64,000 nucleotides of DNA. Source: Cryobacterium sp. PH31-L1. GTDB lineage: Bacteria > Actinomycetota > Actinomycetes > Actinomycetales > Microbacteriaceae. A program made the position numbers and the translations under genes. Shown one piece after another: positions 1-64,000 of the stretch. The DNA is taken from positions 124,001 to 188,000 of the forward strand of contig NZ_JASISM010000005.1 of NCBI RefSeq assembly GCF_030063145.1, written 5' to 3'. The notes below the pieces were generated by a model. The model had not been told where the DNA came from. It was given only the letters and a program-made list of their open reading frames with translations, and ran no database searches. Numbering within the stretch: position 1 is the first letter of the stretch; every line of letters begins with the position of its first letter.

Positions 1-51
1 GTGCTGCGCACGGCGCGCATCGGCGAGTATGCCGAGGCCCCTGCGGTCTAG
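1..51 (+). CDS. C-terminal tail of an unidentified gene entering from the left edge
   Basis: The first 16 codons of this frame are open and end at a TAG at 49-51. A hairpin followed by a T-run lies just downstream in the same direction, which is why I read this as the end of a plus-strand gene. Sixteen residues are too few to identify a family. It could equally be chance open sequence. Confidence 0.25.
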   Translation: MLRTARIGEYAEAPAV

Positions 52-52
52 T

Positions 53-100
53 CCGAACTTCGGTTTCCGCGAGGTCGCTGAGTTCGAGCCTCGGTTTTTT
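53..100 (+). terminator. possible Rho-independent terminator
   Basis: Two small stems follow the TAG at 49-51. One is CCGA/TCGG at 53-63. The other is CGAGG/CCTCG at 70-74 and 89-93, directly followed by six T at 95-100. The T-run on the plus strand gives the orientation. The second stem is short with a 14-base loop, so strength is uncertain. The rest of 101-322 shows nothing I can assign. Confidence 0.4.
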
Positions 101-322
101 GGAATTGCCGGGCTTGAGGTGGGCGATGCGGGGGGCGGTCAACTCCCCGACGCGACTCACGTCACGGCGGCTTCGCAGCGCGAACAAGTACTCCGACAGC
201 CGGCTTCAGCTAGCGGCGTCACAAACCCGGCCGTGTCCGCAGTCGCCCTCAGCCGCTGATCGAGTCTGTCGAGATCGCCATCGCCCTACCCGACCGTGTC
301 TGCGGTGGTGCTGACGCTGGGG

Positions 323-874
323 CTAGGAGATTTTGCGGGTGGAACGACGGGCGGCGAGCTCGTCGGCGGGATCCACCGGATGCATATCGAGTTCGACCAG
401 GCTGGTCTCGACCTCGCGGAGGACTTTGCCTACGGCGATCCCGAAAACGCCCTGGCCGCGGCTGACCAGGTCGATGACCTCGTCGTTAGAGGTGCAGAGG
501 TAGACGCTCGCGCCGTCGCTCATGAGCGTGGTCTGGGCGAGGTCGCTGATTCCGGACTCGCGCAGCTGGTTGACAGCCGTTCGAATCTGTTGCAAGGAAA
601 TGCCGGTGTCGAGCAGACGTTTGACGAGCTTGAGCACGAGGATGTCTCGAAAGCCGTACAGGCGCTGTGAGCCGGAACCGGCCGCACCACGCACTGTGGG
701 TTCGACCAGGCCGGTGCGCGCCCAGTAGTCGAGCTGGCGGTAACTGATGCCGGCCGCACGCGCGGCGACAGCGCCGCGATAGCCGGAGTTTTCATCAAGC
801 TCGGGCATGCCATCGGTGAACAGCAGTCCTAACGAGTAACGCGAAGCGTCAGCGTCAGGCTTGAGCTCACTCAT
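323..874 (-). CDS. MerR-family transcriptional regulator (Rv1830-like position)
   Basis: A 183-residue DNA-binding regulator. A MerR-type winged helix-turn-helix spans about residues 30-105 (YRQLDYWARTGLVEP, then a LYGFRDILVLKLVKRLLD helix), followed by a C-terminal part of unknown ligand. I chose the ATG giving MSELK because a GAGAGG sequence precedes it closely; an upstream ATG at 1000 would add 42 unconserved residues. It lies downstream of the FHA and FtsR-like genes on the same strand, as Rv1830 does in mycobacteria. The DUF151 nuclease gene that separates the two MerR genes in Mycobacterium tuberculosis is absent: the 296-bp gap holds no supported gene. Targets are unknown. Confidence 0.8.
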   Translation of the reverse strand: MSELKPDADASRYSLGLLFTDGMPELDENSGYRGAVAARAAGISYRQLDYWARTGLVEPTVRGAAGSGSQRLYGFRDILVLKLVKRLLDTGISLQQIRTAVNQLRESGISDLAQTTLMSDGASVYLCTSNDEVIDLVSRGQGVFGIAVGKVLREVETSLVELDMHPVDPADELAARRSTRKIS

Positions 875-1170
875 ATGGGTTGCCTCTCGGGGGTTACGTG
901 GTGCCGTGGCCTGCGGCCGCGATGAAGCGAGCGTAAAGCCACTGTGTTGCGGAATTATCTGTGGTGCGGATGTGAACGTATGCGGTGGAGCTGGTGTCAC
1001 GACGATGTCCTGCTGTGGATCGCTTTACCTACGGTACCGAGGTGAAGTGCCTCGCGGCCTGACATTCACGTGACCGATTTGGCGTGTCGGTCGAGTGCCG
1101 ACGGCCCCGCCAGGAACCGACCGGATCAAATCGACGACGGTGTCGCTTTGTGCCTGAGTCAGTCTACGAC

Positions 1171-1899
1171 CTAGTTGGTCAGTCGGCCCAGTGCGGAGCG
1201 AATCAGGCTGCCTCGAATGACCTCGAGTTGTCCGGCGATTTCGACCGCCATTTCGGCCGCCTTGGCCCGGCTGGAGGCGTCTTTACGCCGGGCTAGCGGC
1301 ACGAGCGCACTCTCGATGAGGCCGAGTTCGCGTTCGGCCGCACCACGAAAGCCTCGGAGGTGCCGCGGTTCGATTCCACTGCGTTGCAGCTCGACGAGGG
1401 CCCGCAGCACGTGCAGCACGCTGTCGCCGTAGTGTTCGGCGGGCAGAATGATCGACGCGGAGACAGCATCGTGCAGCAGCGTTGCGGATGCCCCGGCTTC
1501 GCGCAGCAGTTCGTCGCGGGTGAGACGACGAGACGTGCCGAGCATCGACGCTCCGGGGGTGGTTCCGCCAGGCAAGACCGGCGACAGCCCGGCATCCAGA
1601 TCATCCAGATAGGAGCGAATGACCTTCAAGGGAAGGTAGTGATAGCGCTGCATCGACAGGATCAGTCGAAGGCGATCGACGTCGCTGGCGCAGAACTTTC
1701 GATAGCCGGATTCCGTGCGTGCCGGGGCGACGAGGCCCTGTTCCTCGAGAAAACGCAGTTTCGACGGAGTCAGTTCGGTGAATTCCGGGGTGAGGCGTGC
1801 CAGGACTTGGCCGATGCTCAGTAACGGCGCTGATCCCGGAGCTTGCCCTTGAGCTTCCGACACAGACACAGCGCGAACCTGGGCGGAGTTTGCCGCCAC
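1171..1899 (-). CDS. ftsR: MerR-family regulator, FtsR/Rv1828-like
   Basis: A 242-residue MerR-family protein. The helix-turn-helix runs from about residue 26 (LLSIGQVLARL, TPSKLRFLEEQGLV, GYRKFCASDVDRLRLIL) to about 100, followed by a long helical C-terminal domain. The GTG start shares its G with the TAG stop of the FHA gene (1-nt overlap at 1899), so the two are translationally coupled. In corynebacteria and mycobacteria the MerR gene next to the GarA/OdhI gene encodes FtsR, an activator of ftsZ. The symbol rests on that synteny and the domain match; control of division here is inference. Confidence 0.75.
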   Translation of the reverse strand: MAANSAQVRAVSVSEAQGQAPGSAPLLSIGQVLARLTPEFTELTPSKLRFLEEQGLVAPARTESGYRKFCASDVDRLRLILSMQRYHYLPLKVIRSYLDDLDAGLSPVLPGGTTPGASMLGTSRRLTRDELLREAGASATLLHDAVSASIILPAEHYGDSVLHVLRALVELQRSGIEPRHLRGFRGAAERELGLIESALVPLARRKDASSRAKAAEMAVEIAGQLEVIRGSLIRSALGRLTN

Positions 1900-2513
1900 T
1901 ATTCGCTCGCCGCGCGGGCGAGGTCGAAGCGCGAGGCGTAGAAGGTGAGACGAAATTTGCCGACCTGCACCTCGGCACCGTCGGTCAGAGCGGCGGTTTC
2001 GATGCGCTCTCCATCGAAATAGGTGCCGTTGAGCGAGCCCAGGTCTTTCACCGCGAAAGATGTGCCATTGCGCAGGAATTCGGCGTGCCGCCGCGACACC
2101 GTGACATCGTCGAGGAAGATGTCGGCGTTGGGGTGGCGACCGACGCTGGTGAGATCGGCGTCGAGCAGAAACCGGGCGCCAGCATTGGGTCCGCGACGAA
2201 CGACCATGAGCGCTGATCCGGAGGGCAGAGCAGCGATGGATTCCTGCTCCTCGGCCGTGACGTTCGAGTCGATCGACGCGATCTGGGCGGCGAACTCCTG
2301 GCTGAAATTCATCGTCGTATCGGTACTGAGCATGTCGTGCACCGTGGTCGATTCGCCGGGCGTCTCGTCACCGGTCGAGCCGGGGGTGGAGGATGCTGGG
2401 GTGGACTGCGCCTTGCTGGGCATTGCTTCGCCTGTCGTCGGGTTTTCGGGCTGATCTGTGGGCACGGGCTCGTTCTGCTCCTCGGAATTATTCTTTCCGG
2501 ATAGATCGACCAT
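1899..2513 (-). CDS. garA: FHA-domain signalling protein, GarA/OdhI type
   Basis: A 204-residue protein with a C-terminal forkhead-associated (phosphothreonine-binding) domain from about residue 105. The FHA residues are visible: VGRHPNADI, VSRRHAEF and LGSLNGTYF. A TTVHD segment upstream resembles the ETT phosphosite of GarA/OdhI, though the N-terminal part is longer and rich in P, T, S and E. In relatives, the Ser/Thr-kinase-phosphorylated form switches from inhibiting 2-oxoglutarate dehydrogenase and glutamate metabolism to autoinhibition. The second of two adjacent ATGs (2513) is preferred because an AGGAGG core ends 6 nt upstream. Adjacent pgsA-type and MerR genes match the mycobacterial order. 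Confidence 0.8.
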   Translation of the reverse strand: MVDLSGKNNSEEQNEPVPTDQPENPTTGEAMPSKAQSTPASSTPGSTGDETPGESTTVHDMLSTDTTMNFSQEFAAQIASIDSNVTAEEQESIAALPSGSALMVVRRGPNAGARFLLDADLTSVGRHPNADIFLDDVTVSRRHAEFLRNGTSFAVKDLGSLNGTYFDGERIETAALTDGAEVQVGKFRLTFYASRFDLARAASE

Positions 2514-2523
2514 CATGCACCTC

Positions 2524-3174
2524 CTATCGTTCCAGCGTATCGGAAGATACACCCGGGGCGACCCTCGGTAATCGAATCACTCGCATCGTTTCAATGGCAT
2601 AGATGATGCCGGCCCACCAGTACAGAAAAGCGCCCCACAGGCCGAACGCCCAGCCCACCGGCTGCGACCACCACTCCAGTGTCGGAAAGGCTTGCCCGAG
2701 CATGATCATGGGCAGGGCGTAGAACAGGCAGAAGGTCGCCACCTTGCCCAGATGGTGCACCGGCAGCGGGCCGAATCCATAGTTCGCGAGGATGACGCCC
2801 AGGGCCAGAAGAAAAATATCGCGGCCCACGACGACCAGCACAATCCACCACGGGACGAGGTCACGCCAGGCGAGCCCGATCAGGGCGGCAAAGATATAGA
2901 GGCGATCGGCGGCCGGATCCAGCAGCTGGCCGAGCCGGGTGATCTGGTTCCAGCGCCGCGCGAGAAACCCGTCGAGCCAGTCCGTGAAACTGGAGATGCT
3001 GAGCACGACCAGGGCCCAGGCATCCGCTCCCTGGGCGAGGAGAACGAGAAAGACCGGCACCAGTACCAGGCGCAACAGGCTCAGCACGTTGGGCAGGGTG
3101 AGCACCCGATCGCTCACCACCCCGTTCGCTGCCGCCGTCACGAGATCGAGTCTATCGAGTGGGACCAGATTCAA
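2524..3174 (-). CDS. CDP-alcohol phosphatidyltransferase family membrane enzyme
   Basis: A 216-residue integral membrane protein that transfers a phosphatidyl group from CDP-diacylglycerol to an alcohol, as in phosphatidylglycerophosphate or related lipid synthesis. The family signature is complete: DWLDGFLARR followed by GQLLDPAAD (the D-xx-DG-xx-AR...G-xxx-D-xxx-D catalytic motif) at about residues 64-90. Several hydrophobic helices follow. The apparent TTG start overlaps the TGA of the upstream NUDIX gene by 4 nt; GTG codons 11 and 19 residues in are alternatives. Which alcohol is used cannot be told from sequence; synteny resembles the Rv1822 (pgsA2) locus. Confidence 0.8.
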   Translation of the reverse strand: MNLVPLDRLDLVTAAANGVVSDRVLTLPNVLSLLRLVLVPVFLVLLAQGADAWALVVLSISSFTDWLDGFLARRWNQITRLGQLLDPAADRLYIFAALIGLAWRDLVPWWIVLVVVGRDIFLLALGVILANYGFGPLPVHHLGKVATFCLFYALPMIMLGQAFPTLEWWSQPVGWAFGLWGAFLYWWAGIIYAIETMRVIRLPRVAPGVSSDTLER

Positions 3175-3686
3175 TCGAGCCGACCGCGCAGCGCCGGCCA
3201 GCTGGCGGCGAAACCAGGATGCAGGGCGAGTCGGTCAACGGAATCGGATGGAACCCAGCGCAGGGCGATGCTCTCCTGGTCGCTGATCACGGGGTCGAAT
3301 TCCTGGGTCGCCTCCACGACGACGGTGGTGTACGACCAGAAGCCCAGGTCGAACAGGGAGGTGAATTTGACCTGCACCAGGTGCGCCGGAACGCCGGCTT
3401 CTTCCCGGGCTTCGCGCAGCGCGGCATCGATCGCGCTTTCGTTCTCGTGGCGGGCACCACCGGGAAGCCCCCACGTATCGCCGAAATGACTCCACACGGC
3501 ACGATGCTGCAGCAACACCCCGAGGCGCGGGTGATGAACGAGGAGTCCGGCCGCACCGAATCGGCCCCAGAATTTGCGACCGTCGGGAGCGTGCACCCAG
3601 GCATCACCGCTGTCCCGGCCCGGGCCGACCGGCGGGATCGCCGCCCCCCGTGCGACGCTCGCATCGACACCCGAACTCTCAGTCAT
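3171..3686 (-). CDS. NUDIX hydrolase
   Basis: A 171-residue soluble hydrolase of nucleoside-diphosphate-linked substrates. The Nudix box is intact (GGARHENE, then REAREEAGVP, matching G-x5-E-x7-REUxEExGU) and sits about mid-protein. I take the ATG giving MTESSG; an ATG six residues upstream is possible. It overlaps the phosphatidyltransferase by 4 nt and so is probably co-transcribed with it. Candidates are house-cleaning of oxidised nucleotides or sugar-nucleotide turnover; the sequence does not decide. Confidence 0.8.
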   Translation of the reverse strand: MTESSGVDASVARGAAIPPVGPGRDSGDAWVHAPDGRKFWGRFGAAGLLVHHPRLGVLLQHRAVWSHFGDTWGLPGGARHENESAIDAALREAREEAGVPAHLVQVKFTSLFDLGFWSYTTVVVEATQEFDPVISDQESIALRWVPSDSVDRLALHPGFAASWPALRGRLD

Positions 3687-3733
3687 GCTCCAAGCATGCC
3701 CCACGCAGCCCCGAGGTTCGTGCGGAACCTGAC

Positions 3734-4282
3734 CTAGAGCGACATGATCGCGTGTACCGGCCCGGTGCCGAGGCGCTCACGACCATGCAAGTCGGTGAGC
3801 TCGAGCACGACGCCGACGCCGGTGAGGGTATAGCCTGCCCGTTCGATGAGACGGCTCGTGGCCGCGATGGTGCCACCCGTGGCCAGCACGTCGTCGAGGA
3901 CAAGTACGCGGCTGCCGGCCGGCAGCTGGCCGACTTCGAGTTCGAGTCGGGCCGAGCCGTATTCCAGCTCGTATTCTTCGGTCAGAACGGTGCCGGGGAG
4001 CTTGCCGCCCTTACGCACGGCCAGGACAGCCGCGTGGGCGGCGTATCCCACTGCGGCGGCGAGCAGAAAGCCGCGTGCCTCGATACCGGCTACGGCATCG
4101 AATTGGCCTCGGTGCTGGTCAGAGAGGTCGTCGACGATCGCCCGAAAGGCGACGGCATCGGCGAATACCGGGTTGAGATCGCGAAACAGAATGTCGGGCT
4201 TGGGAAAATCAGGGTATGAGGCCAGCAGGGCCTCAACGTGGTGGAGGGCAGATTTCGGTGCAGGGGCAGAGAGTTGAGTCAC
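3734..4282 (-). CDS. apt: adenine phosphoribosyltransferase
   Basis: A 182-residue type I phosphoribosyltransferase that converts adenine and PRPP to AMP in purine salvage. The PRPP-binding loop VLVLDDVLATGGT (about residues 126-138) and the Apt-specific GIEARGFLLAAAVGYAA region are both present, and length matches the family. It starts 9 nt beyond the end of the MarR gene on the same strand, so shared transcription is plausible. No defect is visible. Confidence 0.92.
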   Translation of the reverse strand: MTQLSAPAPKSALHHVEALLASYPDFPKPDILFRDLNPVFADAVAFRAIVDDLSDQHRGQFDAVAGIEARGFLLAAAVGYAAHAAVLAVRKGGKLPGTVLTEEYELEYGSARLELEVGQLPAGSRVLVLDDVLATGGTIAATSRLIERAGYTLTGVGVVLELTDLHGRERLGTGPVHAIMSL

Positions 4283-4291
4283 TCTTCCATC

Positions 4292-4861
4292 TTAATCGGA
4301 TGCCGGTTCCCCGCCCGGCGTTGCCCCGGTCGACGCTTCCCTGACCAGTGTGTCCGGGTGCGGCATCATGGCGATTGCGCTCATCGCGTCGAGGAAATTC
4401 ACGACGGCCACCTGGTGATCCGGCGAGAGCTCGAGCGCCACCTGCATCAACTGCTCGTGCGTGCCCGACAGTGCGTGACGCATCTGCTCGTGAGAAGACT
4501 GGGTGGCGAACAATCGCTGGGCCCGACCGTCATCGGGGTTCACCTCCCGGCGAATGTGGCCGGAAGCCGTGAGCCTGGAGAGCAGCTTGGCAGTGGCGGC
4601 CGACGAGATGTTCAGGAATTCGCTGAGATCCTTGGGGCTGGCGACGCGGCTTTGGCGTTCGCAGGCGATGAGGTGACGGATGGCCATGAGGTCGGTTTCA
4701 TTGATGTGCATGTCTGCCTGGGCGCGATGACGCATCGCGGCGTCAGCCACGCGAAACCGGCGCACGGCGCGCAAAACCTCCATGGACGAAGAAACTCCGG
4801 AGTTCTTGGGGTCATACCAGTACGTCCCGGGTCCTGGGGGGTTACTCTCATCGTGGGACAT
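4292..4861 (-). CDS. MarR-family regulator divergent from the carotenoid operon (CrtR-like role)
   Basis: A 189-residue winged-helix regulator. The MarR core lies at about residues 45-145 (TDLMAIRHLIACERQSRVASPKDLSEFL, then SSAATAKLLSRLTASGHI and a wing with RREVNPDDGRAQRLF). It is transcribed away from idi-crtE, with 82 bp between the two start codons. In Corynebacterium glutamicum a divergent MarR-type protein (CrtR) represses the carotenoid operon and responds to geranylgeranyl diphosphate. By position I infer the same job here. The CTAAC-TTG-GTTAG palindrome in the shared intergenic region is its likely binding site. Confidence 0.85.
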   Translation of the reverse strand: MSHDESNPPGPGTYWYDPKNSGVSSSMEVLRAVRRFRVADAAMRHRAQADMHINETDLMAIRHLIACERQSRVASPKDLSEFLNISSAATAKLLSRLTASGHIRREVNPDDGRAQRLFATQSSHEQMRHALSGTHEQLMQVALELSPDHQVAVVNFLDAMSAIAMMPHPDTLVREASTGATPGGEPASD

Positions 4862-4886
4862 ATGGCCATGGTAACGTGAGCAGTCG

Positions 4887-4899
4887 CTAACTTGGTTAG
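4887..4899. promoter_or_regulatory. palindromic operator candidate between MarR gene and idi
   Basis: A perfect inverted repeat CTAAC-TTG-GTTAG. It overlaps the -35 region of a plausible plus-strand promoter (TAACTT at 4888-4893, 17 bp, CATAAT at 4911-4916) ahead of idi at 4944. A MarR repressor bound here would block carotenoid transcription and could also autoregulate. Binding is inferred. Confidence 0.55.
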
Positions 4900-4943
4900 T
4901 TATTTCCGAACATAATCAGGTTGAACCGAGAAGGGGAGCCCGC

Positions 4944-5483
4944 GTGCCAACTGCAAACGCTCTTGATGAACACGTAATCCTTCTCGATGACGAGGGGCAT
5001 CACATCGGCACCGCGCCGAAGTACAGCATGCACGGATCGGCCACCGCGCTGCACCTGGCGTTCTCCTGCTACGTATTCAATCCGCTCGGCGAAGTGCTGG
5101 TCACCCGCCGCGCGCTCAGCAAGAAGGCGTGGCCGGGAGTGTGGACCAACTCGTTCTGTGGGCATCCGCTGCCCGCTGAGCCAATGACCCAGTCCGTTAC
5201 CCGCCGGGCCGGCTTTGAACTCGGGCTGGAGCTCGACGATATCGACCTCGCACTCCCCCTCTTTCGGTACCGTGCCACCGACAGCAGCGGGATTGTCGAA
5301 AACGAGATCTGCCCGGTCTACTTGGCCACAACAACGCAGGAGCCCACGCCGAACCCCGACGAGGTCGCCGAATATGCCTGGACCCGCCCCGCAGACCTGT
5401 ACCGGGCGGTGACGGATGCCCCGTGGGCGTTCAGCCCGTGGATGGCGTTGCAGGTGCAGCAGTTGGACAGTTTTCGTGCTTGA
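4944..5483 (+). CDS. idi: isopentenyl-diphosphate delta-isomerase, type I
   Basis: A 179-residue Nudix-fold enzyme that interconverts IPP and DMAPP, supplying the allylic primer for carotenoid prenyl chains. Type I hallmarks are present: catalytic Cys in NSFCGHP (about residue 72), the RRAGFELGLEL region, and Glu in ENEICPV. The GTG start follows an AAGGGGAG sequence by a short spacer. It is the first gene of the carotenoid operon and overlaps crtE by 8 nt, so isomerase and prenyl-transferase supply are co-expressed. Confidence 0.93.
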   Translation: MPTANALDEHVILLDDEGHHIGTAPKYSMHGSATALHLAFSCYVFNPLGEVLVTRRALSKKAWPGVWTNSFCGHPLPAEPMTQSVTRRAGFELGLELDDIDLALPLFRYRATDSSGIVENEICPVYLATTTQEPTPNPDEVAEYAWTRPADLYRAVTDAPWAFSPWMALQVQQLDSFRA

Positions 5484-6522
5484 CACGGTTGCGGCGGGCG
5501 TCGAGACCGAACTGACCCGCTTTTTCGCCGCAGCCCGACTGCGCGCGAGCGACTACGGCGTCCACTATGTGGCCTTATGGGATTCCCTGGAGCAGGCCAG
5601 CAGCGGCGGTAAGCGGGTGCGCCCCGCACTGGTTCTGGCGGCCTATGCCGGTTTCGGCGGACGCGATCAGGCTCTCGTGGCACCGGTCGCCGTGAGCTTC
5701 GAACTGTTGCACACGGCATTTCTGATTCACGACGACGTCATCGACCGCGACCTGGCCCGGCGCGGGGTCGCCAACATCGCCGGACGTTTCAACGACCGCG
5801 CGCTCGCGCATGGAGCCGCTGCCGATCAGGCCGGTGTCTGGGCGGCGGCCGCGGCTATCCTCGCCGGCGACCTGGCGCTCAGTGAAGCGCATCGTGCACT
5901 GGCCAAGCTGCCGGTCGACGTGCACACGCGCCTGCGGCTGCTCGACCTGCTCGACCGGGCGGTGTTCGTCTCGGCCGCCGGGGAGTTGGCCGACGTGACC
6001 AACAGTTCCGCGCAGCATCCGCTCACCGTGACCGAGGTCCTCACCACCCTGGAGAACAAGACCGCCGTGTACTCGTTCGAAGCGCCATTGCAGGCCGGGG
6101 CGGTGCTCGCTGGGGCCTCGGCCGAGGCGATTCGCCTGCTCGGCCAGTACGGACGCCTGGTCGGAGTGGCCTTTCAGCTCACCGACGACCTGCTCGGCGT
6201 GTTCGGCGACCCGGTCAAGACCGGCAAGAGCGTCACCGCCGACCTGCGCGAGGGCAAGCAGACCGCGCTGATCGCGCACGCCGGTGGAACCGAAAGCTGG
6301 TCGTTGATCGAACCGTATCTCGGTAAGATCGATCTCAGCGAGGAGGAGGCCGAACGTGCTCGCGAGCACCTGCGCGCCTGCGGTGCGAAAGCGGCCGCCG
6401 AAGGCCTGGCATACGACCACTCTCGCCTCGCAGTGGACACGCTCGACCCGGCACTCATTCCGGCCGAGCTGCGGGCCACCCTGATCGAGCTGGCCGAGGC
6501 CGCCGTGAATCGGTCCCGCTGA
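5476..6522 (+). CDS. crtE: geranylgeranyl diphosphate synthase
   Basis: A 348-residue trans-prenyltransferase that condenses IPP onto allylic diphosphates to C20 GGPP. The first Asp-rich motif (HDDVIDRD, Asp 86, 87 and 90) and the second (QLTDDLLGVFGD) are both present, as is the GGKRVRP substrate motif near residue 44. I choose the GTG at 5476 inside the end of idi; the earlier ATG in the same frame adds unrelated idi-overlapping residues. The stop shares one base with the ATG of crtB. Position in the operon identifies it as the carotenoid GGPP synthase. Confidence 0.9.
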   Translation: MLDTVAAGVETELTRFFAAARLRASDYGVHYVALWDSLEQASSGGKRVRPALVLAAYAGFGGRDQALVAPVAVSFELLHTAFLIHDDVIDRDLARRGVANIAGRFNDRALAHGAAADQAGVWAAAAAILAGDLALSEAHRALAKLPVDVHTRLRLLDLLDRAVFVSAAGELADVTNSSAQHPLTVTEVLTTLENKTAVYSFEAPLQAGAVLAGASAEAIRLLGQYGRLVGVAFQLTDDLLGVFGDPVKTGKSVTADLREGKQTALIAHAGGTESWSLIEPYLGKIDLSEEEAERAREHLRACGAKAAAEGLAYDHSRLAVDTLDPALIPAELRATLIELAEAAVNRSR

Positions 6523-7430
6523 TGACGCCGCTGCGATCAGTATCGGCCCGAACGGCCACGGACACGAATCTGCTCAAGTACGCGGAGACGGCCCGGGCCA
6601 GTTCGACGACGGTGATCGGACACTATTCCACGTCGTTCGGCCTGGCTGCCCGGCTGCTCGACTCCCGGGTGCGCGCTCCGGTGCGCACGATTTATGCCCT
6701 CGTGCGCATTGCCGACGAGATCGTCGACGGTGCCGCCACCGAGGCTGGAGTCTCGATCGAGGAACAGCGGCAGCTGCTCGACGAACTCGAAATCGAAACC
6801 GAACGCGCGATCGTGCGTGGTTACAGCACGAACCTGGTCGTGCACGCCTTCGCCGCGACGGCCAGGCAGTGCGGAATCGACTCCAGCCTGATCGCACCGT
6901 TCTTCGCGTCCATGCGCCGTGACCTTGACCCGGCCCCGTTCACGACCGAGGGCGTAGCCGCGTACATTTACGGTTCCGCCGAGGTGATCGGGCTCATGTG
7001 CCTGCGCACTTTCGTGCACTGGTCCCCGCGCAACGAATCCGAACTCAGTGTTCTCGAAGACGGCGCACGCCACCTCGGCGCGGCTTTTCAGAAAATCAAT
7101 TTTCTGCGCGACCTGTCCTGTGATCGCGAGGTTCTCGGTCGCAACTATTTTCCGGGGATCGACCCGCTACACCTCACCGACGCTCAGAAGAACGTGATCC
7201 TCGACGACATCGATGCGGACCTCGCCATTGCCAGTGCCGTACTGCCGCTGCTACCTCCGGGCTGCCGGCGCGCCGTCGCCGCCGCGCAGGGCCTGTTCAC
7301 CCGGCTGTCCCGGCGACTGCGGTCGACCCCGGCCGACCAGTTATTGCGCTCCCGCGTGCGGGTGCCGGATGGAGAGAAACTGATGATCGCCCTGAACTCG
7401 ACCATCGGCCGCGGCGCGTGGAAGCGATGA
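6522..7430 (+). CDS. crtB: phytoene synthase
   Basis: A 302-residue squalene/phytoene synthase-family enzyme that joins two GGPP molecules head to head to make phytoene. Family features include YALVRIADEIVDG (first Asp-rich substrate site, about residues 59-71), GSAEVIGLMCL, and GAAFQKINFLRDLSCD with the second acidic site near residue 190. It overlaps crtE by one base (TGATG) and crtI by four (ATGA), so translational coupling is likely. Confidence 0.92.
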   Translation: MTPLRSVSARTATDTNLLKYAETARASSTTVIGHYSTSFGLAARLLDSRVRAPVRTIYALVRIADEIVDGAATEAGVSIEEQRQLLDELEIETERAIVRGYSTNLVVHAFAATARQCGIDSSLIAPFFASMRRDLDPAPFTTEGVAAYIYGSAEVIGLMCLRTFVHWSPRNESELSVLEDGARHLGAAFQKINFLRDLSCDREVLGRNYFPGIDPLHLTDAQKNVILDDIDADLAIASAVLPLLPPGCRRAVAAAQGLFTRLSRRLRSTPADQLLRSRVRVPDGEKLMIALNSTIGRGAWKR

Positions 7431-9076
7431 CACGCACCATCGTGATCGGCGGCGGGATCGCCGGCCTGGCCAGCGCCGCCCTGCTTGCCAGGGAAGGCCA
7501 CGACGTCACCCTCCTGGAATGCCGCGCCGAACTCGGCGGCCGGGCCGGCCTCTGGGAGACCGAAGGATTTCGCTTCGACACGGGCCCATCGTGGTATCTG
7601 ATGCCGGAGGTGTTCGAGCACTTCTTCCGGCTGTTCGGGACGAGCGCGGCCGAGCAGCTCGACCTTGTGAAGCTGGACCCCGGCTACCGGGTGCACTTTG
7701 AGGGTGACCCTGTTCCGGTGGATATTCGCGCCGACCGGGCCGCGAACATCCGCTTGTTTGAGTCGGTGCAGCCTGGGGCAGGACGGGCGCTCGATCGGTA
7801 TCTCGACTCGGCGATCGAAACCTACGATATGGCCGTGAAGCGGTTTCTCTATTCGAGCTTCGAATCGTTCCGCCCGCTCTTAGTGCCCGACGTACTGCGC
7901 CGTCTCGGGCGGCTGGCCCGACTGCTGCTGCAGCCGCTCGACAAGTTCGTCGCCGGGTACATTCGCGACCCACGGCTGCGTCAAATTCTCGGTTATCCGG
8001 CCGTGTTCCTGGGGTCCGCTCCCAACCTGACGCCGTCGATGTACCACCTGATGAGCCATCTCGATCTCGCTGACGGCGTGCTCTACCCGCAGGGCGGCTT
8101 CAGCACACTGATCGAGAGCATCGCCGCGATAGCCCGTGCTGAAGGCGTTCGGATTGAAACGGACGCCCGGGTCACCGCTATTCGCGTGAATTCCGACAAA
8201 TCAGTCGCCGGGGTGCGCTACACAGCCGCCGACGGCACGCAGATGTCGCTCGATGCCGACACGGTCGTCTCCGCCGCCGACCTGCACCACACCGAGACCG
8301 AGCTGGTGCCCGCCCCGCTGCGCACCTACCCGGAACGCTGGTGGAACACGCGCATGTCGGGCCCCGGTGCCGTGCTGGTGATGCTCGGCGTGAGCGGTGA
8401 GCTCCCCCAGCTTCAACACCACTCACTGTTTTTTACCACGGACTGGGGCAAGAACTTCGGCCAGATCTTCGGCAAGACGACGTCGGTGCCGTCGCCCGCG
8501 TCACTCTACGTCTGCATGCCGAGCGCGACCGACCCCTCGGTGGCACCGGACGGCGACAGTAACCTGTTCGTGCTCGTGCCGGTTCCGGCCGATGTGACGC
8601 TCGGCGCGGGCGGCATCGACGGCGCCGGCTCAGCCACGATCGAGTTGATAGCGGATGCCGCCATCGCGCAGGTCGCCGAGTGGGCCGGTATCCCCGACCT
8701 CGCCGCCCGCGTGACGGTGCGACGCACGGTCGGCCCGGCCGACTTCGCCGAGGACCTGAACAGTTGGAAGGGCGGCGCCCTCGGACCGGCCCACACGCTA
8801 CGGCAGAGCGCCTTCATGCGCGGGACGAATATGTCGAAGAAGATTTCCGGCCTGTACTACGCTGGCGGCACCACGATCCCCGGAATCGGACTGCCCATGT
8901 GCCTGATCAGCGCCGAAATTCTGCTCAAGCGGATGCGCCACGACACCTCCACCGGACCGCTGTCCGAACCGCTGCCGGCGCGTCCACGGCAATCGGCCGG
9001 GCCGGGCGGCTTCGAGGGGTTCGGCGGGTATTCCGGATATTCCGACAGCCCGGCGGGTTCTGCGCCGCGCTCGTGA
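7427..9076 (+). CDS. crtI: phytoene desaturase
   Basis: A 549-residue FAD-dependent desaturase that converts phytoene to lycopene. The N-terminal dinucleotide-binding fingerprint is VIGGGIAGLASAALLAREG with the downstream acidic LLE, and the C-terminal CrtI signature is YYAGGTTIPGIGLPMCLISA. The start ATG at 7427 overlaps the crtB stop; an ATG three codons upstream is a less likely alternative. The last 40 or so residues are rich in G, P and S. Lycopene is the substrate of the CrtEb and CrtYe/Yf enzymes encoded next. Confidence 0.92.
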   Translation: MTRTIVIGGGIAGLASAALLAREGHDVTLLECRAELGGRAGLWETEGFRFDTGPSWYLMPEVFEHFFRLFGTSAAEQLDLVKLDPGYRVHFEGDPVPVDIRADRAANIRLFESVQPGAGRALDRYLDSAIETYDMAVKRFLYSSFESFRPLLVPDVLRRLGRLARLLLQPLDKFVAGYIRDPRLRQILGYPAVFLGSAPNLTPSMYHLMSHLDLADGVLYPQGGFSTLIESIAAIARAEGVRIETDARVTAIRVNSDKSVAGVRYTAADGTQMSLDADTVVSAADLHHTETELVPAPLRTYPERWWNTRMSGPGAVLVMLGVSGELPQLQHHSLFFTTDWGKNFGQIFGKTTSVPSPASLYVCMPSATDPSVAPDGDSNLFVLVPVPADVTLGAGGIDGAGSATIELIADAAIAQVAEWAGIPDLAARVTVRRTVGPADFAEDLNSWKGGALGPAHTLRQSAFMRGTNMSKKISGLYYAGGTTIPGIGLPMCLISAEILLKRMRHDTSTGPLSEPLPARPRQSAGPGGFEGFGGYSGYSDSPAGSAPRS

Positions 9077-9396
9077 GCGTTCTGTACCTGCTGACGCTGC
9101 TGGTCTCGCTTGGAGGCATGGTGGTGCTGGACTGGCGTTTTCGCCTGTTCTTCTGGCGTTCGCCCGGCCGGGCAGCCCTGGTGCTCGGTGTCGGCGTGCT
9201 GTTCTTTCTCGGCTGGGACCTCGCCGGCATCGGCCTGGGCATCTTCTACCGCGGGGAAACATCGCTCATGACCGGCCTGCAGCTGGCCCCGGAACTGCCG
9301 ATCGAGGAGTTCTTCTTTCTCGCGTTTCTCTGCTACCTCACCATGAACCTGGTGCAGGGTGCCCGGCTGGTTCAGGGCCGGCGGGCCGCGCGATGA
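9073..9396 (+). CDS. crtYe: C50 carotenoid cyclase subunit e
   Basis: A 107-residue membrane protein with about three hydrophobic helices. It is one half of the heterodimeric carotenoid epsilon-cyclase that closes the rings of C50 carotenoids. The conserved cyclase motif PIEEFFF (P-x-E-[ED]-xxF) is at about residues 75-81. The GTG start overlaps the crtI TGA (GTGA), and its own stop overlaps crtYf. Paired small subunits in this order are typical of corynebacterial and Microbacteriaceae decaprenoxanthin operons. Confidence 0.88.
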   Translation: MSVLYLLTLLVSLGGMVVLDWRFRLFFWRSPGRAALVLGVGVLFFLGWDLAGIGLGIFYRGETSLMTGLQLAPELPIEEFFFLAFLCYLTMNLVQGARLVQGRRAAR

Positions 9397-9713
9397 CCTA
9401 CCTGCTCCTGAACGCCGTCTTTCTCGCCGTGGCCGCGCTCGTGGCCGCCGTCGCCGGCGTGCGCCGGCTGATTTCGCACCGGTTCGTGCTGGCCGTGGCC
9501 ATTGCCGTCACGCTGACCCTGATGCTCACGGCCGTATTCGATAACCTGATGATCGGGGCTGGATTGTTCAGCTATGACCCGGAGCACATCTCGGGCCTGT
9601 TCGTTCTTCTCGCCCCGATCGAAGATTTTGCCTACCCGCTGGCCGCGGCGATTCTGCTTCCGGCGCTGTGGGCATTGGTAGGCGGCACCAGGTTAGGACA
9701 AACAGATGAGTGA
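9393..9713 (+). CDS. crtYf: C50 carotenoid cyclase subunit f
   Basis: A 106-residue membrane protein, the partner of CrtYe. It has about three hydrophobic segments and the cyclase motif PIEDFAYP near residue 76. It overlaps crtYe by 4 nt and crtEb by 8 nt, which fits balanced subunit synthesis. The sequence alone does not separate epsilon- from gamma-ring products, although the Ye/Yf type usually makes decaprenoxanthin. Confidence 0.88.
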   Translation: MTYLLLNAVFLAVAALVAAVAGVRRLISHRFVLAVAIAVTLTLMLTAVFDNLMIGAGLFSYDPEHISGLFVLLAPIEDFAYPLAAAILLPALWALVGGTRLGQTDE

Positions 9714-10605
9714 GCAGCTCGGCACGGCAGGGTGGAAGACCCGTCAGGTTGTGCTCTCGTCGCGGCCGCTCAGCTGGATCAACACGGCCTTTCCTTTCGC
9801 CGCCGCTTACGTTGTGACCACCGGGCGCGTGGACGCGCTGCTGATCGTGGGCACGCTGTTCTTTCTGATTCCGTACAACCTGCTGATGTATGGCGTCAAC
9901 GACGTTTTCGATTACGAGTCCGATCTGCGTAATCCGCGGAAGGGCGGTGCCGAAGGGGCGCTGCTGCACCCCGCGCTGCACCGAACGGTGATTGCCGCGG
10001 GCGTCCTCGGCTGTGTATTTGTCGGCGGTGCCATGGTGGGGTTGGCGGGGACTGGGCATCCGCTGTCCTGGGTCGTGCTGACCGTGAGCCTATTCGCTGT
10101 GGTGGCGTACTCGGTGCGCGGGTTGCGCTTCAAGGAACGACCCGTTCTGGACTCGATCACCTCGAGCACCCACTTCGTCAGCCCTGCCGTCTACGGCCTC
10201 GTCGTCGCCGGTGCCACCGCGAACTTTGGGCTGCTGGCCCTGCTCGCGGCGTTCTTTCTGTGGGGCATGGCCAGCCACGCCTTCGGTGCCGTGCAGGACG
10301 TCGAGCCCGACCGCCAGGCCGGAATCGCATCGATCGCGACGGCTCTCGGCGCCTGGCCCACCGTGCGCCTCGCGATCACCTTCTGGGTGCTGGCTGGCCT
10401 GCTGATGCTCGCCACCCCCTGGCCGGGGCCGCTCGCCGCGGTGCTCGCCGTTCCCTACATTTTGGCGGCGCTGCCGTTCTGGTCGGTCAGTGATGAGCAG
10501 TCTGAGAGCGCCAACCGGGGCTGGAAGCGGTTTCTTTGGCTCAATTTCTTTACCGGTTTTGTCGTGACCCTGCTGCTGATCCTCTGGGTGCGTAATGGGG
10601 GCTGA
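9706..10605 (+). CDS. crtEb: lycopene elongase (UbiA-family prenyltransferase)
   Basis: A 299-residue polytopic UbiA-family prenyltransferase that adds C5 units to both ends of lycopene, giving flavuxanthin-type C50 intermediates. The Mg-diphosphate motif NDVFDYESD is at about residues 65-73, and a second acidic motif QDVEPDRQAG is at about 198-207. Eight or so membrane helices are apparent. It is the last gene of the operon. With CrtYe/CrtYf next door the predicted end product is a decaprenoxanthin-type C50 carotenoid. Confidence 0.9.
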   Translation: MSEQLGTAGWKTRQVVLSSRPLSWINTAFPFAAAYVVTTGRVDALLIVGTLFFLIPYNLLMYGVNDVFDYESDLRNPRKGGAEGALLHPALHRTVIAAGVLGCVFVGGAMVGLAGTGHPLSWVVLTVSLFAVVAYSVRGLRFKERPVLDSITSSTHFVSPAVYGLVVAGATANFGLLALLAAFFLWGMASHAFGAVQDVEPDRQAGIASIATALGAWPTVRLAITFWVLAGLLMLATPWPGPLAAVLAVPYILAALPFWSVSDEQSESANRGWKRFLWLNFFTGFVVTLLLILWVRNGG

Positions 10606-10638
10606 ACTTCGATTCGGCCCGTTGGCTAGAGTGAGGGG

Positions 10639-11016
10639 ATGGAGCTTACCTCTGCCCGTGTCGACAGTTGGAGCTGGGGCGTGCGCCTGTTCAAGACCCG
10701 ATCGATGGCCACCACCGCCTGCCGCGCCGGGCACGTGCGGGTGAACGGCGACAAAGCCAAGGCCGCGCAGGCCCTGCACATCGGTGATGAGGTGCGTGTG
10801 CGCAGTGACGGTTTCGACCGGGTGCTGATCGTGTCCCGTCTCGTCGTCAAACGGGTCGGCGCCGTGATCGCCGCCGAATGCTACGTCGATAAGACTCCCC
10901 CGCCGCCGCCCCGCGAAGAGGTGGCACTCGTGCCGATGCGCGACCGCGGCGCCGGGCGCCCGACCAAGCGCGAGCGCCGAGAGATCGACGAGCTGCGCGG
11001 TCACGTCAACGAGTGA
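10639..11016 (+). CDS. S4-domain RNA-binding protein (Hsp15-like)
   Basis: A 125-residue basic protein. The S4 RNA-binding domain is at about residues 4-65 (RVDSWSWGVRLFKTRSMATTACRAGHVRVNG), followed by a basic tail with KRERREIDELRGH. Relatives include the ribosome-recycling heat-shock protein Hsp15 and many small actinobacterial proteins. It lies 33 nt after crtEb; a TAGAGT close to the ATG could be a -10 of its own promoter with a very short leader. A role in carotenoid synthesis is not implied. Confidence 0.8.
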   Translation: MELTSARVDSWSWGVRLFKTRSMATTACRAGHVRVNGDKAKAAQALHIGDEVRVRSDGFDRVLIVSRLVVKRVGAVIAAECYVDKTPPPPPREEVALVPMRDRGAGRPTKRERREIDELRGHVNE

Positions 11017-11091
11017 TCGACTCGAATTCGCGCCCGAAAGCGGATGCTGCGCCTTCCGTGATTGCTCGGGCAGACCGCTTCAGCTGAATGC

Positions 11092-11442
11092 TCAGGTGTG
11101 TGTCGGCGGGTGCGGCAGAGCTGGCTTGGGCCGGGGGTCGGCTGATTCCGACGCTGATGCTGGTTCTGGTGTTCCCGGCTGCGACTGGCGCGACTGGGCC
11201 GACTGCAGCGCGGCGAGAACGCCCAGGGATCGTTTGATGCGATCTTCGGCGGCGGTGTCGACGTGGCTGGCCGCGAGGTTCGCCTCACTGACCGCGCGCA
11301 CGACCTCGTCGCGTTGAATCTTCACGCCCCGCGGTGCGTCGATGCCGATGCGCACACTATCGCCGCGGGCGTCAAGCACGGTGATGACGATATCGTCACC
11401 GATGAGGATCTTTTCCCCCGGTTTGCGTGTCAGAACGAGCAT
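11092..11442 (-). CDS. csrA: carbon storage regulator CsrA with extended C-terminus
   Basis: A 116-residue post-transcriptional regulator. The canonical CsrA fold is in the first 55 or so residues (MLVLTRKPGEKILIGDDI, VRIGIDAPRGVKI, RDEVVRAV). It binds GGA motifs in mRNA leaders and blocks translation. After the core helix there is an unusual tail of about 50 residues rich in A, S, P and Q. CsrA proteins that work with FliW often carry C-terminal extensions, but this one is long and of low complexity. It is the last gene of the minus-strand flagellar block. fliW is at 44034-44432, and candidate target hairpins precede the flagellin genes and flgB. Confidence 0.9.
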   Translation of the reverse strand: MLVLTRKPGEKILIGDDIVITVLDARGDSVRIGIDAPRGVKIQRDEVVRAVSEANLAASHVDTAAEDRIKRSLGVLAALQSAQSRQSQPGTPEPASASESADPRPKPALPHPPTHT

Positions 11443-11451
11443 CGTTCCAGC

Positions 11452-12459
11452 CTACCGTTCGCGCTCGGTGGGTCTGGAATGCGGCGGTGCCGCACGGCGA
11501 CCGGTCGGCGCTGCCGCGACCCGCCCGTCCATCCACTCCACCGGCAGTCCCAGGTCGTCGACCGTGGCCGGCGAGGTCGTGAATTGGCGACCGAGCGCCG
11601 CCACCGCGTGCACCTGGACGGCGGTGACGACCATATTCACCCAGCGGATGGTGTCCTCTGGTTTTCGACTCGCATCGACGACCACCCACACCTGGTCGGC
11701 ACCGATTGCGGTGAGGGTTGCCGCGCGCGCTAGTGCGTCGGACGCGGGCTCGAGGCCGTAGGCGATGAAGGTGCTGTGGCCGATATCCACGCCGTGGGCT
11801 CTGGCCAGCATGGCAGCGCGCCGGTCGTCGATCCGCGGGATGCGGTCCTGCATCAGGGTGCCGGCGATGCGCAGCTCGCCCGCACCGGCCACGCGCAGCA
11901 TGAGGCGCGCGATCGTGAGCGGGTCTTCCTCGAGCCCCACGATTAGAACTAGGTCGCCCGGCCGGGTGAGCGGGGCCGGAACCGGGGGACGGGCGAGCGG
12001 CGGGCGGGCGGGGCTCGGCGCTGGTGCAGAGACGGGGGCCTGCGCGGGAGCTGCCACGTCCGCGACCGGCTCGGGTGCGGCATCCGGAATCAGATCGCGG
12101 CCGGTGGCGAAGGTGAGTTCGTCCATGAGCTTGGCGAAACCGTCAGAGGTCGTCGACAACTGCGGCGACGGCTGGGCCGGGTGCAGTTGGGACTCAGCCT
12201 CGTCGGCGTCGTCGAGCAGCGCCGCTATGCCCAGCCGGGCCGAGATATCAAGGCCGGCGTGCGCCGCCTTCGTACGCTGCGCCGGCTCCAGCACCTCGAC
12301 GGTGATCTCGTAGTGCTGGCGCGCGAAGAATCCGCGAATTCCGCCCACTGTGACCTTTTCGGCGGCGATGATGGTGGCGTTGGCCCCGTGCTCGGCGACG
12401 ACGCGTTCCTGCAACTCGCGCAGGGTCGGACCCTCAAGCAGAAATCGTTTCGGCTCCAC
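11452..12459 (-). CDS. FlhF-like protein without a recognisable P-loop
   Basis: A 335-residue protein placed where flhF normally sits, just after flhA. The N-terminal 60 residues resemble the FlhF N-domain (KRFLLEGPTLRELQERVVAEHG, IIAAEKV). The middle is A/P-rich. The C-terminal part looks like an SRP-GTPase fold, but where GxxGxGKT is expected it reads VGLEEDPLTIARL, with no Gly-Lys-Thr. A DASRKPEDT segment sits where the GTPase DTAGR/TKLD elements would be. I infer a nucleotide-independent FlhF relative, perhaps positioning flagella or assisting the export gate. The GTG at 12459 is chosen; it lies inside the end of flhA. A TTG at 12480 is an alternative. Confidence 0.55.
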   Translation of the reverse strand: MEPKRFLLEGPTLRELQERVVAEHGANATIIAAEKVTVGGIRGFFARQHYEITVEVLEPAQRTKAAHAGLDISARLGIAALLDDADEAESQLHPAQPSPQLSTTSDGFAKLMDELTFATGRDLIPDAAPEPVADVAAPAQAPVSAPAPSPARPPLARPPVPAPLTRPGDLVLIVGLEEDPLTIARLMLRVAGAGELRIAGTLMQDRIPRIDDRRAAMLARAHGVDIGHSTFIAYGLEPASDALARAATLTAIGADQVWVVVDASRKPEDTIRWVNMVVTAVQVHAVAALGRQFTTSPATVDDLGLPVEWMDGRVAAAPTGRRAAPPHSRPTERER

Positions 12460-14485
12460 GGACCACACCCACTGTCTCAATGGTCACATTCGCCGATGTT
12501 ACTTCCTGGTACGACAATACCGGCAGACCACCGGTCTGCGTGGAGATCAGGCGGCGGATGGCCGGCCGCAGCGCCGGAGCGCAGACCAGCACCGCGGTCT
12601 GACCGCTCGCCTCCACCTTGGCCACCGAGGTGCGCACCGAGGCGAGCACCGTCTCCAGGCGCGCCGGATCCATCAGAATCTGGGTCCCCTGGTCGGAGGG
12701 GCGCAGCCCCTCGAGCATGGACTGTTCGAGGGTGGGGTCGATCATGATCACGCGCAGCAGCGTGCCGTCGAGATACTGCGCGGTCAGTGCCGGGCCGAGC
12801 GCCTGGCGAGCGGCCTCGACCAGCCCCTCGGCATCGTTCGATGCCTTGGCGCGCAGGGAAAGCGCCTCGTAGATGCGCGGCAGGTCGTTGATCGGGATCT
12901 GCTCGACCAGCAGGCCCTGCAGCACCCGCTGCACCTCGGCGAGGGAGAGCAGGCCGGGAATGAGATCGTCGACGGCCGAGGGGTTGATCTGTTTGACGCC
13001 ATCCGTGAGCACCCGCACGTCTTCCCGGGTGAGAAGCCGAGCCGCGTTCGTGGTGATGATCGAGGAGAGGTGGGTGACCACGACCGAGACTCGGTCGATC
13101 ACCGTGGCACCGGTCATCTCGGCGCTGTGCCGCATTTCGCTCGGCACCCACTTGCCAGCCAGGCCGAACACCGGCTCGATCGTGACCTGCCCCGGTAGGG
13201 TGTCGAGGGCGTCGCCGAGGGCGAGCACCTTGCCGGCCGGAGCCAGGCCGCGCCCGTATTCGACGCCGGCGATGCGAATGACATAGGTCGACGACGGCAG
13301 GTCGACGCTGTCCCTGGTGCGCACTGGGGGCACGACAACGCCGAGATCCATGGCGATCTTGCGTCGGAGGCCGCGTACCCGGGCGAGCAGGTCGTCGGAC
13401 GCGCCGGAGACGAGATCGACCAGGTCGGGCGAGAGCATGATCTCGAGCGCGTGCACGCGCATCTGCTCGATCAGATCTTCGGTGGTGTCGGTTTTGGGAG
13501 CGCTCTGCTCCGACGCCGTGCTGGCCTCGATGCTCGCCTGTTTGCTGACCTCACCGGCCTTGATGCGCTGGGCGATCAGCATGAGCGCCATCCCCACGAT
13601 GAGGAACGGCAGCACCGGCATGCCCGGAATCAGCGCCATCAGCACGGCGGCCGCACCGGCGATGGTCAAGGCGTTCCGCGACTGCGTGAGCTGAGCGGAT
13701 GCCGTCGAACCGATGTCGGTCTCGGCGTTCGAGCGGGTGACGATCATGCCGGTGGAGACCGCCATGAGCAGCGCCGGAATCTGTGTGACGAGGCCGTCAC
13801 CGATGGTCAGCAGGGCGTAGGTGTTGACCGCCTCGCCGATCTCCAGTCCGCGCTGCAGCATGCCGATGGCGATGCCGCCGATGATGTTGATGATGATGAT
13901 GATCAGGCCGGCGATCGCGTCACCCTTGACGAACTTCGACGCACCGTCCATGGCACCGTAGAAGTCGGCCTCGGCCGACACTTCAGCTCGACGATCCTTG
14001 GCCTGGGCATCCGTGATCAGGCCGGCGTTGAGGTCGGCGTCGATGGCCATCTGCTTACCCGGCATGGCGTCGAGGGTGAATCGGGCGCCGACCTCGGCCA
14101 CGCGCTCGGCACCCTTGGTGACGACAACGAACTGGATGACGACGAGAATCAGAAAGATGACTGCACCGATGATGATCGAGCCGCCGACGGCGACGTGCCC
14201 GAAAGCTTCGATCACCTGGCCGGCATAGCCTTCGCCGAGGACCAGCCGTGTGGATGCCACGTTCAAGCCGAGACGAAACAGCGTCGCAACCAGCAGCAGG
14301 GACGGAAACACCGAGAAGTCCAGCGGCTTCTTCACGAACATGGTGGTGAGCAGGGTGACCAGGCCCAGCATGATGTTCAGGATGATCAGGAAGTCGAGCA
14401 GACCGGCCGGGATGGGCACGACGAGCAGCAGGATGATGCCGACCACACCGACCGGAACGGCGAGCTTGATGAGATTGCGATTCAC
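12434..14485 (-). CDS. flhA: flagellar export gate protein FlhA
   Basis: A 683-residue protein of the flagellar type III export gate. The N-terminal half has about eight membrane helices with the family signature PSLLLVATLFRLGLNVASTR near residue 60 and a conserved cytoplasmic FHIPEP-like loop (RFTLDAMPGKQMAIDAD). The C-terminal half is the cytoplasmic domain that docks chaperone-substrate complexes. Length is normal. Its ATG overlaps the flhB stop by 4 nt, and its end overlaps the FlhF-like gene. Confidence 0.96.
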   Translation of the reverse strand: MNRNLIKLAVPVGVVGIILLLVVPIPAGLLDFLIILNIMLGLVTLLTTMFVKKPLDFSVFPSLLLVATLFRLGLNVASTRLVLGEGYAGQVIEAFGHVAVGGSIIIGAVIFLILVVIQFVVVTKGAERVAEVGARFTLDAMPGKQMAIDADLNAGLITDAQAKDRRAEVSAEADFYGAMDGASKFVKGDAIAGLIIIIINIIGGIAIGMLQRGLEIGEAVNTYALLTIGDGLVTQIPALLMAVSTGMIVTRSNAETDIGSTASAQLTQSRNALTIAGAAAVLMALIPGMPVLPFLIVGMALMLIAQRIKAGEVSKQASIEASTASEQSAPKTDTTEDLIEQMRVHALEIMLSPDLVDLVSGASDDLLARVRGLRRKIAMDLGVVVPPVRTRDSVDLPSSTYVIRIAGVEYGRGLAPAGKVLALGDALDTLPGQVTIEPVFGLAGKWVPSEMRHSAEMTGATVIDRVSVVVTHLSSIITTNAARLLTREDVRVLTDGVKQINPSAVDDLIPGLLSLAEVQRVLQGLLVEQIPINDLPRIYEALSLRAKASNDAEGLVEAARQALGPALTAQYLDGTLLRVIMIDPTLEQSMLEGLRPSDQGTQILMDPARLETVLASVRTSVAKVEASGQTAVLVCAPALRPAIRRLISTQTGGLPVLSYQEVTSANVTIETVGVVRGAETISA

Positions 14486-15633
14486 GAACGGCCTCCAGCA
14501 GTCTGCGGTGATGATGAGGATGAGGATGATGGAGCGGCCGATGGAGCAGCGGTCAGTGCGCTCATGGTGTGGGTTCCCGCCGTGCTCCCCCGCTTCTTCA
14601 GGGCCATGACGAAGGCGAGCACCCGGGCGACAGCGTTATACAGTTCCGTGGGTATCTCGTCGCCGATTTCGCAGGCAGAGTGCAGCGCCCGCGCGAGCGG
14701 TACGTCCTGCACGATGGGAACGTGATCGGTGTCAGCCTGGGCCCGAATGCGGGCGGCCAGGTGTCCGACTCCCTTGGCAACTACGCGCGGCGCCGATTTC
14801 CCCGGCTCGTATTTGAGGGCGACGGCCACGTGCGTGGGGTTGACCAGCACGACATTGGCGTCGGTCACCGACGCGATCATGCGGTTGCGGCTCATCATCA
14901 GCTGCCGGGACCGGCGCTGCGATTTGATCAGCGGGTCGCCCTCCGACGCCTTGTTCTCGTCCTTGACCTCCTTTTTCGTCATCATGGTCTTCTTGCGGTT
15001 GCGTTTCATGATGACGAAGATGTCCGCGGCCGCGAGCACAAGACCGGCCGCGACGGCGGCCTGCAGCAGCGCGGCCGTTCCGCCGCCGGCCGCGATGAGC
15101 AGCTCGGAGACCGGCAGCCCGCCGGCGGTCAGCAGCACCGGCATGAGGCCTTGAATCACCGAATACAGCACGAACCCGACGGCGGCCGTCTTGGCGAGCA
15201 CCTTGACGCCTTCCCAGAGCGCCTGGGTGCCGAACACTCGTTTCATGCCGGTGACCAGGTTGAACTGCTCGAACTTGCCAGCGACTTTCTTGAAGTGGAT
15301 GCCGCCCTGCAGCGCCGCTCCGCCCAGCACGACGACGAGCACAACGACGAAAAACGGCGTGAGAATGTCAGTCAGAGCGGCCAGCCCGTTGCCGAGGGCT
15401 TCGACCGCCACGCTGGGATCCGGATTGCGGGCAAGGGTACCGATCAGGTACATCTGGTCCGTGCCCGCATCGGCACCGGCCGCGATGGTGGCTGGGAGCA
15501 TAAGGCCGGCCGCACCAACGCCGAGCCAGGCTGTGACATCCTGCGATTTGGAGAGTTCGCCCTTTTCGCGCACCCGCTTCATGCGTTTTTGGGTGGCTTG
15601 TTCGGTCTTTTCGCCGGAATCAGTGTCGGACAA
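14482..15633 (-). CDS. flhB: flagellar export switch protein FlhB
   Basis: A 383-residue export-gate protein that switches substrate class from rod/hook to filament. It has four membrane segments and the autocleavage motif NPTH at residues 265-268 (VVLVNPTHVAVALKY). The N-terminus EKTEQATQKRMKRVREKGE is typical. A 30-residue Ser/Ala/Pro-rich tail with a run of seven Ser extends the C-terminus beyond the usual end. It directly abuts fliR. Confidence 0.96.
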   Translation of the reverse strand: MSDTDSGEKTEQATQKRMKRVREKGELSKSQDVTAWLGVGAAGLMLPATIAAGADAGTDQMYLIGTLARNPDPSVAVEALGNGLAALTDILTPFFVVVLVVVLGGAALQGGIHFKKVAGKFEQFNLVTGMKRVFGTQALWEGVKVLAKTAAVGFVLYSVIQGLMPVLLTAGGLPVSELLIAAGGGTAALLQAAVAAGLVLAAADIFVIMKRNRKKTMMTKKEVKDENKASEGDPLIKSQRRSRQLMMSRNRMIASVTDANVVLVNPTHVAVALKYEPGKSAPRVVAKGVGHLAARIRAQADTDHVPIVQDVPLARALHSACEIGDEIPTELYNAVARVLAFVMALKKRGSTAGTHTMSALTAAPSAAPSSSSSSSPQTAGGRS

Positions 15634-16392
15634 CTACCTGACCCCCATGAGCGCATCGAGGGCCTGGCCGGTGAGCGAGGACACGATGCGCGGCAGGGCC
15701 ACGAACACGGTCGCGGCGAGGCTCAGCGTGATGAGAATCTTCAGGGGAAAGCCGAGCGCGAATGCGTTGAGCGCGGGGGCGACCCGAGTGAGCAGGCCGA
15801 GGCCGGCATCCGCGAGAAACAGCACAACGAGCAGCGGGCCGGCGATCTGCACGGCGGCGAGGAACAGCTGCGTTGTGGCGGCGATCATGGCCTGGGCTGG
15901 CGCGGCCAGGTCGATGCCGGAGCCGAGAGGAATGGCGGTGTAGCTGCGAAACAGACCGCCGAGCACGAGTTGGTAAGCGCCAGAGGCGAACATCAGCGCG
16001 AGGGCGGTCATCTGGAACAGCCGGGTGAACTGGGCACCGTTGACCATCGACTGCGGGTCGAAGCCCTGCGCCATCTGGAATCCGCTGAACATGTCGATGA
16101 GGCCACCGGCGGACTGCACGGCGGCGAAGACCAGGTAAACAAGGAACCCCAAGGTGGCGCCGACCAGGATTTCGAGGATCAGGGCTCCGACGAACCCGGC
16201 GGTGTCCTGCGAGACGTAGTCGGCGGTGACCCGCGGTGAGACCGCCAGGGCCAGCCCGATGGCGAGCATGGCTTTGATGCGAGCCGGGATTGCGCGATAG
16301 GAGAACGGCGGTGCGATGACCAGAAAAGCCACCATGCGCACACCGGCCAGCATGACCGCTTCGATCCAGGCGAAATTGAGGTTGAACTCCAC
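15634..16392 (-). CDS. fliR: flagellar export protein FliR
   Basis: A 252-residue membrane protein with about six hydrophobic helices, part of the FliP/Q/R export-gate core. Recognisable segments include RMVAFLVIAPPFSYRAIPARIKAMLAIGLA near the N-terminus and GGLIDMFSGFQMAQGFDPQS near the middle. It starts one base before fliQ ends and stops immediately before flhB begins. Length and order are standard. Confidence 0.94.
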   Translation of the reverse strand: MEFNLNFAWIEAVMLAGVRMVAFLVIAPPFSYRAIPARIKAMLAIGLALAVSPRVTADYVSQDTAGFVGALILEILVGATLGFLVYLVFAAVQSAGGLIDMFSGFQMAQGFDPQSMVNGAQFTRLFQMTALALMFASGAYQLVLGGLFRSYTAIPLGSGIDLAAPAQAMIAATTQLFLAAVQIAGPLLVVLFLADAGLGLLTRVAPALNAFALGFPLKILITLSLAATVFVALPRIVSSLTGQALDALMGVR

Positions 16393-16393
16393 G

Positions 16394-16669
16394 TCAACCT
16401 CCGCCGAGCAACGAGGGAATCTTTTCGAACATCGAGTTGGTGAAGGCGACCGATTCGGCGATCATCCAGTGGCCGCAAATCAGTAGGGCCAAGGCGACGG
16501 CCACGGCTTTGGGTACAAACGACAGCGTGACTTCCTGAATCTGCGTGATCGACTGCATCAGCGAGATGGAAAAACCCACCACGAGCGCGGTGATCAGCAC
16601 GGGAGCCGACAGTTTCGCGGCCAGAATCAGCGCCTGCAGGCCGATATCAAGCACCGCATTGGTATTCAT
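16394..16669 (-). CDS. fliQ: flagellar export protein FliQ
   Basis: A 91-residue protein with two membrane helices, a core component of the export gate. The FliQ pattern SAPVLITALVVGFSISLMQS and QIQEVTLSFVPK is clear. The ATG overlaps the fliP TGA by 4 nt. Nothing unusual is seen. Confidence 0.94.
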   Translation of the reverse strand: MNTNAVLDIGLQALILAAKLSAPVLITALVVGFSISLMQSITQIQEVTLSFVPKAVAVALALLICGHWMIAESVAFTNSMFEKIPSLLGGG

Positions 16670-17544
16670 GTGGCCAGCTGATAACTGCCGATGAGGCTTG
16701 TGATGATGAGCCCCCAGCCGTCGACGAGTACGAACAGCAGAATCTTAAACGGCAGCGAGATCATGACGGGCGGCAGCATCATCATGCCCATCGACATCAG
16801 CGCCGCCGAGACGACAATGTCGATGACCAGGAACGGGATGAAGATGACGAACCCGATGATGAAGGCAGCGCGCAGTTCAGAGATCATGAACGCCGGAATG
16901 AGGGTGAGCAGGGTCACGTCGTCGGGGTTGTCGGGGTTGGGCTGGTCGGCGGCCCGCGTCATGAGGGCAAGGTCTTCGCCGCGGGTGTTGGCGAGCATGA
17001 ACTGCCGTAACGGCTCAGAACCGAGGTTGAGGGCGTCGGTGAAGTTGAGCGTTCCGTCGAGGTAGGGCTGAAGGGCCACGTTGTTGATGTCGGTCAGTAC
17101 GGGAGCCATGATGAACAGTGACAGGAACAGTGCGAGGCCGGCGAGCACCTGGTTCGGCGGAATCGACGGCAGCGCGAGGGCGTTTCGGGTCATGGCCAGC
17201 ACGACGAAGATCTTGGTGAAGCTCGTCATCATGAGCAGCAGCGCCGGGGCGACCGACAGCAGGGTGATGCCCAGCAGGGTGACGATCGCCGACGAGGGTG
17301 CACCGTTTGGACCATTAATGTCGATAGTCAGGCCGCCGCCACCGGGGTCAGTCGGGTCGGTGGGATCGGTCGGCAGGGTCGGGTCGATGGGGCTGTCCGG
17401 CATGGCCGGGTCGACCGGCAGGGCGTGCACGACACTGACGCTGAGCCAGACCAGCGCCGCGGTGATGACAAGACCCAACAAAATCAGCAGGCCGAGCCGG
17501 GCAGAGGCCTGACGGTGTACCTGCCGGTCGACCGCGGAGTTCAC
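16666..17544 (-). CDS. fliP: flagellar export protein FliP
   Basis: A 292-residue export-gate protein. Signatures TSFTKIFVVLAMTRNAL and IPPNQVLAGLALFLS are in the centre, and VPFLVID-type and MMMLPPVMISLPFK segments are C-terminal. There is an extra N-terminal membrane helix, followed by an exported linker made of repeating Pro-Asp/Pro-Thr units (PTDPTDPTDPGGGG) at about residues 50-72. The core is conserved; only the linker is odd. It overlaps fliO and fliQ by 4 nt each. Confidence 0.95.
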   Translation of the reverse strand: MNSAVDRQVHRQASARLGLLILLGLVITAALVWLSVSVVHALPVDPAMPDSPIDPTLPTDPTDPTDPGGGGLTIDINGPNGAPSSAIVTLLGITLLSVAPALLLMMTSFTKIFVVLAMTRNALALPSIPPNQVLAGLALFLSLFIMAPVLTDINNVALQPYLDGTLNFTDALNLGSEPLRQFMLANTRGEDLALMTRAADQPNPDNPDDVTLLTLIPAFMISELRAAFIIGFVIFIPFLVIDIVVSAALMSMGMMMLPPVMISLPFKILLFVLVDGWGLIITSLIGSYQLAT

Positions 17545-17996
17545 CGTCCCTGCCGAAGCAGTGCGGCGGTCTGACGCCAGGTTGACGGCGACAGGATGGA
17601 CCCGGCGAGCGGGGCGGGGCGGGGCTGCGTCGGGGCCGGGGCGGCGTCATCCGCTTCGGCCGCGGCCAGGGAACGGGCAAAGCTGGCGCTCGCGGCGGGC
17701 CGGCCGAGCGCTGCAACGGCTTCGTCGAGGGTCGAGCTTGAGTCGGCCGCGAGGGACTTTTCGTGCAACACCGTCACGGCCTGCTCGGTCACGCCGAGAA
17801 CGAGACGGGTTCCGTCGACCTCTACGACGACAACGGATGCCTTCTGCCCGATGGGCTGCCGGCCCACCACGGTCACCGGGTTGGCATTACCCAGTGCGCG
17901 TGCTCCCCGTGACAGTCGTCGCTGCAGGTACCAGAGCAGTGCGAGAACGACGCCTAGGGAGAGGACGACGCGCACCGCGACTATAAGGGTGTCCAC
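17541..17996 (-). CDS. fliO: flagellar biosynthesis protein FliO
   Basis: A 151-residue protein with one N-terminal membrane helix (VVLSLGVVLALLWYL) and a cytoplasmic FliO domain (VVGRQPIGQKASVVVVEVDGTRLVLGVTEQAVTVL split over about residues 40-78), then an Ala/Pro-rich tail. FliO assists FliP ring assembly. Placement between fliN and fliP confirms the assignment despite weak conservation in the family. Confidence 0.88.
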   Translation of the reverse strand: MDTLIVAVRVVLSLGVVLALLWYLQRRLSRGARALGNANPVTVVGRQPIGQKASVVVVEVDGTRLVLGVTEQAVTVLHEKSLAADSSSTLDEAVAALGRPAASASFARSLAAAEADDAAPAPTQPRPAPLAGSILSPSTWRQTAALLRQGR

Positions 17997-18704
17997 TTAC
18001 GACAGGCCATCCGCGACATCGAGAATCTGGGTGATCCGCACGGCGTAGTCCTGGTCGACGACGACGATCTCGCCGTGCGCGATCAGGCGGCCGTTGAGCA
18101 GAATATCGGCCGGCGCTCCGGCTGAACGGTCCAGTTCGATGACAGCACCTGGCTTCAGCGACAGCACGTCGCGCACGGACATGCGGGTGCGTCCGATCTC
18201 GACGGTCAGGGACATTTCGACGTTGCTGATGCGCCCGAGGTTTCCCATGGCGACGCGGTTGGAGGCCGGAACGGGCCCGCCGACAACGCCGTTCTGGCGC
18301 ACGCGAATGGCGAACCAGCCGGTGACGATACCGCCGGCGCTCAGCTCGAAGACGTCGGTGTCGGCGGCGGCGAACAGCGCCGAGGCATCTTCAACCCTCG
18401 AGTCGCCGAGCACGCCGATTCCGAGCACGCCGGAGGCGCTCTCCAGGGCCGGACGAAGAACGTCCTGGCTGGAGACGAGCTGGGAGTTGGCCCCGGCGGC
18501 GGCGTCGAGCGAGGCCGAGTCGCTCAATACCACGGCCAGGTCGGCGGAGGTCGTGCCCACAAAGGAGGCCACCACGGCGGAGCCGACGCGCGAGCTCAGC
18601 TCGGCACTGCCGGGATGCGGCAGCGCCTGCAGTGGCACCGTCGTGGGCAACACGCGGATGAGAGCGTCAACGGCGACCTCGGGAATGGATCGGGTAGAAA
18701 TCAT
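17997..18704 (-). CDS. fliN: flagellar motor switch protein FliN
   Basis: A 235-residue C-ring protein. The SpoA/FliN domain is C-terminal (MSLTVEIGRTRMSVRDVLSL, GAVIELDRSAGAPADILLN, GEIVVVDQDYAVRI, about residues 158-230). A 150-residue N-terminal part makes it longer than Escherichia coli FliN and more like FliY-type proteins, although I see no clear CheC phosphatase motif. It overlaps fliM by 4 nt. Confidence 0.9.
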   Translation of the reverse strand: MISTRSIPEVAVDALIRVLPTTVPLQALPHPGSAELSSRVGSAVVASFVGTTSADLAVVLSDSASLDAAAGANSQLVSSQDVLRPALESASGVLGIGVLGDSRVEDASALFAAADTDVFELSAGGIVTGWFAIRVRQNGVVGGPVPASNRVAMGNLGRISNVEMSLTVEIGRTRMSVRDVLSLKPGAVIELDRSAGAPADILLNGRLIAHGEIVVVDQDYAVRITQILDVADGLS

Positions 18705-19612
18705 TGAGCTGTCTCCTCGGTATCAATGACGATGCAGGCCAGCCTCGAACCGTTTGCTCCCACGGCCGCGCGGGCGAGCGACTGACCTTCGACGGTCAGA
18801 TTGAGCGGACGGTGCTGGGGATGCGGAATGTGCAGGACATCGCCGACGGCCAGCGACAGAATGCGGCTGGGCAGTACGTGGGCCGTCTCCAGCCGGAGGG
18901 ACACATCGACCGGCACGGCAGCGATCTGGGCCTGCAAAAATTCGGCGGCATTCAACGTGGTGCTGGTGGGGTTCGCTTCGCCGAGTTGCGGCATCAGAGC
19001 CGCAGAGGGAATGGCCACCGTTGCCGTCGCGGTCACTTTCTCCACCCGAATGGCGAAGGTCGCGACCACCATCAGGTCGCCGGTCGCAGCCGCCTGGGCG
19101 AACTGTGAGTTGTACTGGATCGCCTCGACTCCCATCTCGTCGACGATCAGCGGTCCGAAGGAATAGCGCAGGTCTTCGAGGCTTTCGGCAATGAGCTTGC
19201 GAATCAGGGCGAGTTCGATCTGGGTGAAATTGCGTTCGGCGATCACGGGGATGCTGCTGTTGCCGCCGAGCATGTGGTTCACCCAGGTGAGTGCCGACGT
19301 GGTCGGAAACTGGATGACGGCTCGGGCTTCGAGACCGGCGACCGTGCACAGCACCATGGCCGTTCTCGGCGGCAAAGAGCCCGCGTACTCGTCGTAGGTG
19401 GCCATGAGTACCTGCTCGCAGGTGACCATGCAGAGCACGCGAACGCGTGCGGTCAGCTGGGTGCCCCACTGGCGGGCGAACGTCTCAAAGGCCAGTTCCA
19501 GAACACGAGCGTGCTCCCTGGCCAGGGTGGTTGGACGCCGAAAGTCGTACAGCTCAACGCTCTTCGCCGCTTTCGCGGGCGCACTGCTGTCGACCTGATT
19601 CTGGACTGTCAC
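18701..19612 (-). CDS. fliM: flagellar motor switch protein FliM
   Basis: A 303-residue C-ring protein with the FliM core from YDFRRPTTLAREHARVLE at about residue 22, and a C-terminal SpoA domain with AVGDVLHIPHP. I choose the GTG at 19612 because a sigma-28-type -10 (GCCGATAG) ends 8 nt upstream, which would place the transcription start at or next to the start codon, i.e. leaderless. A longer in-frame version beginning inside motB (19705) is an alternative. Neither form shows the N-terminal EIDxLL CheY-binding motif of other FliM proteins, and no che genes are in the window. Confidence 0.88.
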   Translation of the reverse strand: MTVQNQVDSSAPAKAAKSVELYDFRRPTTLAREHARVLELAFETFARQWGTQLTARVRVLCMVTCEQVLMATYDEYAGSLPPRTAMVLCTVAGLEARAVIQFPTTSALTWVNHMLGGNSSIPVIAERNFTQIELALIRKLIAESLEDLRYSFGPLIVDEMGVEAIQYNSQFAQAAATGDLMVVATFAIRVEKVTATATVAIPSAALMPQLGEANPTSTTLNAAEFLQAQIAAVPVDVSLRLETAHVLPSRILSLAVGDVLHIPHPQHRPLNLTVEGQSLARAAVGANGSRLACIVIDTEETAQ

Positions 19613-19619
19613 GTTGGGA

Positions 19620-19646
19620 CTATCGGCGGGGTTAGTCGAATGGTAA
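19620..19646 (-). promoter_or_regulatory. sigma-28-like promoter for fliM operon
   Basis: Read on the minus strand: TTAC, 15 bases, GCCGATAG. This matches the FliA consensus TAAA-N15-GCCGATAA in spacing and -10, and matches the five other such sites in this window. The -10 ends 7 bases before the fliM GTG, so the predicted transcript has almost no leader. Confidence 0.65.
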
Positions 19647-19685
19647 GGAGTGTCAGCTAAGCGGATGCAGCGCGTCTGTTCCGGG

Positions 19686-20543
19686 TCATTCCTTCCCGGC
19701 CACACCAGGGATGAGCGCCCGCACGCTGTCCGGCTGGTCCGACAGCAGCACTACATCGACCCGGCGGTTCTGGGCCATGTCCTCGAGGGTTGATCCGGTG
19801 TTCGCCGGCTGAGCCGAGCCGAATGCGACAGCGGATATCATCTCTCCGCCAATCCCACCCTGCTCCACCAGACGACGCAATACCTGCGTTGCCCGGCTCG
19901 CGGACAGTTCCCAGTCCGAGGCGAACGTCGCGGACTGGCCGTGTTTGTCGGCGTGCCCCTCGACCGATATCTTCTGCCCGCTGGCCACCATCGCCGGAGC
20001 AGCAGCATCGAGCACCGCGGTCGCCGCCGCGGTGAGCTCCGCGCTGTCCGGTGCGAAGAACGTTTCGCTACCGACCAGGCCCAGGGTCAGGCCACGGTCG
20101 GTGATGTGAAACTCGACCAGCTGGGCCACACCGGCCGCGGTCAGATTGGCGGTCACAGCAGCCTCCAGCTGATCGAGCTTCGCGACCTCCTTTTGTGCCG
20201 CTTCGGCGTTCGCTGTGGCCACGGCCGTCGCCTCTGCCGGATCGATTGCCTGGGACGAGTGGGTGACTTCCGTGGGCGATTCGCCCTGGTTATCGATGAG
20301 GTCGGCCGGCACGACGACTCCCTCGGCAGTATCCACCTTGCCGGCATCGACGGCCCCGAAGCCGGTGGCGAGGGAGTTGGCCAGTTGCTCGTACTTGTCC
20401 TGGTCCACAGTCGACATGGCGAACAGCACGATGAACATGCACATCAAAACCGTGACCATGTCCATGTAGGAGGCCATCCACCGCTCGTCGGGGTGGACGT
20501 CCTCCTCTTCGACCATTTTGCGCCGCTTGGCGGGCGCACTCAT
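19686..20543 (-). CDS. motB: flagellar stator protein MotB
   Basis: A 285-residue stator protein. A single membrane helix (about residues 24-44, SYMDMVTVLMCMFIVLFAMS) carries the proton-channel Asp28. A linker is followed by an OmpA-like peptidoglycan-binding domain with VEGHADKHGQSA and LSASRATQVLRRLVEQG. It is coupled to motA by a 4-nt overlap. No fliL gene lies between motB and fliM, where many bacteria have one. Confidence 0.93.
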   Translation of the reverse strand: MSAPAKRRKMVEEEDVHPDERWMASYMDMVTVLMCMFIVLFAMSTVDQDKYEQLANSLATGFGAVDAGKVDTAEGVVVPADLIDNQGESPTEVTHSSQAIDPAEATAVATANAEAAQKEVAKLDQLEAAVTANLTAAGVAQLVEFHITDRGLTLGLVGSETFFAPDSAELTAAATAVLDAAAPAMVASGQKISVEGHADKHGQSATFASDWELSASRATQVLRRLVEQGGIGGEMISAVAFGSAQPANTGSTLEDMAQNRRVDVVLLSDQPDSVRALIPGVAGKE

Positions 20544-21406
20544 GCTGCTTCGGGCAGGTCTTTGTCCTTACCCTTTCCCTTACCTTTGCCTTTGGTCTTG
20601 CCGGCGGGTGAGGCAGCATCCGCCTGAACGTCCTTGCCCGTGGCGCCGACCTTGGGCAACAGCTCGGCCGGAACCATGGCCCGCAGTCGTTCACCGAGCA
20701 GCCGCGGCTGGCTTCCGGCCTGCACGGCCAGGGCGCCTTCCATGACCAGGGTCATGCGGTCGACGTCGAGGTCGGCAAGACGGCGCAGCCTGGAGCCGAT
20801 CGGCAGCCAGATGAAGTTAGCGGAAAGCAGGCCCCACAGCGTCGCGACGAACGCGGCCGCGATCATCGGGCCGAGGGTAGCGGGCGTGTCGAGGTTTTCG
20901 AGGACGTGGGTCAGAGAAACGACCGTGCCAATGATGCCGACAGTCGGGGCATAGCCGCCGAGGCCGGTAAAGAATTTGGCTGCATTTCGGTTGGAGCGTG
21001 CCTTGGTTGCGATCTCGTCTTCGAGCAACATGCGCAGTTCGTCACCGTCGGTGCCATCGGCGATGTTCTGCAGGGCTCCCCGCAGAAACGGATCCTTGAC
21101 GTTGTCGGCTTCCTGGTCGAGGGCGAGCAAGCCGGAACTTCGAGCGGTTTCGGCCAGGCCGACGACCTGGTCGATGACGGACTGCGGCGGCGTGGTCTTT
21201 CCGCGGAACGCACCCGGCAGCGCCTTGAAGGCAGAAGTGAAATCCTTTATCGTGCCGCCAGCGAGCCCGACGGCGATGGTGGCGCCGAAGACGAGAATCA
21301 TAGGAGCCGGCAGCAGAATTGACATGACCGACGAATGCTCGAGAGTGATCATGGCCAGGAGCGCGCCAAAGGCGAGCACCAGGCCTATCAGAGTTGCGGG
21401 ATCCAC
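20540..21406 (-). CDS. motA: flagellar stator protein MotA
   Basis: A 288-residue stator subunit with four membrane helices. The N-terminus ATLIGLVLAFGALLAMITLE, the GGYAPTVGIIGTVVSLTHVLENL segment of helix 3, and AAAFVATLWGLLSANFIWLP are typical. The last 30 residues are a Lys/Gly-rich tail (KGKGKGKGKDKD). It begins at the base that ends flbD and overlaps motB by 4 nt. Confidence 0.94.
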   Translation of the reverse strand: MDPATLIGLVLAFGALLAMITLEHSSVMSILLPAPMILVFGATIAVGLAGGTIKDFTSAFKALPGAFRGKTTPPQSVIDQVVGLAETARSSGLLALDQEADNVKDPFLRGALQNIADGTDGDELRMLLEDEIATKARSNRNAAKFFTGLGGYAPTVGIIGTVVSLTHVLENLDTPATLGPMIAAAFVATLWGLLSANFIWLPIGSRLRRLADLDVDRMTLVMEGALAVQAGSQPRLLGERLRAMVPAELLPKVGATGKDVQADAASPAGKTKGKGKGKGKDKDLPEAA

Positions 21407-21639
21407 TAGAGCTTCCTGGGGCCTCGTGGCAGATCGCCCGCATTCGGATCGTATGCGAGCGCGATCACATGGGCACGGTAGCGGGCGATCTTCTCTATCA
21501 CGTCGTCCATGGACTCGGTGACGATGAAGTTGGCGCCGTCCACCATGACCAGGGTGGTGTCCGGGTTCGCATGGATGCGTTCGATCAGGTCAGGATTAAT
21601 CGCAAAGTGGCTGTCGTTCAACCGCGTTAGTACGATCAT
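21406..21639 (-). CDS. flbD: flagellar protein FlbD
   Basis: A 77-residue small protein of the FlbD family found in Gram-positive flagellar operons. MIVLTRLNDSHFAINPDLIE and TTLVMVDGANFIVTESMDDVIEK match the family pattern. The ATG giving MIVLTR is chosen over one 13 codons upstream, which adds residues outside the family. Biochemical role is undefined; it always sits with motA/motB and hook genes. It is the first gene after the strong hairpin that follows flgE. Confidence 0.88.
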   Translation of the reverse strand: MIVLTRLNDSHFAINPDLIERIHANPDTTLVMVDGANFIVTESMDDVIEKIARYRAHVIALAYDPNAGDLPRGPRKL

Positions 21640-21738
21640 GATTTCATCCTGTCTCGAACGACTCGAGGGAGGCGTCATGGTGTACTGTCGGCCGCTACGC
21701 CGCGCTCGTTAGCTGGCACGGCATCCGCTTCACGACAG

Positions 21739-21777
21739 AAACGGCTCTGGCCCCGACATGCGGGGCCAGAGCCGTTT
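21739..21777 (-). terminator. strong hairpin after flgE
   Basis: A 17-bp perfect stem (AAACGGCTCTGGCCCCG at 21739-21755 and its complement at 21761-21777) with a 5-base loop. It lies just beyond the flgE stop and before flbD. It probably ends or attenuates the flgB-flgE transcript. The A/T at the stem ends give a short U-run on either strand. Confidence 0.75.
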
Positions 21778-21789
21778 GCGAGCGACCGA

Positions 21790-22998
21790 TTACCGCTTGA
21801 GGTTGGTCAGCTCCTGGAGCACCTCGTCGGAGGTGGTGATGATGCGGGCGTTGGCCTGGAAGCCGCGCTGGGCGACGATGAGGTTGGTGAATTCCTGCGA
21901 CAGGTCGACGTTCGACATCTCGAGGGCACCGCTGGTGAGCGAGCCCATGCCGACCGCGCCGGGGGTGCCGAGTTCGGCGGCACCGGAGTTGAACGTGGCA
22001 CGGTAGGCCGAGGAACCGGCCTTCTCGAGCCCGCCGGGGTTGACGAAGTTGGCGAGGGCGATGCGACCGATGGCCTGCTGCTGGCCGTTGCTGAACAGGC
22101 CGACGAGGGTGCCGTCGGCGCCGAGCGTGTAGCTGTTGAGCGTGCCGGCCTCGTTGCCGTCGGTGGTCTTGCCGGCAACCGTGGCGAGGCCGGAGAAGCC
22201 CTTGAGCTGGGCCAGGTCCATATCGATGCCGTCAACTTTCAGGGCGCCGGAGGCGGTGAAGTTACCCGTGGGGCCGTCGGCGTCGGTCTCGGCGGTGAGC
22301 TGCACGGGGGTAGGCGTCGTGCCGTCCGCCAGCTTGGATTGCCCAACAGTCCAGCCATCGTCATCCGGTGCACCCGTGCGAGTGAAGGTCAGCGAGATCG
22401 TGCGAGAGTTGCCGAGGTCGTCGAAGACGTCGACGGTGCGTGTGAGCGTGCTACCGACCGCAGAATCCGACGGCAGGTTGCCGGTGAACGTCGCGGCGGT
22501 CGAAGCCTTGGCCGGCACGATGGCACCAACCGGCAGGGTGATGTTGCTGGTCGCCCCGCCGGCGTTGACGACGCCGTTGACGGCGCCCCAGCCCTGCACG
22601 ATCGCGCCATCGGGCGAGACCAGGCGGCCGGCCGAGTCGAAGTTGAATGAGCCGGCGCGAGTGTAGAGGGTTTCGCCGCCGAGCGAGGTGACGAAGAAGC
22701 CGTCGCCGGAGATCATGAGGTCGGTGGTTTTGCCGGTGGACTGTGACGATCCCTGGGCGAAGTTGGTGGAGATTCCAGCGACCTGTACGCCGAGGCCGAC
22801 CTGGGCGGGGTTGGTACCACCGGTGGTGGCCGTGGCGCCGCCGGCGGCCTGGGTCAGCTGTGACAGGGTGTCCTGAAACTGGGCCGCGGACGCCTTGAAC
22901 GCTGTCGTGTTGACGTTGGCGATGTTGTTGCCGGTCACGTCGAGCATGGTCTGGTGTGAACGAAGGCCGGAGATGCCGGAGTAGAGAGAACGAAGCAT
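21790..22998 (-). CDS. flgE: flagellar hook protein FlgE
   Basis: A 402-residue hook subunit. The N-terminal rod/hook signature is MLRSLYSGISGLRSHQTMLDVTGNNIANVNT in two conserved stretches, and the C-terminal helix is EFTNLIVAQRGFQANARI. The central region has the variable hook domains. A separate flgF or flgG gene is not present in the window. It follows flgD after 64 bp and is followed by a strong hairpin. Confidence 0.94.
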   Translation of the reverse strand: MLRSLYSGISGLRSHQTMLDVTGNNIANVNTTAFKASAAQFQDTLSQLTQAAGGATATTGGTNPAQVGLGVQVAGISTNFAQGSSQSTGKTTDLMISGDGFFVTSLGGETLYTRAGSFNFDSAGRLVSPDGAIVQGWGAVNGVVNAGGATSNITLPVGAIVPAKASTAATFTGNLPSDSAVGSTLTRTVDVFDDLGNSRTISLTFTRTGAPDDDGWTVGQSKLADGTTPTPVQLTAETDADGPTGNFTASGALKVDGIDMDLAQLKGFSGLATVAGKTTDGNEAGTLNSYTLGADGTLVGLFSNGQQQAIGRIALANFVNPGGLEKAGSSAYRATFNSGAAELGTPGAVGMGSLTSGALEMSNVDLSQEFTNLIVAQRGFQANARIITTSDEVLQELTNLKR

Positions 22999-23062
22999 GG
23001 AGTGCTGCCTTTCAGAAAAGAACTATGTGGTGAAGCAGGTGGGGTCGAGGACAAGCCGCGGA

Positions 23063-23545
23063 TCAGGCCGCGGTCGTCGCCTCCGCTGAATCTTCGGAGT
23101 CGTCAACGGCGGCGGTCGCGTTCGTCACGCCGGAGATGACATCGAGGGCCACCGGTTCCCCGTTGACGGTTACTATGGGCACAGGGCCGGCGAACGAGAC
23201 GGACGACGCGAGCCCGGTGACTTCATCGCCATCGGCGTTGGTATAGGTGACCGTCTCCCCCACCAATGCGGCAGCCGAGGTGCGCATCTGCAGGGAGAAG
23301 CCCTCCTGGCTCGCGGTGGCCATTTCGGTGAGCTTCTCCATCATGGCGAGCTGGGTGGTCTGGGCGATCATCTCGTTGGTATCCATCGGTGAGCTGGGAT
23401 CCTGGTTTTGCAACTGGGTCACCAGCAGCGACATGAACACCTCCGAGTCCATGGACTGCTTGGGGGTGCGCGTCGTGGACGTGGTCGTGGTCGTGTACAT
23501 TCCGGTCGGAGCAGCGGCATTGGCTGCCAGGGCGTCGATTGTCAC
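23063..23545 (-). CDS. flgD: flagellar hook assembly protein FlgD
   Basis: A 160-residue hook-capping scaffold. The conserved N-terminal part is SEVFMSLLVTQLQNQDPSSPMD and TNEMIAQTTQLAMMEKL, and a short C-terminal beta domain includes the TVTYTNADGDEV segment. The tail is acidic and Thr/Ala-rich. It is shorter than proteobacterial FlgD because the C-terminal Ig-like part is reduced. It lies between fliK and flgE. Confidence 0.92.
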   Translation of the reverse strand: MTIDALAANAAAPTGMYTTTTTSTTRTPKQSMDSEVFMSLLVTQLQNQDPSSPMDTNEMIAQTTQLAMMEKLTEMATASQEGFSLQMRTSAAALVGETVTYTNADGDEVTGLASSVSFAGPVPIVTVNGEPVALDVISGVTNATAAVDDSEDSAEATTAA

Positions 23546-23558
23546 GGTTATTCTCCTT

Positions 23559-25013
23559 CTAGGCCAGTACGTCGATGGTGTGGGTGGACCCGAATCGCGA
23601 TATTCGGTTCTCCAGTGGAGTGTCCGGTGCTCGCTCGGCGGGACTTCGAGCGTTGGGATTGCGCCCGTCGGCCTCCGAGCGGGGCTGGCGGGTGGCGCCG
23701 GGATCGCCGGCCTGGCTGTCGCTCGACAGGTCGAGCTGGGTGCTCAGCCCGGAACCGGCGAGGTCCCGGCGCAGGTCAGGCAAAATCACGCGCAGCGCAT
23801 CACGGGCCAGATCGGTCGGTGCAAAGAGTTCCACCCGAATGCCCTCCCCCGTCACGTGTGCACGCACCGTGACCGGCCCGAGATTATCGGGCGTCACGCT
23901 GATGGTGAGCACGTGCTCACCCGGCGCAGCATTGGTCAGCGAGAACAGCGGCTTCATGATCTGCGCGGTGAGCGGCACGGCGGCAGCCGGCGCGGGCGCG
24001 GCGACCGTCGTGGCTGTGCTGGTCGCCAGCGCGGTTGGTGCAACGCTGGGCACAGCGGATGCCGTCGGTGCTGCCGGCGAGACCGCCTCGGTGCTCGTGG
24101 CCTTCAGCCGAACCGAGTCGGGCAGCACCGAGCGCGCGGACGCGTCGGGGCCCGGTGCGAGGTTCGGCGTCGCGGCGGTTTGGGCCGCGAGGCTTTGGCC
24201 TGCGCCGGCCTGCCCGGCGGGGTTCAGTGCTGCGCCGGCCGGGGTCGGCGGTGCGGCCGGTACGAGTGCACTCGCGGGCGCTTCGTTTGTCGCGGCGGCC
24301 TGGGCGGGCAGCGCCGCGGCATCCGCTTCGGTGGACGTCGACATTGCGCTGACAGTGGAAGCACCCGTGTCAGTGGTGCGCCCCTGGGCGGCCCGCACTC
24401 CAGTCCCGGGAACAGCTGCCGTGAGCACCGCTGCGACCGTGGTGGCTGGCGGCACTGCGGCGACGTCTATTGCCGCGTTCGGTGCGGTGTTCGGTACTGC
24501 CGCCAAGGCATCCGTGACGGGGCTTGTCGCCGTCCCCGAGCCGCCTGCAGTGGCCAGCGCAGCGGGCTCCGCGGTCAGGTCGATCGCGGTGCTCACCACA
24601 GCGTTAACCGATGTGCCGTCAGCCGCGATGGCGGCGACCGCGGTGCTGTCAGCTGTAGTGGTCTCGGTCGCCGTGACGTCGGCTGCGGTCGCCGCCGGCG
24701 CTGCAGCGTGCGCGGCGGCCCAGGTCGGAGCTGACGGAAACGCCACCGGGGTCGCGGCATCCGCTGCTGGCGAATCAGTCGCCGCCGCGAACGAACCGGC
24801 CGAGGCGGCCTCGGCAGCGGAATCCTGCACGGGGTCCTTCTTCTGATCCTTGGCTGCGGCCGCAGCCGACGAGGCCGCACCGCGATCGGCAACTGTGTTC
24901 TCCAGAATCGACCCGAACGCGTCGGCGCCCGATGATGCCGAATTGGTGTCGCGCTGGGCCGGCGCAGCGGCCGGAGCGGCAGCCGGCCGAAATTGGCCGA
25001 GGGTGAGGGTCAT
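23559..25013 (-). CDS. fliK: flagellar hook-length control protein FliK
   Basis: A 484-residue secreted molecular ruler. The first 350 residues are a low-complexity Ala/Thr/Pro/Val-rich stretch. The conserved Flg_hook domain is C-terminal (PGEHVLTISVTPDNLGPVTV, IRVELFAPTDLARDALRVIL). The ATG giving MTLTLGQF overlaps the P60 gene stop by 4 nt; the frame stays open farther upstream but codes implausible His/Arg-rich sequence. Assignment rests on the C-terminal domain and location before flgD. Confidence 0.88.
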   Translation of the reverse strand: MTLTLGQFRPAAAPAAAPAQRDTNSASSGADAFGSILENTVADRGAASSAAAAAKDQKKDPVQDSAAEAASAGSFAAATDSPAADAATPVAFPSAPTWAAAHAAAPAATAADVTATETTTADSTAVAAIAADGTSVNAVVSTAIDLTAEPAALATAGGSGTATSPVTDALAAVPNTAPNAAIDVAAVPPATTVAAVLTAAVPGTGVRAAQGRTTDTGASTVSAMSTSTEADAAALPAQAAATNEAPASALVPAAPPTPAGAALNPAGQAGAGQSLAAQTAATPNLAPGPDASARSVLPDSVRLKATSTEAVSPAAPTASAVPSVAPTALATSTATTVAAPAPAAAVPLTAQIMKPLFSLTNAAPGEHVLTISVTPDNLGPVTVRAHVTGEGIRVELFAPTDLARDALRVILPDLRRDLAGSGLSTQLDLSSDSQAGDPGATRQPRSEADGRNPNARSPAERAPDTPLENRISRFGSTHTIDVLA

Positions 25014-25666
25014 AGTGTGCTTCCCGTGACGGTTGAATTCTGCTGGGCGAAAGCGGCGAAGGCGGCGCTGAGCATGTTGGCGGAACCGGTGCCGGCGGCC
25101 TGGGTGGTGGTGGGGATGATGCGGCGAATGGTGGTGATATCGGCATCCGTCATGTAGGCCTCGCGCAGGCACACGGTGCGGCCTGGATACGGGGCGTGGA
25201 TGACCTTGTTGTCGCCGGCGTAGATGAGAATGTGGTCGCCGCCACCGGTGACGATGAGGTCGCCCGGCTGGGCTTCAGCGAGGGAGGCAACTTCGGTGCC
25301 CATCTTCATCTGACCGGAGACGAGGCGTGGCAGTTCTATTCCGATATCGGCATATACGGTTTGAACGAGGCCGGAGCAGTCCATTCCGCTCGAATCTTCT
25401 CCGCCGAAGACGTAGGGCACGCCGAGATACTTCTCAGCGGACGCCACGACGTCGGTGCCGGTCACGCCGTTAGCCGATCCGGTTGCACTGGTTTCACTGG
25501 TTCCGAGCGCCGCGTGGAGGGTCGCCGCGAAACTATCAGCCGAAGCGGATGCCGCGGCGGTCGTCGCTGCGGAAGTGGTCGTGACCCGTTCGGTCGACAC
25601 GCTGGAGAGCTGCTGCAGGGTCGCCTGAATCTGGCTGATTCTGCCCATGGCCGCGATCATCGTCAT
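25010..25666 (-). CDS. NlpC/P60-family peptidoglycan hydrolase in the flagellar operon
   Basis: A 218-residue protein. Its N-terminal 70 residues are Ser/Thr/Ala-rich with no obvious signal peptide. The rest is an NlpC/P60 cysteine peptidase domain: Cys97 in MDCSGL, His145 in GGDHILIYAG, and His157 in IHAPYPG form the expected triad. It is coupled to fliJ and fliK by 4-nt overlaps. Location suggests it cuts peptidoglycan so that the rod can cross the thick wall, the job of FlgJ muramidase elsewhere. The lack of a signal peptide suggests export by the flagellar system itself. Confidence 0.82.
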   Translation of the reverse strand: MTMIAAMGRISQIQATLQQLSSVSTERVTTTSAATTAAASASADSFAATLHAALGTSETSATGSANGVTGTDVVASAEKYLGVPYVFGGEDSSGMDCSGLVQTVYADIGIELPRLVSGQMKMGTEVASLAEAQPGDLIVTGGGDHILIYAGDNKVIHAPYPGRTVCLREAYMTDADITTIRRIIPTTTQAAGTGSANMLSAAFAAFAQQNSTVTGSTL

Positions 25667-26112
25667 GGTGTCTCCCCCTCGTTCAAACTTGCCGTGCGGT
25701 TGCGGTGCCAGCGGGCGCCGGCGATTTCGTCGAGCACGGTCTGCTCGGCGTGCAGGTCTTCGGCCAGCACCGCGGCCGCGTGCCGGTCATGCAGTTTCTC
25801 AAGCGCGACCGACTCGGCCCTGGCGGCGTTGTAGTTGGACTGGGCGGAATCGAGGGTCTCCTGGTGGTTACGCCCCATGGCGTCCAGCTCGGCGAGCATG
25901 CTGCGCGACGACGACCGGGCCGCGGCCATGGCGTTGAGCGCGGCGATGGTCTGCGGGGTGTTCCCGAGAGCGCCGAGGGCCGAGCGGGCACGACCCCGAC
26001 GGGCCTGGAGCGCGGCCACGCGGGCATTCGCCTCGGAGAGGTCGAGAGCAGCCTGATCCTGCTGCAACTTGCGCAAACGCAGCAGCCCGGCCAGCGGAAA
26101 GAGGCGGCTCAT
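25663..26112 (-). CDS. fliJ: flagellar export chaperone FliJ
   Basis: A 149-residue, almost wholly helical and predicted coiled-coil protein starting MSRLFPLAGLLRLRKLQQDQA, the FliJ pattern. FliJ couples the FliI ATPase to the FlhA gate. Position directly after fliI with a 4-nt overlap confirms the call, as the family is poorly conserved. Confidence 0.85.
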   Translation of the reverse strand: MSRLFPLAGLLRLRKLQQDQAALDLSEANARVAALQARRGRARSALGALGNTPQTIAALNAMAAARSSSRSMLAELDAMGRNHQETLDSAQSNYNAARAESVALEKLHDRHAAAVLAEDLHAEQTVLDEIAGARWHRNRTASLNEGETP

Positions 26113-27446
26113 GCGACAGCCCCGAACGCGCGGGTCAGCCGGGTCAGCTGGGACCAGGCCTGCTCGCTGGGAGTCTGGTCGTCCATCCGCTGTTGCAGAA
26201 AAGCGTTGATGGCCGGGCCGTTCTCAACGGCCGCATCAACCAGCGGGTTCGTGCCGGGCCGGTACGCGCCGACATCGAGCAGATCCTGCGCGCCCTGCCG
26301 GGCCGCCATGACCTTGCGCAGCGTCGTCGCGATCTGGTTGCGCTCGGGGCTGTTCACCCGGGACGCAACGCGCGAAATGGAGGCCAGCACGTCGACCGAG
26401 GGAAAATGGCCGGTGATAGCGAGCTTGCGATCGAGAACGACGTGGCCGTCGAGGATGGAGCGCGCAGCGTCGGCGATGGGTTCATTGTGGTCGTCGCCGT
26501 CGACAAGCACCGTGTAAATTCCGGTGATCGAGCCTGTCTCACCGGTACCGGCACGTTCCAGCAGCCGGGCCAGCACCGAGAAGGTCGACGGCGGGTAGCC
26601 GCGAGTGGCCGGCGGTTCGCCGACCGAGAGCCCGATTTCACGCTGGGCCATGGCCACGCGGGTGAGCGAGTCCATCATGAGCATGACGTCGGCACCCTGG
26701 TCGCGAAACGATTCGGCGATGCGGGTGGCGGTGAACGCGGCGCGCAGTCGCATCATCGCGGGTTCGTCGGAGGTCGACACGACGACGATGGAGCGGGCCA
26801 GACCTTCCGGGCCGAGGTCGTCTTCGAGAAACTCGCGAACCTCACGCCCGCGCTCCCCCACCAGTGCGATGACCGAGACCTGGGCATCCGTTCCGCGGGC
26901 GATCATGGACAGCAGGGACGATTTTCCAACACCGGAGCCGGCAAACAGGCCCATACGTTGGCCGCGGCCCACCGTCGTGAGCGTGTCCAGCACCCGCACG
27001 CCGAGGTGCAGCGGGGTCGTGATGCGCGCCCGGTGCATGGCCGAGGGGCTGTCATGTTCCAGGGAGACGAAACCGCCTGAATCGAGCGGGCCCTTGCCGT
27101 CAATGGGATGCCCCAGGCCGTCGATGACGCGCCCGAACAGGCCGCGGCCGGTGGGCACGAGCAGCGGCGAGCCGGCCGATCGCACGCGGGCGCCGGCCTG
27201 CAAACCGGTGATGCGTCCAAGTGGCATACATCGGATTCCGGTCGCGGTGGTGGCGACGACTTCAGCGTCGATGCCAGCCTGGCCCGGTCGGGCGCCGAGC
27301 GTGACAATGTCTCCAATCGCCGAGCGCAGGCCTCGCACCTCGACGCCAAGACCAACAATGGACGACACGACACCGACCCGCTCCGGGCGACCCGCTTCGA
27401 GTGCCTGAACGAGCTGGGTGGCGCGTGGGCGCCAGGTCGTGATCAT
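26109..27446 (-). CDS. fliI: flagellar export ATPase FliI
   Basis: A 445-residue F1-type ATPase that energises flagellar protein export. The Walker A is GLFAGSGVGKSSLLSMIARG (about residue 160), Walker B is DVMLMMDSLTR, and the signature GYPPSTFSVLARLLERAG is present. Length and order (fliH-fliI-fliJ) are standard. It overlaps fliH and fliJ by 4 nt each. Confidence 0.96.
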   Translation of the reverse strand: MITTWRPRATQLVQALEAGRPERVGVVSSIVGLGVEVRGLRSAIGDIVTLGARPGQAGIDAEVVATTATGIRCMPLGRITGLQAGARVRSAGSPLLVPTGRGLFGRVIDGLGHPIDGKGPLDSGGFVSLEHDSPSAMHRARITTPLHLGVRVLDTLTTVGRGQRMGLFAGSGVGKSSLLSMIARGTDAQVSVIALVGERGREVREFLEDDLGPEGLARSIVVVSTSDEPAMMRLRAAFTATRIAESFRDQGADVMLMMDSLTRVAMAQREIGLSVGEPPATRGYPPSTFSVLARLLERAGTGETGSITGIYTVLVDGDDHNEPIADAARSILDGHVVLDRKLAITGHFPSVDVLASISRVASRVNSPERNQIATTLRKVMAARQGAQDLLDVGAYRPGTNPLVDAAVENGPAINAFLQQRMDDQTPSEQAWSQLTRLTRAFGAVA

Positions 27447-28060
27447 GCTTCGACCTCGGCGAGGGCGGCCTTTGCGCGAGCAAAGGCCGTGCTGATCCGC
27501 GCATCGAGAAAACCATCGCTGAACTCGGTGATGGCGTCACCGCGCTTGAGCCGGGAATCCCCAACAAAACGGATGCTTTCCAGCGCGCGTGTCTGCGCCC
27601 CCAAGACCACGAGGTCCTCCGGATGCATGCGAATGCTGTGCACCTCGCTTCGGTCGAGTTGGTCTGGCTGGTGCAGGGCGCGTTCCAGAGCGCGGCGGGC
27701 CGACGGTTCGGTATGGCTGAGTTCACAACCGAGAATAGCCTCGGCCAGTTGCAGGGACGTGTTGACGAGCGTGGCTTCCGCCTGCTGAATGAGCGGAATG
27801 CTTCGTTCATCGAGGGCGCGGGCGGCGGCAGCGAGTAACCGCACGGCGTGATCGACCTGTGTTGCAGCGTATCGTTCGTTCTCGGCGTGCTCGGCGTTGA
27901 TCTCGTCGGCGCGCCGGGCGACGTCTGCGGCCGCCAGCCGCAACCCCTCGGTGTAGCCGGCGGCGTGGCCCTCGGCGCGCGACTGCTCGTCGACGCGGTC
28001 CTGTTCCTCGTCGCGCAGGCGCGGAAAGGCCATCCGGCCGAACCCGGTATCAGTTGACAT
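27443..28060 (-). CDS. fliH: flagellar export regulator FliH
   Basis: A 205-residue regulator of FliI. It has an Arg/Glu-rich N-terminal helical part with GHAAGYTEGLRLAAADVARR (Gly-spaced repeats are typical of FliH) and a C-terminal V-type ATPase E-subunit-like domain ending ISTAFARAKAALAEVEA. The ATG at 28060 lies inside the last codons of fliG (11-nt overlap). The frame stays open upstream, but that stretch is antisense-type sequence. Confidence 0.85.
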   Translation of the reverse strand: MSTDTGFGRMAFPRLRDEEQDRVDEQSRAEGHAAGYTEGLRLAAADVARRADEINAEHAENERYAATQVDHAVRLLAAAARALDERSIPLIQQAEATLVNTSLQLAEAILGCELSHTEPSARRALERALHQPDQLDRSEVHSIRMHPEDLVVLGAQTRALESIRFVGDSRLKRGDAITEFSDGFLDARISTAFARAKAALAEVEA

Positions 28061-29066
28061 ATTCGTCCTCGGCACCGCGTTGCACCGTGATGCTGCCCTG
28101 CGCTTCCATGTCGCGAATAGCGCGCACGATTTCGGCACGGGCGTCTTCGACCTGACGCATCCGCACCGGTCCGAGGCTCTTGGTTTCATCGTCGAGTACG
28201 TCGCGGTTGCGCTCGGAGAGGTTGGCGCGAATGACCTCGGCGACGGCATCGGACGTGCCCTTCATGGCCATGGCCAGCACGGTCGTGTCGATGCCGCGCA
28301 GTACCTGCTGCACGTCCCGGCTCTCCAGCTTGACGATGTCGGCAAAGGTGAGCATGCGCGATCGAATCTCTTCGGCCAGAGCCGGGTCGCGTTCCTCGAG
28401 GCCTTCCAGAAGTGCACGCTCGGTGGCGGCATCCGCTCGGTTGATGATGTCAACCAACGGCTGAATTCCGCCGACCACTTCGATGCTCTCGCGCGCCACA
28501 ATTTTACCGGTGCGCAGTTTGAGCGTGTCTGTCACAACCCGAATGGCTTCGGGCGTCGCGCTCGACATGGTCGCGATGCACTGGGCGACGTCGGTGCGGA
28601 GGCCCGGTTCCATACCGGCCAAAATAGAGGATGCCTGGTCGCGTCGCAGGTGCGCCAGAACCAGTGCGATGGTCTGGGGCATCTCGCCGTCGAGCAGGTT
28701 GAGCACATCGCCGGGCTCGGAAGGATCCAGAAACTCAAAGGCCTTGCCGGCCATGGAGGTGGCCACTCGGTTCATGACACCGGCCGCGCGTTCGGCACCA
28801 AAGGAGGCTTCGAGAAGGCCGACGGCGAATTCATGCCCGCCGCGGGAGAGCCGGCGACCCTTCAGGGTGATTTCATGAAATTCGTTGAGAGTGGACTCGG
28901 CGACGGCCGGGTCTACGTTGCGTAGCTGCACGATTTCGCCGGCGATGACCTCGGCTTCGATGTCGCTGAACTGCTTCATGACCTCGGTTGCGCGTTGGCG
29001 ATCCATGTTCATGAGTACGACGGCAACTTTTTGGGTGCCGGTCAGTGCTGCGCCTGGTTCGTTCAT
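28050..29066 (-). CDS. fliG: flagellar motor switch protein FliG
   Basis: A 338-residue C-ring protein that transmits torque. The N-terminal GTQKVAVVLMNMDRQRATEVMKQF, the central EHPQ-equivalent region (EMPQTIALVLAHLRRDQAS), and the C-terminal torque helix (FADIVKLESRDVQQVLRGID, then LAMAMKGTSDAVAEVIRANL) are all recognisable. It overlaps fliF by 4 nt. Confidence 0.95.
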   Translation of the reverse strand: MNEPGAALTGTQKVAVVLMNMDRQRATEVMKQFSDIEAEVIAGEIVQLRNVDPAVAESTLNEFHEITLKGRRLSRGGHEFAVGLLEASFGAERAAGVMNRVATSMAGKAFEFLDPSEPGDVLNLLDGEMPQTIALVLAHLRRDQASSILAGMEPGLRTDVAQCIATMSSATPEAIRVVTDTLKLRTGKIVARESIEVVGGIQPLVDIINRADAATERALLEGLEERDPALAEEIRSRMLTFADIVKLESRDVQQVLRGIDTTVLAMAMKGTSDAVAEVIRANLSERNRDVLDDETKSLGPVRMRQVEDARAEIVRAIRDMEAQGSITVQRGAEDEYVN

Positions 29067-30679
29067 GCGCGTTGCCGGTCATCCATGAGGCCACGCAGGA
29101 ACTCGGCCGTGCTCCGCGGGTCGGATTGCGCCAGGGAGTCGATCTCGGCGCGGCGCACGTCGGTGTCGGTCGGTACGAATTTGACGGTCGGGATGATCTT
29201 GGTGGGGGTGTCGGTCGGATTGTCGAGGAACAAGGAACCGGCCGATGCCGTCACGGAGAGCGGCACGGTGGCCTCTCCGAGCGCGCTCTGCATGGTGGTG
29301 AGATCGCCAATCTCCACCGATTCCCGGCTCTGGCGACGTGACCGGCGTGCGTACAGAATGAGGCTGACGACGAGGGTGATGACGATTCCGGCGGTGATCA
29401 CCGACACCCGCAGAATCTCGGCGAGCTGTGCGGCGGCCGCGGCATCCGCTGCTGCCTTGAGCGCTGCAGCTGCTTCGGCGGCGCCCGTGGTGTCGAAGGC
29501 CATGACTTCGACGGTCACTGCGTCCCCACGTACGGCGTCGATTCCCGCGGCCGAGGTGACGAGCGAGGTGATGTCGGCCACATTGAGCTTGGCGGCGGCG
29601 GCGGCATCGACGGCCACGGAAACCGTCTGCCGGGTGATCGCTCCGGCCGGAATGGTGCGGTTCTCGGTGACCTTGTTGACGGCGTTGTTGCGGGTCGTCG
29701 ACTCGCTTGAGAAGGTGCCGTCGGTGGCGCCATCGGCCACGGCGGCCGTGTCGGATCCGAGCACGCCGGCGGCGCTGCCTCCGGTCCCCGAGTAGGTCTC
29801 GGTGTCGACGGATTCGTTGAGGGCCGGCGCTTCGGTCGGGGTGGTGAAGGTCTCTTCGACCCGTTCGGCCGACTCGTAGCTCATGTCGGCGGAGACGGCG
29901 ACGGTGGCGTTGCCGGCACCGACAACCTTGTCAAGCATCGCCTGCACGGCGGAGCGCACTCGGGTCTCATAGTCGGAGGCCTGCTGGTCTGCTCCGCCGG
30001 TGGCGCCGACGCCGACGGCGGAGAGCACGGTTCCAGTCGAGTCGACGACGGCAACGTCGGCGGCGGTCATGCCGTCGATCGAGGCGCTGGTCAGGTGCAC
30101 GATCGCCTGTACCTGGTCGTTGGAGAGGGTTACGCCGTTCTGGGTTTCCACGAAAACGGATGCCGTCGGGTCGTTTTTCTCCGAGACGAAAACGCTGTCT
30201 TTGGGGATCGCGAGCTGAACCGAGGCCATCTTGACGCCATCGAGTGCGCCGATGGTCTTCGCGAGTTCGCCCTCGAGCGCTCGCTTGTAGGTGACCGACT
30301 GCTGGAACTCGCTTGAGGTGACGCCCATGGTGTCCAGCAGGGAGTAGCCCCCGGTGCTCGAGGTGGGCAGGCCGGCCGAGGCCGACTTGATGCGTTCGTC
30401 GTAGACGCTGGCTTCTGGTACCAGGATGGTGGCGCCGCCGTCGGCGAGTTCATAATCGACGCCGTCGGTGCGCAGCTGTTCGACGATGCTGTTGGCGTCT
30501 TCGCCGCTGAGGCCGGAGAACAGCGGGGTGTAGGACGGTTTGGTGACCCACATGCTGAGCGCGGCGATGCCGAGCACGAGCACCGCGACGCCGATGATGG
30601 CGACCGTGCGCTGGGCAATGGTGAACTCGCGGATCGCGTTTCCGAAACGCTTGAAGGCGCTGGTGACTTGCTGGGGCAT
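29063..30679 (-). CDS. fliF: flagellar MS-ring protein FliF
   Basis: A 538-residue MS-ring protein with two membrane helices near residues 25-45 and 435-455. Between them are the YscJ-like ring-building motifs (SYTPLFSGLSGEDANSIVEQ and RALEGELAKTIGALDGVKMA). The cytoplasmic C-terminal end that binds FliG includes DPRSTAEFLRGLMDD. It starts one base into the fliE stop. Confidence 0.95.
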   Translation of the reverse strand: MPQQVTSAFKRFGNAIREFTIAQRTVAIIGVAVLVLGIAALSMWVTKPSYTPLFSGLSGEDANSIVEQLRTDGVDYELADGGATILVPEASVYDERIKSASAGLPTSSTGGYSLLDTMGVTSSEFQQSVTYKRALEGELAKTIGALDGVKMASVQLAIPKDSVFVSEKNDPTASVFVETQNGVTLSNDQVQAIVHLTSASIDGMTAADVAVVDSTGTVLSAVGVGATGGADQQASDYETRVRSAVQAMLDKVVGAGNATVAVSADMSYESAERVEETFTTPTEAPALNESVDTETYSGTGGSAAGVLGSDTAAVADGATDGTFSSESTTRNNAVNKVTENRTIPAGAITRQTVSVAVDAAAAAKLNVADITSLVTSAAGIDAVRGDAVTVEVMAFDTTGAAEAAAALKAAADAAAAAQLAEILRVSVITAGIVITLVVSLILYARRSRRQSRESVEIGDLTTMQSALGEATVPLSVTASAGSLFLDNPTDTPTKIIPTVKFVPTDTDVRRAEIDSLAQSDPRSTAEFLRGLMDDRQRA

Positions 30680-30984
30680 CAGGCTTGCATCCTCATGATC
30701 TCGTTGAAGGCATCGACGCCCTTGTTACGCACTGCGGCGACGAGTTCCATGGTCACCTGAGCGCGGGTGGCCGCGATGGTGGCGGTGTGAATGTCACCCA
30801 GATCACCCGTGACGGCCTGAATGGCAAGAGTATTGGACGTGCCCTGCAGCTGCTGCAGGTTGTCGACAGCGCCGGAGAGGGCGGTGCCGAAACCCGAGCC
30901 GTCGGTGCGCTGGGTGGCTGACGTTGCCGAGCTGCCCATGACCCCGGAGAGGGCGGTGGTTGCGTTGATAGCGCCAAGTGGCAT
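30679..30984 (-). CDS. fliE: flagellar hook-basal body protein FliE
   Basis: A 101-residue rod-MS ring adaptor. The C-terminal half is typical: VTGDLGDIHTATIAATRAQV, then MELVAAVRNKGVDAFNEIMRMQ. It is linked to flgC and fliF by one-base stop/start overlaps. Confidence 0.92.
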   Translation of the reverse strand: MPLGAINATTALSGVMGSSATSATQRTDGSGFGTALSGAVDNLQQLQGTSNTLAIQAVTGDLGDIHTATIAATRAQVTMELVAAVRNKGVDAFNEIMRMQA

Positions 30985-31370
30985 CAGCCACGTCCGATCT
31001 GTAGTGCGGCTTCGTAGGCGGTCTTAGCCCGGTCGACGACGGCGGCGTTGGCCTGGTAGCCACGCTGGGCCATGATGAGGTTGGCCATCTGCTCGGCCAT
31101 GTCGATATCGGGGTAACGCACGTATCCGTCGGCGTCGGCGAGCGGATGCTCCGGCTCGTACACCAGGGTTCCCTCGGCACCGCCGAAGGCGGCCGTGGCG
31201 CTGGCGCCCACGTTGCCGGGGCCTTCCTGCGCCAGGATGTATCGCTCCTGAAAGGCAGCATCCGTTGTGGCGGTCACGGTGTTGGCGTTGGCGAGGTTGT
31301 CGGCGATGGCGTCGAGCCATTTGCGGTGCAGCGTCATGCCGCTGCCGGCGATGCCGATTGCGTCGACCAT
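30984..31370 (-). CDS. flgC: flagellar rod protein FlgC
   Basis: A 128-residue proximal rod protein. The N-terminus GIAGSGMTLHRKWLDAIADN with LANANTV and the C-terminus DIDMAEQMANLIMAQRGYQA match FlgC. Length is normal. It shares one base with the flgB stop. Confidence 0.94.
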   Translation of the reverse strand: MVDAIGIAGSGMTLHRKWLDAIADNLANANTVTATTDAAFQERYILAQEGPGNVGASATAAFGGAEGTLVYEPEHPLADADGYVRYPDIDMAEQMANLIMAQRGYQANAAVVDRAKTAYEAALQIGRG

Positions 31371-31711
31371 CAGGCGGTCTTCATCGCGGCGCGAATCGAC
31401 GAGACCGGGCCTTCGACGGCCTTCGCAGCGAACTGGTAACGCAGCAGGGCGTCGATGTTGGCGAGGGTCTCGGTGTCCAGGTTCACGTTGTTGCCGTTGA
31501 GCAGCGTCGGGTCGAGCGAACGCTCCGTCGTTGCGGCCGAAACACCGTTGCCGTCAGCGACCGATTTGGCCAATGCGCTCTCGAACGAGACAACCTTGGC
31601 GTGGTAATCGGGGGTGTTGATGTTGGCGATGTTGTTGGCGATGGTGCGCTGGCGCAGCGCGAGGCCGTCCAGGGCGCTCGTGAGGGCCAGGGAGGTCACG
31701 GAATCAAGCAT
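31370..31711 (-). CDS. flgB: flagellar rod protein FlgB
   Basis: A 113-residue proximal rod protein and the first gene of the large minus-strand flagellar block. ALDGLALRQRTIANNIANIN with TPDYHAKVVSFE is the rod signature. The ATG giving MLDSVTS is chosen, because an upstream ATG would sit inside the leader hairpins. Its 70-nt leader carries two hairpins with identical CGGAU loops, downstream of a sigma-28-like promoter. No strong Shine-Dalgarno is seen. Confidence 0.92.
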   Translation of the reverse strand: MLDSVTSLALTSALDGLALRQRTIANNIANINTPDYHAKVVSFESALAKSVADGNGVSAATTERSLDPTLLNGNNVNLDTETLANIDALLRYQFAAKAVEGPVSSIRAAMKTA

Positions 31712-31743
31712 GATTACCCGCTTCGTCGACAAAATGACAAGAC

Positions 31744-31782
31744 GGCCAATCCGTGGCCCGGTGGTGAGCAATCCGTGCTCAC
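31744..31782 (-). promoter_or_regulatory. two adjacent CGGAU-loop hairpins in flgB leader (CsrA-site candidates)
   Basis: On the minus strand the leader folds as GTGAGCA-CGGAT-TGCTCAC (31782-31764) and GGCCA-CGGAT-TGGCC (31758-31744). The two stems differ but the five loop bases and the flanking A/T are the same, so the CACGGAU core is duplicated. GGA in a hairpin loop is the CsrA/RsmA binding signature. The first stem begins about where the transcript from the upstream promoter would start. Confidence 0.6.
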
Positions 31783-31788
31783 TCCTTG

Positions 31789-31815
31789 CTATCGGTCGCC
31801 CCGACAGATGGGTAA
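31789..31815 (-). promoter_or_regulatory. sigma-28-like promoter for flgB operon
   Basis: Minus strand TTAC, exactly 15 bases, ACCGATAG. Spacing and -10 agree with the FliA class and with the fliM, flgN and flagellin promoters here. The start is predicted near 31782, giving a leader of about 70 nt. Confidence 0.65.
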
Positions 31816-31890
31816 GGAGTTCGTAAGAACATTCCCCAAGTTTGTTGCGCTACGGCGTGTCGCCGGTGTTTCACTACCCTCGAACGGGGG

Positions 31891-32289
31891 TCAGCCGGCC
31901 ACATCCAGATAAACGGATGCCCGCGCGTCGCGCTCCGGAGGCACCGAACGTATCGCTGCGATGTGCTTCTGGGTGAGGGCGCGAGCCTGTTCGAGTTCTC
32001 GAATGAGCTTCTGCTGGTTGTGTAGCAGGTCCTGCACTCGTGCCGCGAGTTCCGGCGGAATGCTTCCGAGCTCCGTCGGCACGCTCCACTCCCCCGCGGA
32101 CCCTCTACCATCGCTGGTCGAGCCGTCTTCGTCGTTGGTCGAGCTTGTCGAGACCGACATAGAACCAACGCGACCGGCCTCATCACCCGACCCACCAACC
32201 TGCATCGACCGTGCCGCCGCATCGAGCCTATTCTCGAGGTCATCGAGCGCGGCTTCCCAAGCGGCCAGGTTAGCCAATACCCAGCTCAC
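31891..32289 (-). CDS. small FliT-like helical protein after fliS
   Basis: A 132-residue protein of unknown family, in the position of fliT (fliD-fliS-fliT). N-terminal WVLANLAAWEAALDDLENRL and C-terminal PPELAARVQDLLHNQQKLIREL are amphipathic helices suited to a FliD chaperone. Between them lies a Ser/Asp/Gly-rich stretch (about residues 30-65) encoded by a palindromic repeat. The GTG start lies inside the end of fliS (20-nt overlap). The chaperone role is inferred from position and helix pattern only. Confidence 0.55.
   Translation of the reverse strand: MSWVLANLAAWEAALDDLENRLDAAARSMQVGGSGDEAGRVGSMSVSTSSTNDEDGSTSDGRGSAGEWSVPTELGSIPPELAARVQDLLHNQQKLIRELEQARALTQKHIAAIRSVPPERDARASVYLDVAG
32115..32155. 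repeat. REP-like GGTCGAG...TCGAGACC element inside the FliT-like gene
   Basis: Two GGTCGAG units occur close together; the second is GGTCGAGCTTGTCGAGACC (32137-32155), an imperfect palindrome. Similar GGTCGAGCNTGTCGAGACC units are common intergenic repeats in related actinobacteria, from memory. Here it lies in coding sequence and encodes a low-complexity linker. A related short CTGTCGAGAT stretch is at about 266-275. Confidence 0.45.
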
Positions 32290-32707
32290 CGCTCAGGCGT
32301 GCGACCGGTGCCGGCTGGGCCGGCAGCAGCTCAGCAGCCTCGTGCCAAGTGAGCCGCAGCGGTTCGAGCAGCGAGATGCACTCGCGGGTGCGGGCCGAGT
32401 CGCGGTGCGTATTCGCACTGACCATGGCGGTCGACACATAGGTATAGAGCGAGAACAACCCCTCGCCGCCGTCCCAGGCGTCGACGTTGAGCGAGGTGCT
32501 CAGCTCCGACACGATCGCCTGGGCGTGAATCAGATTGTCCGACGCGATCTGCCAGTCCTGCCGTTGCTGGGCCGCTTCGGTGCGGTTGAGGTCGAGCAGC
32601 AGGCGGTCGTAGAGCATGGTCAGCAGGCGAACCGGGGTGGCCGAGAGAACCGCGTCGCGGTTGTAGCGCGAACGCTGGGCGTTGGTTCCCATTGTCATAG
32701 TCATCAT
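32270..32707 (-). CDS. fliS: flagellin export chaperone FliS
   Basis: A 145-residue helical chaperone that binds the flagellin C-terminus. RYNRDAVLSATPVRLLTMLYDRLLLDL is the FliS N-terminal signature, and SLYTYVSTAMVSAN and EPLRLTWHEAAE follow. The first ATG overlaps the fliD stop by 4 nt; ATGs at codons 2, 4 and 6 are close alternatives. Confidence 0.93.
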   Translation of the reverse strand: MMTMTMGTNAQRSRYNRDAVLSATPVRLLTMLYDRLLLDLNRTEAAQQRQDWQIASDNLIHAQAIVSELSTSLNVDAWDGGEGLFSLYTYVSTAMVSANTHRDSARTRECISLLEPLRLTWHEAAELLPAQPAPVARLSGELGIG

Positions 32708-34083
32708 TTTCCGTTCGCGCTGTTGAGACCGTCAACCTGGGCGGTGAGCCAGGCGGATTGGGCGTTCATGTTGCTGAGCTGCACCTCGAGCGAGGCGTAG
32801 GTGCGTTCCAGGGTCGACCGCCGCGACGTGAGGCGCAGATCCCAGTTGTCGATCTGGGTGCCGAGGCTCTTGACCAGACTCTCCTGGCCGGTGATCTTGC
32901 CGGTGATCATGCCGTCGTACTTGTCGGACGCGCTTGTGGCTGCGGCGGCGACGCGGGACGAGATCTCGGCCAGCACCTTCTCGACGTGCTCCGGGTCGTC
33001 TTTCATGGCGGCGGCGAACTTGTCGGCGTCGAATTCCATCGTGCCGTTCTTGGTGATGCTGATGCCGATTTCGCTCGGCGAGCGGCCGTCGACCGGGTAC
33101 GACGCCGCGTCAAGAATGAGCTGCTTGACGTCGCGTACCGTGCTGTCGCCGCTGAATACACCGGCCGATACCACGGCGTTGCCGCTCGTGTCGGTGCTGT
33201 TGACCACGGCCGACTTGGTTGAAATCAGCGCGAACACCGTGTTCAACGAGCCGACCAGATTCTTGGCGAGGTCACTGACCGCGGCATTGTCGCGGGCGAC
33301 CGTGATCGTTACCGGATCGGTGGAGACCTTGGACACCGTCACAGCCACGCCGGGCAGCAGGTCCGCGAAGGTGTTCGTTGACGAGGTAATGCTCTGCGCG
33401 GCGGCGGTTCCAGCCCACAGCGTCACCTGAGCGTCCTGCGCGGCGGTGATAACTGCGGCGCCGGTGGCCTCGAGCACGTTGGCGGCGGTCCCGGCCGTGA
33501 CGTCACCGCTCGTGCCCTGGTACAGCTCGAAGTTTCCGGTGAGGCCGGTGTCATCAGCGACCAACTGCAGGCGATACTGCTGGTCGCCGGCGGCGTTGGT
33601 GCCCGAGGCCACTTTGGTGGCCGTAATACCGGCGCTCGAGGCGTTGATGGCAGTCGCGACGTCGTCGAGCGAGTTCGAGTCGGCTTCAATGTCCAGGGCC
33701 GCACCGTCGCTACCCACGACGGTGAACGAGGTGCCGCTGAATTCCGTCATGGCCGCGGTGACGCCGGACTTTGCCTGGGCGAGCGCGCCGACGACAACGT
33801 CGAGGGAACCCGTGCTGGCGCCGGTGGAGACCGTGGTGGTGATGCTCGAGTTGCTGCTTGTGGCCGAGTAGAGGTTGAGCGCATTGGCGACGGTGTTCTT
33901 GGTCGCGAGCGTGGCGAGGCTGGCGATGGAGGCGTTCAGCCCCTGCAGCGCCGTGACGAACGTATTGGAGGTGGTGACCTTGGCCTTGAGCAGCGTTTGC
34001 GGCCCGGCCTCGAGTTCCATGAGGGAGTTGATCAGCGCGGTGGTGTCCAGACCGCTGATGAGCCCATCGACAGCGAGTGACAT
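32704..34083 (-). CDS. fliD: flagellar filament cap protein FliD
   Basis: A 459-residue filament cap. N-terminal LAVDGLISGLDTTALINSLM and C-terminal SDKYDGMITGKITGQESLVKS, DLRLTSRRSTLERTYASLEV and SAWLTAQVDGLN are typical. The central part holds FliD_C/D2-D3 domains. The ATG giving MSLAVDG follows an AAGGGAAA stretch. It lies downstream of flagellin gene 1, after a terminator-like hairpin, and I found no sigma-28 site of its own, so read-through may feed it. Confidence 0.93.
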   Translation of the reverse strand: MSLAVDGLISGLDTTALINSLMELEAGPQTLLKAKVTTSNTFVTALQGLNASIASLATLATKNTVANALNLYSATSSNSSITTTVSTGASTGSLDVVVGALAQAKSGVTAAMTEFSGTSFTVVGSDGAALDIEADSNSLDDVATAINASSAGITATKVASGTNAAGDQQYRLQLVADDTGLTGNFELYQGTSGDVTAGTAANVLEATGAAVITAAQDAQVTLWAGTAAAQSITSSTNTFADLLPGVAVTVSKVSTDPVTITVARDNAAVSDLAKNLVGSLNTVFALISTKSAVVNSTDTSGNAVVSAGVFSGDSTVRDVKQLILDAASYPVDGRSPSEIGISITKNGTMEFDADKFAAAMKDDPEHVEKVLAEISSRVAAAATSASDKYDGMITGKITGQESLVKSLGTQIDNWDLRLTSRRSTLERTYASLEVQLSNMNAQSAWLTAQVDGLNSANGK

Positions 34084-34127
34084 GGGTTTCCCTTTCTGGT
34101 GGACGAATCTGGGGTGGTGCTTGGGTA

Positions 34128-34155
34128 GCAGATGCGGGTTTCGTCCCGCATCTGC
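34128..34155 (-). terminator. hairpin after flagellin gene 1
   Basis: An 11-bp perfect stem (GCAGATGCGGG at 34128-34138 and complement at 34145-34155) with a 6-base loop, 40 bases past the flagellin stop and before fliD. No long U-run follows, so it may attenuate or protect the 3' end of the message. Confidence 0.6.
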
Positions 34156-34194
34156 CACCGTTCAGATCAATGTGCAATCTGGGTTGTGCTGGTG

Positions 34195-35367
34195 TTACTG
34201 GAGCAGCTGCAGAACGCCCGAGTTGCTCTGGTTGGCCTGCGCGAGCATGGCCGTACCAGCCTGCGACAGAATGTTCGCACGCGTGTACTTGACCATCTCT
34301 TCAGCCATGTCGGTGTCGCGAATACGCGAACCGGCAGCGGTGAGGTTCTCCTTGGAGACGGCCAGGTTCTTGATGACGCTCTCGAACCGGTTCTGGTCAG
34401 CACCCAGCGAGGCGCGAGCCGTGGAGATCGAGGAGATCTGCTTGTCGAGCATTGAGATCGACGCAGCTGCGCCCTCGGCGCTGTCGAAGTCAAGTCCACC
34501 GCGTGTACTGTCGGTTGCGTCGGCCATGCCCGTGTTCGCTGTCGCTACCAGCGCCCCGGAGGTTATGACACCCGCTGTCACATCTTCGCCGGTGAGCGAC
34601 TTAACGTTTACGGCTCCTTTTTCATCTACGGAGGCGATCAATTTGTCGCTGAAGTTGGCGTCGCCGTTGAGGGCAGCCGCCACGTCAGCCGACGAGGATG
34701 AGGTCGTCAATCCGCTCAATGAAGCTGTATCTACCTGAGTGAGTGCCGGTGTAGCGGATGTTCCAGTATCGAATACGAAGCTTTGAACGCCCGAAACTGC
34801 GACGGTAGCGCTCAGGTCGTAGGACGCTCCCACGTTGGTCGAGGAAAGACCAGCGGTTACGTCGGAAACGTTGGCCTTCGACAGGTCCACGACGATCTGG
34901 CTGCTGGCGTCGCCGTTTGCGCCGACCTGGAAACTCAGGTTCTCGGAACCATCGAGCAGGTTGGTGCCGTTGAAGTTCGTGGACTCGCTGATGCGGGTCA
35001 GTTCCTTCGTCAGCGCCGTGACCTCGGTCTTGATCGCGCCACGCGACTCGGTGTTGTTCGAGTCGTTACCGGCCTGAACGGCGAGGTCGCGAACACGCTG
35101 CAGAATCGACTGCACCTCGTTCAACGAACCTTCAGCAGTCTGGATAACACTGACCGCGTCCTGAGCGTTACGGGCAGCAACCGTGAGGCCACCAACCTGC
35201 GACTTCAGACCCTCAGAGATTGCCAGGCCGGCCGCGTCATCCGCTGCCCGGTTGATCCGAAGACCACTCGAGAGCTTCTCGAGCGACTTCGACAGGTCGT
35301 TCTGCGTGGTGGCCAGGTTGCGGTACGCGTTGTTGGCCGCGACGTTGGTGTTTACTTGCATGCCCAT
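34195..35367 (-). CDS. fliC: flagellin 1
   Basis: A 390-residue filament subunit. The N-terminal D0/D1 (MGMQVNTNVAANNAYRNL, LSSGLRINRAADDAAGLAI) and C-terminal D1/D0 (SLGADQNRFESVIKNLAV, then MAEEMVKYTRANILSQAG) are nearly identical to the other three full flagellins; the central 160 residues are different. GGAGG sits 7 nt before the ATG. Its leader has a sigma-28-like promoter and the CAUGGAUG hairpin. Confidence 0.95.
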   Translation of the reverse strand: MGMQVNTNVAANNAYRNLATTQNDLSKSLEKLSSGLRINRAADDAAGLAISEGLKSQVGGLTVAARNAQDAVSVIQTAEGSLNEVQSILQRVRDLAVQAGNDSNNTESRGAIKTEVTALTKELTRISESTNFNGTNLLDGSENLSFQVGANGDASSQIVVDLSKANVSDVTAGLSSTNVGASYDLSATVAVSGVQSFVFDTGTSATPALTQVDTASLSGLTTSSSSADVAAALNGDANFSDKLIASVDEKGAVNVKSLTGEDVTAGVITSGALVATANTGMADATDSTRGGLDFDSAEGAAASISMLDKQISSISTARASLGADQNRFESVIKNLAVSKENLTAAGSRIRDTDMAEEMVKYTRANILSQAGTAMLAQANQSNSGVLQLLQ

Positions 35368-35400
35368 GATGGATCCTCCGTGACTGGGACTGAATTCTCC

Positions 35401-35416
35401 GGCCCATCCATGGGCC
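35401..35416 (-). promoter_or_regulatory. CAUGGAUG hairpin in flagellin 1 leader
   Basis: GGCCCATGGATGGGCC forms a GGCCC/GGGCC stem with an AUGGAU hexaloop, matching the CsrA consensus CANGGANG. A second copy of the consensus, CACGGAGG, overlaps the Shine-Dalgarno sequence at about 35375-35382. Confidence 0.65.
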
Positions 35417-35427
35417 AGCACTTATAC

Positions 35428-35454
35428 CTATCGACAGCAACCGCTCCCGGGTTA
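35428..35454 (-). promoter_or_regulatory. sigma-28-like promoter for flagellin 1
   Basis: Minus strand TAAC, exactly 15 bases, GTCGATAG. It lies just upstream of the leader hairpin; the same arrangement precedes flagellins 3 and 4. Confidence 0.7.
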
Positions 35455-35484
35455 GAAACTCGCAGCGATCGCGGGTTAAAAGGA

Positions 35485-35523
35485 GGCGGCATCCGCTCGT
35501 AGTGATTACGAGCGGATGCCGCC
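35485..35523 (-). terminator. terminator of flagellin gene 2
   Basis: A 17-bp perfect stem (35485-35501 with 35507-35523) and 5-base loop, followed on the minus strand by CTCCTTTTAA. It lies 35 bases past the flagellin 2 stop. Both arms contain the over-represented GCATCCGCT/AGCGGATGC oligomer. Confidence 0.75.
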
Positions 35524-35557
35524 GATCACGCATCAGGTTCTGACGCGGTCACTGGTG

Positions 35558-36661
35558 TTACTGGAGCAGCTGCAGAACGCCCGAGTTCGACTGGTTAGCC
35601 TGCGCGAGCATGGCTGTACCAGCCTGCGACAGGATGTTCGCACGGGTGTACTTGACCATCTCTTCCGCCATGTCGGTGTCGCGAATACGCGAACCAGCAG
35701 CGGTGAGGTTCTCCTTCGAGACGGCCAGGTTCTTGATGACACTCTCGAACCGGTTCTGGTCAGCACCAAGCGAAGCACGGGCCGTGGAAATGCCGGAGAT
35801 CTGACGGTCCAGTGCGGTGATGGCCGCAGCGGCACCCTCGGCGGAGGAGAAGTCCAGGCCGCCGATCTTGCTAACGTCCCCGCCAACCGTCAGCCCAGTA
35901 GATGTAAACGAATCTCCAGCGTTATTTTTTACGCTGACCTGATCAAATTCGTCGACGCCTGCGGTGTACTTGGCGCTGAAGGTGGCGTTTTCATTCAACG
36001 CTTTCGCTGCGTCTGCGGCAGTTCCACCGGTCGCGAAGGTGACGGAAGTGCTCGTCACATCACTCCCCACAGTAAAGGTGAGGGCCGTAGCGCCAGCGGC
36101 AGGAACGTCGTAGGACTTGCCGACGTTGGTCGAGCCGATGGCCTTGGTGACGTCGGAGACGTCCGCCTTGCTCAGGTCAACCGAGATCTGGCTGCTGGCA
36201 TCGCCGTTGGCTCCGACCTGAAAGCTCAGGGTCGGCTTCGTGCCGTCGAGCAGCTGGGTGCCGTTGAAGTTCGTGGACTCGCTGATGCGAGTGAGTTCCT
36301 TCGTCAGCGCCGTGACCTCGGTCTTGATCGCTCCACGCGACTCTTCGTTGTTCGAGTCGTTACCGGCCTGAACGGCCAGGTCACGAACACGCTGCAGAAT
36401 CGACTGCACCTCGTTCAACGAACCTTCAGCCGTCTGAATAACACTCACTGCGTCCTGAGCGTTACGAGCGGCGACCGTGAGGCCACCAACCTGCGACTTC
36501 AGACCTTCAGAGATTGCCAAGCCGGCCGCGTCATCCGCCGCCCGGTTGATGCGAAGACCACTGGAAAGCTTTTCCAGCGACTTCGACAGGTCGTTCTGCG
36601 TGGTGGCCAGGTTGCGGTACGCGTTGTTGGCCGCGACGTTGGTATTTACTTGCATGCCCAT
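35558..36661 (-). CDS. fliC: flagellin 2
   Basis: A 367-residue flagellin, the shortest of the four full copies. Its conserved ends match flagellin 1, and the central domain is distinct but shares IGSTNVGKSYD-type and GGLDFSSAEGAAAAI segments with flagellin 4. The leader has the hairpin and CAUGGAGG over the Shine-Dalgarno, but no sigma-28-like promoter, and two hairpins separate it from flagellin 3 upstream. Expression may depend on read-through. Confidence 0.95.
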   Translation of the reverse strand: MGMQVNTNVAANNAYRNLATTQNDLSKSLEKLSSGLRINRAADDAAGLAISEGLKSQVGGLTVAARNAQDAVSVIQTAEGSLNEVQSILQRVRDLAVQAGNDSNNEESRGAIKTEVTALTKELTRISESTNFNGTQLLDGTKPTLSFQVGANGDASSQISVDLSKADVSDVTKAIGSTNVGKSYDVPAAGATALTFTVGSDVTSTSVTFATGGTAADAAKALNENATFSAKYTAGVDEFDQVSVKNNAGDSFTSTGLTVGGDVSKIGGLDFSSAEGAAAAITALDRQISGISTARASLGADQNRFESVIKNLAVSKENLTAAGSRIRDTDMAEEMVKYTRANILSQAGTAMLAQANQSNSGVLQLLQ

Positions 36662-36695
36662 GAGATTTCCTCCATGACTGGGACTGGGTGTGCCA

Positions 36696-36709
36696 GCCCA
36701 TCCATGGGC
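36696..36709 (-). promoter_or_regulatory. CAUGGAUG hairpin in flagellin 2 leader
   Basis: GCCCATGGATGGGC gives a GCCC/GGGC stem with an AUGGAU loop. The Shine-Dalgarno region reads CATGGAGG, a second CANGGANG match. Confidence 0.6.
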
Positions 36710-36731
36710 CAGCAGTGAAACGTGTTGGTGC

Positions 36732-36767
36732 CAGGCGCCGCCGGGCTTGGTAGCCCGCCGGCGCCTG
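36732..36767 (-). terminator. large hairpin between flagellins 3 and 2
   Basis: A 16-bp stem with one mismatch (36732-36747 with 36752-36767) and a 4-base loop. A second smaller stem (CGCGTCAG/CTGACGCG, 36777-36795) sits between it and the flagellin 3 stop. Neither has a clear U-run. Confidence 0.6.
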
Positions 36768-36805
36768 CCGGGTGACCGCGTCAGAAACTGACGCGATCAC
36801 TCGTG

Positions 36806-38086
36806 TTACTGGAGCAGCTGCAACACGCCCGAGTTGGACTGGTTGGCCTGCGCGAGCATGGCGGTACCGGCCTGCGACAGGATGTTCGCACGGGTGTATT
36901 TGACCATTTCCTCGGCCATGTCGGTATCGCGAATACGCGAACCGGCAGCGGTGAGGTTCTCCTTCGACACGGCCAGGTTCTTGATGACACTCTCGAACCG
37001 GTTCTGGTCCGCACCCAACGAGGCGCGAGCCGTCGAGATAGCCGAGATCTGCGTGTCGAGAAGCTTGATCGCGTTGGCTGCCTCACCCGCGTCCGTAAAC
37101 TTCAAAGCAGTTAGAGCGTCAGAGTAGACGGCAGTGACGCCATCATTGTTGTACGTAGCGGCCGACCCGGCGCTAAAAGACGCGGTGTTCGAGAGAGCCG
37201 CGCCATCCGTAGCCGAGTCAGTGCTGTTCTGGGATGCATTAATCACCACAGAAATCGGCTTGCTAGCGGGCTGGCTGCCCCCTACAAACGATTTTTCTAT
37301 GGTGTACACGCCACTAGATTCGCTGATGGAATAGCCAGAAAATGCCGTGGTCAACGCAGAAGTGATTTGGCTTTGATCCATGGCGGCGTTTGTCGTTCCA
37401 AGAAACACGTTCTTGGAAACGCCGTCTTGAGTCAACGTGTAGTTACCACTTGCGTCAGCATCCTTCAGACTGACGACTATGCGGTCATAGCCATTTACGG
37501 CTGCATCTTTTTCAGTCGCTGCGGTGCCCGCAGTGAGGAGAGCAGCGGGTACGCCGTTCGCCAATGTGTTGACAACAGAAGCAACGTTGGCTTTCGACAG
37601 GTCCACGGAAATTTGACTACTGGCTGAACCGTTGGCTCCGACCTGAAAGCTCAGGTTCGGCTTCGTGCCGTCGAGCAGCTGGGTGCCGTTGAAGTTCGTC
37701 GACTGGCCGATGCGGGTCAGTTCCTTGGTCAGCGCCGTGACCTCGGTCTGAATGGCGCCGCGCGACTCGGTGTTGTTCGAGTCGTTACCGGCCTGAACGG
37801 CCAGGTCACGAACACGCTGCAGAATCGACTGCACCTCGTTCAACGAACCTTCAGCGGTCTGAATAACACTGACCGCGTCCTGAGCGTTACGAGCGGCAAC
37901 CGTAAGGCCACCAACCTGCGACTTCAGACCTTCAGAGATTGCGAGGCCGGCCGCGTCATCCGCTGCCCGGTTGATACGAAGACCACTGGAAAGCTTTTCC
38001 AGCGACTTCGACAGGTCGTTCTGTGTAGTTGCCAGGTTGCGGTACGCGTTATTCGCCGCAACGTTGGTGTTGACTTGCATGCCCAT
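36806..38086 (-). CDS. fliC: flagellin 3
   Basis: A 426-residue flagellin, the longest copy. The N- and C-terminal conserved domains match the others. The central 200 residues (about 37100-37600) are unrelated in sequence, visibly lower in GC and use A/T-ending codons, which suggests an imported or rapidly diverging D2/D3 domain. It has a sigma-28-like promoter and leader hairpin of its own. Confidence 0.95.
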   Translation of the reverse strand: MGMQVNTNVAANNAYRNLATTQNDLSKSLEKLSSGLRINRAADDAAGLAISEGLKSQVGGLTVAARNAQDAVSVIQTAEGSLNEVQSILQRVRDLAVQAGNDSNNTESRGAIQTEVTALTKELTRIGQSTNFNGTQLLDGTKPNLSFQVGANGSASSQISVDLSKANVASVVNTLANGVPAALLTAGTAATEKDAAVNGYDRIVVSLKDADASGNYTLTQDGVSKNVFLGTTNAAMDQSQITSALTTAFSGYSISESSGVYTIEKSFVGGSQPASKPISVVINASQNSTDSATDGAALSNTASFSAGSAATYNNDGVTAVYSDALTALKFTDAGEAANAIKLLDTQISAISTARASLGADQNRFESVIKNLAVSKENLTAAGSRIRDTDMAEEMVKYTRANILSQAGTAMLAQANQSNSGVLQLLQ

Positions 38087-38119
38087 TTGAGTTCCTCCGT
38101 GACTGGGACTACGTGCGCC

Positions 38120-38135
38120 GGCCCATCCATGGGCC
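38120..38135 (-). promoter_or_regulatory. CAUGGAUG hairpin in flagellin 3 leader
   Basis: The same GGCCCATGGATGGGCC palindrome as in flagellin 1. The Shine-Dalgarno region again reads CACGGAGG. Confidence 0.65.
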
Positions 38136-38146
38136 AGCACTTATGT

Positions 38147-38173
38147 CTATCGACCGCAGCGTTCAGGCCGTCA
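38147..38173 (-). promoter_or_regulatory. sigma-28-like promoter for flagellin 3
   Basis: Minus strand TGAC, exactly 15 bases, GTCGATAG. The -10 and the spacing to the leader hairpin match flagellin 1; the -35 differs by one base. Confidence 0.6.
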
Positions 38174-38256
38174 GAAGAACCGGCTGAACAGGCGCGTTCG
38201 GGGGGTGCCGTGGCCAGGGACAGCGCGATTGAATTCGCGGTGCCCCGGCTACAGCG

Positions 38257-38279
38257 ACCGGATCAGACTCTGATCCGGT
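38257..38279 (-). terminator. hairpin after flagellin gene 4
   Basis: ACCGGATCAG and its exact complement CTGATCCGGT around a 3-base loop, 10 bases past the stop codon. No obvious U-run. Confidence 0.6.
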
Positions 38280-38290
38280 GGTGAGGCGTA

Positions 38291-39406
38291 TTACTGGAGC
38301 AGCTGCAGAACGCCCGAGTTGCTCTGGTTGGCCTGCGCGAGCATAGCGGTGCCAGCCTGCGACAGGATGTTCGCACGGGTGTACTTGACCATTTCCTCGG
38401 CCATGTCGGTATCGCGAATACGCGAACCGGCAGCGGTGAGGTTCTCCTTGGAGACGGCCAGGTTCTTGATGACACTCTCGAACCGGTTCTGGTCCGCACC
38501 GAGCGAGGCGCGAGCCGTCGAGATGCCGGAGATCTGACGGTCCAGAGCCGTGATAGCTGCAGCAGCACCCTCGGCCGAGGAGAAGTCCAAGCCACCGATG
38601 GTGCTCTGCTTGGCGGCATCTGCAAGTTCTGTCGTCGACTTCTCGTCGATGACGCCACCGGCAATGGCCTTAACGTTCAACGCGCCGTTCTCGTCGACCG
38701 ATGCAATCAGCTTCGCGCTGAAGCCGCTGTCGGAGTTCAACTCGTCTGCAGCATCCTGAGCGGTTCCGCCTGCTGCAAAAGCGACTGTTCCAGTAGTGAC
38801 GGCTACCGTATCGATAGTGAAAGCAACGGTTGTGACGCTGGCACCGGGCGTCGCAAAGGACGTTCCGACGTTGGTCGAGCCGATGGCCTTGGTGACGTCG
38901 GAGACGTCGGCCTTCGAGAGATCTACGGCAATCTGACTGCTGGCGTCGCCGTTGGCTCCGACCTGAAAGCTCAGGGTCGGCTTGGAACCATCAAGCAGCT
39001 GGGTGCCGTTGAAGTTCGTGGAGTCGCTGATGCGAGTGAGTTCCTTGGTCAGTGCTTCGACCTCGGTCTTGATCGCGCCACGCGACTCGGTGTTGTTCGA
39101 GTCGTTACCGGCCTGAACGGCCAGGTCGCGAACACGCTGCAGAATCGACTGCACCTCATTGAGCGAACCTTCAGCAGTCTGAATGACACTCACTGCGTCC
39201 TGAGCGTTGCGGGCAGCAACCGTGAGGCCACCAACCTGCGACTTCAGACCCTCAGAGATTGCGAGGCCGGCCGCGTCATCCGCTGCCCGGTTAATGCGAA
39301 GACCACTCGAAAGCTTCTCGAGCGACTTCGACAGGTCGTTCTGCGTGGTGGCCAGGTTGCGGTACGCGTTGTTGGCCGCGACGTTGGTGTTTACTTGCAT
39401 GCCCAT
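38291..39406 (-). CDS. fliC: flagellin 4
   Basis: A 371-residue flagellin with the shared N- and C-terminal domains. Its central domain is related to flagellin 2 (shared IGSTNVGTSF-like and AADELNSDSGFSAKLIASVDENGA-like blocks) and partly to flagellin 1. GGAGG lies 7 nt before the ATG. It has its own sigma-28-like promoter and leader hairpin. Confidence 0.95.
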   Translation of the reverse strand: MGMQVNTNVAANNAYRNLATTQNDLSKSLEKLSSGLRINRAADDAAGLAISEGLKSQVGGLTVAARNAQDAVSVIQTAEGSLNEVQSILQRVRDLAVQAGNDSNNTESRGAIKTEVEALTKELTRISDSTNFNGTQLLDGSKPTLSFQVGANGDASSQIAVDLSKADVSDVTKAIGSTNVGTSFATPGASVTTVAFTIDTVAVTTGTVAFAAGGTAQDAADELNSDSGFSAKLIASVDENGALNVKAIAGGVIDEKSTTELADAAKQSTIGGLDFSSAEGAAAAITALDRQISGISTARASLGADQNRFESVIKNLAVSKENLTAAGSRIRDTDMAEEMVKYTRANILSQAGTAMLAQANQSNSGVLQLLQ

Positions 39407-39437
39407 GGTGGATCCTCCGTGAGTGGGTCGTGGTACA

Positions 39438-39457
39438 CCAGCCCATCCATGGTCTGG
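39438..39457 (-). promoter_or_regulatory. CAUGGAUG hairpin in flagellin 4 leader
   Basis: Minus strand CCAGACC-AUGGAU-GGGCUGG: the outer stem has changed relative to the other copies (CCAG/CUGG with one A-G mismatch), yet the loop and its ability to pair are kept. The Shine-Dalgarno region reads CACGGAGG. Confidence 0.6.
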
Positions 39458-39466
39458 CAACTCTTG

Positions 39467-39493
39467 CTATCGACCGTTTTGCTGTGGGGGTTA
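39467..39493 (-). promoter_or_regulatory. sigma-28-like promoter for flagellin 4
   Basis: Minus strand TAAC, exactly 15 bases, GTCGATAG, upstream of the leader hairpin. Confidence 0.7.
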
Positions 39494-39535
39494 GATTCCG
39501 ATACGAGATTGGCCCCCGAGTAGGCCGCACAACAC

Positions 39536-39568
39536 GAAGACGCTGTTCCACGAAGGGACAGCGTCTTC
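39536..39568 (-). terminator. hairpin after the mini-flagellin gene
   Basis: A stem of about 14 bp (GAAGACGCTGTTCC at 39536-39549 with GGGACAGCGTCTTC at 39555-39568, one G-U pair and one mismatch at the tip side), 17 bases beyond the mini-flagellin stop. It separates that gene from the flagellin 4 promoter. Confidence 0.6.
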
Positions 39569-39585
39569 AAGAAAGATCAAGCAGC

Positions 39586-39927
39586 CTAGGCTGCGGGGCG
39601 GAGCAGCTGCAGAACGTCGGAGTTCGCCTGGTTGGCCTGGGCAGAGACCGCGGTGACCGGCTGGGCGAGAATGCTCACGCGGGTGAGGTCCACCATCTGC
39701 TCGGCCATGGCATTGTTGGTCAGGCGCGATGCGGCTGCGAGGGTGTTCTCGGCTGAGACGGCACGGGTCTTGCCTTCGAAGTCGACACGGTCAGCGGCAA
39801 CGACAGACTCGGTCGAGGCGAGTCCGCTGGAGATGGCCACGGTCGGCTGCGCGAGACTGGTCTGTGAGTCCGCGAGTTTGCGGTACGCGTCCGATGCCGA
39901 GGTGTTGGTGTTGACCTGCATACCCAT
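39586..39927 (-). CDS. mini-flagellin (D0/D1 termini only)
   Basis: A 113-residue flagellin-like protein. The first 48 residues align with flagellin D0 (MGMQVNTNTSASDAYRKLAD, ISSGLAS). The last 65 align with the flagellin C-terminus (SAENTLAAASRLTNNAMAEQ, MVDLTRVSILAQ, then QANQANSDVLQLL). The whole central region, about 260 residues, is missing. The frame is intact and the leader retains the CAUGGAUG hairpin and a CACGGAAG element, although substitutions in both termini are many. It sits 69 nt after the sigma-factor gene. It may be a decaying remnant, a filament or junction minor subunit, or a decoy for FliS, FliW or CsrA. Confidence 0.75.
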   Translation of the reverse strand: MGMQVNTNTSASDAYRKLADSQTSLAQPTVAISSGLASTESVVAADRVDFEGKTRAVSAENTLAAASRLTNNAMAEQMVDLTRVSILAQPVTAVSAQANQANSDVLQLLRPAA

Positions 39928-39959
39928 GATGGTTTCTTCCGTGAGGTGTTCTGAAGCCG

Positions 39960-39973
39960 GCCCATCCATGGGC
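39960..39973 (-). promoter_or_regulatory. CAUGGAUG hairpin in mini-flagellin leader
   Basis: GCCCATGGATGGGC, the same loop and stem core as the full flagellins. No sigma-28-like promoter is found; the gene is probably transcribed with the sigma-factor gene. Confidence 0.55.
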
Positions 39974-39995
39974 TAGCGGTGAGATTACTGAAAAG

Positions 39996-40829
39996 TCAGG
40001 ATGCTGCGCGTTCGACCGTGTCGAACTGCAGGTGTTCGTGCGCGGTGCGGGTCATTCCCACCGTGGCGAGGTCGGCGAGTCGTGCGAGGTAGGCGCTGCG
40101 GCGAGCCGGAGCAATGCGCGACTCCGGCTGATACGCAGCCGCAGTTTCGATTTCGTCGGCGTAGTGCGTGCTGAGTCCGTCACGCAGCAGGCGAATCGCC
40201 TCGGCGCGCATCTGGGAAACAGCGGAGTGCGTGGTGCCCAGTTCGGCGGCGATGTCTTTGACCGGGCGGTCGTCGAAGTAGATCTGCTCAACGATGGCCC
40301 GCATCTTCTCCGGGAGGGCCGCGACGGCCGCGCGAAGGTAGACCAGGCGTTCGCTGGAAAGCAGTGACTCTTCGGGCATCGCGGTGTCAGCCACGAGAAA
40401 CTCGGCGGTCGTGTCGTCGAGGGCCGAGAGGGTGCGGGCCGCGTCGGCCAGGCCGGCCGCGGCCGTGTCGCGGTCGACGCCGAGAGCATCGGCGATCTCG
40501 TTCACGTTCGGGATGCGTCCGAGCGCAGCCGCGAGGGTCTCCTGCACGGCCATGGTCTCTTTGATGCGGCGGCGAGCGGAGCGGGTGGCCCAGTCGCTCG
40601 AGCGCATCTCGTCGGCGAAAGCACCGATGATGCGGCGCCGGGCGAAGGCGCCGAAGGGAACTCCGAGGGTGGGGTTGAAAGCATCCGCTGAGGTGATGAG
40701 AGCGACAGCGCCGGCCGACGCGAGGTCGTCGCGGGACAGGTGCCGAGCCTTGGCCCAGACCTCCGACACGAGGTAACCGACCAGGGGCAGATTCTCCACG
40801 ACAAGGGCATTGCGGTCAGTGCGATTCAC
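39996..40829 (-). CDS. fliA: FliA/WhiG-type flagellar sigma factor
   Basis: A 277-residue sigma-70-family factor. Region 2 is NRNALVVENLPLVGYLVSEV-like and AFARRRIIGAFADEMRSSDW. Region 3 is around ALGRIPNVNEIADALGVD. Region 4 is LPEKMRAIVEQIYFDDRPVK and IAAELGTTHSAVSQMRAEAI. It is the presumed reader of the T[TAG]AC-N15-CGATAG promoters. The GTG at 40829 is chosen as the point where conserved region 1.2/2 begins; the frame stays open far upstream and starts at about 40907 are possible. No flgM-type anti-sigma gene was recognised. Confidence 0.88.
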   Translation of the reverse strand: MNRTDRNALVVENLPLVGYLVSEVWAKARHLSRDDLASAGAVALITSADAFNPTLGVPFGAFARRRIIGAFADEMRSSDWATRSARRRIKETMAVQETLAAALGRIPNVNEIADALGVDRDTAAAGLADAARTLSALDDTTAEFLVADTAMPEESLLSSERLVYLRAAVAALPEKMRAIVEQIYFDDRPVKDIAAELGTTHSAVSQMRAEAIRLLRDGLSTHYADEIETAAAYQPESRIAPARRSAYLARLADLATVGMTRTAHEHLQFDTVERAAS

Positions 40830-41138
40830 GTGCGGCCCCCGAGCTTTTCCTGCCAATTGTCGAATGTGCACGGAAGGGCTGATGCGCCTCCCGCGAGAGG
40901 CTCCCATGCCTGCGAAATCAAAGCTACTCGAAGTAAGGGGTAAATGGGTAGCGCTACAAGGCCCATTCGATACATTGGCATGTCCTCTCTTCTGAGGACA
41001 CGATTGAGCAAATCCGCAAGAATTCGGGGGATTTTGCCTAACCATGGTCGCCCAGCAGCCGATAGTGCCAACGAATGAACCAGAGCACACGCACCCGTGT
41101 GACCCTGAGCGCGAGTCAAATTGTGGGCTGGAGGAGTC
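40830..41138. other. divergent intergenic region between sigma factor and flgN
   Basis: 309 bp without a supported gene. It contains the flgN promoter (41039-41065), a perfect palindrome GTAGCGCTAC (40948-40957), a small stem GTCCTC/GAGGAC (40982-40999), and a CACACG/CGTGTG stem (41085-41100) in the flgN leader. It is lower in GC than the flanking genes. The promoter of the sigma-factor gene should be here, but I could not identify it. Confidence 0.5.
41039..41065 (+). promoter_or_regulatory. sigma-28-like promoter for flgN-flgK-flgL-fliW
   Basis: Plus strand TAAC, exactly 15 bases, GCCGATAG: the best match to the FliA consensus in the window. The start is predicted about 65 nt upstream of the flgN ATG. 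Confidence 0.75.
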
Positions 41139-41624
41139 ATGGGCGCCAACGAATTGTCTGCGTTGCTCTGGCGAGAACGTGAACTTCTCGAGTTGCTCGT
41201 CTTCAAACTCGAAGAGGAACAGCTTCTGCTGCAGGGCGGGAAGTCCCGCTGGCTGCAACACGCCACTCGCGAGGTCGAACAGGTTTTGAACCTCGTGCGC
41301 GAAGCCGGACTCGGGCGTTCCGTCGAGGTAGCCGCACTGGCCACCCAGTGGGGAACAGCCGAAGACGCCACTCTTCGTGAACTCGCCGCCAATGCTCCCG
41401 AAGGGCCGTGGGGCGAAATCTTGGCCGCGCACCTCAAGGCCATGGGAGACCTCACCACCCAAATCAAAGAACTCCGAGACACCAACGAACGATTCATTCG
41501 TTCCGCGGCCCGCTCCACCCAGGAAACCCTGACCACGGTCAGCGCCAACCCCAAGACCTACGACGCCAGCGGGGTCACCGACGACCCGGTGACCGCGGCC
41601 CGCATTTTCGACCGCAACCTATAA
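41139..41624 (+). CDS. flgN: FlgN-family chaperone
   Basis: A 161-residue helical protein, the export chaperone for FlgK and FlgL. ANELSALLWRERELLELLVF and KLEEEQLLLQGG form the FlgN N-terminal helix. A GGAGGAG sequence lies 2-8 nt before the chosen ATG. The order flgN-flgK-flgL is conserved in many bacteria. Confidence 0.85.
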   Translation: MGANELSALLWRERELLELLVFKLEEEQLLLQGGKSRWLQHATREVEQVLNLVREAGLGRSVEVAALATQWGTAEDATLRELAANAPEGPWGEILAAHLKAMGDLTTQIKELRDTNERFIRSAARSTQETLTTVSANPKTYDASGVTDDPVTAARIFDRNL

Positions 41625-41658
41625 CTTTGCAGAACGAACGAGAAGAACGGAGAACACG

Positions 41659-43110
41659 GTGAGCACATTTGGTGGCTTGAACACCGCGTACACCGGGCTC
41701 GTTGCCGCGCGCCAGGGACTCGACGTGGTAGGGCAGAACATTGCCAACGCCAATACGGAGGGCTACACCCGCCAGCGCATATCGACCTCCGCTCTCGGCG
41801 CCACCGCCCCGACCGGAATCTTCACCCAGGGCGCTCGCGTCGGCGAGGGCGTTGCCATGGACGGTATCGCCCGTCTGGCCAGCGCCCAACTGGATGCCCG
41901 CGTGCGCGCGACCGCAGCCACCGCCGGCTACACGGCGGTGCGGGCCAACGCTCTCGCCTCGGTCGAAGACTCGCTCAACGAACCCGGCGAAAACGGCATC
42001 TCTGCCAAGCTCGATGAATTCTGGGCCGGCTGGCAGACCCTGTCGAACGGCACCGACACCGCAGCCCCGGCCGCACTGCTGCTCGGCACGGCTGGCGAAT
42101 TGCTCACTCAGATCTCCGAGGGCTACCAGGCCGTCTCCGACGAGTGGTCGAACGTGCGCAGCGACCTGAACAATATGGTTTCCGAACTCAACGGCGCGGC
42201 CACTCAGGTCGCCGCGCTCAACGTGCAGATTCGCCAGAGCCTCGCCACGGGCGGAACGGCCAACGAATTGCTCGACCAGCGCAGCACCCTCACGACCACG
42301 ATCGCCGCCCTGACCGGTGCGAGCGTCACCGAGCAGGCCGACGGCACGGTGACCGTGCTCGTGGGTGGCAACGCTCTCGTCTCCGGCGGCACCGCGCATC
42401 AGGTGCACGTCACCGCCGACTCTCCGCGAGTAATGCAGGACAGTGGTGACGTGACCCTGGTGTGGGACGACAACGCCGGCACCGCGGTGACGATGGACCG
42501 GGGCGAAATGGCCGGAGGGCTGTCGCTGCTCGGTGGGGCCAACGCCAGCGGCACCGGAGGCGTCCTCGCTGAGGCTGCCGACTCCTACAACACCTTCGCG
42601 AGTGAATTCGCCACGAAGGTCAACGCCATCTACGCGACTGGCTTCACGCAGGCGGGCGACACCAACCTGGAGTTCTTCACTCGCGCCTCCGGTGCACCGG
42701 CCGCTCAAGGTCTCAGCATCGTGCCGCAATCATCCGCTGACATGGCCGTTCGCGCGTCCGCAGACTCTGGCGCCTACGACGGCACCATAGCGGATGCCAT
42801 CGCCCAGCTCGGCGCCGGATTCGCGACCGACGCAGGCGGCGCGGTCACCTCGCCGAGCACCACCTGGTCGGACTTCGTCACGAAGACCGGTGTGCTCACG
42901 CAGACCGAGCTGCAGTCGGCGGCGCTGGCCAGCTCGACCGCATCGGGGGCTGCCAACCAGCAGCTCGCCAATTCCTCGGTCGACCTCGACGAGGAGAACG
43001 TGAACCTGCTGATGTTCCAACACGCCTATCAGGGAGCGGCCCGCATGATGACGGCCGTCGACGAGATGCTCGACACGCTGATCAACCGCACCGGATTGGT
43101 CGGGAGGTAA
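41659..43110 (+). CDS. flgK: flagellar hook-filament junction protein FlgK
   Basis: A 483-residue HAP1. N-terminal FGGLNTAYTGLVAARQGLDV with GQNIANANTEGYTRQR, and C-terminal NVNLLMFQHAYQGAARMMTA, are the expected rod/hook signatures. The start is GTG after an AGAACGGAGAA stretch. Length is normal for the family. flgL follows 3 nt later. Confidence 0.95.
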   Translation: MSTFGGLNTAYTGLVAARQGLDVVGQNIANANTEGYTRQRISTSALGATAPTGIFTQGARVGEGVAMDGIARLASAQLDARVRATAATAGYTAVRANALASVEDSLNEPGENGISAKLDEFWAGWQTLSNGTDTAAPAALLLGTAGELLTQISEGYQAVSDEWSNVRSDLNNMVSELNGAATQVAALNVQIRQSLATGGTANELLDQRSTLTTTIAALTGASVTEQADGTVTVLVGGNALVSGGTAHQVHVTADSPRVMQDSGDVTLVWDDNAGTAVTMDRGEMAGGLSLLGGANASGTGGVLAEAADSYNTFASEFATKVNAIYATGFTQAGDTNLEFFTRASGAPAAQGLSIVPQSSADMAVRASADSGAYDGTIADAIAQLGAGFATDAGGAVTSPSTTWSDFVTKTGVLTQTELQSAALASSTASGAANQQLANSSVDLDEENVNLLMFQHAYQGAARMMTAVDEMLDTLINRTGLVGR

Positions 43111-43113
43111 CTC

Positions 43114-44037
43114 ATGGTCGATCGGGTAACTACTCATACCCAGATGCGCGCTGCCCAGCGCAACCTGCAGGAGAACATGACGCACCTCGCGCGGCTGCAG
43201 GAGCAGGCGAGCACGCTCAAGTCCATCAACCGTTCCTCGGACGATCCGACCGCGGCCGCAGCCGCTATGGCAGTACGGGCCGAAATGCGTGCGGTCGATC
43301 AGTACAGCGCCAACGCCGACAATGGCAACGACTGGCTGACCACGATCGAATCCTCGCTCGGGTCGGTGTCGGGCATCATGAACCGCGTGCGTGACCTCAC
43401 CGTGCAGGGCGCCAACTCCGGCTCGCTGTCCGCGACGGCCAAAGAGGCCATTGCCATTGAGATCGACGGACTCAAAACCGACCTTCTCTCGCAGGCCAAC
43501 ACCAAGTTTCTCGGGCGCAGCGTCTTCGCCGGCAACTCGGATGATGCCACGGCATTCACCGCAGGCACTGACAGCAGCGGCGGGACGACCTATGCATACG
43601 CGGGTGACCCTGCGGGCTCGAGCGGCGTCGAACGGCGCATCAGCGCGACGAGCACCGTGCGTGTCGACGCCGACGGCGGCACCATCTTCGGCAGAAACGA
43701 AGCATCGGTATTTGCGCTGCTCGACAATATTGTCGCCGACCTGCGCTCCACCGACAGCGCGGCCAACGTGGGCTCGCACCTTGACGCGCTCGACGATCGG
43801 ATGGCCATCATGACCGGTCAGCGTAGCGAAATGGGCGCCCGCCAGGTGCAGATGGAACGTGCCCAGTCGACCCTGCTGCAAAAGACCGGCACACTGGATG
43901 CCCAACGGTCCGGCATCGAAGACGCCGACCTGGGCCAGGTCATCATCGATTTGAAACTGCAGGAAGTGACCTATCAGGCCGCGCTCGCTGTTACCGCCCG
44001 TGTACTTCAACCGACCCTGATGGACTTTCTTTCATGA
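43114..44037 (+). CDS. flgL: flagellar hook-filament junction protein FlgL
   Basis: A 307-residue HAP3, flagellin-like in its termini. N-terminal TTHTQMRAAQRNLQENMTHL, LKSINRSSDDPTAAAAAM and VSGIMNRVRDLTVQGANSG, and C-terminal DLGQVIIDLKLQEVTYQAAL with VLQPTLMDFL, fit FlgL. It overlaps fliW by 4 nt. Confidence 0.94.
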   Translation: MVDRVTTHTQMRAAQRNLQENMTHLARLQEQASTLKSINRSSDDPTAAAAAMAVRAEMRAVDQYSANADNGNDWLTTIESSLGSVSGIMNRVRDLTVQGANSGSLSATAKEAIAIEIDGLKTDLLSQANTKFLGRSVFAGNSDDATAFTAGTDSSGGTTYAYAGDPAGSSGVERRISATSTVRVDADGGTIFGRNEASVFALLDNIVADLRSTDSAANVGSHLDALDDRMAIMTGQRSEMGARQVQMERAQSTLLQKTGTLDAQRSGIEDADLGQVIIDLKLQEVTYQAALAVTARVLQPTLMDFLS

Positions 44038-44432
44038 CGACGACCCACACCAGCCCCACCCTCAGCTTCGTCTCCCCCCCGCCGGGGTTGGCACCGCTCA
44101 CCGACTTCGTGCTCAACGCGATCGAGGGGGCCGCTGGACTCTACTCGCTGCAGGCATCCGCTCACCCGACCACGCGCCTGTTCGTGCTCGACGCGGCCAT
44201 CTTTCTACCCAACTACACCCCGACGATCTCCAGCGAGCAGTCGATCGCGCTGTCGCTGACGACGCCCGACAATGCCCTCGTGCTCGTGGTCGTCAACCCC
44301 GGCGAGAGCACCACGACGGTCAACCTCATGGCACCCATCGTGGTCAACGCCCGCACCGGCGCCTGCGCGCAGCTCATTCTGGACGATCAGGACTGGCCCC
44401 TGCACGCCGAGCTCGGCACCGGCGAAAACTGA
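44034..44432 (+). CDS. fliW: flagellar assembly factor FliW
   Basis: A 132-residue protein that sequesters CsrA and is itself titrated by flagellin. The C-terminal motif VNLMAPIVVNARTG, followed by QLILDDQDWPL, is the FliW signature, and LYSLQASAHPTTRLFVLD matches the centre. It is co-expressed with late hook-filament genes, away from csrA at 11092. With CsrA-type sites in the flagellin leaders, this predicts homeostatic control like that of Bacillus subtilis hag. Confidence 0.9.
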   Translation: MTTTHTSPTLSFVSPPPGLAPLTDFVLNAIEGAAGLYSLQASAHPTTRLFVLDAAIFLPNYTPTISSEQSIALSLTTPDNALVLVVVNPGESTTTVNLMAPIVVNARTGACAQLILDDQDWPLHAELGTGEN

Positions 44433-44439
44433 GGCCTGG

Positions 44440-44471
44440 CCCACTTTCCGGGCCTGGGCCCGGAAAGTGGG
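44440..44471. terminator. convergent terminator between fliW and sufU
   Basis: A 15-bp perfect stem (CCCACTTTCCGGGCC at 44440-44454 with its complement at 44457-44471) and a 2-base spacer. A degenerate second copy of the TTTCCGGGCC-GGGCCCGG part follows at about 44493-44513. It sits between convergent genes and may serve both strands. Confidence 0.7.
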
Positions 44472-44545
44472 ACCATGCTAGATCATGGGCCCGGTTTCCG
44501 GGCCCGGGCCCGGTCGATCTGAACGGGCCGCAGGCGCGCCGCACA

Positions 44546-45040
44546 CTAGTGCGACTCAGCCTCGATCAGGGCGGCCTCGAAGGCGACCCAGGGCAGCATG
44601 GCGCACTTGACGCGGGCAGGGTATCGCGAGACTCCCCCGAAGGCGGCGGCGTCGCCCAGAATCTCCTCGTCGGGCTCGATTTTTCCGCGCGAGCGCAGCA
44701 TCTCCCGAAAGTTGTCGAGCAGGGCGCGTGCCGAAGCTGTGCTGAGACCGCGCAGGGTGTCGGTCAGAATCGAAGCGGATGCCTGCGAGATCGAACAGCC
44801 CTCGCCGGTCCAGACCAGGTCGGTCACGGCAGCATCCGTTTCGGCGCCGGCCCCGAGTGACACGCGCAGGGTGACCTCGTCACCACAGGTCGTGTTGATC
44901 TGGTGCGATTCGGCTACCCGCAAGCCACCGGCCGCGCCGAGAGCCACGGCCTCGGCGAGCGGAGTGAGTTCGACCGCCCCATGCCGGGCCTTGGCATGTT
45001 CGAGAATGATCGTCTGGTACAGCTGCTGCAGGTCGCTCAT
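44546..45040 (-). CDS. sufU: SufU, partner of SufS in Fe-S cluster assembly
   Basis: A 164-residue SufU/IscU-family protein. The three zinc/sulfur-accepting Cys are in TTCGDEV, GEGCSISQASASIL and RVKCAMLPW. In Gram-positive bacteria SufU takes persulfide from SufS. Its ATG overlaps the sufS stop by 4 nt, which matches the functional pair. Confidence 0.93.
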   Translation of the reverse strand: MSDLQQLYQTIILEHAKARHGAVELTPLAEAVALGAAGGLRVAESHQINTTCGDEVTLRVSLGAGAETDAAVTDLVWTGEGCSISQASASILTDTLRGLSTASARALLDNFREMLRSRGKIEPDEEILGDAAAFGGVSRYPARVKCAMLPWVAFEAALIEAESH

Positions 45041-46377
45041 GACGTGACTCCGAAGAAGGGGGCGACCTCGGCGAGGGTGGCGAGGAACAGGTCGACCTCG
45101 TCGGTCGTGTTATACAGGTAGGTACTGGCCCGGGTGGACGCGGTCACGCCGAGTCGGCGGTGCAGGGGCTGAGCACAGTGATGACCGACGCGCACGGCGA
45201 TGCCGGCATCGTCGAGAAACTGGCCGACGTCGTGCGCGTGCACTCCGGCGACGTCCACGGCCGCCAGGCCCAGGCGTTCAACGCCGAGACCGGGGCCGAG
45301 CAGTCGCACGCCGGGAATCTCGGCAAGCCCCGCGACCAAGCGCTGGCCGAGCTGGGCCTCCCAGGTGTGCACCCGATCCATACCGGTTTCGCTGAGGTAG
45401 TCGACGGCCGCGGCCAGGGCGATGGCCTGCGAGATGCGCTGGGTGCCGGCCTCGAAGCGCTGTGGCGGAGCGAGAAACTCAGCGTTAGTCATGTCGACGG
45501 TCGTGATCATCGATCCACCGGTGAGGAACGGCGGCATGTCGGCGAGCAGTTCGGCTTTACCGTAAAGCGCGCCGATACCCGTGGGGCCGAGCATCTTGTG
45601 GCCCGAGAAGACCGCGAAGTCCACGTCGAGCGCCTTGACGTCAACGGGAAGGTGCGGCACGGTCTGGCAGGCATCCAGCACGACCAGGGCGCCGACGCGG
45701 CGGGCCAGGGCCACCAGTTCGGCCACCGGGTTGATGGTGCCGGTGACGTTCGAGCCATGGGTGAAGGCGAGGAGTCTCGTGTGGGGGCCGACAACATCCG
45801 CTGCGGCCAGCAGGTCGAGGGTGCCGTCATCGAGTACCGGAATGAAGCGCAGCGTGGCCCCGGTGCGCAGCGCGAGTTGCTGCCAGGGAATGAGGTTGGC
45901 GTGATGTTCCATCTCGGTGACGACGATCTCGTCGCCGGCGCCGAGGCTGAAACGGCGGGCGGCCGGGCCCCCGAGGCCGAGTGAGGCGTTGGAGAAGCTG
46001 TAGGCCAGCAGGTTGATGGCCTCGGTGGCGTTGGAGGTCCAGACGATCTCGTCGGTCTGGGCGCCGACGAACGCAGCAACCTTCTCGCGGGCGGCTTCGA
46101 ATCCCTCGGTTGCTTCGACGGCGAGCGTGTGGGCTCCGCGGTGCACGGCCGCGTTGCGCTGTTCGTAGTATTCCTGCTCGGCTTCCATCACGCTGATCGG
46201 GTTCTGCGATGTAGCACCCGAGTCGAGATAGACGAGCGGATGCCCGTTCACCGTTTGGTGCAGCACGGGAAAGTCGTTGCGAATGCGCTCAACATCGATG
46301 TCGGTCAGCGGGGCCAACTCCGGGTGCTGGGCGCCGTGGGCTGGGGACAGAGCGGACGATGGTGCAAAAGACGTCAT
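45037..46377 (-). CDS. sufS: cysteine desulfurase SufS
   Basis: A 446-residue PLP enzyme that removes sulfur from L-cysteine for Fe-S assembly. The PLP Lys is in FSGHKMLGPTGIGALYG, the catalytic Cys is in RVGHHCAQPL, and NFPVL-type NDFPVLHQTVNGHPLVYLDS marks the N-terminus. The ATG giving MTSFAPSS is chosen; an upstream start adds 11 residues. The N-terminal 30 residues are extra relative to the family. Confidence 0.93.
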   Translation of the reverse strand: MTSFAPSSALSPAHGAQHPELAPLTDIDVERIRNDFPVLHQTVNGHPLVYLDSGATSQNPISVMEAEQEYYEQRNAAVHRGAHTLAVEATEGFEAAREKVAAFVGAQTDEIVWTSNATEAINLLAYSFSNASLGLGGPAARRFSLGAGDEIVVTEMEHHANLIPWQQLALRTGATLRFIPVLDDGTLDLLAAADVVGPHTRLLAFTHGSNVTGTINPVAELVALARRVGALVVLDACQTVPHLPVDVKALDVDFAVFSGHKMLGPTGIGALYGKAELLADMPPFLTGGSMITTVDMTNAEFLAPPQRFEAGTQRISQAIALAAAVDYLSETGMDRVHTWEAQLGQRLVAGLAEIPGVRLLGPGLGVERLGLAAVDVAGVHAHDVGQFLDDAGIAVRVGHHCAQPLHRRLGVTASTRASTYLYNTTDEVDLFLATLAEVAPFFGVTS

Positions 46378-46472
46378 ACTCAAGGATATTCCCTCGCCCC
46401 GAACCCGCACGCCGCGCGGGCAAGTATGACGCAGCGGTGGAAAACCCGGCGGGAGCGTGTGAGGCTTAAGGG

Positions 46473-46757
46473 GTGACCCAGACTACCGAACAGACCGAGC
46501 TTCGCGAGGACGTGGAACTCGACCGACCGTGGGTGACCCTGGTCTGGGACGACCCGGTGAACCTCATGTCCTACGTGGCGTACGTCTTTCGCAGCTACTT
46601 CGGCGTCACCCCGAAACAGGCCGAAGGGCTCATGCTGCAGGTGCACAACAATGGCCGGGCTGTCGTGGCCACCGGCAATCGCGAATCCATGGAACGTCAC
46701 GTTGAAGCCATGCACGGCTACGGCCTGATGGCGACGCTCGCCAAGGCCGACGAATGA
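46473..46757 (+). CDS. clpS: ATP-dependent Clp protease adaptor ClpS
   Basis: A 94-residue N-degron adaptor for ClpAP/ClpCP. The substrate-binding signature is [19 protein letters not shown], and [15 protein letters not shown] follows. The GTG start gives the normal length. It overlaps the DUF2017 gene by 4 nt, a standard actinobacterial pair. Confidence 0.94.
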
Positions 46758-47290
46758 GTCGATTCACCACTCAGCCGGACGGCATCTTGCTCGGCCGCTT
46801 CGAACCGATCGAAGCCGACCTGCTGCGCCTGGCCACCACCCAGCTTCTCGAGATGCTCGACTCGGGTGCCGGCGACCCGCAGCTCGCCGCGAGCGACGGA
46901 ATCTTCGGACGCCTGCTGCCCGACGCTTACCGCGATGACGACGAAGCGGCCGCCGAGTTTCGCCGGTTCACGGCGACCGACCTGCTCGATCGCAAGGCGC
47001 AGAACGCCCAGGTCGTGCTGAATTCGCTGGGCATTAGTAAAGCGGATGCCGACACTCCCGACACGTCTGCTGACGACGACCGCCAGCCCGTCACGGTCAG
47101 CCTCGACCCCGATACCGTTCAGGCCTGGCTGCGCAGCCTGACCGACTTGCGGCTGACCCTCGCCGACCGGCTGCAGATCTCCCCCGACGGGGTCGTGCAC
47201 CTCGCTGGCGACGAGACCCCGTTTCTGCGCGAACTCTACGAATGGCTCGGCATGCTGCAGGAAGAACTCGTCTACACGATCGACGTGTGA
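46754..47290 (+). CDS. DUF2017 family protein
   Basis: A 178-residue acidic helical protein of unknown function. The family always follows clpS in actinobacteria, suggesting a link to Clp-dependent degradation. [20 protein letters not shown] and the C-terminal [19 protein letters not shown] region are typical. Its 3' end overlaps the convergent oxidoreductase gene by 19 nt. Confidence 0.85.
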
Positions 47291-48723
47291 TCAGCGTGCT
47301 CAGCCAGCAGGCTGCGAGCAGCGAGGCCGATCACAGCGCTGTAGGTGGGGTACGCGAAGCGCACCTTGGCCAGAGTGGAGACATCCACACCGGCAGCCAT
47401 CGCCGTCGTCACGGACTGGATGACTTCCACGGCATTCTCCCCCACCGCGTGAGCGCCCAGAATGAGCTCCCGACGTCGATCGGTGATCATTTTCAGGAAG
47501 CCGCGCTGCCGATCATCGATCACCGCACGATCCAGTGACGTGTACGGCACCACCGTGACCACGCACAGTGCGTCGCGACGTCGAGACTCAACTTCGGTGA
47601 GACCGACGCCGGCATAGTCGGGATCGGTGAATCCGCCGGCCGGAAGCAGCTGGTTCGGGGTGCGGCGGTTGGCATCCAGAACAGCGTTTTCGGCTGCTGC
47701 CTCCCCCTCCGACTGGGCGGCCTGCACCAGCATGTCCCGGCCGTTGGCGTCACCGACGGCGAAAATGTGCGGCACCGAACTGCGAAAATACGCGTCCACC
47801 GCAATCGACGAGCGGCTCGTGGCGACGCCGGCGGTCTCGAGGCCGAGGTCGCCGACATCCGCTGGCCAGCCAGTCGCCATGATCACGGTATCGAAGCTGC
47901 CGCACAGCGCCTGACCGTTCTCGGTCCAGTTGAGTGTGATCGAGCCGTCCGCGGCGCGGGCGAGCCCGGCAACCCCGCCAATGCCGAGGCGGAGGACGAT
48001 GCCCTGTTCGATGAAGGCCGCGGCCACCGCATCGGAGATGGATTGATCAGAGGTGGCGAGCACCCGGTCGGCCAGATCGAGCAGGGTGACGGCCGAACCG
48101 AAGGAACTGAACACCGTGACCAACTGCGCACCGGTGTTTCCGCCGCCGATGACGGCCAGCCGATCCGGCACCCGCGGGAGGTCGAGCACGTGTTCCGGCA
48201 CGGTCGCGAGCTCGGCACCCGGAACCGGCAGGCGGCGGGAATGACCGCCCACACACACCAGAATAGCGTCGGCCGTGATCGCGCGCCCGGTCTCCAATCG
48301 GAGCGTGTAGGCGTCCTCGAACCGGGCACGACCCTCAAGAATGAGCTCAACGCCCGCGTCTGCAAAGCGGGTCGCCTCGTATTTCAGGGAACGCACCCGA
48401 TCGACGGTCTGCCGCACTCGATCCACGGTCGCTGGCCAGTCGACCGGGCGTTCGATCACGGAGATACCGTAGGCGTCGGCGGTTCGGATCTCGCGCATGA
48501 GCCTCGCGGTTTTGGCGAGTACGCGGGTCGGTACGCATCCGGTGTTCACACAGGTGCCACCGAGGCGATCTGACTCGCAGACGGCAACAGAGGCACCGAG
48601 TTCTGCCGCCCGCAGGGCTGCAGCCGTTCCGGCCGGGCCGGCACCGATCACGATCACGTCGAAGTGGTCGGCCATTCGCCCGGTGGACGCGCCCGTGGCT
48701 TCGGGGATTGGGGCAGCGGTCAT
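47272..48723 (-). CDS. FAD-dependent pyridine nucleotide-disulfide oxidoreductase
   Basis: A 483-residue flavoprotein of the dihydrolipoamide dehydrogenase/mercuric reductase family. The FAD site is VIGAGPAGTAAALRAAELGA, the redox-active disulfide is GGTCVNTGCVPT, the NAD(P) site is VIGGGNTGAQ, the second FAD motif is IFAVGDANG, and the C-terminal HAVGENAVEVIQ carries the catalytic His-Glu pair. GGGAG lies 6 nt before the ATG at 48723. The active-site VNTGC differs from VNxGCxPSK in that the Lys is replaced (PTRVLAK). The substrate is unknown. Confidence 0.85.
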   Translation of the reverse strand: MTAAPIPEATGASTGRMADHFDVIVIGAGPAGTAAALRAAELGASVAVCESDRLGGTCVNTGCVPTRVLAKTARLMREIRTADAYGISVIERPVDWPATVDRVRQTVDRVRSLKYEATRFADAGVELILEGRARFEDAYTLRLETGRAITADAILVCVGGHSRRLPVPGAELATVPEHVLDLPRVPDRLAVIGGGNTGAQLVTVFSSFGSAVTLLDLADRVLATSDQSISDAVAAAFIEQGIVLRLGIGGVAGLARAADGSITLNWTENGQALCGSFDTVIMATGWPADVGDLGLETAGVATSRSSIAVDAYFRSSVPHIFAVGDANGRDMLVQAAQSEGEAAAENAVLDANRRTPNQLLPAGGFTDPDYAGVGLTEVESRRRDALCVVTVVPYTSLDRAVIDDRQRGFLKMITDRRRELILGAHAVGENAVEVIQSVTTAMAAGVDVSTLAKVRFAYPTYSAVIGLAARSLLAEHADHTSIV

Positions 48724-48994
48724 CTCGGTCTCCCACCGTTGAACGTGACCGAATCCTGGCAGCGTCGGCTGGGAATCGACCGGTCTCCCAACGCCCGACG
48801 AACCTCGAACGGGGGGTGGGCGTGATCAGGGAATCCAGGGTTGCTGCGCGGTAATCTTGACGCAGCCCACCCGGGGCACAGATAGGATTATTTCAATCTC
48901 CGGTGGGCCTTCACACCGTGCGCCCGAGGACGCTCGCACGGATGCGATACCGCCCCTCCGGGGGTGGTTCCACGGCATCCGACGGAGACAATTC

Positions 48995-49810
48995 ATGGAT
49001 CTCAGTACTGTGACACGTGTCATCGCCGCACACCAGCGCAGCGACCTCGACGTGCTCGGGCCGACCGTGGTGCCGCTGGCCGGCGGATCCGAACTGTTCG
49101 CCGACCCGCGCGCCGACCTCACGGGCCTGGTGGATTTGCAGGCCTTCGGCTGGACCGCGCTCACGATCACTGACCAGGGGCTCGAGATCGGTGCGACTTG
49201 CACCCTGGCCGAGCTCTCCCGGCTGCCACGGCAGGCGGGGTGGGCGGCGCATCCGCTGTTCTATCAGTGCTGCACAGCCCTGTTCGGCTCGTTCAAAGTG
49301 TGGAATGTCGCCACCGTCGGCGGCAACCTGGCCACCTCGCTGCCGGCCGGCCCCATGACCACCCTGGCCGTCGCGCTCGACTCCGACCTGCTGGTCTGGC
49401 GCGGCGACGGCAGCGACGACGTCGTGCCGGCCCGCGACTTCGTCACCGGCAATATGACCAACATGCTCGCGCCCGGTGATGTGCTGCGCTCGATTCACGT
49501 GCCGTTGGCGTCCCTGAACGCCCAGACGGCGTTTCGCAAGATCGCCCTGTCGCCGCTCGGGCGATCGGGCGCAGTGCTCGCCGGGCGGTTGGACGCTGAC
49601 GGATTGTTTGTACTGACCGTCACAGCCGCGACGCTGCGCCCGGTGCAGTTGCGCTACCCGGAGTTGCCTACCGCCGAGGTTCTCGCCGGCGATATTGCCG
49701 CGATCGACTGCTGGTTCACGGATGCCCACGGCGCCGCCGACTGGCGACGCGCGATGGGCGTGTTGCTGGGCGACGAGATCCGCGCTGAACTGGCTGGAGG
49801 TCAGTCATGA
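48995..49810 (+). CDS. molybdenum hydroxylase FAD-binding subunit
   Basis: A 271-residue CoxM/XdhB-type subunit that passes electrons to FAD. VVPLAGGSELFADPRADLTG and TVGGNLATSLPAGPMTTLAV are the two FAD-contact motifs. The ATG follows GGAGA by 6 nt. It overlaps the fused Fe-S/Mo gene by 4 nt and together they form a xanthine dehydrogenase-like enzyme by context (guanine deaminase and allantoinase nearby). A weak TTGACG/GATAGG promoter-like pair lies at 48857-48886. Confidence 0.85.
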   Translation: MDLSTVTRVIAAHQRSDLDVLGPTVVPLAGGSELFADPRADLTGLVDLQAFGWTALTITDQGLEIGATCTLAELSRLPRQAGWAAHPLFYQCCTALFGSFKVWNVATVGGNLATSLPAGPMTTLAVALDSDLLVWRGDGSDDVVPARDFVTGNMTNMLAPGDVLRSIHVPLASLNAQTAFRKIALSPLGRSGAVLAGRLDADGLFVLTVTAATLRPVQLRYPELPTAEVLAGDIAAIDCWFTDAHGAADWRRAMGVLLGDEIRAELAGGQS

Positions 49811-52809
49811 CCTTTGAAAAAGTGCGAGTGGACAGGACCAGTATCACCTTCGAGGTCAATGGCGCCGAGATCGAGGCGACGCCGAAACCCGGCCAGTGCC
49901 TGCGCACGCTGCTGCGCGAACACGAGCACTTTGAGGTGAAGAAAGGCTGTGACACCGGCGACTGCGGCGCCTGCACGGTGCAGGTCGACGGCACGCCCGT
50001 GCACTCCTGCATCTATCCGGCATTCCGGGCCGCCGACACGCAGATCACGACCGCGGCCGGCCTCGGCCAACCAGGCCACCTCGCCCCGGTGCAGCAGCGT
50101 TTCGTCGACGCCGCCGGCTTTCAGTGCGGTTTCTGCACGCCCGGCATGGTCGTCACCGCCGCGGCGATCGAAGCGGATGCCGGCACCAACCCTGCCGACC
50201 TGCCCCGCTTGCTGAAGGGCAACCTGTGTCGCTGCACGGGCTATCGGTCGATCCTCGACGCGATCACCGGCCAGCACACTCCAGTGGAGGGCTCATGCCA
50301 CGTTGCGCCGGAGCACGAGCAGGCCGAAGCGTCGAGCCTCGGACCGGTACGAACAACCGGCCGACCCGCGCCCCACTCGAATTCGGCTGGACTGGCCCCG
50401 ACCGGGCCGGTCCCAACTGGCGAGTCAGGGTTCCGCGCGTCCGGGCTGGTCGGCACCTCTCCCGGCGCCATCGCGGGCGAGCGCGTGGTCAGCGGGCTCG
50501 AACCGTACACCCTCGACGTCGCGATCCCCGGACTGCTGCACCTCGCGGTGCTGGGGAGTCCGCACGCGCACGCGCGCATCCGCTCTCTTGATTTGGCTAA
50601 GGCCGCCGCGCTGCCCGGCGTGCACCGCGTGCTCACCCACGCCGACTCCCCCGCGACCCTGTTCTCGACCGCGCGCCATGAGAGCCGGTTCGACGACCCC
50701 GACGACACCCTGGTCTTCGACGCGACCCTGCGCTTTCGCGGGCAGCGCGTCGCGGCGGTCGTGGCCGACTCGGTGGCCGTCGCCGAGGCCGCCTGCCGGC
50801 TGATCGAGGTGGAGTACGACTTGCTCGAGGCCGTGTTCGACCCGAAGCTGGCCACGGAGCCCGGCGCCCCGCTCGTGCACGGCGATAAGGACCCGGTCAT
50901 CTCGCGCCTGGCCGAGCCTGGCCGCAACCTCGTCGCCGAGCTGCACGGCGAATACGGCGACGTAGAGGCCGGCCTCGCCAAGGCGACCACGATCGTCTCC
51001 GGCAGCTGGCACACGCAGCGCATCTCGCACACACACCTGGAAACCCATGCCACGATCGGCTGGCTCGAACAGGGCCGGCTGAATCTGCGCACTAGCTCCC
51101 AGGTTCCGTTTTTGGTGCAGAAGGAGATCTGCCGCCTGTTCGACCTCGACCCGGCCGGGGTGCGCGTCTTCACCGCCCGGGTCGGTGGCGGCTTCGGCGG
51201 CAAGCAGGAGTTGCTCACCGAAGACTTGGTCACCCTCGCCGTGCTGAAAACCGGGCGACCGGTGCAGTACGAATTCACCCGCACCGACGAGCTCACCATC
51301 GCCCCGGTACGGCATCCCATGATGCTCGACGTCACCCTCGGGGCCACAGCCAACGGCCGCCTGACGGCCCTGAAACTCGGGGTACTCGCTGACACTGGCG
51401 CCTACGGCAACCACGCCCCCGGTGTGATGTTCCACGGCACGAGCGAGTCTGTCGCGCTGTACAACGTGCCCAACAAACGAGTGGATGCCCAGAGCGTCTA
51501 TACAAACAACCCTCCGTCGGGCGCCTTCCGCGGCTACGGCCTCGGCCAGATCATCTTCGCGATCGAGTGCGCGCTCGACGAACTCGCCCGCGAACTCCAC
51601 GTGGACCCATTCGAACTTCGCCGGCTGAATTCGGTGCAGCCCGGCGACCCGCTCGTGGTCACGCACGAGGAAGGACCCGACCTGATCTTCGGAAGCTACG
51701 GCCTCGACCAGTGCCTCGACCTGGCCGAAGCGGCGCTGGAGCGCGGCAATGGGACCGACGTTCCAGCTGGTCCCCAGTGGCGGGTCGGTACCGGCATGGC
51801 GTCGTCGATGATCGCGACGACGCCGCCGCGCGGCCACCGGTCGCAGGCCTCCGTTCAGCTGCTCCCCGGCGGCCGCTATCTGGTGCGGGTCGGCACGACC
51901 GAATTCGGCAACGGCACCACGACCGTGCACGGCCAGATCGCCGCGACAGCGCTGCACACAAGCGTCGACCGCATCGATTTGGTGCACTCCGACACAGACG
52001 CCGCCGGCTACGATTCCGGCGCGTTCGGCTCGGCCGGGGTGGTGGTGGCCGGCAAGGCCGTGCTCGCCGCGGCGAGCGCGCTGGCCGAAACGCTCGGTTC
52101 GGCCGCGGCGTCGTTCAGCGGGCAGAGCGACCCGACGTGGCTGCTCGAACGGGATGGCTTATACGCCAGCGAACCAGCCCCGTCGGCCGGGTCAGCTACT
52201 TCAATGCCCTCAAAACTTCCGGGCCAGGGGACGGACGGACTCCACCCGGTCGTGTCGCTCAACCCGGGCTCGATGGAGTCATTCGTCGCGCTCGACGAAC
52301 TGGCCGCCTGGGCCGCCACGAACGACGTCGACCTCACCGCCGTACGCCGTGAAGACGGCGCCGTGCGCTCCCTGGCCTTCAACGTGCACGCCTTTCGTGT
52401 GGCTGTGAACACCGATACGGGCGAGGTGCGCATTCTGCAGTCAATCCAGGCCGCCGACGCCGGCTTCGTCATGAATCCAGAGCAGTGCCGCGGGCAGATC
52501 GAGGGCGGCGTCGCGCAGGCGCTCGGCACCGCCCTGTTCGAAGAGGTCGTGCTCGACGGCGCCGGCGCCGTGACCACCAGGGTGCTGCGCAACTACCACG
52601 TTCCCCAACTGGTGGATCTGCCGGTCACCGAGGTTTACTTTGCGCAGAGTCACGACGTGCTCGGACCCTTCGGCGCCAAGTCGATGAGCGAATCGACCTA
52701 CAACCCGGTCGCACCGGCGCTGGCCAATGCGGTGCGTGACGCGATCGGCATCCGTCCCACCGAGTTGCCGATGTCGCGCGACCGCATCTGGCGGCTGCTG
52801 CACGGCTGA
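49807..52809 (+). CDS. fused 2Fe-2S and molybdopterin subunit of a xanthine dehydrogenase-like enzyme
   Basis: A 1000-residue fusion. Residues 1-165 carry two 2Fe-2S domains (KGCDTGDCGACTVQ, then CGFCTPGMV and NLCRCTGYRSI). A Pro/Gly-rich linker (about 165-225) leads into the Mo-cofactor domain with GGGFGGKQE and SGAFRGYGLGQ. The gene type recalls E. coli XdhD, where the FAD subunit is separate. In the usual GE-P catalytic region this protein has AKSMSESTYNPVAPALANAV, so the Glu is kept but its context is altered. The substrate is inferred as hypoxanthine/xanthine from the surrounding urate-pathway genes. Confidence 0.88.
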   Translation: MTFEKVRVDRTSITFEVNGAEIEATPKPGQCLRTLLREHEHFEVKKGCDTGDCGACTVQVDGTPVHSCIYPAFRAADTQITTAAGLGQPGHLAPVQQRFVDAAGFQCGFCTPGMVVTAAAIEADAGTNPADLPRLLKGNLCRCTGYRSILDAITGQHTPVEGSCHVAPEHEQAEASSLGPVRTTGRPAPHSNSAGLAPTGPVPTGESGFRASGLVGTSPGAIAGERVVSGLEPYTLDVAIPGLLHLAVLGSPHAHARIRSLDLAKAAALPGVHRVLTHADSPATLFSTARHESRFDDPDDTLVFDATLRFRGQRVAAVVADSVAVAEAACRLIEVEYDLLEAVFDPKLATEPGAPLVHGDKDPVISRLAEPGRNLVAELHGEYGDVEAGLAKATTIVSGSWHTQRISHTHLETHATIGWLEQGRLNLRTSSQVPFLVQKEICRLFDLDPAGVRVFTARVGGGFGGKQELLTEDLVTLAVLKTGRPVQYEFTRTDELTIAPVRHPMMLDVTLGATANGRLTALKLGVLADTGAYGNHAPGVMFHGTSESVALYNVPNKRVDAQSVYTNNPPSGAFRGYGLGQIIFAIECALDELARELHVDPFELRRLNSVQPGDPLVVTHEEGPDLIFGSYGLDQCLDLAEAALERGNGTDVPAGPQWRVGTGMASSMIATTPPRGHRSQASVQLLPGGRYLVRVGTTEFGNGTTTVHGQIAATALHTSVDRIDLVHSDTDAAGYDSGAFGSAGVVVAGKAVLAAASALAETLGSAAASFSGQSDPTWLLERDGLYASEPAPSAGSATSMPSKLPGQGTDGLHPVVSLNPGSMESFVALDELAAWAATNDVDLTAVRREDGAVRSLAFNVHAFRVAVNTDTGEVRILQSIQAADAGFVMNPEQCRGQIEGGVAQALGTALFEEVVLDGAGAVTTRVLRNYHVPQLVDLPVTEVYFAQSHDVLGPFGAKSMSESTYNPVAPALANAVRDAIGIRPTELPMSRDRIWRLLHG

Positions 52810-52833
52810 GCGGTCCCGAAAAATCCGCTCCCC

Positions 52834-52935
52834 GGGGTTGGATCGCGTCGGAACAGGGCATCCAACCCCGCTCGAACATTGAGGTGTTTCGGGACATTGC
52901 GCGAAAAGCGTGCGCAACGCCCCGAAACACCTCAA
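52834..52935. repeat. two tandem inverted repeats downstream of the Mo hydroxylase
   Basis: First: GGGGTTGGAT (52834-52843) pairs with ATCCAACCCC (52860-52869). Second: TTGAGGTGTTTCGGG (52879-52893) pairs with its exact complement at 52921-52935, with an inner TTGCGC/GCGCAA stem (52897-52902 and 52912-52917). These could terminate transcription. The length and nesting are unusual for a simple terminator. Confidence 0.65.
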
Positions 52936-53227
52936 ACTCGCAACTCCACGAATACCCCGCACCGCTGCTCAACTTCTGAGACCTGAGCGACGGGGCGGGG
53001 TCGAGTTTTCCGCGGGAATGCGAGTTTTGAGCGAGGAGCGGATGACCCGTCCCCGACGCGGGCCGCCTCGAAACCACGCCCGCCCCGAACGCCCGAGCCG
53101 TGAGATATTTCGGCCGGATCACGGGGCATGTCGGGCACGTTTCCAAACCTCCAAATGGGCTGAATCCGATTTCAGTAGGGTGAAAACAGGCACAGCAGCC
53201 GCCGGTAGTCACACCCGAAAGGACCGC
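52936..53227. other. intergenic region before allantoinase
   Basis: Together with the inverted repeats upstream this makes a 418-bp gap. ACTCGCA near 52936 and TGCGAGTTTT near 53020 form a further, imperfect, long-range repeat. TTTCA-N6-TGAAA (53170-53185) lies 42 bases before the allB ATG and is a candidate regulator site, since TGAAA half-sites also occur upstream of pucG. No convincing gene is present. Confidence 0.4.
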
Positions 53228-54643
53228 ATGACCTACCCCGATCTCGTCATCCGCTCCGAACGGGTACTGACCGCGCAGGGCTTCATTCCGGCCGCCGTCT
53301 GCGTCACGAACGGGGTCATCACCGCGATCCTCCCGATCGATGCGGTCATCGAAGGCCCGCCACGAGCGGATGCCGCCACCCCCGACCAAGCGCCGACCGC
53401 CATCACCCTCCGTGAGGAGCGCCTCGCCCCCGACGCGGTGCTCATTCCCGGCCTCGTCGACACGCACGTGCACGTCAATGAACCCGGCCGCACCGAGTGG
53501 GAGGGCTTCGCGAGCGCGACCCTCGCCGCCGCGGCCGGCGGGGTCACCACGATCATCGATATGCCGCTCAACAGCATTCCGCCGACCGTGTCGGTGACCG
53601 CGCTGGAACGTAAGCGCCAGGCGGCGGGGGCGAAGGCATCCGTTCATGTGGGGTTTTGGGGCGGGGCGATTCCGGCCAACCTCGGCAAGCTGCACGAGCT
53701 GAGCGATGCCGGAGTGTTCGGGTTCAAGGTGTTTCTGTCGCCCAGTGGGGTCGACGAGTTTCCGAACCTGTCGCTGACCGAGCTGGAGGCCGCCGCCGTC
53801 GAGATCGCCGTGTTCGGCGGGCAGCTGCTCGTGCACGCTGAGGATCCGCAGGTGCTCGACGGCTCGGTGAACGGCGGCGGTGACGGCTACCGCGACTTCG
53901 TGGCCAGCCGGCCGCCCGAGGCCGAGACGACGGCAATCGAGCAGGTCATCGAGGTAGTGCGGCGAACCGGCGTGCGCGCCCACATTCTGCACCTGTCCTC
54001 GGGGAAATCGCTGCCACTGCTGCGCGCGGCCAAGGGGGCCGGCCTGCCGATCACCGCCGAAACCTGCCCGCACTACCTGTACTTCTCGGCCGAGTGCATC
54101 CCTGACGGGGCCACGAGCTACAAGTGCTGCCCGCCCATACGCGACGAGGCCAACCGGGCGCTCCTCTGGGCCGGACTCGGCGACGGTACGATCGACTTCA
54201 TCGCCTCTGATCATTCACCGGCCACCCGGGAACTCAAACTGGGCCACGGCGGCGACTTCGGCCTCGCCTGGGGTGGAATCTCCGGCCTGCAACTCAGCCT
54301 CGCCGCGGTGTGGTCGGCCGGCCGCGCCCGCGGCGTCGGCCTGGAGCAAGTCGTCGAGTGGATGAGCACGGTCCCGGCCCGCTTCCTCGGCCTCGCCGGT
54401 CGCGACGGCCTGGCCGGCAAGGGTGCCATCGCAGTCGGAGCGGATGCCGACCTCGTCGCGTTCGCCCCGGCCGAAGATTTCCTCGTCGACGCCGAATCCC
54501 TTCGGCACAAGAACAAGGTCAGCGCGTTCGACGGCGCCCTTCTGGTCGGCCGGGTGCGCACGACCTGGCTTGCCGGCCGCGAGGTGTTCTCGGTGCACGA
54601 CGATGTCGCCGGGCGGCCGACCGGAGCGTTGCTCGCACGGTGA
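53228..54643 (+). CDS. allB: allantoinase
   Basis: A 471-residue amidohydrolase that opens allantoin to allantoate. Metal ligands are in VDTHVHVNEPGR (HxH), the carboxylated Lys is in GFKVFLSPSG, further His are in LLVHAEDP and AHILHLSSGK, and the Asp is in IASDHSPAT. The ATG follows AAAGGA by a short spacer; the frame stays open upstream but has no family similarity. It is the third gene of the plus-strand purine set. Confidence 0.92.
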   Translation: MTYPDLVIRSERVLTAQGFIPAAVCVTNGVITAILPIDAVIEGPPRADAATPDQAPTAITLREERLAPDAVLIPGLVDTHVHVNEPGRTEWEGFASATLAAAAGGVTTIIDMPLNSIPPTVSVTALERKRQAAGAKASVHVGFWGGAIPANLGKLHELSDAGVFGFKVFLSPSGVDEFPNLSLTELEAAAVEIAVFGGQLLVHAEDPQVLDGSVNGGGDGYRDFVASRPPEAETTAIEQVIEVVRRTGVRAHILHLSSGKSLPLLRAAKGAGLPITAETCPHYLYFSAECIPDGATSYKCCPPIRDEANRALLWAGLGDGTIDFIASDHSPATRELKLGHGGDFGLAWGGISGLQLSLAAVWSAGRARGVGLEQVVEWMSTVPARFLGLAGRDGLAGKGAIAVGADADLVAFAPAEDFLVDAESLRHKNKVSAFDGALLVGRVRTTWLAGREVFSVHDDVAGRPTGALLAR

Positions 54644-54687
54644 TTGCGGCATCCGTTCTTCTCGAAACAACCAGCAGGGAGCACCAG

Positions 54688-55593
54688 ATGTCGATCGTTC
54701 TCGGATCCAACCGGTATGGCAAGGCGGAAAACCGCATCGTGCGCATCTACCGGGACACGCCGCGGCATGAGATCCACGATGTGAGCGTCTCGACAGCGCT
54801 GCACGGCGATTTCGCGGCGGCGCACCTCGTGGGTGACCAGCTGCACGTGCTGCCGACCGACACGCAAAAGCAGACCGCATAGTCGTTCGCGAAGGAGAAG
54901 GGGCTGCTGTCGATCGAGAGCTACGGCATCGACCTCGCCACGCACTTCGTAGACCACATCGAACCCGTCGCGGGGGCGCGCATCGAGATCGAGGAGTTCG
55001 CGTGGGAACGCGTGGTCGTCGACGGTACCGAGCACAACCACACCTGGGTGCGGCGCGGCCAGGAAATACGCACCGCGGCGATTTCGGTCGAGGGGACCGG
55101 GCCGGCGCAGCAGGTGTGGGTGGTCGGCGGGCTGAAGGACCTGGTGATTCTCAAGTCGACCGGGTCGGAGTTCGCCGGATTCATGCAGGATCCGTACACG
55201 CTGCTGCAACCGACCAACGACCGGGTGATGGCGACGTCTTTGACGGCCGGCTGGCGGTTCATGACCACCGACGTGGACTGGGAGGCGACCTATGCCGGCA
55301 TCAAGCAGATTCTGATGACCCAGTTTGCGCTCGTACACTCGCTCGCGCTGCAGCAGACGCTGTACCGCATGGGCGAGGCCGTACTCGAGGCGTATCCGTT
55401 CATCGCCGAGATTCGGCTGTCGGCGCCGAACAAGCATCACTTTCTGTACGACCTGTCGCCGTTCAACGTGGCGAACGACGACGAGGTGTACCACGCGGCC
55501 GACCGGCCCTACGGACTCATTCAGGCAACCATCACCCACGACGACGCGCCTGACGCTGGTCCCGCCTGGGACTCGTACACCGGGCTGATTTAG
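54688..55593 (+). pseudogene. uox: urate oxidase interrupted by one in-frame TAG
   Basis: The frame encodes a 301-residue uricase if codon 65 is read through. The start matches the family (SNRYGKAENRIVRIYRDTP with the catalytic Lys, LPTDTQK with the catalytic Thr), and after the stop it continues without frameshift (SFAKEKGLLSIESYGIDLA, GLKDLVILKSTGSEF, APNKHHFLYDL with the catalytic His). The TAG (54880-54882) replaces what is normally Tyr in this position, one base from TAC or TAT. All other key residues are intact, so the lesion is recent, a sequencing error, or suppressed. Loss would stop growth on urate and stall the pathway before allantoin. Confidence 0.85.
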
Positions 55594-55682
55594 GTACTGT
55601 GCCGTACAGCACTGCGGAGATCCCCGGCCGAACCGGGCCGCCCAGCCGATTTCACAGCGTAGAGACGGTAATCTCCGCTGTT

Positions 55683-57095
55683 GTGCACAGAACCAGTTCT
55701 CCCGAAGTCTTTCGCGGTCACATCTTTCACATTTCCGGCGCTCCTAGCGTCGATCAGGCCCGAGAACACCTCGTGTCGGTGCCCGACGGCGCCCTGGTCA
55801 CCGGCCGCGACGGCACGATCGCCTGGGTCGGCCCATTCGCCGAGCTGCCAGCCCCCTTCGCCGCGCTGCCGGTGACCCGAACCGGGTTCATCATTCCGGG
55901 GTTCGTCGACACCCATATTCATTTTCCACAGACCTACACGACGGATGCCTACGGCGGCGGCCAGCTGCTGGAATGGCTCGACGAGTGCGTTTTTCCGTCC
56001 GAAGCCCGGCTGGAGGACCCGGGATTTGCGCGACAGGTGGCGCGCGATTTCACCAGAAGGCGGGCATCCGTCGGCACGACCAGCGCCCTCGTGTTCGGGT
56101 CGGCGTTTGCGCCGGCGCAGGACGCGCTCTTTGAAGAAACCCAGGCGGCCGGCCTGCGGCTGGTCAGCGGGCGCGGCATCCAAACGGTGGGCACCGACTC
56201 GGCCGTCGCGCTCCTGACCAGCGAGGAGCGGGCTCTCGACCTCACCGCCGCCGAGATCGACCGCTGGCACGCCGTCGACACCGGTACGGCCCACACCGCG
56301 CTGCTGCAGGTGGCGATCGTGCCGCGATTCAGCCTCTCGGTGACGCCGATGACCTTGGCCGGGCTCGGCGAACTCTACGACTCGGTGCGCGGGCGCGGCG
56401 TGTACTTTCACAGCCACCTCAACGAGAACGACCGGCCCGGAACCGGCGAGATCGCCGCCGTGCGATCGGTGTACGGCACGAAGACCTACCTCGACACCTA
56501 CGACGGATGCTTCCTGCCGGGCTCGGCCCGCGGCGGCGCTTCGCTGCTCGGGCGGCGCAGCATTCTGGCCCACGCCGTGCACTGTCAGGACACGGAGCTG
56601 GCCCGCCTGGCCGACACCGGCACGTCGATCGCACACTGCCCGACCTCGCAGGGGTTCCTCGGCTCTGGCACCATGCCGTGGCGCCGCACAACCGGTTTCG
56701 GCGTGAACGTCGCGATCGGAACGGATGTTGGCGGCGGCGACGAATGGCTCGTCACGCGGGTGCTCAACGACTGCTACAAGGCGCATTTGTCGGAGCCTGG
56801 CGAGGCCGGCGTGGCGATCGACCCGGCCGCGCTGCTGTTCACCGGAACCCTCGCCGGCGCGCGAGCCCTCGACATGGAGGAGCGCTTCGGCAACTTCGAC
56901 CTCGGCAAGGACGCGGACTTTCTGCTCATTGACCCCGATCGCTGGGAGCCGCTCGCGCTCGTGCTCGCCAACGCCGTGCGCGCCGACGACGCCGCGCTGG
57001 CCGCCGAGCAGACCCTGTTCGCGCTGCTGCTCGCTCTACGGGAGCCCGCGATCACCGGGGTGTACGTGCGCGGTCGCCGGGTGAGCGTGGAGTAG
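55683..57095 (+). CDS. guaD: guanine deaminase
   Basis: A 470-residue amidohydrolase that turns guanine to xanthine. Metal ligands are in FVDTHIHFPQT, FHSHLNEN, ILAHAVHC and AIGTDVGGGDE. I choose the GTG (MHRTSSPEVF) because family similarity begins at VFRGHIFHI; a GTG at 55599 in the same frame adds 28 residues. It feeds xanthine to the Mo hydroxylase encoded upstream. Confidence 0.88.
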   Translation: MHRTSSPEVFRGHIFHISGAPSVDQAREHLVSVPDGALVTGRDGTIAWVGPFAELPAPFAALPVTRTGFIIPGFVDTHIHFPQTYTTDAYGGGQLLEWLDECVFPSEARLEDPGFARQVARDFTRRRASVGTTSALVFGSAFAPAQDALFEETQAAGLRLVSGRGIQTVGTDSAVALLTSEERALDLTAAEIDRWHAVDTGTAHTALLQVAIVPRFSLSVTPMTLAGLGELYDSVRGRGVYFHSHLNENDRPGTGEIAAVRSVYGTKTYLDTYDGCFLPGSARGGASLLGRRSILAHAVHCQDTELARLADTGTSIAHCPTSQGFLGSGTMPWRRTTGFGVNVAIGTDVGGGDEWLVTRVLNDCYKAHLSEPGEAGVAIDPAALLFTGTLAGARALDMEERFGNFDLGKDADFLLIDPDRWEPLALVLANAVRADDAALAAEQTLFALLLALREPAITGVYVRGRRVSVE

Positions 57096-57120
57096 TCGCG
57101 GCGGCGCGCATCCGTTCGCC

Positions 57121-57193
57121 GAGCCGGCCGGCCCGCCGCGCGGGAGGTGCGCCAATTCGCGGGTGGCGAAAGGCCTGGCGTCGAGGCCGGCTC
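57121..57193. terminator. possible convergent terminator between guaD and uraH
   Basis: GAGCCGGCC (57121-57129) and GGCCGGCTC (57185-57193) can pair over a long loop. Inside it CCCGC/GCGGG (57132-57144) forms a short GC stem. No U-run, so the call is weak. Confidence 0.3.
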
Positions 57194-57584
57194 AGCTGCC
57201 TCGGTAGGTCGAGTAGGCGAACGGCGAGAGCAGCAGGGGTACGTGATAGTGCTCCGCCGCGTCGGCGAGGTCGAACGTGATCATCACCTCCGGGTAGAAG
57301 GTGTCGCGCCCGGCCTGCGCGAACCAGGCGCCGGTATTGAAGCTGATGCGGTACCGGCCGGCCGGCAGCGCGGCCGGGCCGAGCGCGGCGAGGCGACCGT
57401 CGGCATCCGTTTCGCCGGTCGCGACCACCCCCCACGCGATGCCGACGCGCTGCTCCAGCGCGACCGCCACACCCGCAGCGGGCCGGCCGGTGACGGAATC
57501 GAGCACGTGAGTCGTGACGTGGCTGGGTACCGTGAGGTCACCGAGTTCCAGTCCGGGCGCCCGCTCGGTGCCGTCCGCGCTCAT
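57192..57584 (-). CDS. uraH: 5-hydroxyisourate hydrolase
   Basis: A 130-residue transthyretin-related protein that hydrolyses 5-hydroxyisourate, the product of urate oxidase. The N-terminal SHVTTHVLDSVTGRPA and C-terminal LLLSPFAYSTYRGS motifs carry the catalytic His, Arg and Ser residues of the family. It overlaps uraD by 4 nt. Its retention argues the urate pathway was active until recently. Confidence 0.93.
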   Translation of the reverse strand: MSADGTERAPGLELGDLTVPSHVTTHVLDSVTGRPAAGVAVALEQRVGIAWGVVATGETDADGRLAALGPAALPAGRYRISFNTGAWFAQAGRDTFYPEVMITFDLADAAEHYHVPLLLSPFAYSTYRGS

Positions 57585-58072
57585 ACCGCGCCAGCCTCGA
57601 GGAGGGCGGCAAGGCGCAACAGGGCAATGTCGCGCAGCTCGTCGGCAACGATCTCCGCCTCAAGGTCGCCCGGCAGCAGTATGCGCCGGTTCAGCTCGGC
57701 GAGGATCTCGGCGCGAGTGCGCCCGGCCGCCCGAATCAGAAACACCCGGCCAAAACGGGCCTCATAGTCACGATTGCCAGCCGCGAGCAGGGCAGCCAGC
57801 TCGGTATCGTACGCGTCGGCCGAGGCCTGTTCCCGGCGGGAGAATTGCTGCTCGGCCCCGGTTCCGGTCGGCGCCTGACCGATGCGCGGATGCCCCGCAA
57901 GGGCTTCATCCACCTCCGCGCGTGCCAGCGGGGTCGCGGCCCGCCGAGCGGCGTCGACCAGCGCACTGGCGTCGACGTAGGGGGCGCCGGCCGCGACCTC
58001 GTCGGCCCACCGTTCGACGGCCAGGCAGGTGTGCAGGCGGTCGCGCAGCGCCGAGACCGAGAGAGTCAACAT
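57581..58072 (-). CDS. uraD: OHCU decarboxylase
   Basis: A 163-residue 2-oxo-4-hydroxy-4-carboxy-5-ureidoimidazoline decarboxylase giving (S)-allantoin. The catalytic GHPRIGQ motif, the SRREQASADAYDTE helix and a C-terminal DELRDIALLRLAALL segment are present. The ATG giving MLTLSV is chosen over one 7 codons upstream. It follows the RpiR gene on the same strand after 14 nt. Confidence 0.92.
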   Translation of the reverse strand: MLTLSVSALRDRLHTCLAVERWADEVAAGAPYVDASALVDAARRAATPLARAEVDEALAGHPRIGQAPTGTGAEQQFSRREQASADAYDTELAALLAAGNRDYEARFGRVFLIRAAGRTRAEILAELNRRILLPGDLEAEIVADELRDIALLRLAALLEAGAV

Positions 58073-58086
58073 GGTGCCCAATCTAC

Positions 58087-58938
58087 TCACCACGGTGCCT
58101 CGAGTTCGTCGAGGTCTTCGTACACCTGCGTGATGGCGGCGATGCGCCTGCGGGTTTCGCGCACGTGTGCCCCCATCGCGCCCGTCGCGAGCAGGTTGAT
58201 CAGGCTCATCGCAGTGGCGTAGCTGTCGAAGGCCGAAGCGCTATCGATCGGGCATTCCAGCCAGACCGCCGCGCCGTCGGCATGTTTGCGGGCAGACGGG
58301 TCGGCGATCAGCACGAGCGGAATCCCCCGCCGCTGGATCGCCGCGACCAGCTGCCCGAAGCCCGCAGTGCGGCGCCGAAAACCGAGCAGAACGACCACGT
58401 CGTGCGGGCCGAGGCCGGCCAGATCCTCACCGATCGACTGCCCGGGCAGCGGCGCAAGTCGTACGCTCTGGCAGGCCTGGGCGAGTTGCTGGCGCAGGTG
58501 CAAGGCCAGCGGGTAGCTATTGCGCAGCCCGATCACGACGACGTTGCCGGCGTGCGCGATCAGCCGAGCCGCGGCATCCAGTCGGCCGTCTTCGAGGTTC
58601 TGCAGCAGCCGGCGCAGGTTCTCCTGCTCACCCTCCAGGTGCGCGGCCAGACGCGACGGCGTACCGGCGGATGCTCCCGGCCCACCCACCGGGGCGCCGT
58701 GACTGCGCAGGGTGCGCGCGTGTTCGCGAACCTCGGCGGAATCCTGAAAGCCGAGCCGGCGAAACAGCCGCGACACGGTGGCCTTGGACACACCGCTCAG
58801 CCGGGCCAGCTCGGACGCGTTATAGACCGCGAGATCACTCAGATGATCGAGGAAGAAATCGGCAACCCGCTGCTCCTGCGGCGATAACTCGCCGTAGCGA
58901 CCGTCGATGCGCTGCCCGATGTTCATCGTGTCCGTCAC
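58087..58938 (-). CDS. RpiR-family regulator of the purine genes
   Basis: A 283-residue regulator with an N-terminal RpiR helix-turn-helix (SPQEQRVADFFLDHLSDLAV, NASELARLSGVSKATVSRLF) and a C-terminal SIS domain (VVVIGLRNSYPLALHLRQQL, DVVVLLGFRRRTAGFGQLVA), which usually binds a phospho-sugar or metabolite. The GTG overlaps the allC stop. Position in the catabolic operon suggests pathway-specific control; TGAAAC/GTTTCA palindromes nearby are candidate targets. Confidence 0.85.
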   Translation of the reverse strand: MTDTMNIGQRIDGRYGELSPQEQRVADFFLDHLSDLAVYNASELARLSGVSKATVSRLFRRLGFQDSAEVREHARTLRSHGAPVGGPGASAGTPSRLAAHLEGEQENLRRLLQNLEDGRLDAAARLIAHAGNVVVIGLRNSYPLALHLRQQLAQACQSVRLAPLPGQSIGEDLAGLGPHDVVVLLGFRRRTAGFGQLVAAIQRRGIPLVLIADPSARKHADGAAVWLECPIDSASAFDSYATAMSLINLLATGAMGAHVRETRRRIAAITQVYEDLDELEAPW

Positions 58939-60209
58939 CTCAAAGCCGCACGTGCGTCGAACTCGGAGTCCATCTCGTCCGCGTCGTACTGGTCGGCCAG
59001 GGCCAGTACCGCTGCTTCGAACGCATCAAGCGCGACAGCCACGTCGGCCTCGGTGACCGATTCGTCGGGGTGGTGACTGACGCCGCCGAGGCAGCGCACG
59101 AACAACATGCCGATGTCGGTGAGCGCCGCGATCGCCATGGCGTCGTGGCCGGCCATCGAGAACAGCGTCGGCGACGACTCACCACCAGCCAAGCGGATGC
59201 CGGTCGCCACGGCCGCCCGCAGGTGCGGACTGCAGTGCGCGGCCGGCGCGCCATGAGTCTGAACGCTCGTCAGCGTCAGCCCTCGACGTTCGCAAATTTG
59301 CTCCGCCGTCTGCTCGATCAGGGCCCACGCCCGGTCACGTTGCGGATCAAACTCGCCGCGCAGGTCGAGACTGAACTCGACCCGGCCCGGAATGACATTC
59401 ACCGCGTCGGGAAAGAGCGCGAGGTGACCGACCGTGCCGATGAGTTTGGCTTCGCGCGCGATGCTCTCGATCGCAAGAATGACCTCGCTCGCCCCGGCCA
59501 GGGCATCTCGGCGCAGCGCCCACGGGGTGCCGGAGTGCCCGGCAGCCCCCTCGATCACGACCTGGAACCGTCGGGCTCCGGCGATCGACGAGACGACGCC
59601 GAGCGCGAGGCCGGCGTCGTCGAGTACCGGGCCCTGTTCGATGTGCGCTTCGAGGTAGCCGATGAGTTCGACCGGGGTGCGCGCCGCCTCGCCGATCAAC
59701 GCCGGGTCGAGGCCAAACGCACGGTAGGCCGCGTCGAGGCTCACACCGTTCGCATCGAGCAGGCCCCACCACTCGTTCTGCCAGGTTCCGGCGAGGGCGC
59801 GGCTGCCGAGCAGGGTGGTGCCGAATCGGGTGCCCTCTTCGTCGCCGAAGGCGGCCACCTCAAGGGCGAACGGTAGGGGGCGACCCGACAGCGCGAGGCG
59901 TTCGGCCACGGCGATGGCGAGCAGCACCCCGAGGATTCCGTCGTACCGGCCCGCCGCAGGAACCGTGTCGAGGTGCGAACCGAGCAGCAGCGCGGGTAGC
60001 CCTGGGGCGGCTCCTTCGAGCCGACCGCACTGGTTGCCCGCGGCATCCTGCCAGGTGGCCAGGCCGGCCGCGGTCATCCACTCGGCGGCGAGGGCGTTCA
60101 CTGCGGCGTGTTCGGGCGAGAGGTAAACCCGCTCGATCAGGGCGTTCGGAAGGGAGCTGTGCCGCGCGAGCTCATCGCAGCGGGCGAGAATGCCGGCCGC
60201 AGTCGTCAC
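58935..60209 (-). CDS. allC: allantoate amidohydrolase
   Basis: A 424-residue M20-family metallohydrolase that converts allantoate to ureidoglycine, ammonia and CO2. Metal residues are in GSHLDTVPAAGRYDG (His, Asp), FGDEEGTRFG (two Glu) and EAHIEQGPVL. Related N-carbamoyl-amino-acid hydrolases share these motifs; the pathway context favours allantoate. It overlaps its neighbours by 4 nt on both sides. Confidence 0.88.
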   Translation of the reverse strand: MTTAAGILARCDELARHSSLPNALIERVYLSPEHAAVNALAAEWMTAAGLATWQDAAGNQCGRLEGAAPGLPALLLGSHLDTVPAAGRYDGILGVLLAIAVAERLALSGRPLPFALEVAAFGDEEGTRFGTTLLGSRALAGTWQNEWWGLLDANGVSLDAAYRAFGLDPALIGEAARTPVELIGYLEAHIEQGPVLDDAGLALGVVSSIAGARRFQVVIEGAAGHSGTPWALRRDALAGASEVILAIESIAREAKLIGTVGHLALFPDAVNVIPGRVEFSLDLRGEFDPQRDRAWALIEQTAEQICERRGLTLTSVQTHGAPAAHCSPHLRAAVATGIRLAGGESSPTLFSMAGHDAMAIAALTDIGMLFVRCLGGVSHHPDESVTEADVAVALDAFEAAVLALADQYDADEMDSEFDARAALR

Positions 60210-61453
60210 AGGGCATCCTGTCGGGCGTTATCGGCGTACACGTCGTAGGCGGCGCCCACACCGCTGCCACCGACAACGGATGCCCCGGCGCGGCGCAGCA
60301 CCTGCTCGAGCGCGGCCAGGGTGGTCAGCACGGTGTCTTGGCGGGCGTTGTAGCCCATGGTTCCGATGCGCCAGATTTTGCCGTGCAGCGGACCGAACGA
60401 GGTCCCGATTTCAATGCCGAAGTCGTTCAGCAGGGCGCCGCGCACACTGTCGCCGTTCACGCCGTCAGGAATCACGACGGCGACGACGTTGTTCATCTTG
60501 TGCCCGAGGTCGCCAAACGTATCGAGGCCGAGACCCTGTACGCCGGCCAGCATCGCCGCACCGTGCCGACGGTGCCGCGCAACGGCCTGCGGCAGCCCTT
60601 CGTCGACCAGTAGGCGGGCGCATTCGCGGGCACCGTAGAGCATGGTCGTGGCCTCGGTGTGGTGATTGAGCCTCTTCGGACCCCAATAGTCGAACAGCAT
60701 CGACAGGTCGAAGTAGTTGGACCGGATCGGGTTGGCATTCGCCACCTCCCCCGGTTCGCGCAGCCCGGCCTCGATGCTCCTGCGGGCGTTGATCACGCCC
60801 GCGGCACGTGGCGAGAACGTCGACGGCGCCGACCCGGACGGACCGGCCAGGCATTTCTGCAGGCCGGCGGTGACGGCGTCGAGGCCCCAGGCATCCGTTT
60901 GCACCGTATTGCTGCCGAGCGAGGCGGTGACGTCGGTGTAGAACAGCACGCCGTGGCGGGCGCAGATCTCGCCGAGTTCGTCGAGCGGCTGCATCATGGT
61001 GGTCGACGTGTCGCCGTGCACGATGGCGAGCAGTTTCGGGCGGGTCTCGGTGATGGCCTGTTCGATCGCGGTGGGGGTGAAGACCTGGCCCCAGGGCACT
61101 TCGCGCACGTGCACCTCGGCGCCGGCGCGTTCGGCGATTTCGCGCAGCAGATGGCCGAAGCGACCGAAGATGGGCACGAGCACGCGGTCGCCGGGTTCGA
61201 TCAGCGAGACCAGGGCGGCCTCGATGCCGGCCCGGGCGGTGCCGTCCACGAGCAGCGTGTGCTCGTTCGTGGTGCCGAAGACGGTGCGGTACAGCGCTTG
61301 CGTCTCGGTCATGTAGCCGGTCATGGCGGGGTCGTACTGGCCCACCAGTTGGGCCGCCATGGCGCGGAGCACTCGGGGATCGGCGTTGATCGGGCCGGGA
61401 CCCATGAGAAGCCGCGCGGGCGGGTTGATCGGAAGGCTGGAAATGTGTTTCAC
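60206..61453 (-). CDS. pucG: (S)-ureidoglycine--glyoxylate aminotransferase
   Basis: A 415-residue class V PLP aminotransferase. The PLP Lys is in VTAGLQKCLAGPSG and the N-terminus LLMGPGPINADPRVLRAMA is typical. Closest role by context is PucG, which transaminates ureidoglycine with glyoxylate after allantoate amidohydrolase. Alanine-glyoxylate aminotransferases share the fold. The GTG start follows GAGGGA. The 98-bp upstream gap holds the TGAAAC-N4-GTTTCA palindrome. Confidence 0.85.
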   Translation of the reverse strand: MKHISSLPINPPARLLMGPGPINADPRVLRAMAAQLVGQYDPAMTGYMTETQALYRTVFGTTNEHTLLVDGTARAGIEAALVSLIEPGDRVLVPIFGRFGHLLREIAERAGAEVHVREVPWGQVFTPTAIEQAITETRPKLLAIVHGDTSTTMMQPLDELGEICARHGVLFYTDVTASLGSNTVQTDAWGLDAVTAGLQKCLAGPSGSAPSTFSPRAAGVINARRSIEAGLREPGEVANANPIRSNYFDLSMLFDYWGPKRLNHHTEATTMLYGARECARLLVDEGLPQAVARHRRHGAAMLAGVQGLGLDTFGDLGHKMNNVVAVVIPDGVNGDSVRGALLNDFGIEIGTSFGPLHGKIWRIGTMGYNARQDTVLTTLAALEQVLRRAGASVVGGSGVGAAYDVYADNARQDAL

Positions 61454-61466
61454 TCCCTCGGCATGG

Positions 61467-61482
61467 TGAAACAGGTGTTTCA
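61467..61482. promoter_or_regulatory. operator candidate upstream of pucG
   Basis: TGAAACAGGTGTTTCA is a perfect 6-4-6 palindrome ending 14 bp before the pucG start. Additional TGAAA/TTTCA half-sites occur at about 61446-61453, 61508-61513 and 61538-61543. TGAAA-type half-sites are common in RpiR-family operators, so the RpiR protein encoded at 58087 is the likely ligand. Inferred. Confidence 0.5.
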
Positions 61483-61551
61483 GGTGCTCATTTTAGGCAG
61501 CAGACATTTCACGCACGTTACGGGAATGTCGCAGTACTGAAACCGGGTGGC

Positions 61552-62748
61552 TCAGGAGAGCACTCCGGCCAAATCGGAGGCGGCATCCACGAGCGCCAGG
61601 TCGCTGAACCTCGGGCCAACCAGACACAGCCCGAGCGGTGCACGGCCCACCGACAGCAGCGGCGCCGACAGGGCCGGGTAGCCGCCGATTGCGGCCAGGC
61701 AGGTCAATGCGAGGGTGGAACTGCGGGTGCGATCGAGGCGTGCCGGGTCGTTGTCGCGGTGGGGCGCGGTCGACGTGGTACTCGGCAGCAGCAGGACCCG
61801 GTCGTTCAGAATGTGGTCCAGCCGTTCGCGGGCGACACCGAGCACGCCCCGGGCCGCACGGTCGGCGCTGCCGGTGACCTGCGACGCCCAGGCGAACCGT
61901 GCGGCCACGTCGGGCCCCAGTACGCCGGGGTGCGCGCGCACCCACCCGCCGTGGATCTGCCAGGCCTCGGCCGCCTGCACGGTACGAAAGGCCCGGAACA
62001 GGGCTGCGATATCGCCGACGTCGACGAGATCGACCGGCAGTCGGCTGGCAGTGCCGAGAAACGCCGCCTGCACGTCGTCCTCCAGACCGAACACAACGGA
62101 TGCCGCCACCACATACTTCTGCGGCGCAATACGTTGCAGGTGCGATTCCACTGACGCGTCCACGGCCGCCCGAAGCACGACGGGGCTGCGGGTGAGCCAG
62201 CCCACCGCATCGAACCGTGGCGCGAGCGGCAGCAGTCCACTGCGATTCACGGCGTCCTGGGTGCTCCGAAGGCCCCACAAACCTTGGTACGACGCGGGCA
62301 CGCGGATGGACCCAGCGGTGTCGGTGCCGAGACCGATGTCGGCGTGGCCGAGCGCGACCGCTGCGGCAGGACCGCTCGACGACCCGCCGGGCAGGCCAGC
62401 GGGCACCCGCGGGTTCGGCGGGGTGCCGTAGTGCACGTTGGCTCCGGCGATGCTGTAGGCGAATTCGTCGGTCTGAGCGATACCGCGCACACTGGCGCCG
62501 GCGCCGAGGAGGGACCGCAGGGCCGGGGCGCTTTCCGTCGCAACGGACTGCTCGCGCAGGTACTCCGGAATGCCCGCGCCAACAGCAAAACCGGCCACGT
62601 CATAGAGGTCTTTGACGGCGACGGTCAAACCGTGCAGCGGGGCGCCGGTTTCGCAGCCGGATTCGCTGCCGATCAGCGGGTTGCCGAGTACCCGCCAGAC
62701 GCTGGTGTCGAAGGCCGGCACCGCTGCCGAGCGCGCCGAATCAACCAC
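61552..62748 (-). CDS. amidase signature family protein
   Basis: A 398-residue amidase. The Ser-cisSer-Lys triad is visible: Lys in TVAVKDLYDVAG, cis-Ser in PGGSSSGPAAAVA, and nucleophile Ser in GTDTAGSIRVPAS. The substrate cannot be assigned. Its place between a formamidase-type gene and ureidoglycine catabolism suggests a ureido or amide compound arising from allantoin. Its GTG overlaps the fmdA stop by 8 nt. Confidence 0.85.
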   Translation of the reverse strand: MVDSARSAAVPAFDTSVWRVLGNPLIGSESGCETGAPLHGLTVAVKDLYDVAGFAVGAGIPEYLREQSVATESAPALRSLLGAGASVRGIAQTDEFAYSIAGANVHYGTPPNPRVPAGLPGGSSSGPAAAVALGHADIGLGTDTAGSIRVPASYQGLWGLRSTQDAVNRSGLLPLAPRFDAVGWLTRSPVVLRAAVDASVESHLQRIAPQKYVVAASVVFGLEDDVQAAFLGTASRLPVDLVDVGDIAALFRAFRTVQAAEAWQIHGGWVRAHPGVLGPDVAARFAWASQVTGSADRAARGVLGVARERLDHILNDRVLLLPSTTSTAPHRDNDPARLDRTRSSTLALTCLAAIGGYPALSAPLLSVGRAPLGLCLVGPRFSDLALVDAASDLAGVLS

Positions 62749-63826
62749 GAAAGTCGGCTACTCGAATGCGGGCGTGCACGCCGGTGACCCGGTCGACCAC
62801 CTGCGAGATGTTGAAGTCGGTCGCGGCGCTGAGATAGGCGTAGGCGAGGGTGCGATCCATGCCGTAGCGGGCGGCGAGCAGGTTGATTGCCGCCCGCACG
62901 CACTCGCGCACGGCCTCGTCGAGGTCGACGTTCAGCCCGGTCGGCACGAGAAAATCCTTCGTCTCGGCGAGTGGGCCGACGATCAAGCCGAACTTGGCGA
63001 GGGCATCCGCCTGGCTGATCACGTCGAAACGTACCCTGACGCGTAGGGAGGCCTCCATGGCCGTCAGGGCGACCTCGCCGTCGCCCTGGGCGAAGTGTGG
63101 GTCGCCGACGTAGGCGAGTGCGCCGGGAACCTGCACCGGCAGGTACAACGACGACCCGACGGTGAGCAGATTGATATCGAGGTTGCCGCCGTGCGAGCCC
63201 GGCGGCACGGAATGCGCCCGCACGTCGCCCGCGACGGCGACGCCCATGATGCCGAGGAACGGGTTCAGGGGAAATCGCACCACCCGGTCGGCGCCGGGAT
63301 GGAGCGGCAGTGTGCCCACCTGACGGCCCTCGAATTCCTCAACGGCCGCGAACACGCTCACATTTTCGGTACCGAGCGGATACTCGCCCGGCAGGGCGCC
63401 GCGACCGTGCCGGTTGGAGATGATTCCGTAGGGCACGCGTGGTGTCGCCTCGAGCACGGTCATTTTGAGCAGGTCGCCGGGCAGGGTCCCGCTCACGTGG
63501 ATCGGGCCCGTTACTACGTGCGGGCCGTCGCTGCCCGGGTCGCGGTCGATGTCCGAGGCGGCCAGTGCGACGGCGTCGTCGAGTACGAATTCGCGCGGCA
63601 CGCCGTGTCGGCCGAAGAACGCGGCCGGGTCGCGGCCCTGATCTTCGAGCACACCCTCATGGCTGATGGTGTCGATGACGACCTCGTCGCCCGACTCGAC
63701 GGTGATCACGCCGACGTCATTCGCGCAGGGCAGACGACCCCAGAGCACGGTATTGATCGTCGCCGGAAGGTAGTGCGTGGAGCCGATGTTGCCGCGCTGC
63801 GGCTGGAGAATCAAAGCGGACATCAT
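62741..63826 (-). CDS. acetamidase/formamidase family protein
   Basis: A 361-residue FmdA/AmdA-family amidohydrolase. Family segments include VTGPIHVSGTLPGDLLKM, SVPPGSHGGNLDINLLTVGS and GDPHFAQGDGEVALTAMEA. It releases ammonia from small amides. It is the first gene of the minus-strand purine operon and overlaps the amidase gene. Its natural substrate in allantoin-derived nitrogen metabolism is not known to me. Confidence 0.85.
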   Translation of the reverse strand: MMSALILQPQRGNIGSTHYLPATINTVLWGRLPCANDVGVITVESGDEVVIDTISHEGVLEDQGRDPAAFFGRHGVPREFVLDDAVALAASDIDRDPGSDGPHVVTGPIHVSGTLPGDLLKMTVLEATPRVPYGIISNRHGRGALPGEYPLGTENVSVFAAVEEFEGRQVGTLPLHPGADRVVRFPLNPFLGIMGVAVAGDVRAHSVPPGSHGGNLDINLLTVGSSLYLPVQVPGALAYVGDPHFAQGDGEVALTAMEASLRVRVRFDVISQADALAKFGLIVGPLAETKDFLVPTGLNVDLDEAVRECVRAAINLLAARYGMDRTLAYAYLSAATDFNISQVVDRVTGVHARIRVADFRG

Positions 63827-64000
63827 GGCCTTCCAGACAAGCAGCGTGCCGAAGGATGCGTCGAGCGGCGCATCGTTGTTGATCCGGCGGGGGCCAGGCC
63901 GAATCGGTGCGCATCTTCACGCGTCAGGGTAGTAAATATTGGTGCTCTATCTGCGAGCGTATAGCGCCACGGCCAGTCACCCCCGTGGTGGGGGGATCAT
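63827..64000. other. upstream region of the fmdA-type operon
   Basis: 174 bp to the window edge without a supported gene. It should hold the promoter of the minus-strand operon; the AT-rich stretch around 63930-63945 is the best place for a -10 region. A CCCC/GGGG dyad lies near 63982-63996. Nothing else is assignable. Confidence 0.3.

Follow-up and report, generated by a model that had tools for sequence, protein, structure and literature searches.

Four flagellin genes and a mini-flagellin gene lie on the minus strand of the 64,000-nt Cryobacterium sp. PH31-L1 stretch analysed here (the window). Are their leaders targets of CsrA, and does the CsrA–FliW–flagellin switch of Bacillus subtilis hag act on all of them? 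The features concerned are as follows.

34195..35367 (-) flagellin gene 1; Flagellin_N and Flagellin_C
35375..35382 (-) second CsrA-type site CACGGAGG over the Shine-Dalgarno, flagellin gene 1; sequence
35398..35419 (-) CsrA-type hairpin, flagellin gene 1; loop site 35405-35412 CATGGATG; sequence, covariance model, fold
35428..35455 (-) sigma-28-like promoter CTAAC...CGATAG, flagellin gene 1; by eye
35558..36661 (-) flagellin gene 2; by eye, lacks its own sigma-28-like promoter
36669..36676 (-) second site CATGGAGG over the Shine-Dalgarno, flagellin gene 2; sequence
36692..36713 (-) CsrA-type hairpin, flagellin gene 2; loop site 36699-36706 CATGGATG; sequence, covariance model; minimum-energy fold differs
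36806..38086 (-) flagellin gene 3
38094..38101 (-) second site CACGGAGG over the Shine-Dalgarno, flagellin gene 3; sequence
38117..38138 (-) CsrA-type hairpin, flagellin gene 3; loop site 38124-38131 CATGGATG; sequence, covariance model, fold
38147..38174 (-) sigma-28-like promoter (CTGAC variant)...CGATAG, flagellin gene 3; by eye
38291..39406 (-) flagellin gene 4; residues 1-95 match Flagellin_N
39414..39421 (-) second site CACGGAGG over the Shine-Dalgarno, flagellin gene 4; sequence
39437..39458 (-) CsrA-type hairpin, flagellin gene 4; loop site 39444-39451 CATGGATG; stem A-U for G-C, one A.G unpaired; minimum-energy fold differs
39467..39494 (-) sigma-28-like promoter CTAAC...CGATAG, flagellin gene 4; by eye
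39586..39927 (-) mini-flagellin; 113 aa, flagellin ends only (D0-only)
39936..39943 (-) second site CACGGAAG over the Shine-Dalgarno, mini-flagellin; sequence
39956..39977 (-) CsrA-type hairpin, mini-flagellin; loop site 39963-39970 CATGGATG; sequence, covariance model, fold
11092..11442 (-) csrA; sole match in the genome; 116 aa with a C-terminal extension; L4, R44 and N55 present
44034..44432 (+) fliW; one copy, profile match

Five leaders with two CsrA-type sites

All ten CsrA/RsmE-consensus CANGGANG elements claimed by the sequence-only reading were located on the minus strand of the window, two per leader. By sequence, the upstream site lies in the CATGGATG loop of a hairpin in 5/5 leaders, and the second, CANGGANG-like site overlaps the Shine-Dalgarno in 5/5. 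Measured start to start, the sites are 30 nt apart in the four flagellin leaders and 27 nt apart in the mini-flagellin leader. The loops exist as described, but the positions first given for them (35401, 36696, 38120, 39438 and 39960) were 3-6 nt low. Similarly, the stem of flagellin gene 4, said to differ and still pair, does carry A-U in place of a G-C pair, together with the unpaired A.G beside the loop. Other flaws read from the stems are one A.C in the mini-flagellin leader and an outer G.A in that of flagellin gene 1. The promoters were called against a consensus that we take to be of the sigma-28 type, and a promoter in the same layout precedes many relatives' flagellins. Taken with the comparisons below, these features make it very probable that the five are CsrA target leaders of the B. 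subtilis hag type.

The spaced site pair in the genome

Single CANGGANG sites stood at chance level in the window (47 observed versus 46.5 expected), which rules them out as evidence. The spaced CANGGANG pair matched five times in the 3.66-Mb genome, each time at one of these leaders, and a reversed-pattern control for the pair gave 0 matches there. A covariance model built from 63 sequences, our own five leaders among them, recovered the five at E <= 1.1e-9, and the genome's next match had E 0.13. This model, which detects flagellin-like leaders only and which weaker or single-site targets would escape, gave no strong match beyond these five in the genome. Rfam at the gathering threshold returned no match in the 64,000-nt window.

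In five Cryobacterium relatives, an orphan leader without flagellin is kept upstream of fliD; it has two CsrA-type sites, and its start codon is lost in 4/5. This leader is new, and the leader-model scan found none in our own genome. Its retention bears on the possibility that the leaders chiefly titrate CsrA, freeing other targets, with flagellin repression secondary. Five leaders in a single genome would offer many binding sites, and the Campylobacter jejuni flaA leader is capable of sponge action (PMC4894983; here and below, citations refer to the portions of each paper available to us). The PH31-L1 genome, however, contains neither an orphan leader nor another strong copy of the element within the reach of a model that finds flagellin-like leaders only, and we consider titration an unlikely main role beside direct control of flagellin by CsrA.

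Weak matches to the leader model in genomes G028, G420, G081 (C347) and G015 (C27), and at C29:69376 in our own, were unconvincing when read. The one in G028 shows a fair hairpin, and a weak match before flbD in G350 was better than the other weak matches.

Regulators that nearly always accompany flagellin

Both regulator genes that the sequence-only reading had named are present in the window, about 33 kb apart, and their products match PF02599 (CsrA, 85.3 bits, cut-off 27) and PF02623 (FliW, 81.6 bits, cut-off 25). Across relatives, csrA was present in 126/127 tested flagellin-positive genomes and 0/33 flagellin-negative ones, the lone miss being G081, which is 80% complete; G023, whose csrA is truncated at 47 codons and whose leader is intact, is counted as positive. 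We found fliW in 69/71 tested flagellated genomes. CsrA residue L4 was present in 37/37 reads and R44 and N55 in 36/36, that is, in every full-length copy; two genes were counted twice in these reads, and the truncated G023 gene supplied the 37th. L4 and R44 are RNA-contact residues. As for N55, work in B. subtilis has used an N55D dimer partner to eliminate a FliW site (PMC6529632). In this family, CsrA looks dedicated to flagellin control. Its presence and absence track those of flagellin in the tested genomes, as would be expected if controlling flagellin were a long-standing, specialised role of CsrA in FliW-type bacteria.

Covarying stems and conserved loops

Loops read by CsrA should not drift freely among relatives, and at the hairpin site CANGGANG was in place in 152/159 leaders from Actinomycetia, an unpicked set (chance ~4%, by arithmetic from the window density). 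Both sites were kept in 136/159 leaders (135 as counted, plus L047 once its start was corrected), and 16 more have the hairpin site without the second. A strict match to neither site was found in 6/159 and to the Shine-Dalgarno site only in 1/159, and among these 7 leaders without a strict hairpin site 4 retain, by eye, a TANGGANG hairpin. The commonest spacing was 29-30 nt (79/135 leaders), and the Shine-Dalgarno site ended 7-8 nt upstream of the start codon in 104/136. In 16 leaders from order or class relatives, the Shine-Dalgarno copy is not CANGGANG but mostly CCAGGA.

Stem covariation, the comparison proposed with the original claim, was seen both in 63 aligned leaders and in 72 disjoint near-relative pairs. 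The leaders in these tests were chosen for having CANGGANG, which makes the loop invariant there by construction; in their stems, the alignment gave 63 two-sided cells versus 18.6 in shuffles (0/500 as high), and sliding the partner by one column lowered pairing from 84.9% to 45-47%. The 72 pairs contained 45 double changes that keep pairing, whereas 2000 permutations averaged 8.9 and reached 20 at most. The stem tolerates mismatches, because a further 29 double and 55 single changes in the same test break or create a pair. The kind of element was already known; the covariation evidence for its stem is new.

Support for the hairpin comes from this comparison and not from folding energy, which is weak evidence here because the hairpin core is part of the predicted minimum-energy fold in 3/5 of our own leaders and only 1/5 folds clearly better than shuffled sequences (z-scores 0.29, -0.82, -2.54, 0.93 and 0.24). 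In the leaders at 36661 and 39406, the predicted fold instead pairs the loop with the Shine-Dalgarno or start region. A ribosome-binding switch might do just that, and 16 of the relatives' leaders retain the hairpin site only, as they might if the hairpin alone were such a switch or an RNA-stability element, working without CsrA and bearing CANGGANG incidentally. Yet a site kept in 152/159 leaders while its stem changes pairwise is the pattern of a loop read by a protein, and csrA accompanies flagellin in 126/127 genomes and is absent from 33/33 without it; we judge a CsrA-free hairpin very unlikely.

Least credible of all, and already disfavoured in view of the covariation, is that the leaders are alike merely through recent tandem duplication, copied with their genes and needing no CsrA function: the four flagellins are indeed close paralogues with a common leader sequence (gene 3 is 86-92% identical to the others at the N-terminus), but the element is kept with covarying stems across families of the class and also precedes the mini-flagellin, which lacks a sigma-28-like promoter and has different surroundings.

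A probable hag-type switch on several flagellins

The covarying stems, the retained hairpin site, the co-occurrence with csrA and the near-constant presence of fliW support the CsrA–FliW–flagellin switch that had been proposed from the sequence. We infer CsrA binding, repression, FliW relief and feedback in Cryobacterium. A CsrA dimer would place one RNA surface on the upstream hairpin, with its ANGGAN loop closed by C-G, and the other on the Shine-Dalgarno site 27-30 nt downstream; with both sites held, the ribosome would be kept off each flagellin and the mini-flagellin. As flagellin exits the cell via the flagellum, FliW would be released from it, and free FliW would bind the C-terminal extension of CsrA, allowing translation to resume.

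The arrangement resembles that of B. subtilis hag, with two CsrA sites in the leader, one of them over the Shine-Dalgarno, an extended CsrA C-terminus and fliW (PMC7652899, PMC6529632); there, hag is repressed through two sites and FliW binds the CsrA C-terminus (PMC7652899). B. subtilis, however, has a single hag, whereas Cryobacterium has four flagellins and a mini-flagellin, and its csrA is translationally coupled to fliW (PMC6529632), unlike the distant pair here. In C. jejuni, the flaA leader likewise has CANGGANG-like hexaloops under CsrA and FliW control, and several flagellar leaders are bound; it differs in carrying two GGA motifs in adjacent hexaloops at 21-nt spacing and in doubling as a sponge (PMC4894983).

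The idea that CsrA controls actinobacterial flagellin was suggested in 2008 for Kineococcus radiotolerans, from 9/12 bases matching hag BS2 (PMC2587704), and in 2022 CsrA sites were reported near the Shine-Dalgarno of Treponema denticola flaB1 and flaB2 (PMC9481697). In their available portions, both accounts come without the hairpin site, covariation or distribution analysed here (PMC2587704, PMC9481697). A 2015 study in PLoS One proposed FliW as a CsrA regulator in phyla including Actinobacteria, dealing in its available portion with genes only and not with leader elements (PMC4682653), and a corresponding portion of work on flagella in Actinobacteria names CsrA and FliW only as search queries (PMC10746217). 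Among the matches listed from the open-licence literature, none dealt with CsrA leaders in Cryobacterium or with a naturally occurring D0-only flagellin.

That the switch acts on a whole flagellin family at once fits the sequence, although by eye two of the five genes (flagellin gene 2 and the mini-flagellin) lack their own sigma-28-like promoter, and CsrA control of several flagellins has precedents: besides the T. denticola pair, the flaA and flaB leaders of C. jejuni are both bound by CsrA in vitro (PMC4894983). Our reading, backed by covariation evidence, would bring flagellated actinobacteria into a feedback known chiefly from Bacillus and Campylobacter. The B. subtilis loop runs near 1:1:1:1 stoichiometry with flagellin Hag (PMC6529632). 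How such stoichiometry is maintained becomes directly testable in a genome that has five putative target leaders, a mini-flagellin, and csrA 33 kb away from fliW.

A conserved mini-flagellin behind a sigma-factor gene

Directly upstream of the mini-flagellin lies a further open frame.

39996..41462 (-) open frame with a flagellar-type sigma factor; matches sigma-70 regions 2 and 4

The start of the sigma factor probably lies inside this frame. In a profile search, the mini-flagellin reached 23.5 bits for Flagellin_C (cut-off 23), and Flagellin_N was unlisted; a profile of mini-flagellins matches the first ~40 residues of full flagellins. The gene was found in 13 named Cryobacterium records, with lengths of 110-123 aa in 11 copies, and its dN/dS of 0.06-0.11 in five close pairs rules out a decaying gene. 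A conserved mini-flagellin in Cryobacterium is new. An AlphaFold model (11 rows) consisted of helices only and, with a mean pLDDT of 56.7, was of too low quality for fold comparison. Like the secreted FlaC of Campylobacter, the mini-flagellin is a reduced flagellin alongside full-length ones; FlaC retains D0 and D1 (PMC5466977), whereas the mini-flagellin is without most of D1.

Together with the orphan leader, the mini-flagellin raises a tentative reading, to which we give some chance though well short of an even one: the two-site leader of Cryobacterium may be a portable CsrA-control module that does without an ordinary flagellin. It would control the D0-only mini-flagellin, produced along with the flagellar sigma factor and able perhaps to serve inside the cell as a probe or buffer for FliS, the flagellin chaperone, or for the regulator FliW, and would survive upstream of fliD in the five relatives as a leader-only RNA, titrating CsrA or tying fliD to the switch. 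If so, that RNA would be a CsrA sponge in a FliW-type organism, with just two sites where sponge sRNAs of the CsrB/RsmZ kind have several.

Sitting behind the sigma gene, the mini-flagellin may also stand in for FlgM, which exceeded the cut-off in 0/24 Cryobacterium genomes (a mini-flagellin was found in 11 of them and not in the other 13; weak noise in 7/24). It may act as a FliW decoy, although the partner of FlaC in Campylobacter is FliS and not FliW (PMC5466977). B. subtilis FliW is bound by flagellin residues 1-60 or 1-72 and protects 11-34, 50-72 and 240-260 (PMC6070490), and an alignment by eye indicated that these residues are partly retained in the mini-flagellin.

A two-site leader shared by five flagellin-type genes

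The minus strand of the window carries four full flagellin genes and one mini-flagellin:

39586–39927, minus strand, D0-only mini-flagellin of 113 residues

In each of the five leaders, an CATGGATG octamer lies inside a short inverted repeat; another octamer, CANGGANG, overlaps the Shine-Dalgarno sequence. The start-to-start distance is 30 nt in the flagellin leaders and 27 nt in the mini-flagellin leader. By eye, a sigma-28-like promoter precedes the leader in three full flagellins; none was seen before flagellin 2 (35558–36661) or the mini-flagellin, both of which keep the two sites, and this fits a translational role. Between flagellins 3 and 2, where flagellin 2 has no sigma-28-like promoter of its own, a strong inverted repeat at 36720–36800 looks terminator-like by eye.

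Taken singly, CANGGANG occurred at chance level in the window (47 versus 46.5 in shuffled sequence). The spaced pair CATGGATG-N10-35-CAYGGARG matched five times in the 3.66-Mb genome, always within these leaders, and its reversed control gave no match across the same 3.66 Mb. With 63 diverse leaders as input, our five among them, a covariance model returned those five at E ≤ 1.1e-9, the next match in the genome having an E of 0.13; the best values in five genomes where no flagellin was detected (G011, G016, G041, G347 and G351) were 0.017 to 0.31.

Conservation and covariation of the leader

Flagellin searches were positive in 46 of 60 genomes of relatives, 62 of 199 of the family and 31 of 296 of the class, samples that overlap and include our own genome. 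We read the leaders of 159 genes with a placeable start, scoring as a hairpin site any CANGGANG that, within the 130 nt read, preceded the start codon by more than 14 nt, for which our arithmetic from the window frequency gives a chance expectation of roughly 4%. Strict forms of both sites were present in 5/5 own leaders, 49/49 from the same genus (48 as counted and one after mending a misplaced start), 57/59 from the family and 25/46 from the order or class. Among the 159, the hairpin site stood without the Shine-Dalgarno site in 16 order or class leaders, a single leader (L072) had the strict Shine-Dalgarno site without the strict hairpin site, and six had neither in strict form. By eye, a hairpin with an TANGGANG loop remains in leaders L072, L123, L136 and L182; none was seen in L116, L148 or L183. 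One order-level flagellin leader (L068, 8080–8151 and upstream) has three sites, namely two successive CACGGACG hairpins followed by the Shine-Dalgarno site.

In an alignment of 63 leaders, 84.9% of cells were paired, two-sided changes occurred in seven of eight pairs, and shifting the partner by one column gave 45–47% pairing. Cells changed on both sides numbered 63 versus 18.6 in shuffles; as the tool cautions that kinship among sequences can push values above shuffles, we limited this effect by testing 72 disjoint nearest leader pairs with differing hairpins. These pairs held 45 double changes that kept pairing, whereas 2000 permutations averaged 8.9 and never exceeded 20; single changes that kept pairing numbered 49. 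A further 29 double and 55 single changes broke or created a pair, so mismatches in the stem are tolerated. Because the leaders had been chosen for CANGGANG, both tests are uninformative on loop conservation. Single-sequence folding predicted the hairpin core in three of the five own leaders, with a clear z-score in one of five; such predicted folds are weak evidence for the hairpin.

CsrA-controlled flagellin leaders are already known from hag in B. subtilis and flaA in C. jejuni. A BS2-like match had also been proposed for Kineococcus (PMC2587704). Rfam had no match to the element within the window, and a covariation-backed element of this kind in Actinomycetia is new as far as the literature searched shows.

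CsrA and FliW accompany flagellin

The genome has one csrA and one fliW match and no others, both inside the window and about 33 kb apart; the two genes adjoin in several genomes of the class, such as G111, G207, G240 and G269. In a first set of 80 genomes, csrA was found in 70/71 flagellin-positive and 0/9 flagellin-negative genomes, and in a second set of 80 in 56/56 and 0/24; we had picked the 24 negatives from genomes for which no flagellin match was listed. G514, a flagellin-positive member of the family, lay outside these tests. The sole flagellin-positive genome without csrA, G081, has a completeness of 80% and comprises about 450 contigs. FliW was present in 69/71 flagellin-positive genomes (absent from G028 and G081) and 1/9 negative ones. 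CsrA had L4 in 37/37 reads, and R44 and N55 in all 36 that were long enough (two genes occur twice). From the literature we searched, this tie between CsrA and flagellin in the tested genomes appears to be new.

The most economical reading of the five leaders is the hag switch of Bacillus subtilis. CsrA would span the hairpin and the Shine-Dalgarno sequence and block translation, as sequence, covariation and co-occurrence suggest. Flagellin export would then free FliW and relieve the block, a step to which the presence of FliW and of CsrA N55 points, together with work in other phyla (PMC7652899, PMC6529632 and PMC6070490).

Three further observations concern these genes. In the single-contig genome G023, csrA (L210) ends early at 47 codons even though the flagellin leader is intact, through either assembly error or real loss; we scored this genome as csrA-positive. 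G016, a Cryobacterium genome without detected flagellin or csrA, has a FliW match at C1:3374931–3375281. In G350, a leader (L223, 2269–2320, minus strand) combines a hairpin of the CsrA type, CAGCCCACGGAAGGGCTG, with CAGGGATG close to the start and precedes flbD, motA, motB and csrA, as these genes were named by eye, possibly allowing CsrA self-control.

The mini-flagellin

The mini-flagellin retains about 40 residues from the N-terminus of a flagellin and 60 from its C-terminus. Eleven copies could be aligned over their full length; in 11/11 the gene for the flagellar sigma factor, identified from its tail, ends 67–123 nt upstream, and each end part has an invariant proline (P28 and P90). Of the 15 named loci found in a profile search, 13 are Cryobacterium records; the other two are weak matches in Leptospiraceae. 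In the 199-genome family sample, full-length copies occurred in three genomes, all Cryobacterium, and full flagellins matched the profile in part; G405, a 75%-complete genome, has one partial match with a stop. With dN/dS of 0.06–0.11 across five close pairs, the mini-flagellin looks like a working gene. It may serve as a buffer for FliS or FliW, be a junction protein or a secreted one, or have another function. The element's occurrence across a family of five genes, one of them a D0-only flagellin, is new as far as the literature searched shows.

Orphan leaders before fliD

Searching with the leader model, we found orphan leaders upstream of fliD in G018, G015, G009 and G035, and a fifth in Cryobacterium sp. 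Y50:

L228, 743–802, plus strand, orphan leader (leader model)
L231, 5104–5163, minus strand, orphan leader (leader model)
L230, 5228–5287, minus strand, orphan leader (leader model)
L229, 752–811, plus strand, orphan leader (leader model)
L254, near 1512, orphan leader

They have a sigma-28-like promoter and both CsrA-type sites with no flagellin downstream, and are likewise new as far as our literature search shows. Five of the 17 whole flagellin-bearing Cryobacterium genomes searched with the model (14 + 3) carry one, our own genome having none by this search; in most other genomes of the genus the search was confined to retrieved stretches. The start codon is lost in four (ATT in three, ATC in one) and is ATG with a 47-codon frame in the remaining one. 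Inspected by eye, the frame downstream of the leader looks like the decayed start of a flagellin.

In comparisons among the first four species, 54–59 positions of the 59-nt leader are identical. Promoter and leader together are 88–90% identical, versus 62–70% for fliD four-fold sites and 60–80%, with gaps, for the stretch from leader to fliD, so the leader seems to be retained in its own right, either within the fliD message or as a sponge for CsrA. Shortly before fliD, the four aligned sequences share an inverted repeat of roughly 12 bp that, by eye, seems to covary.
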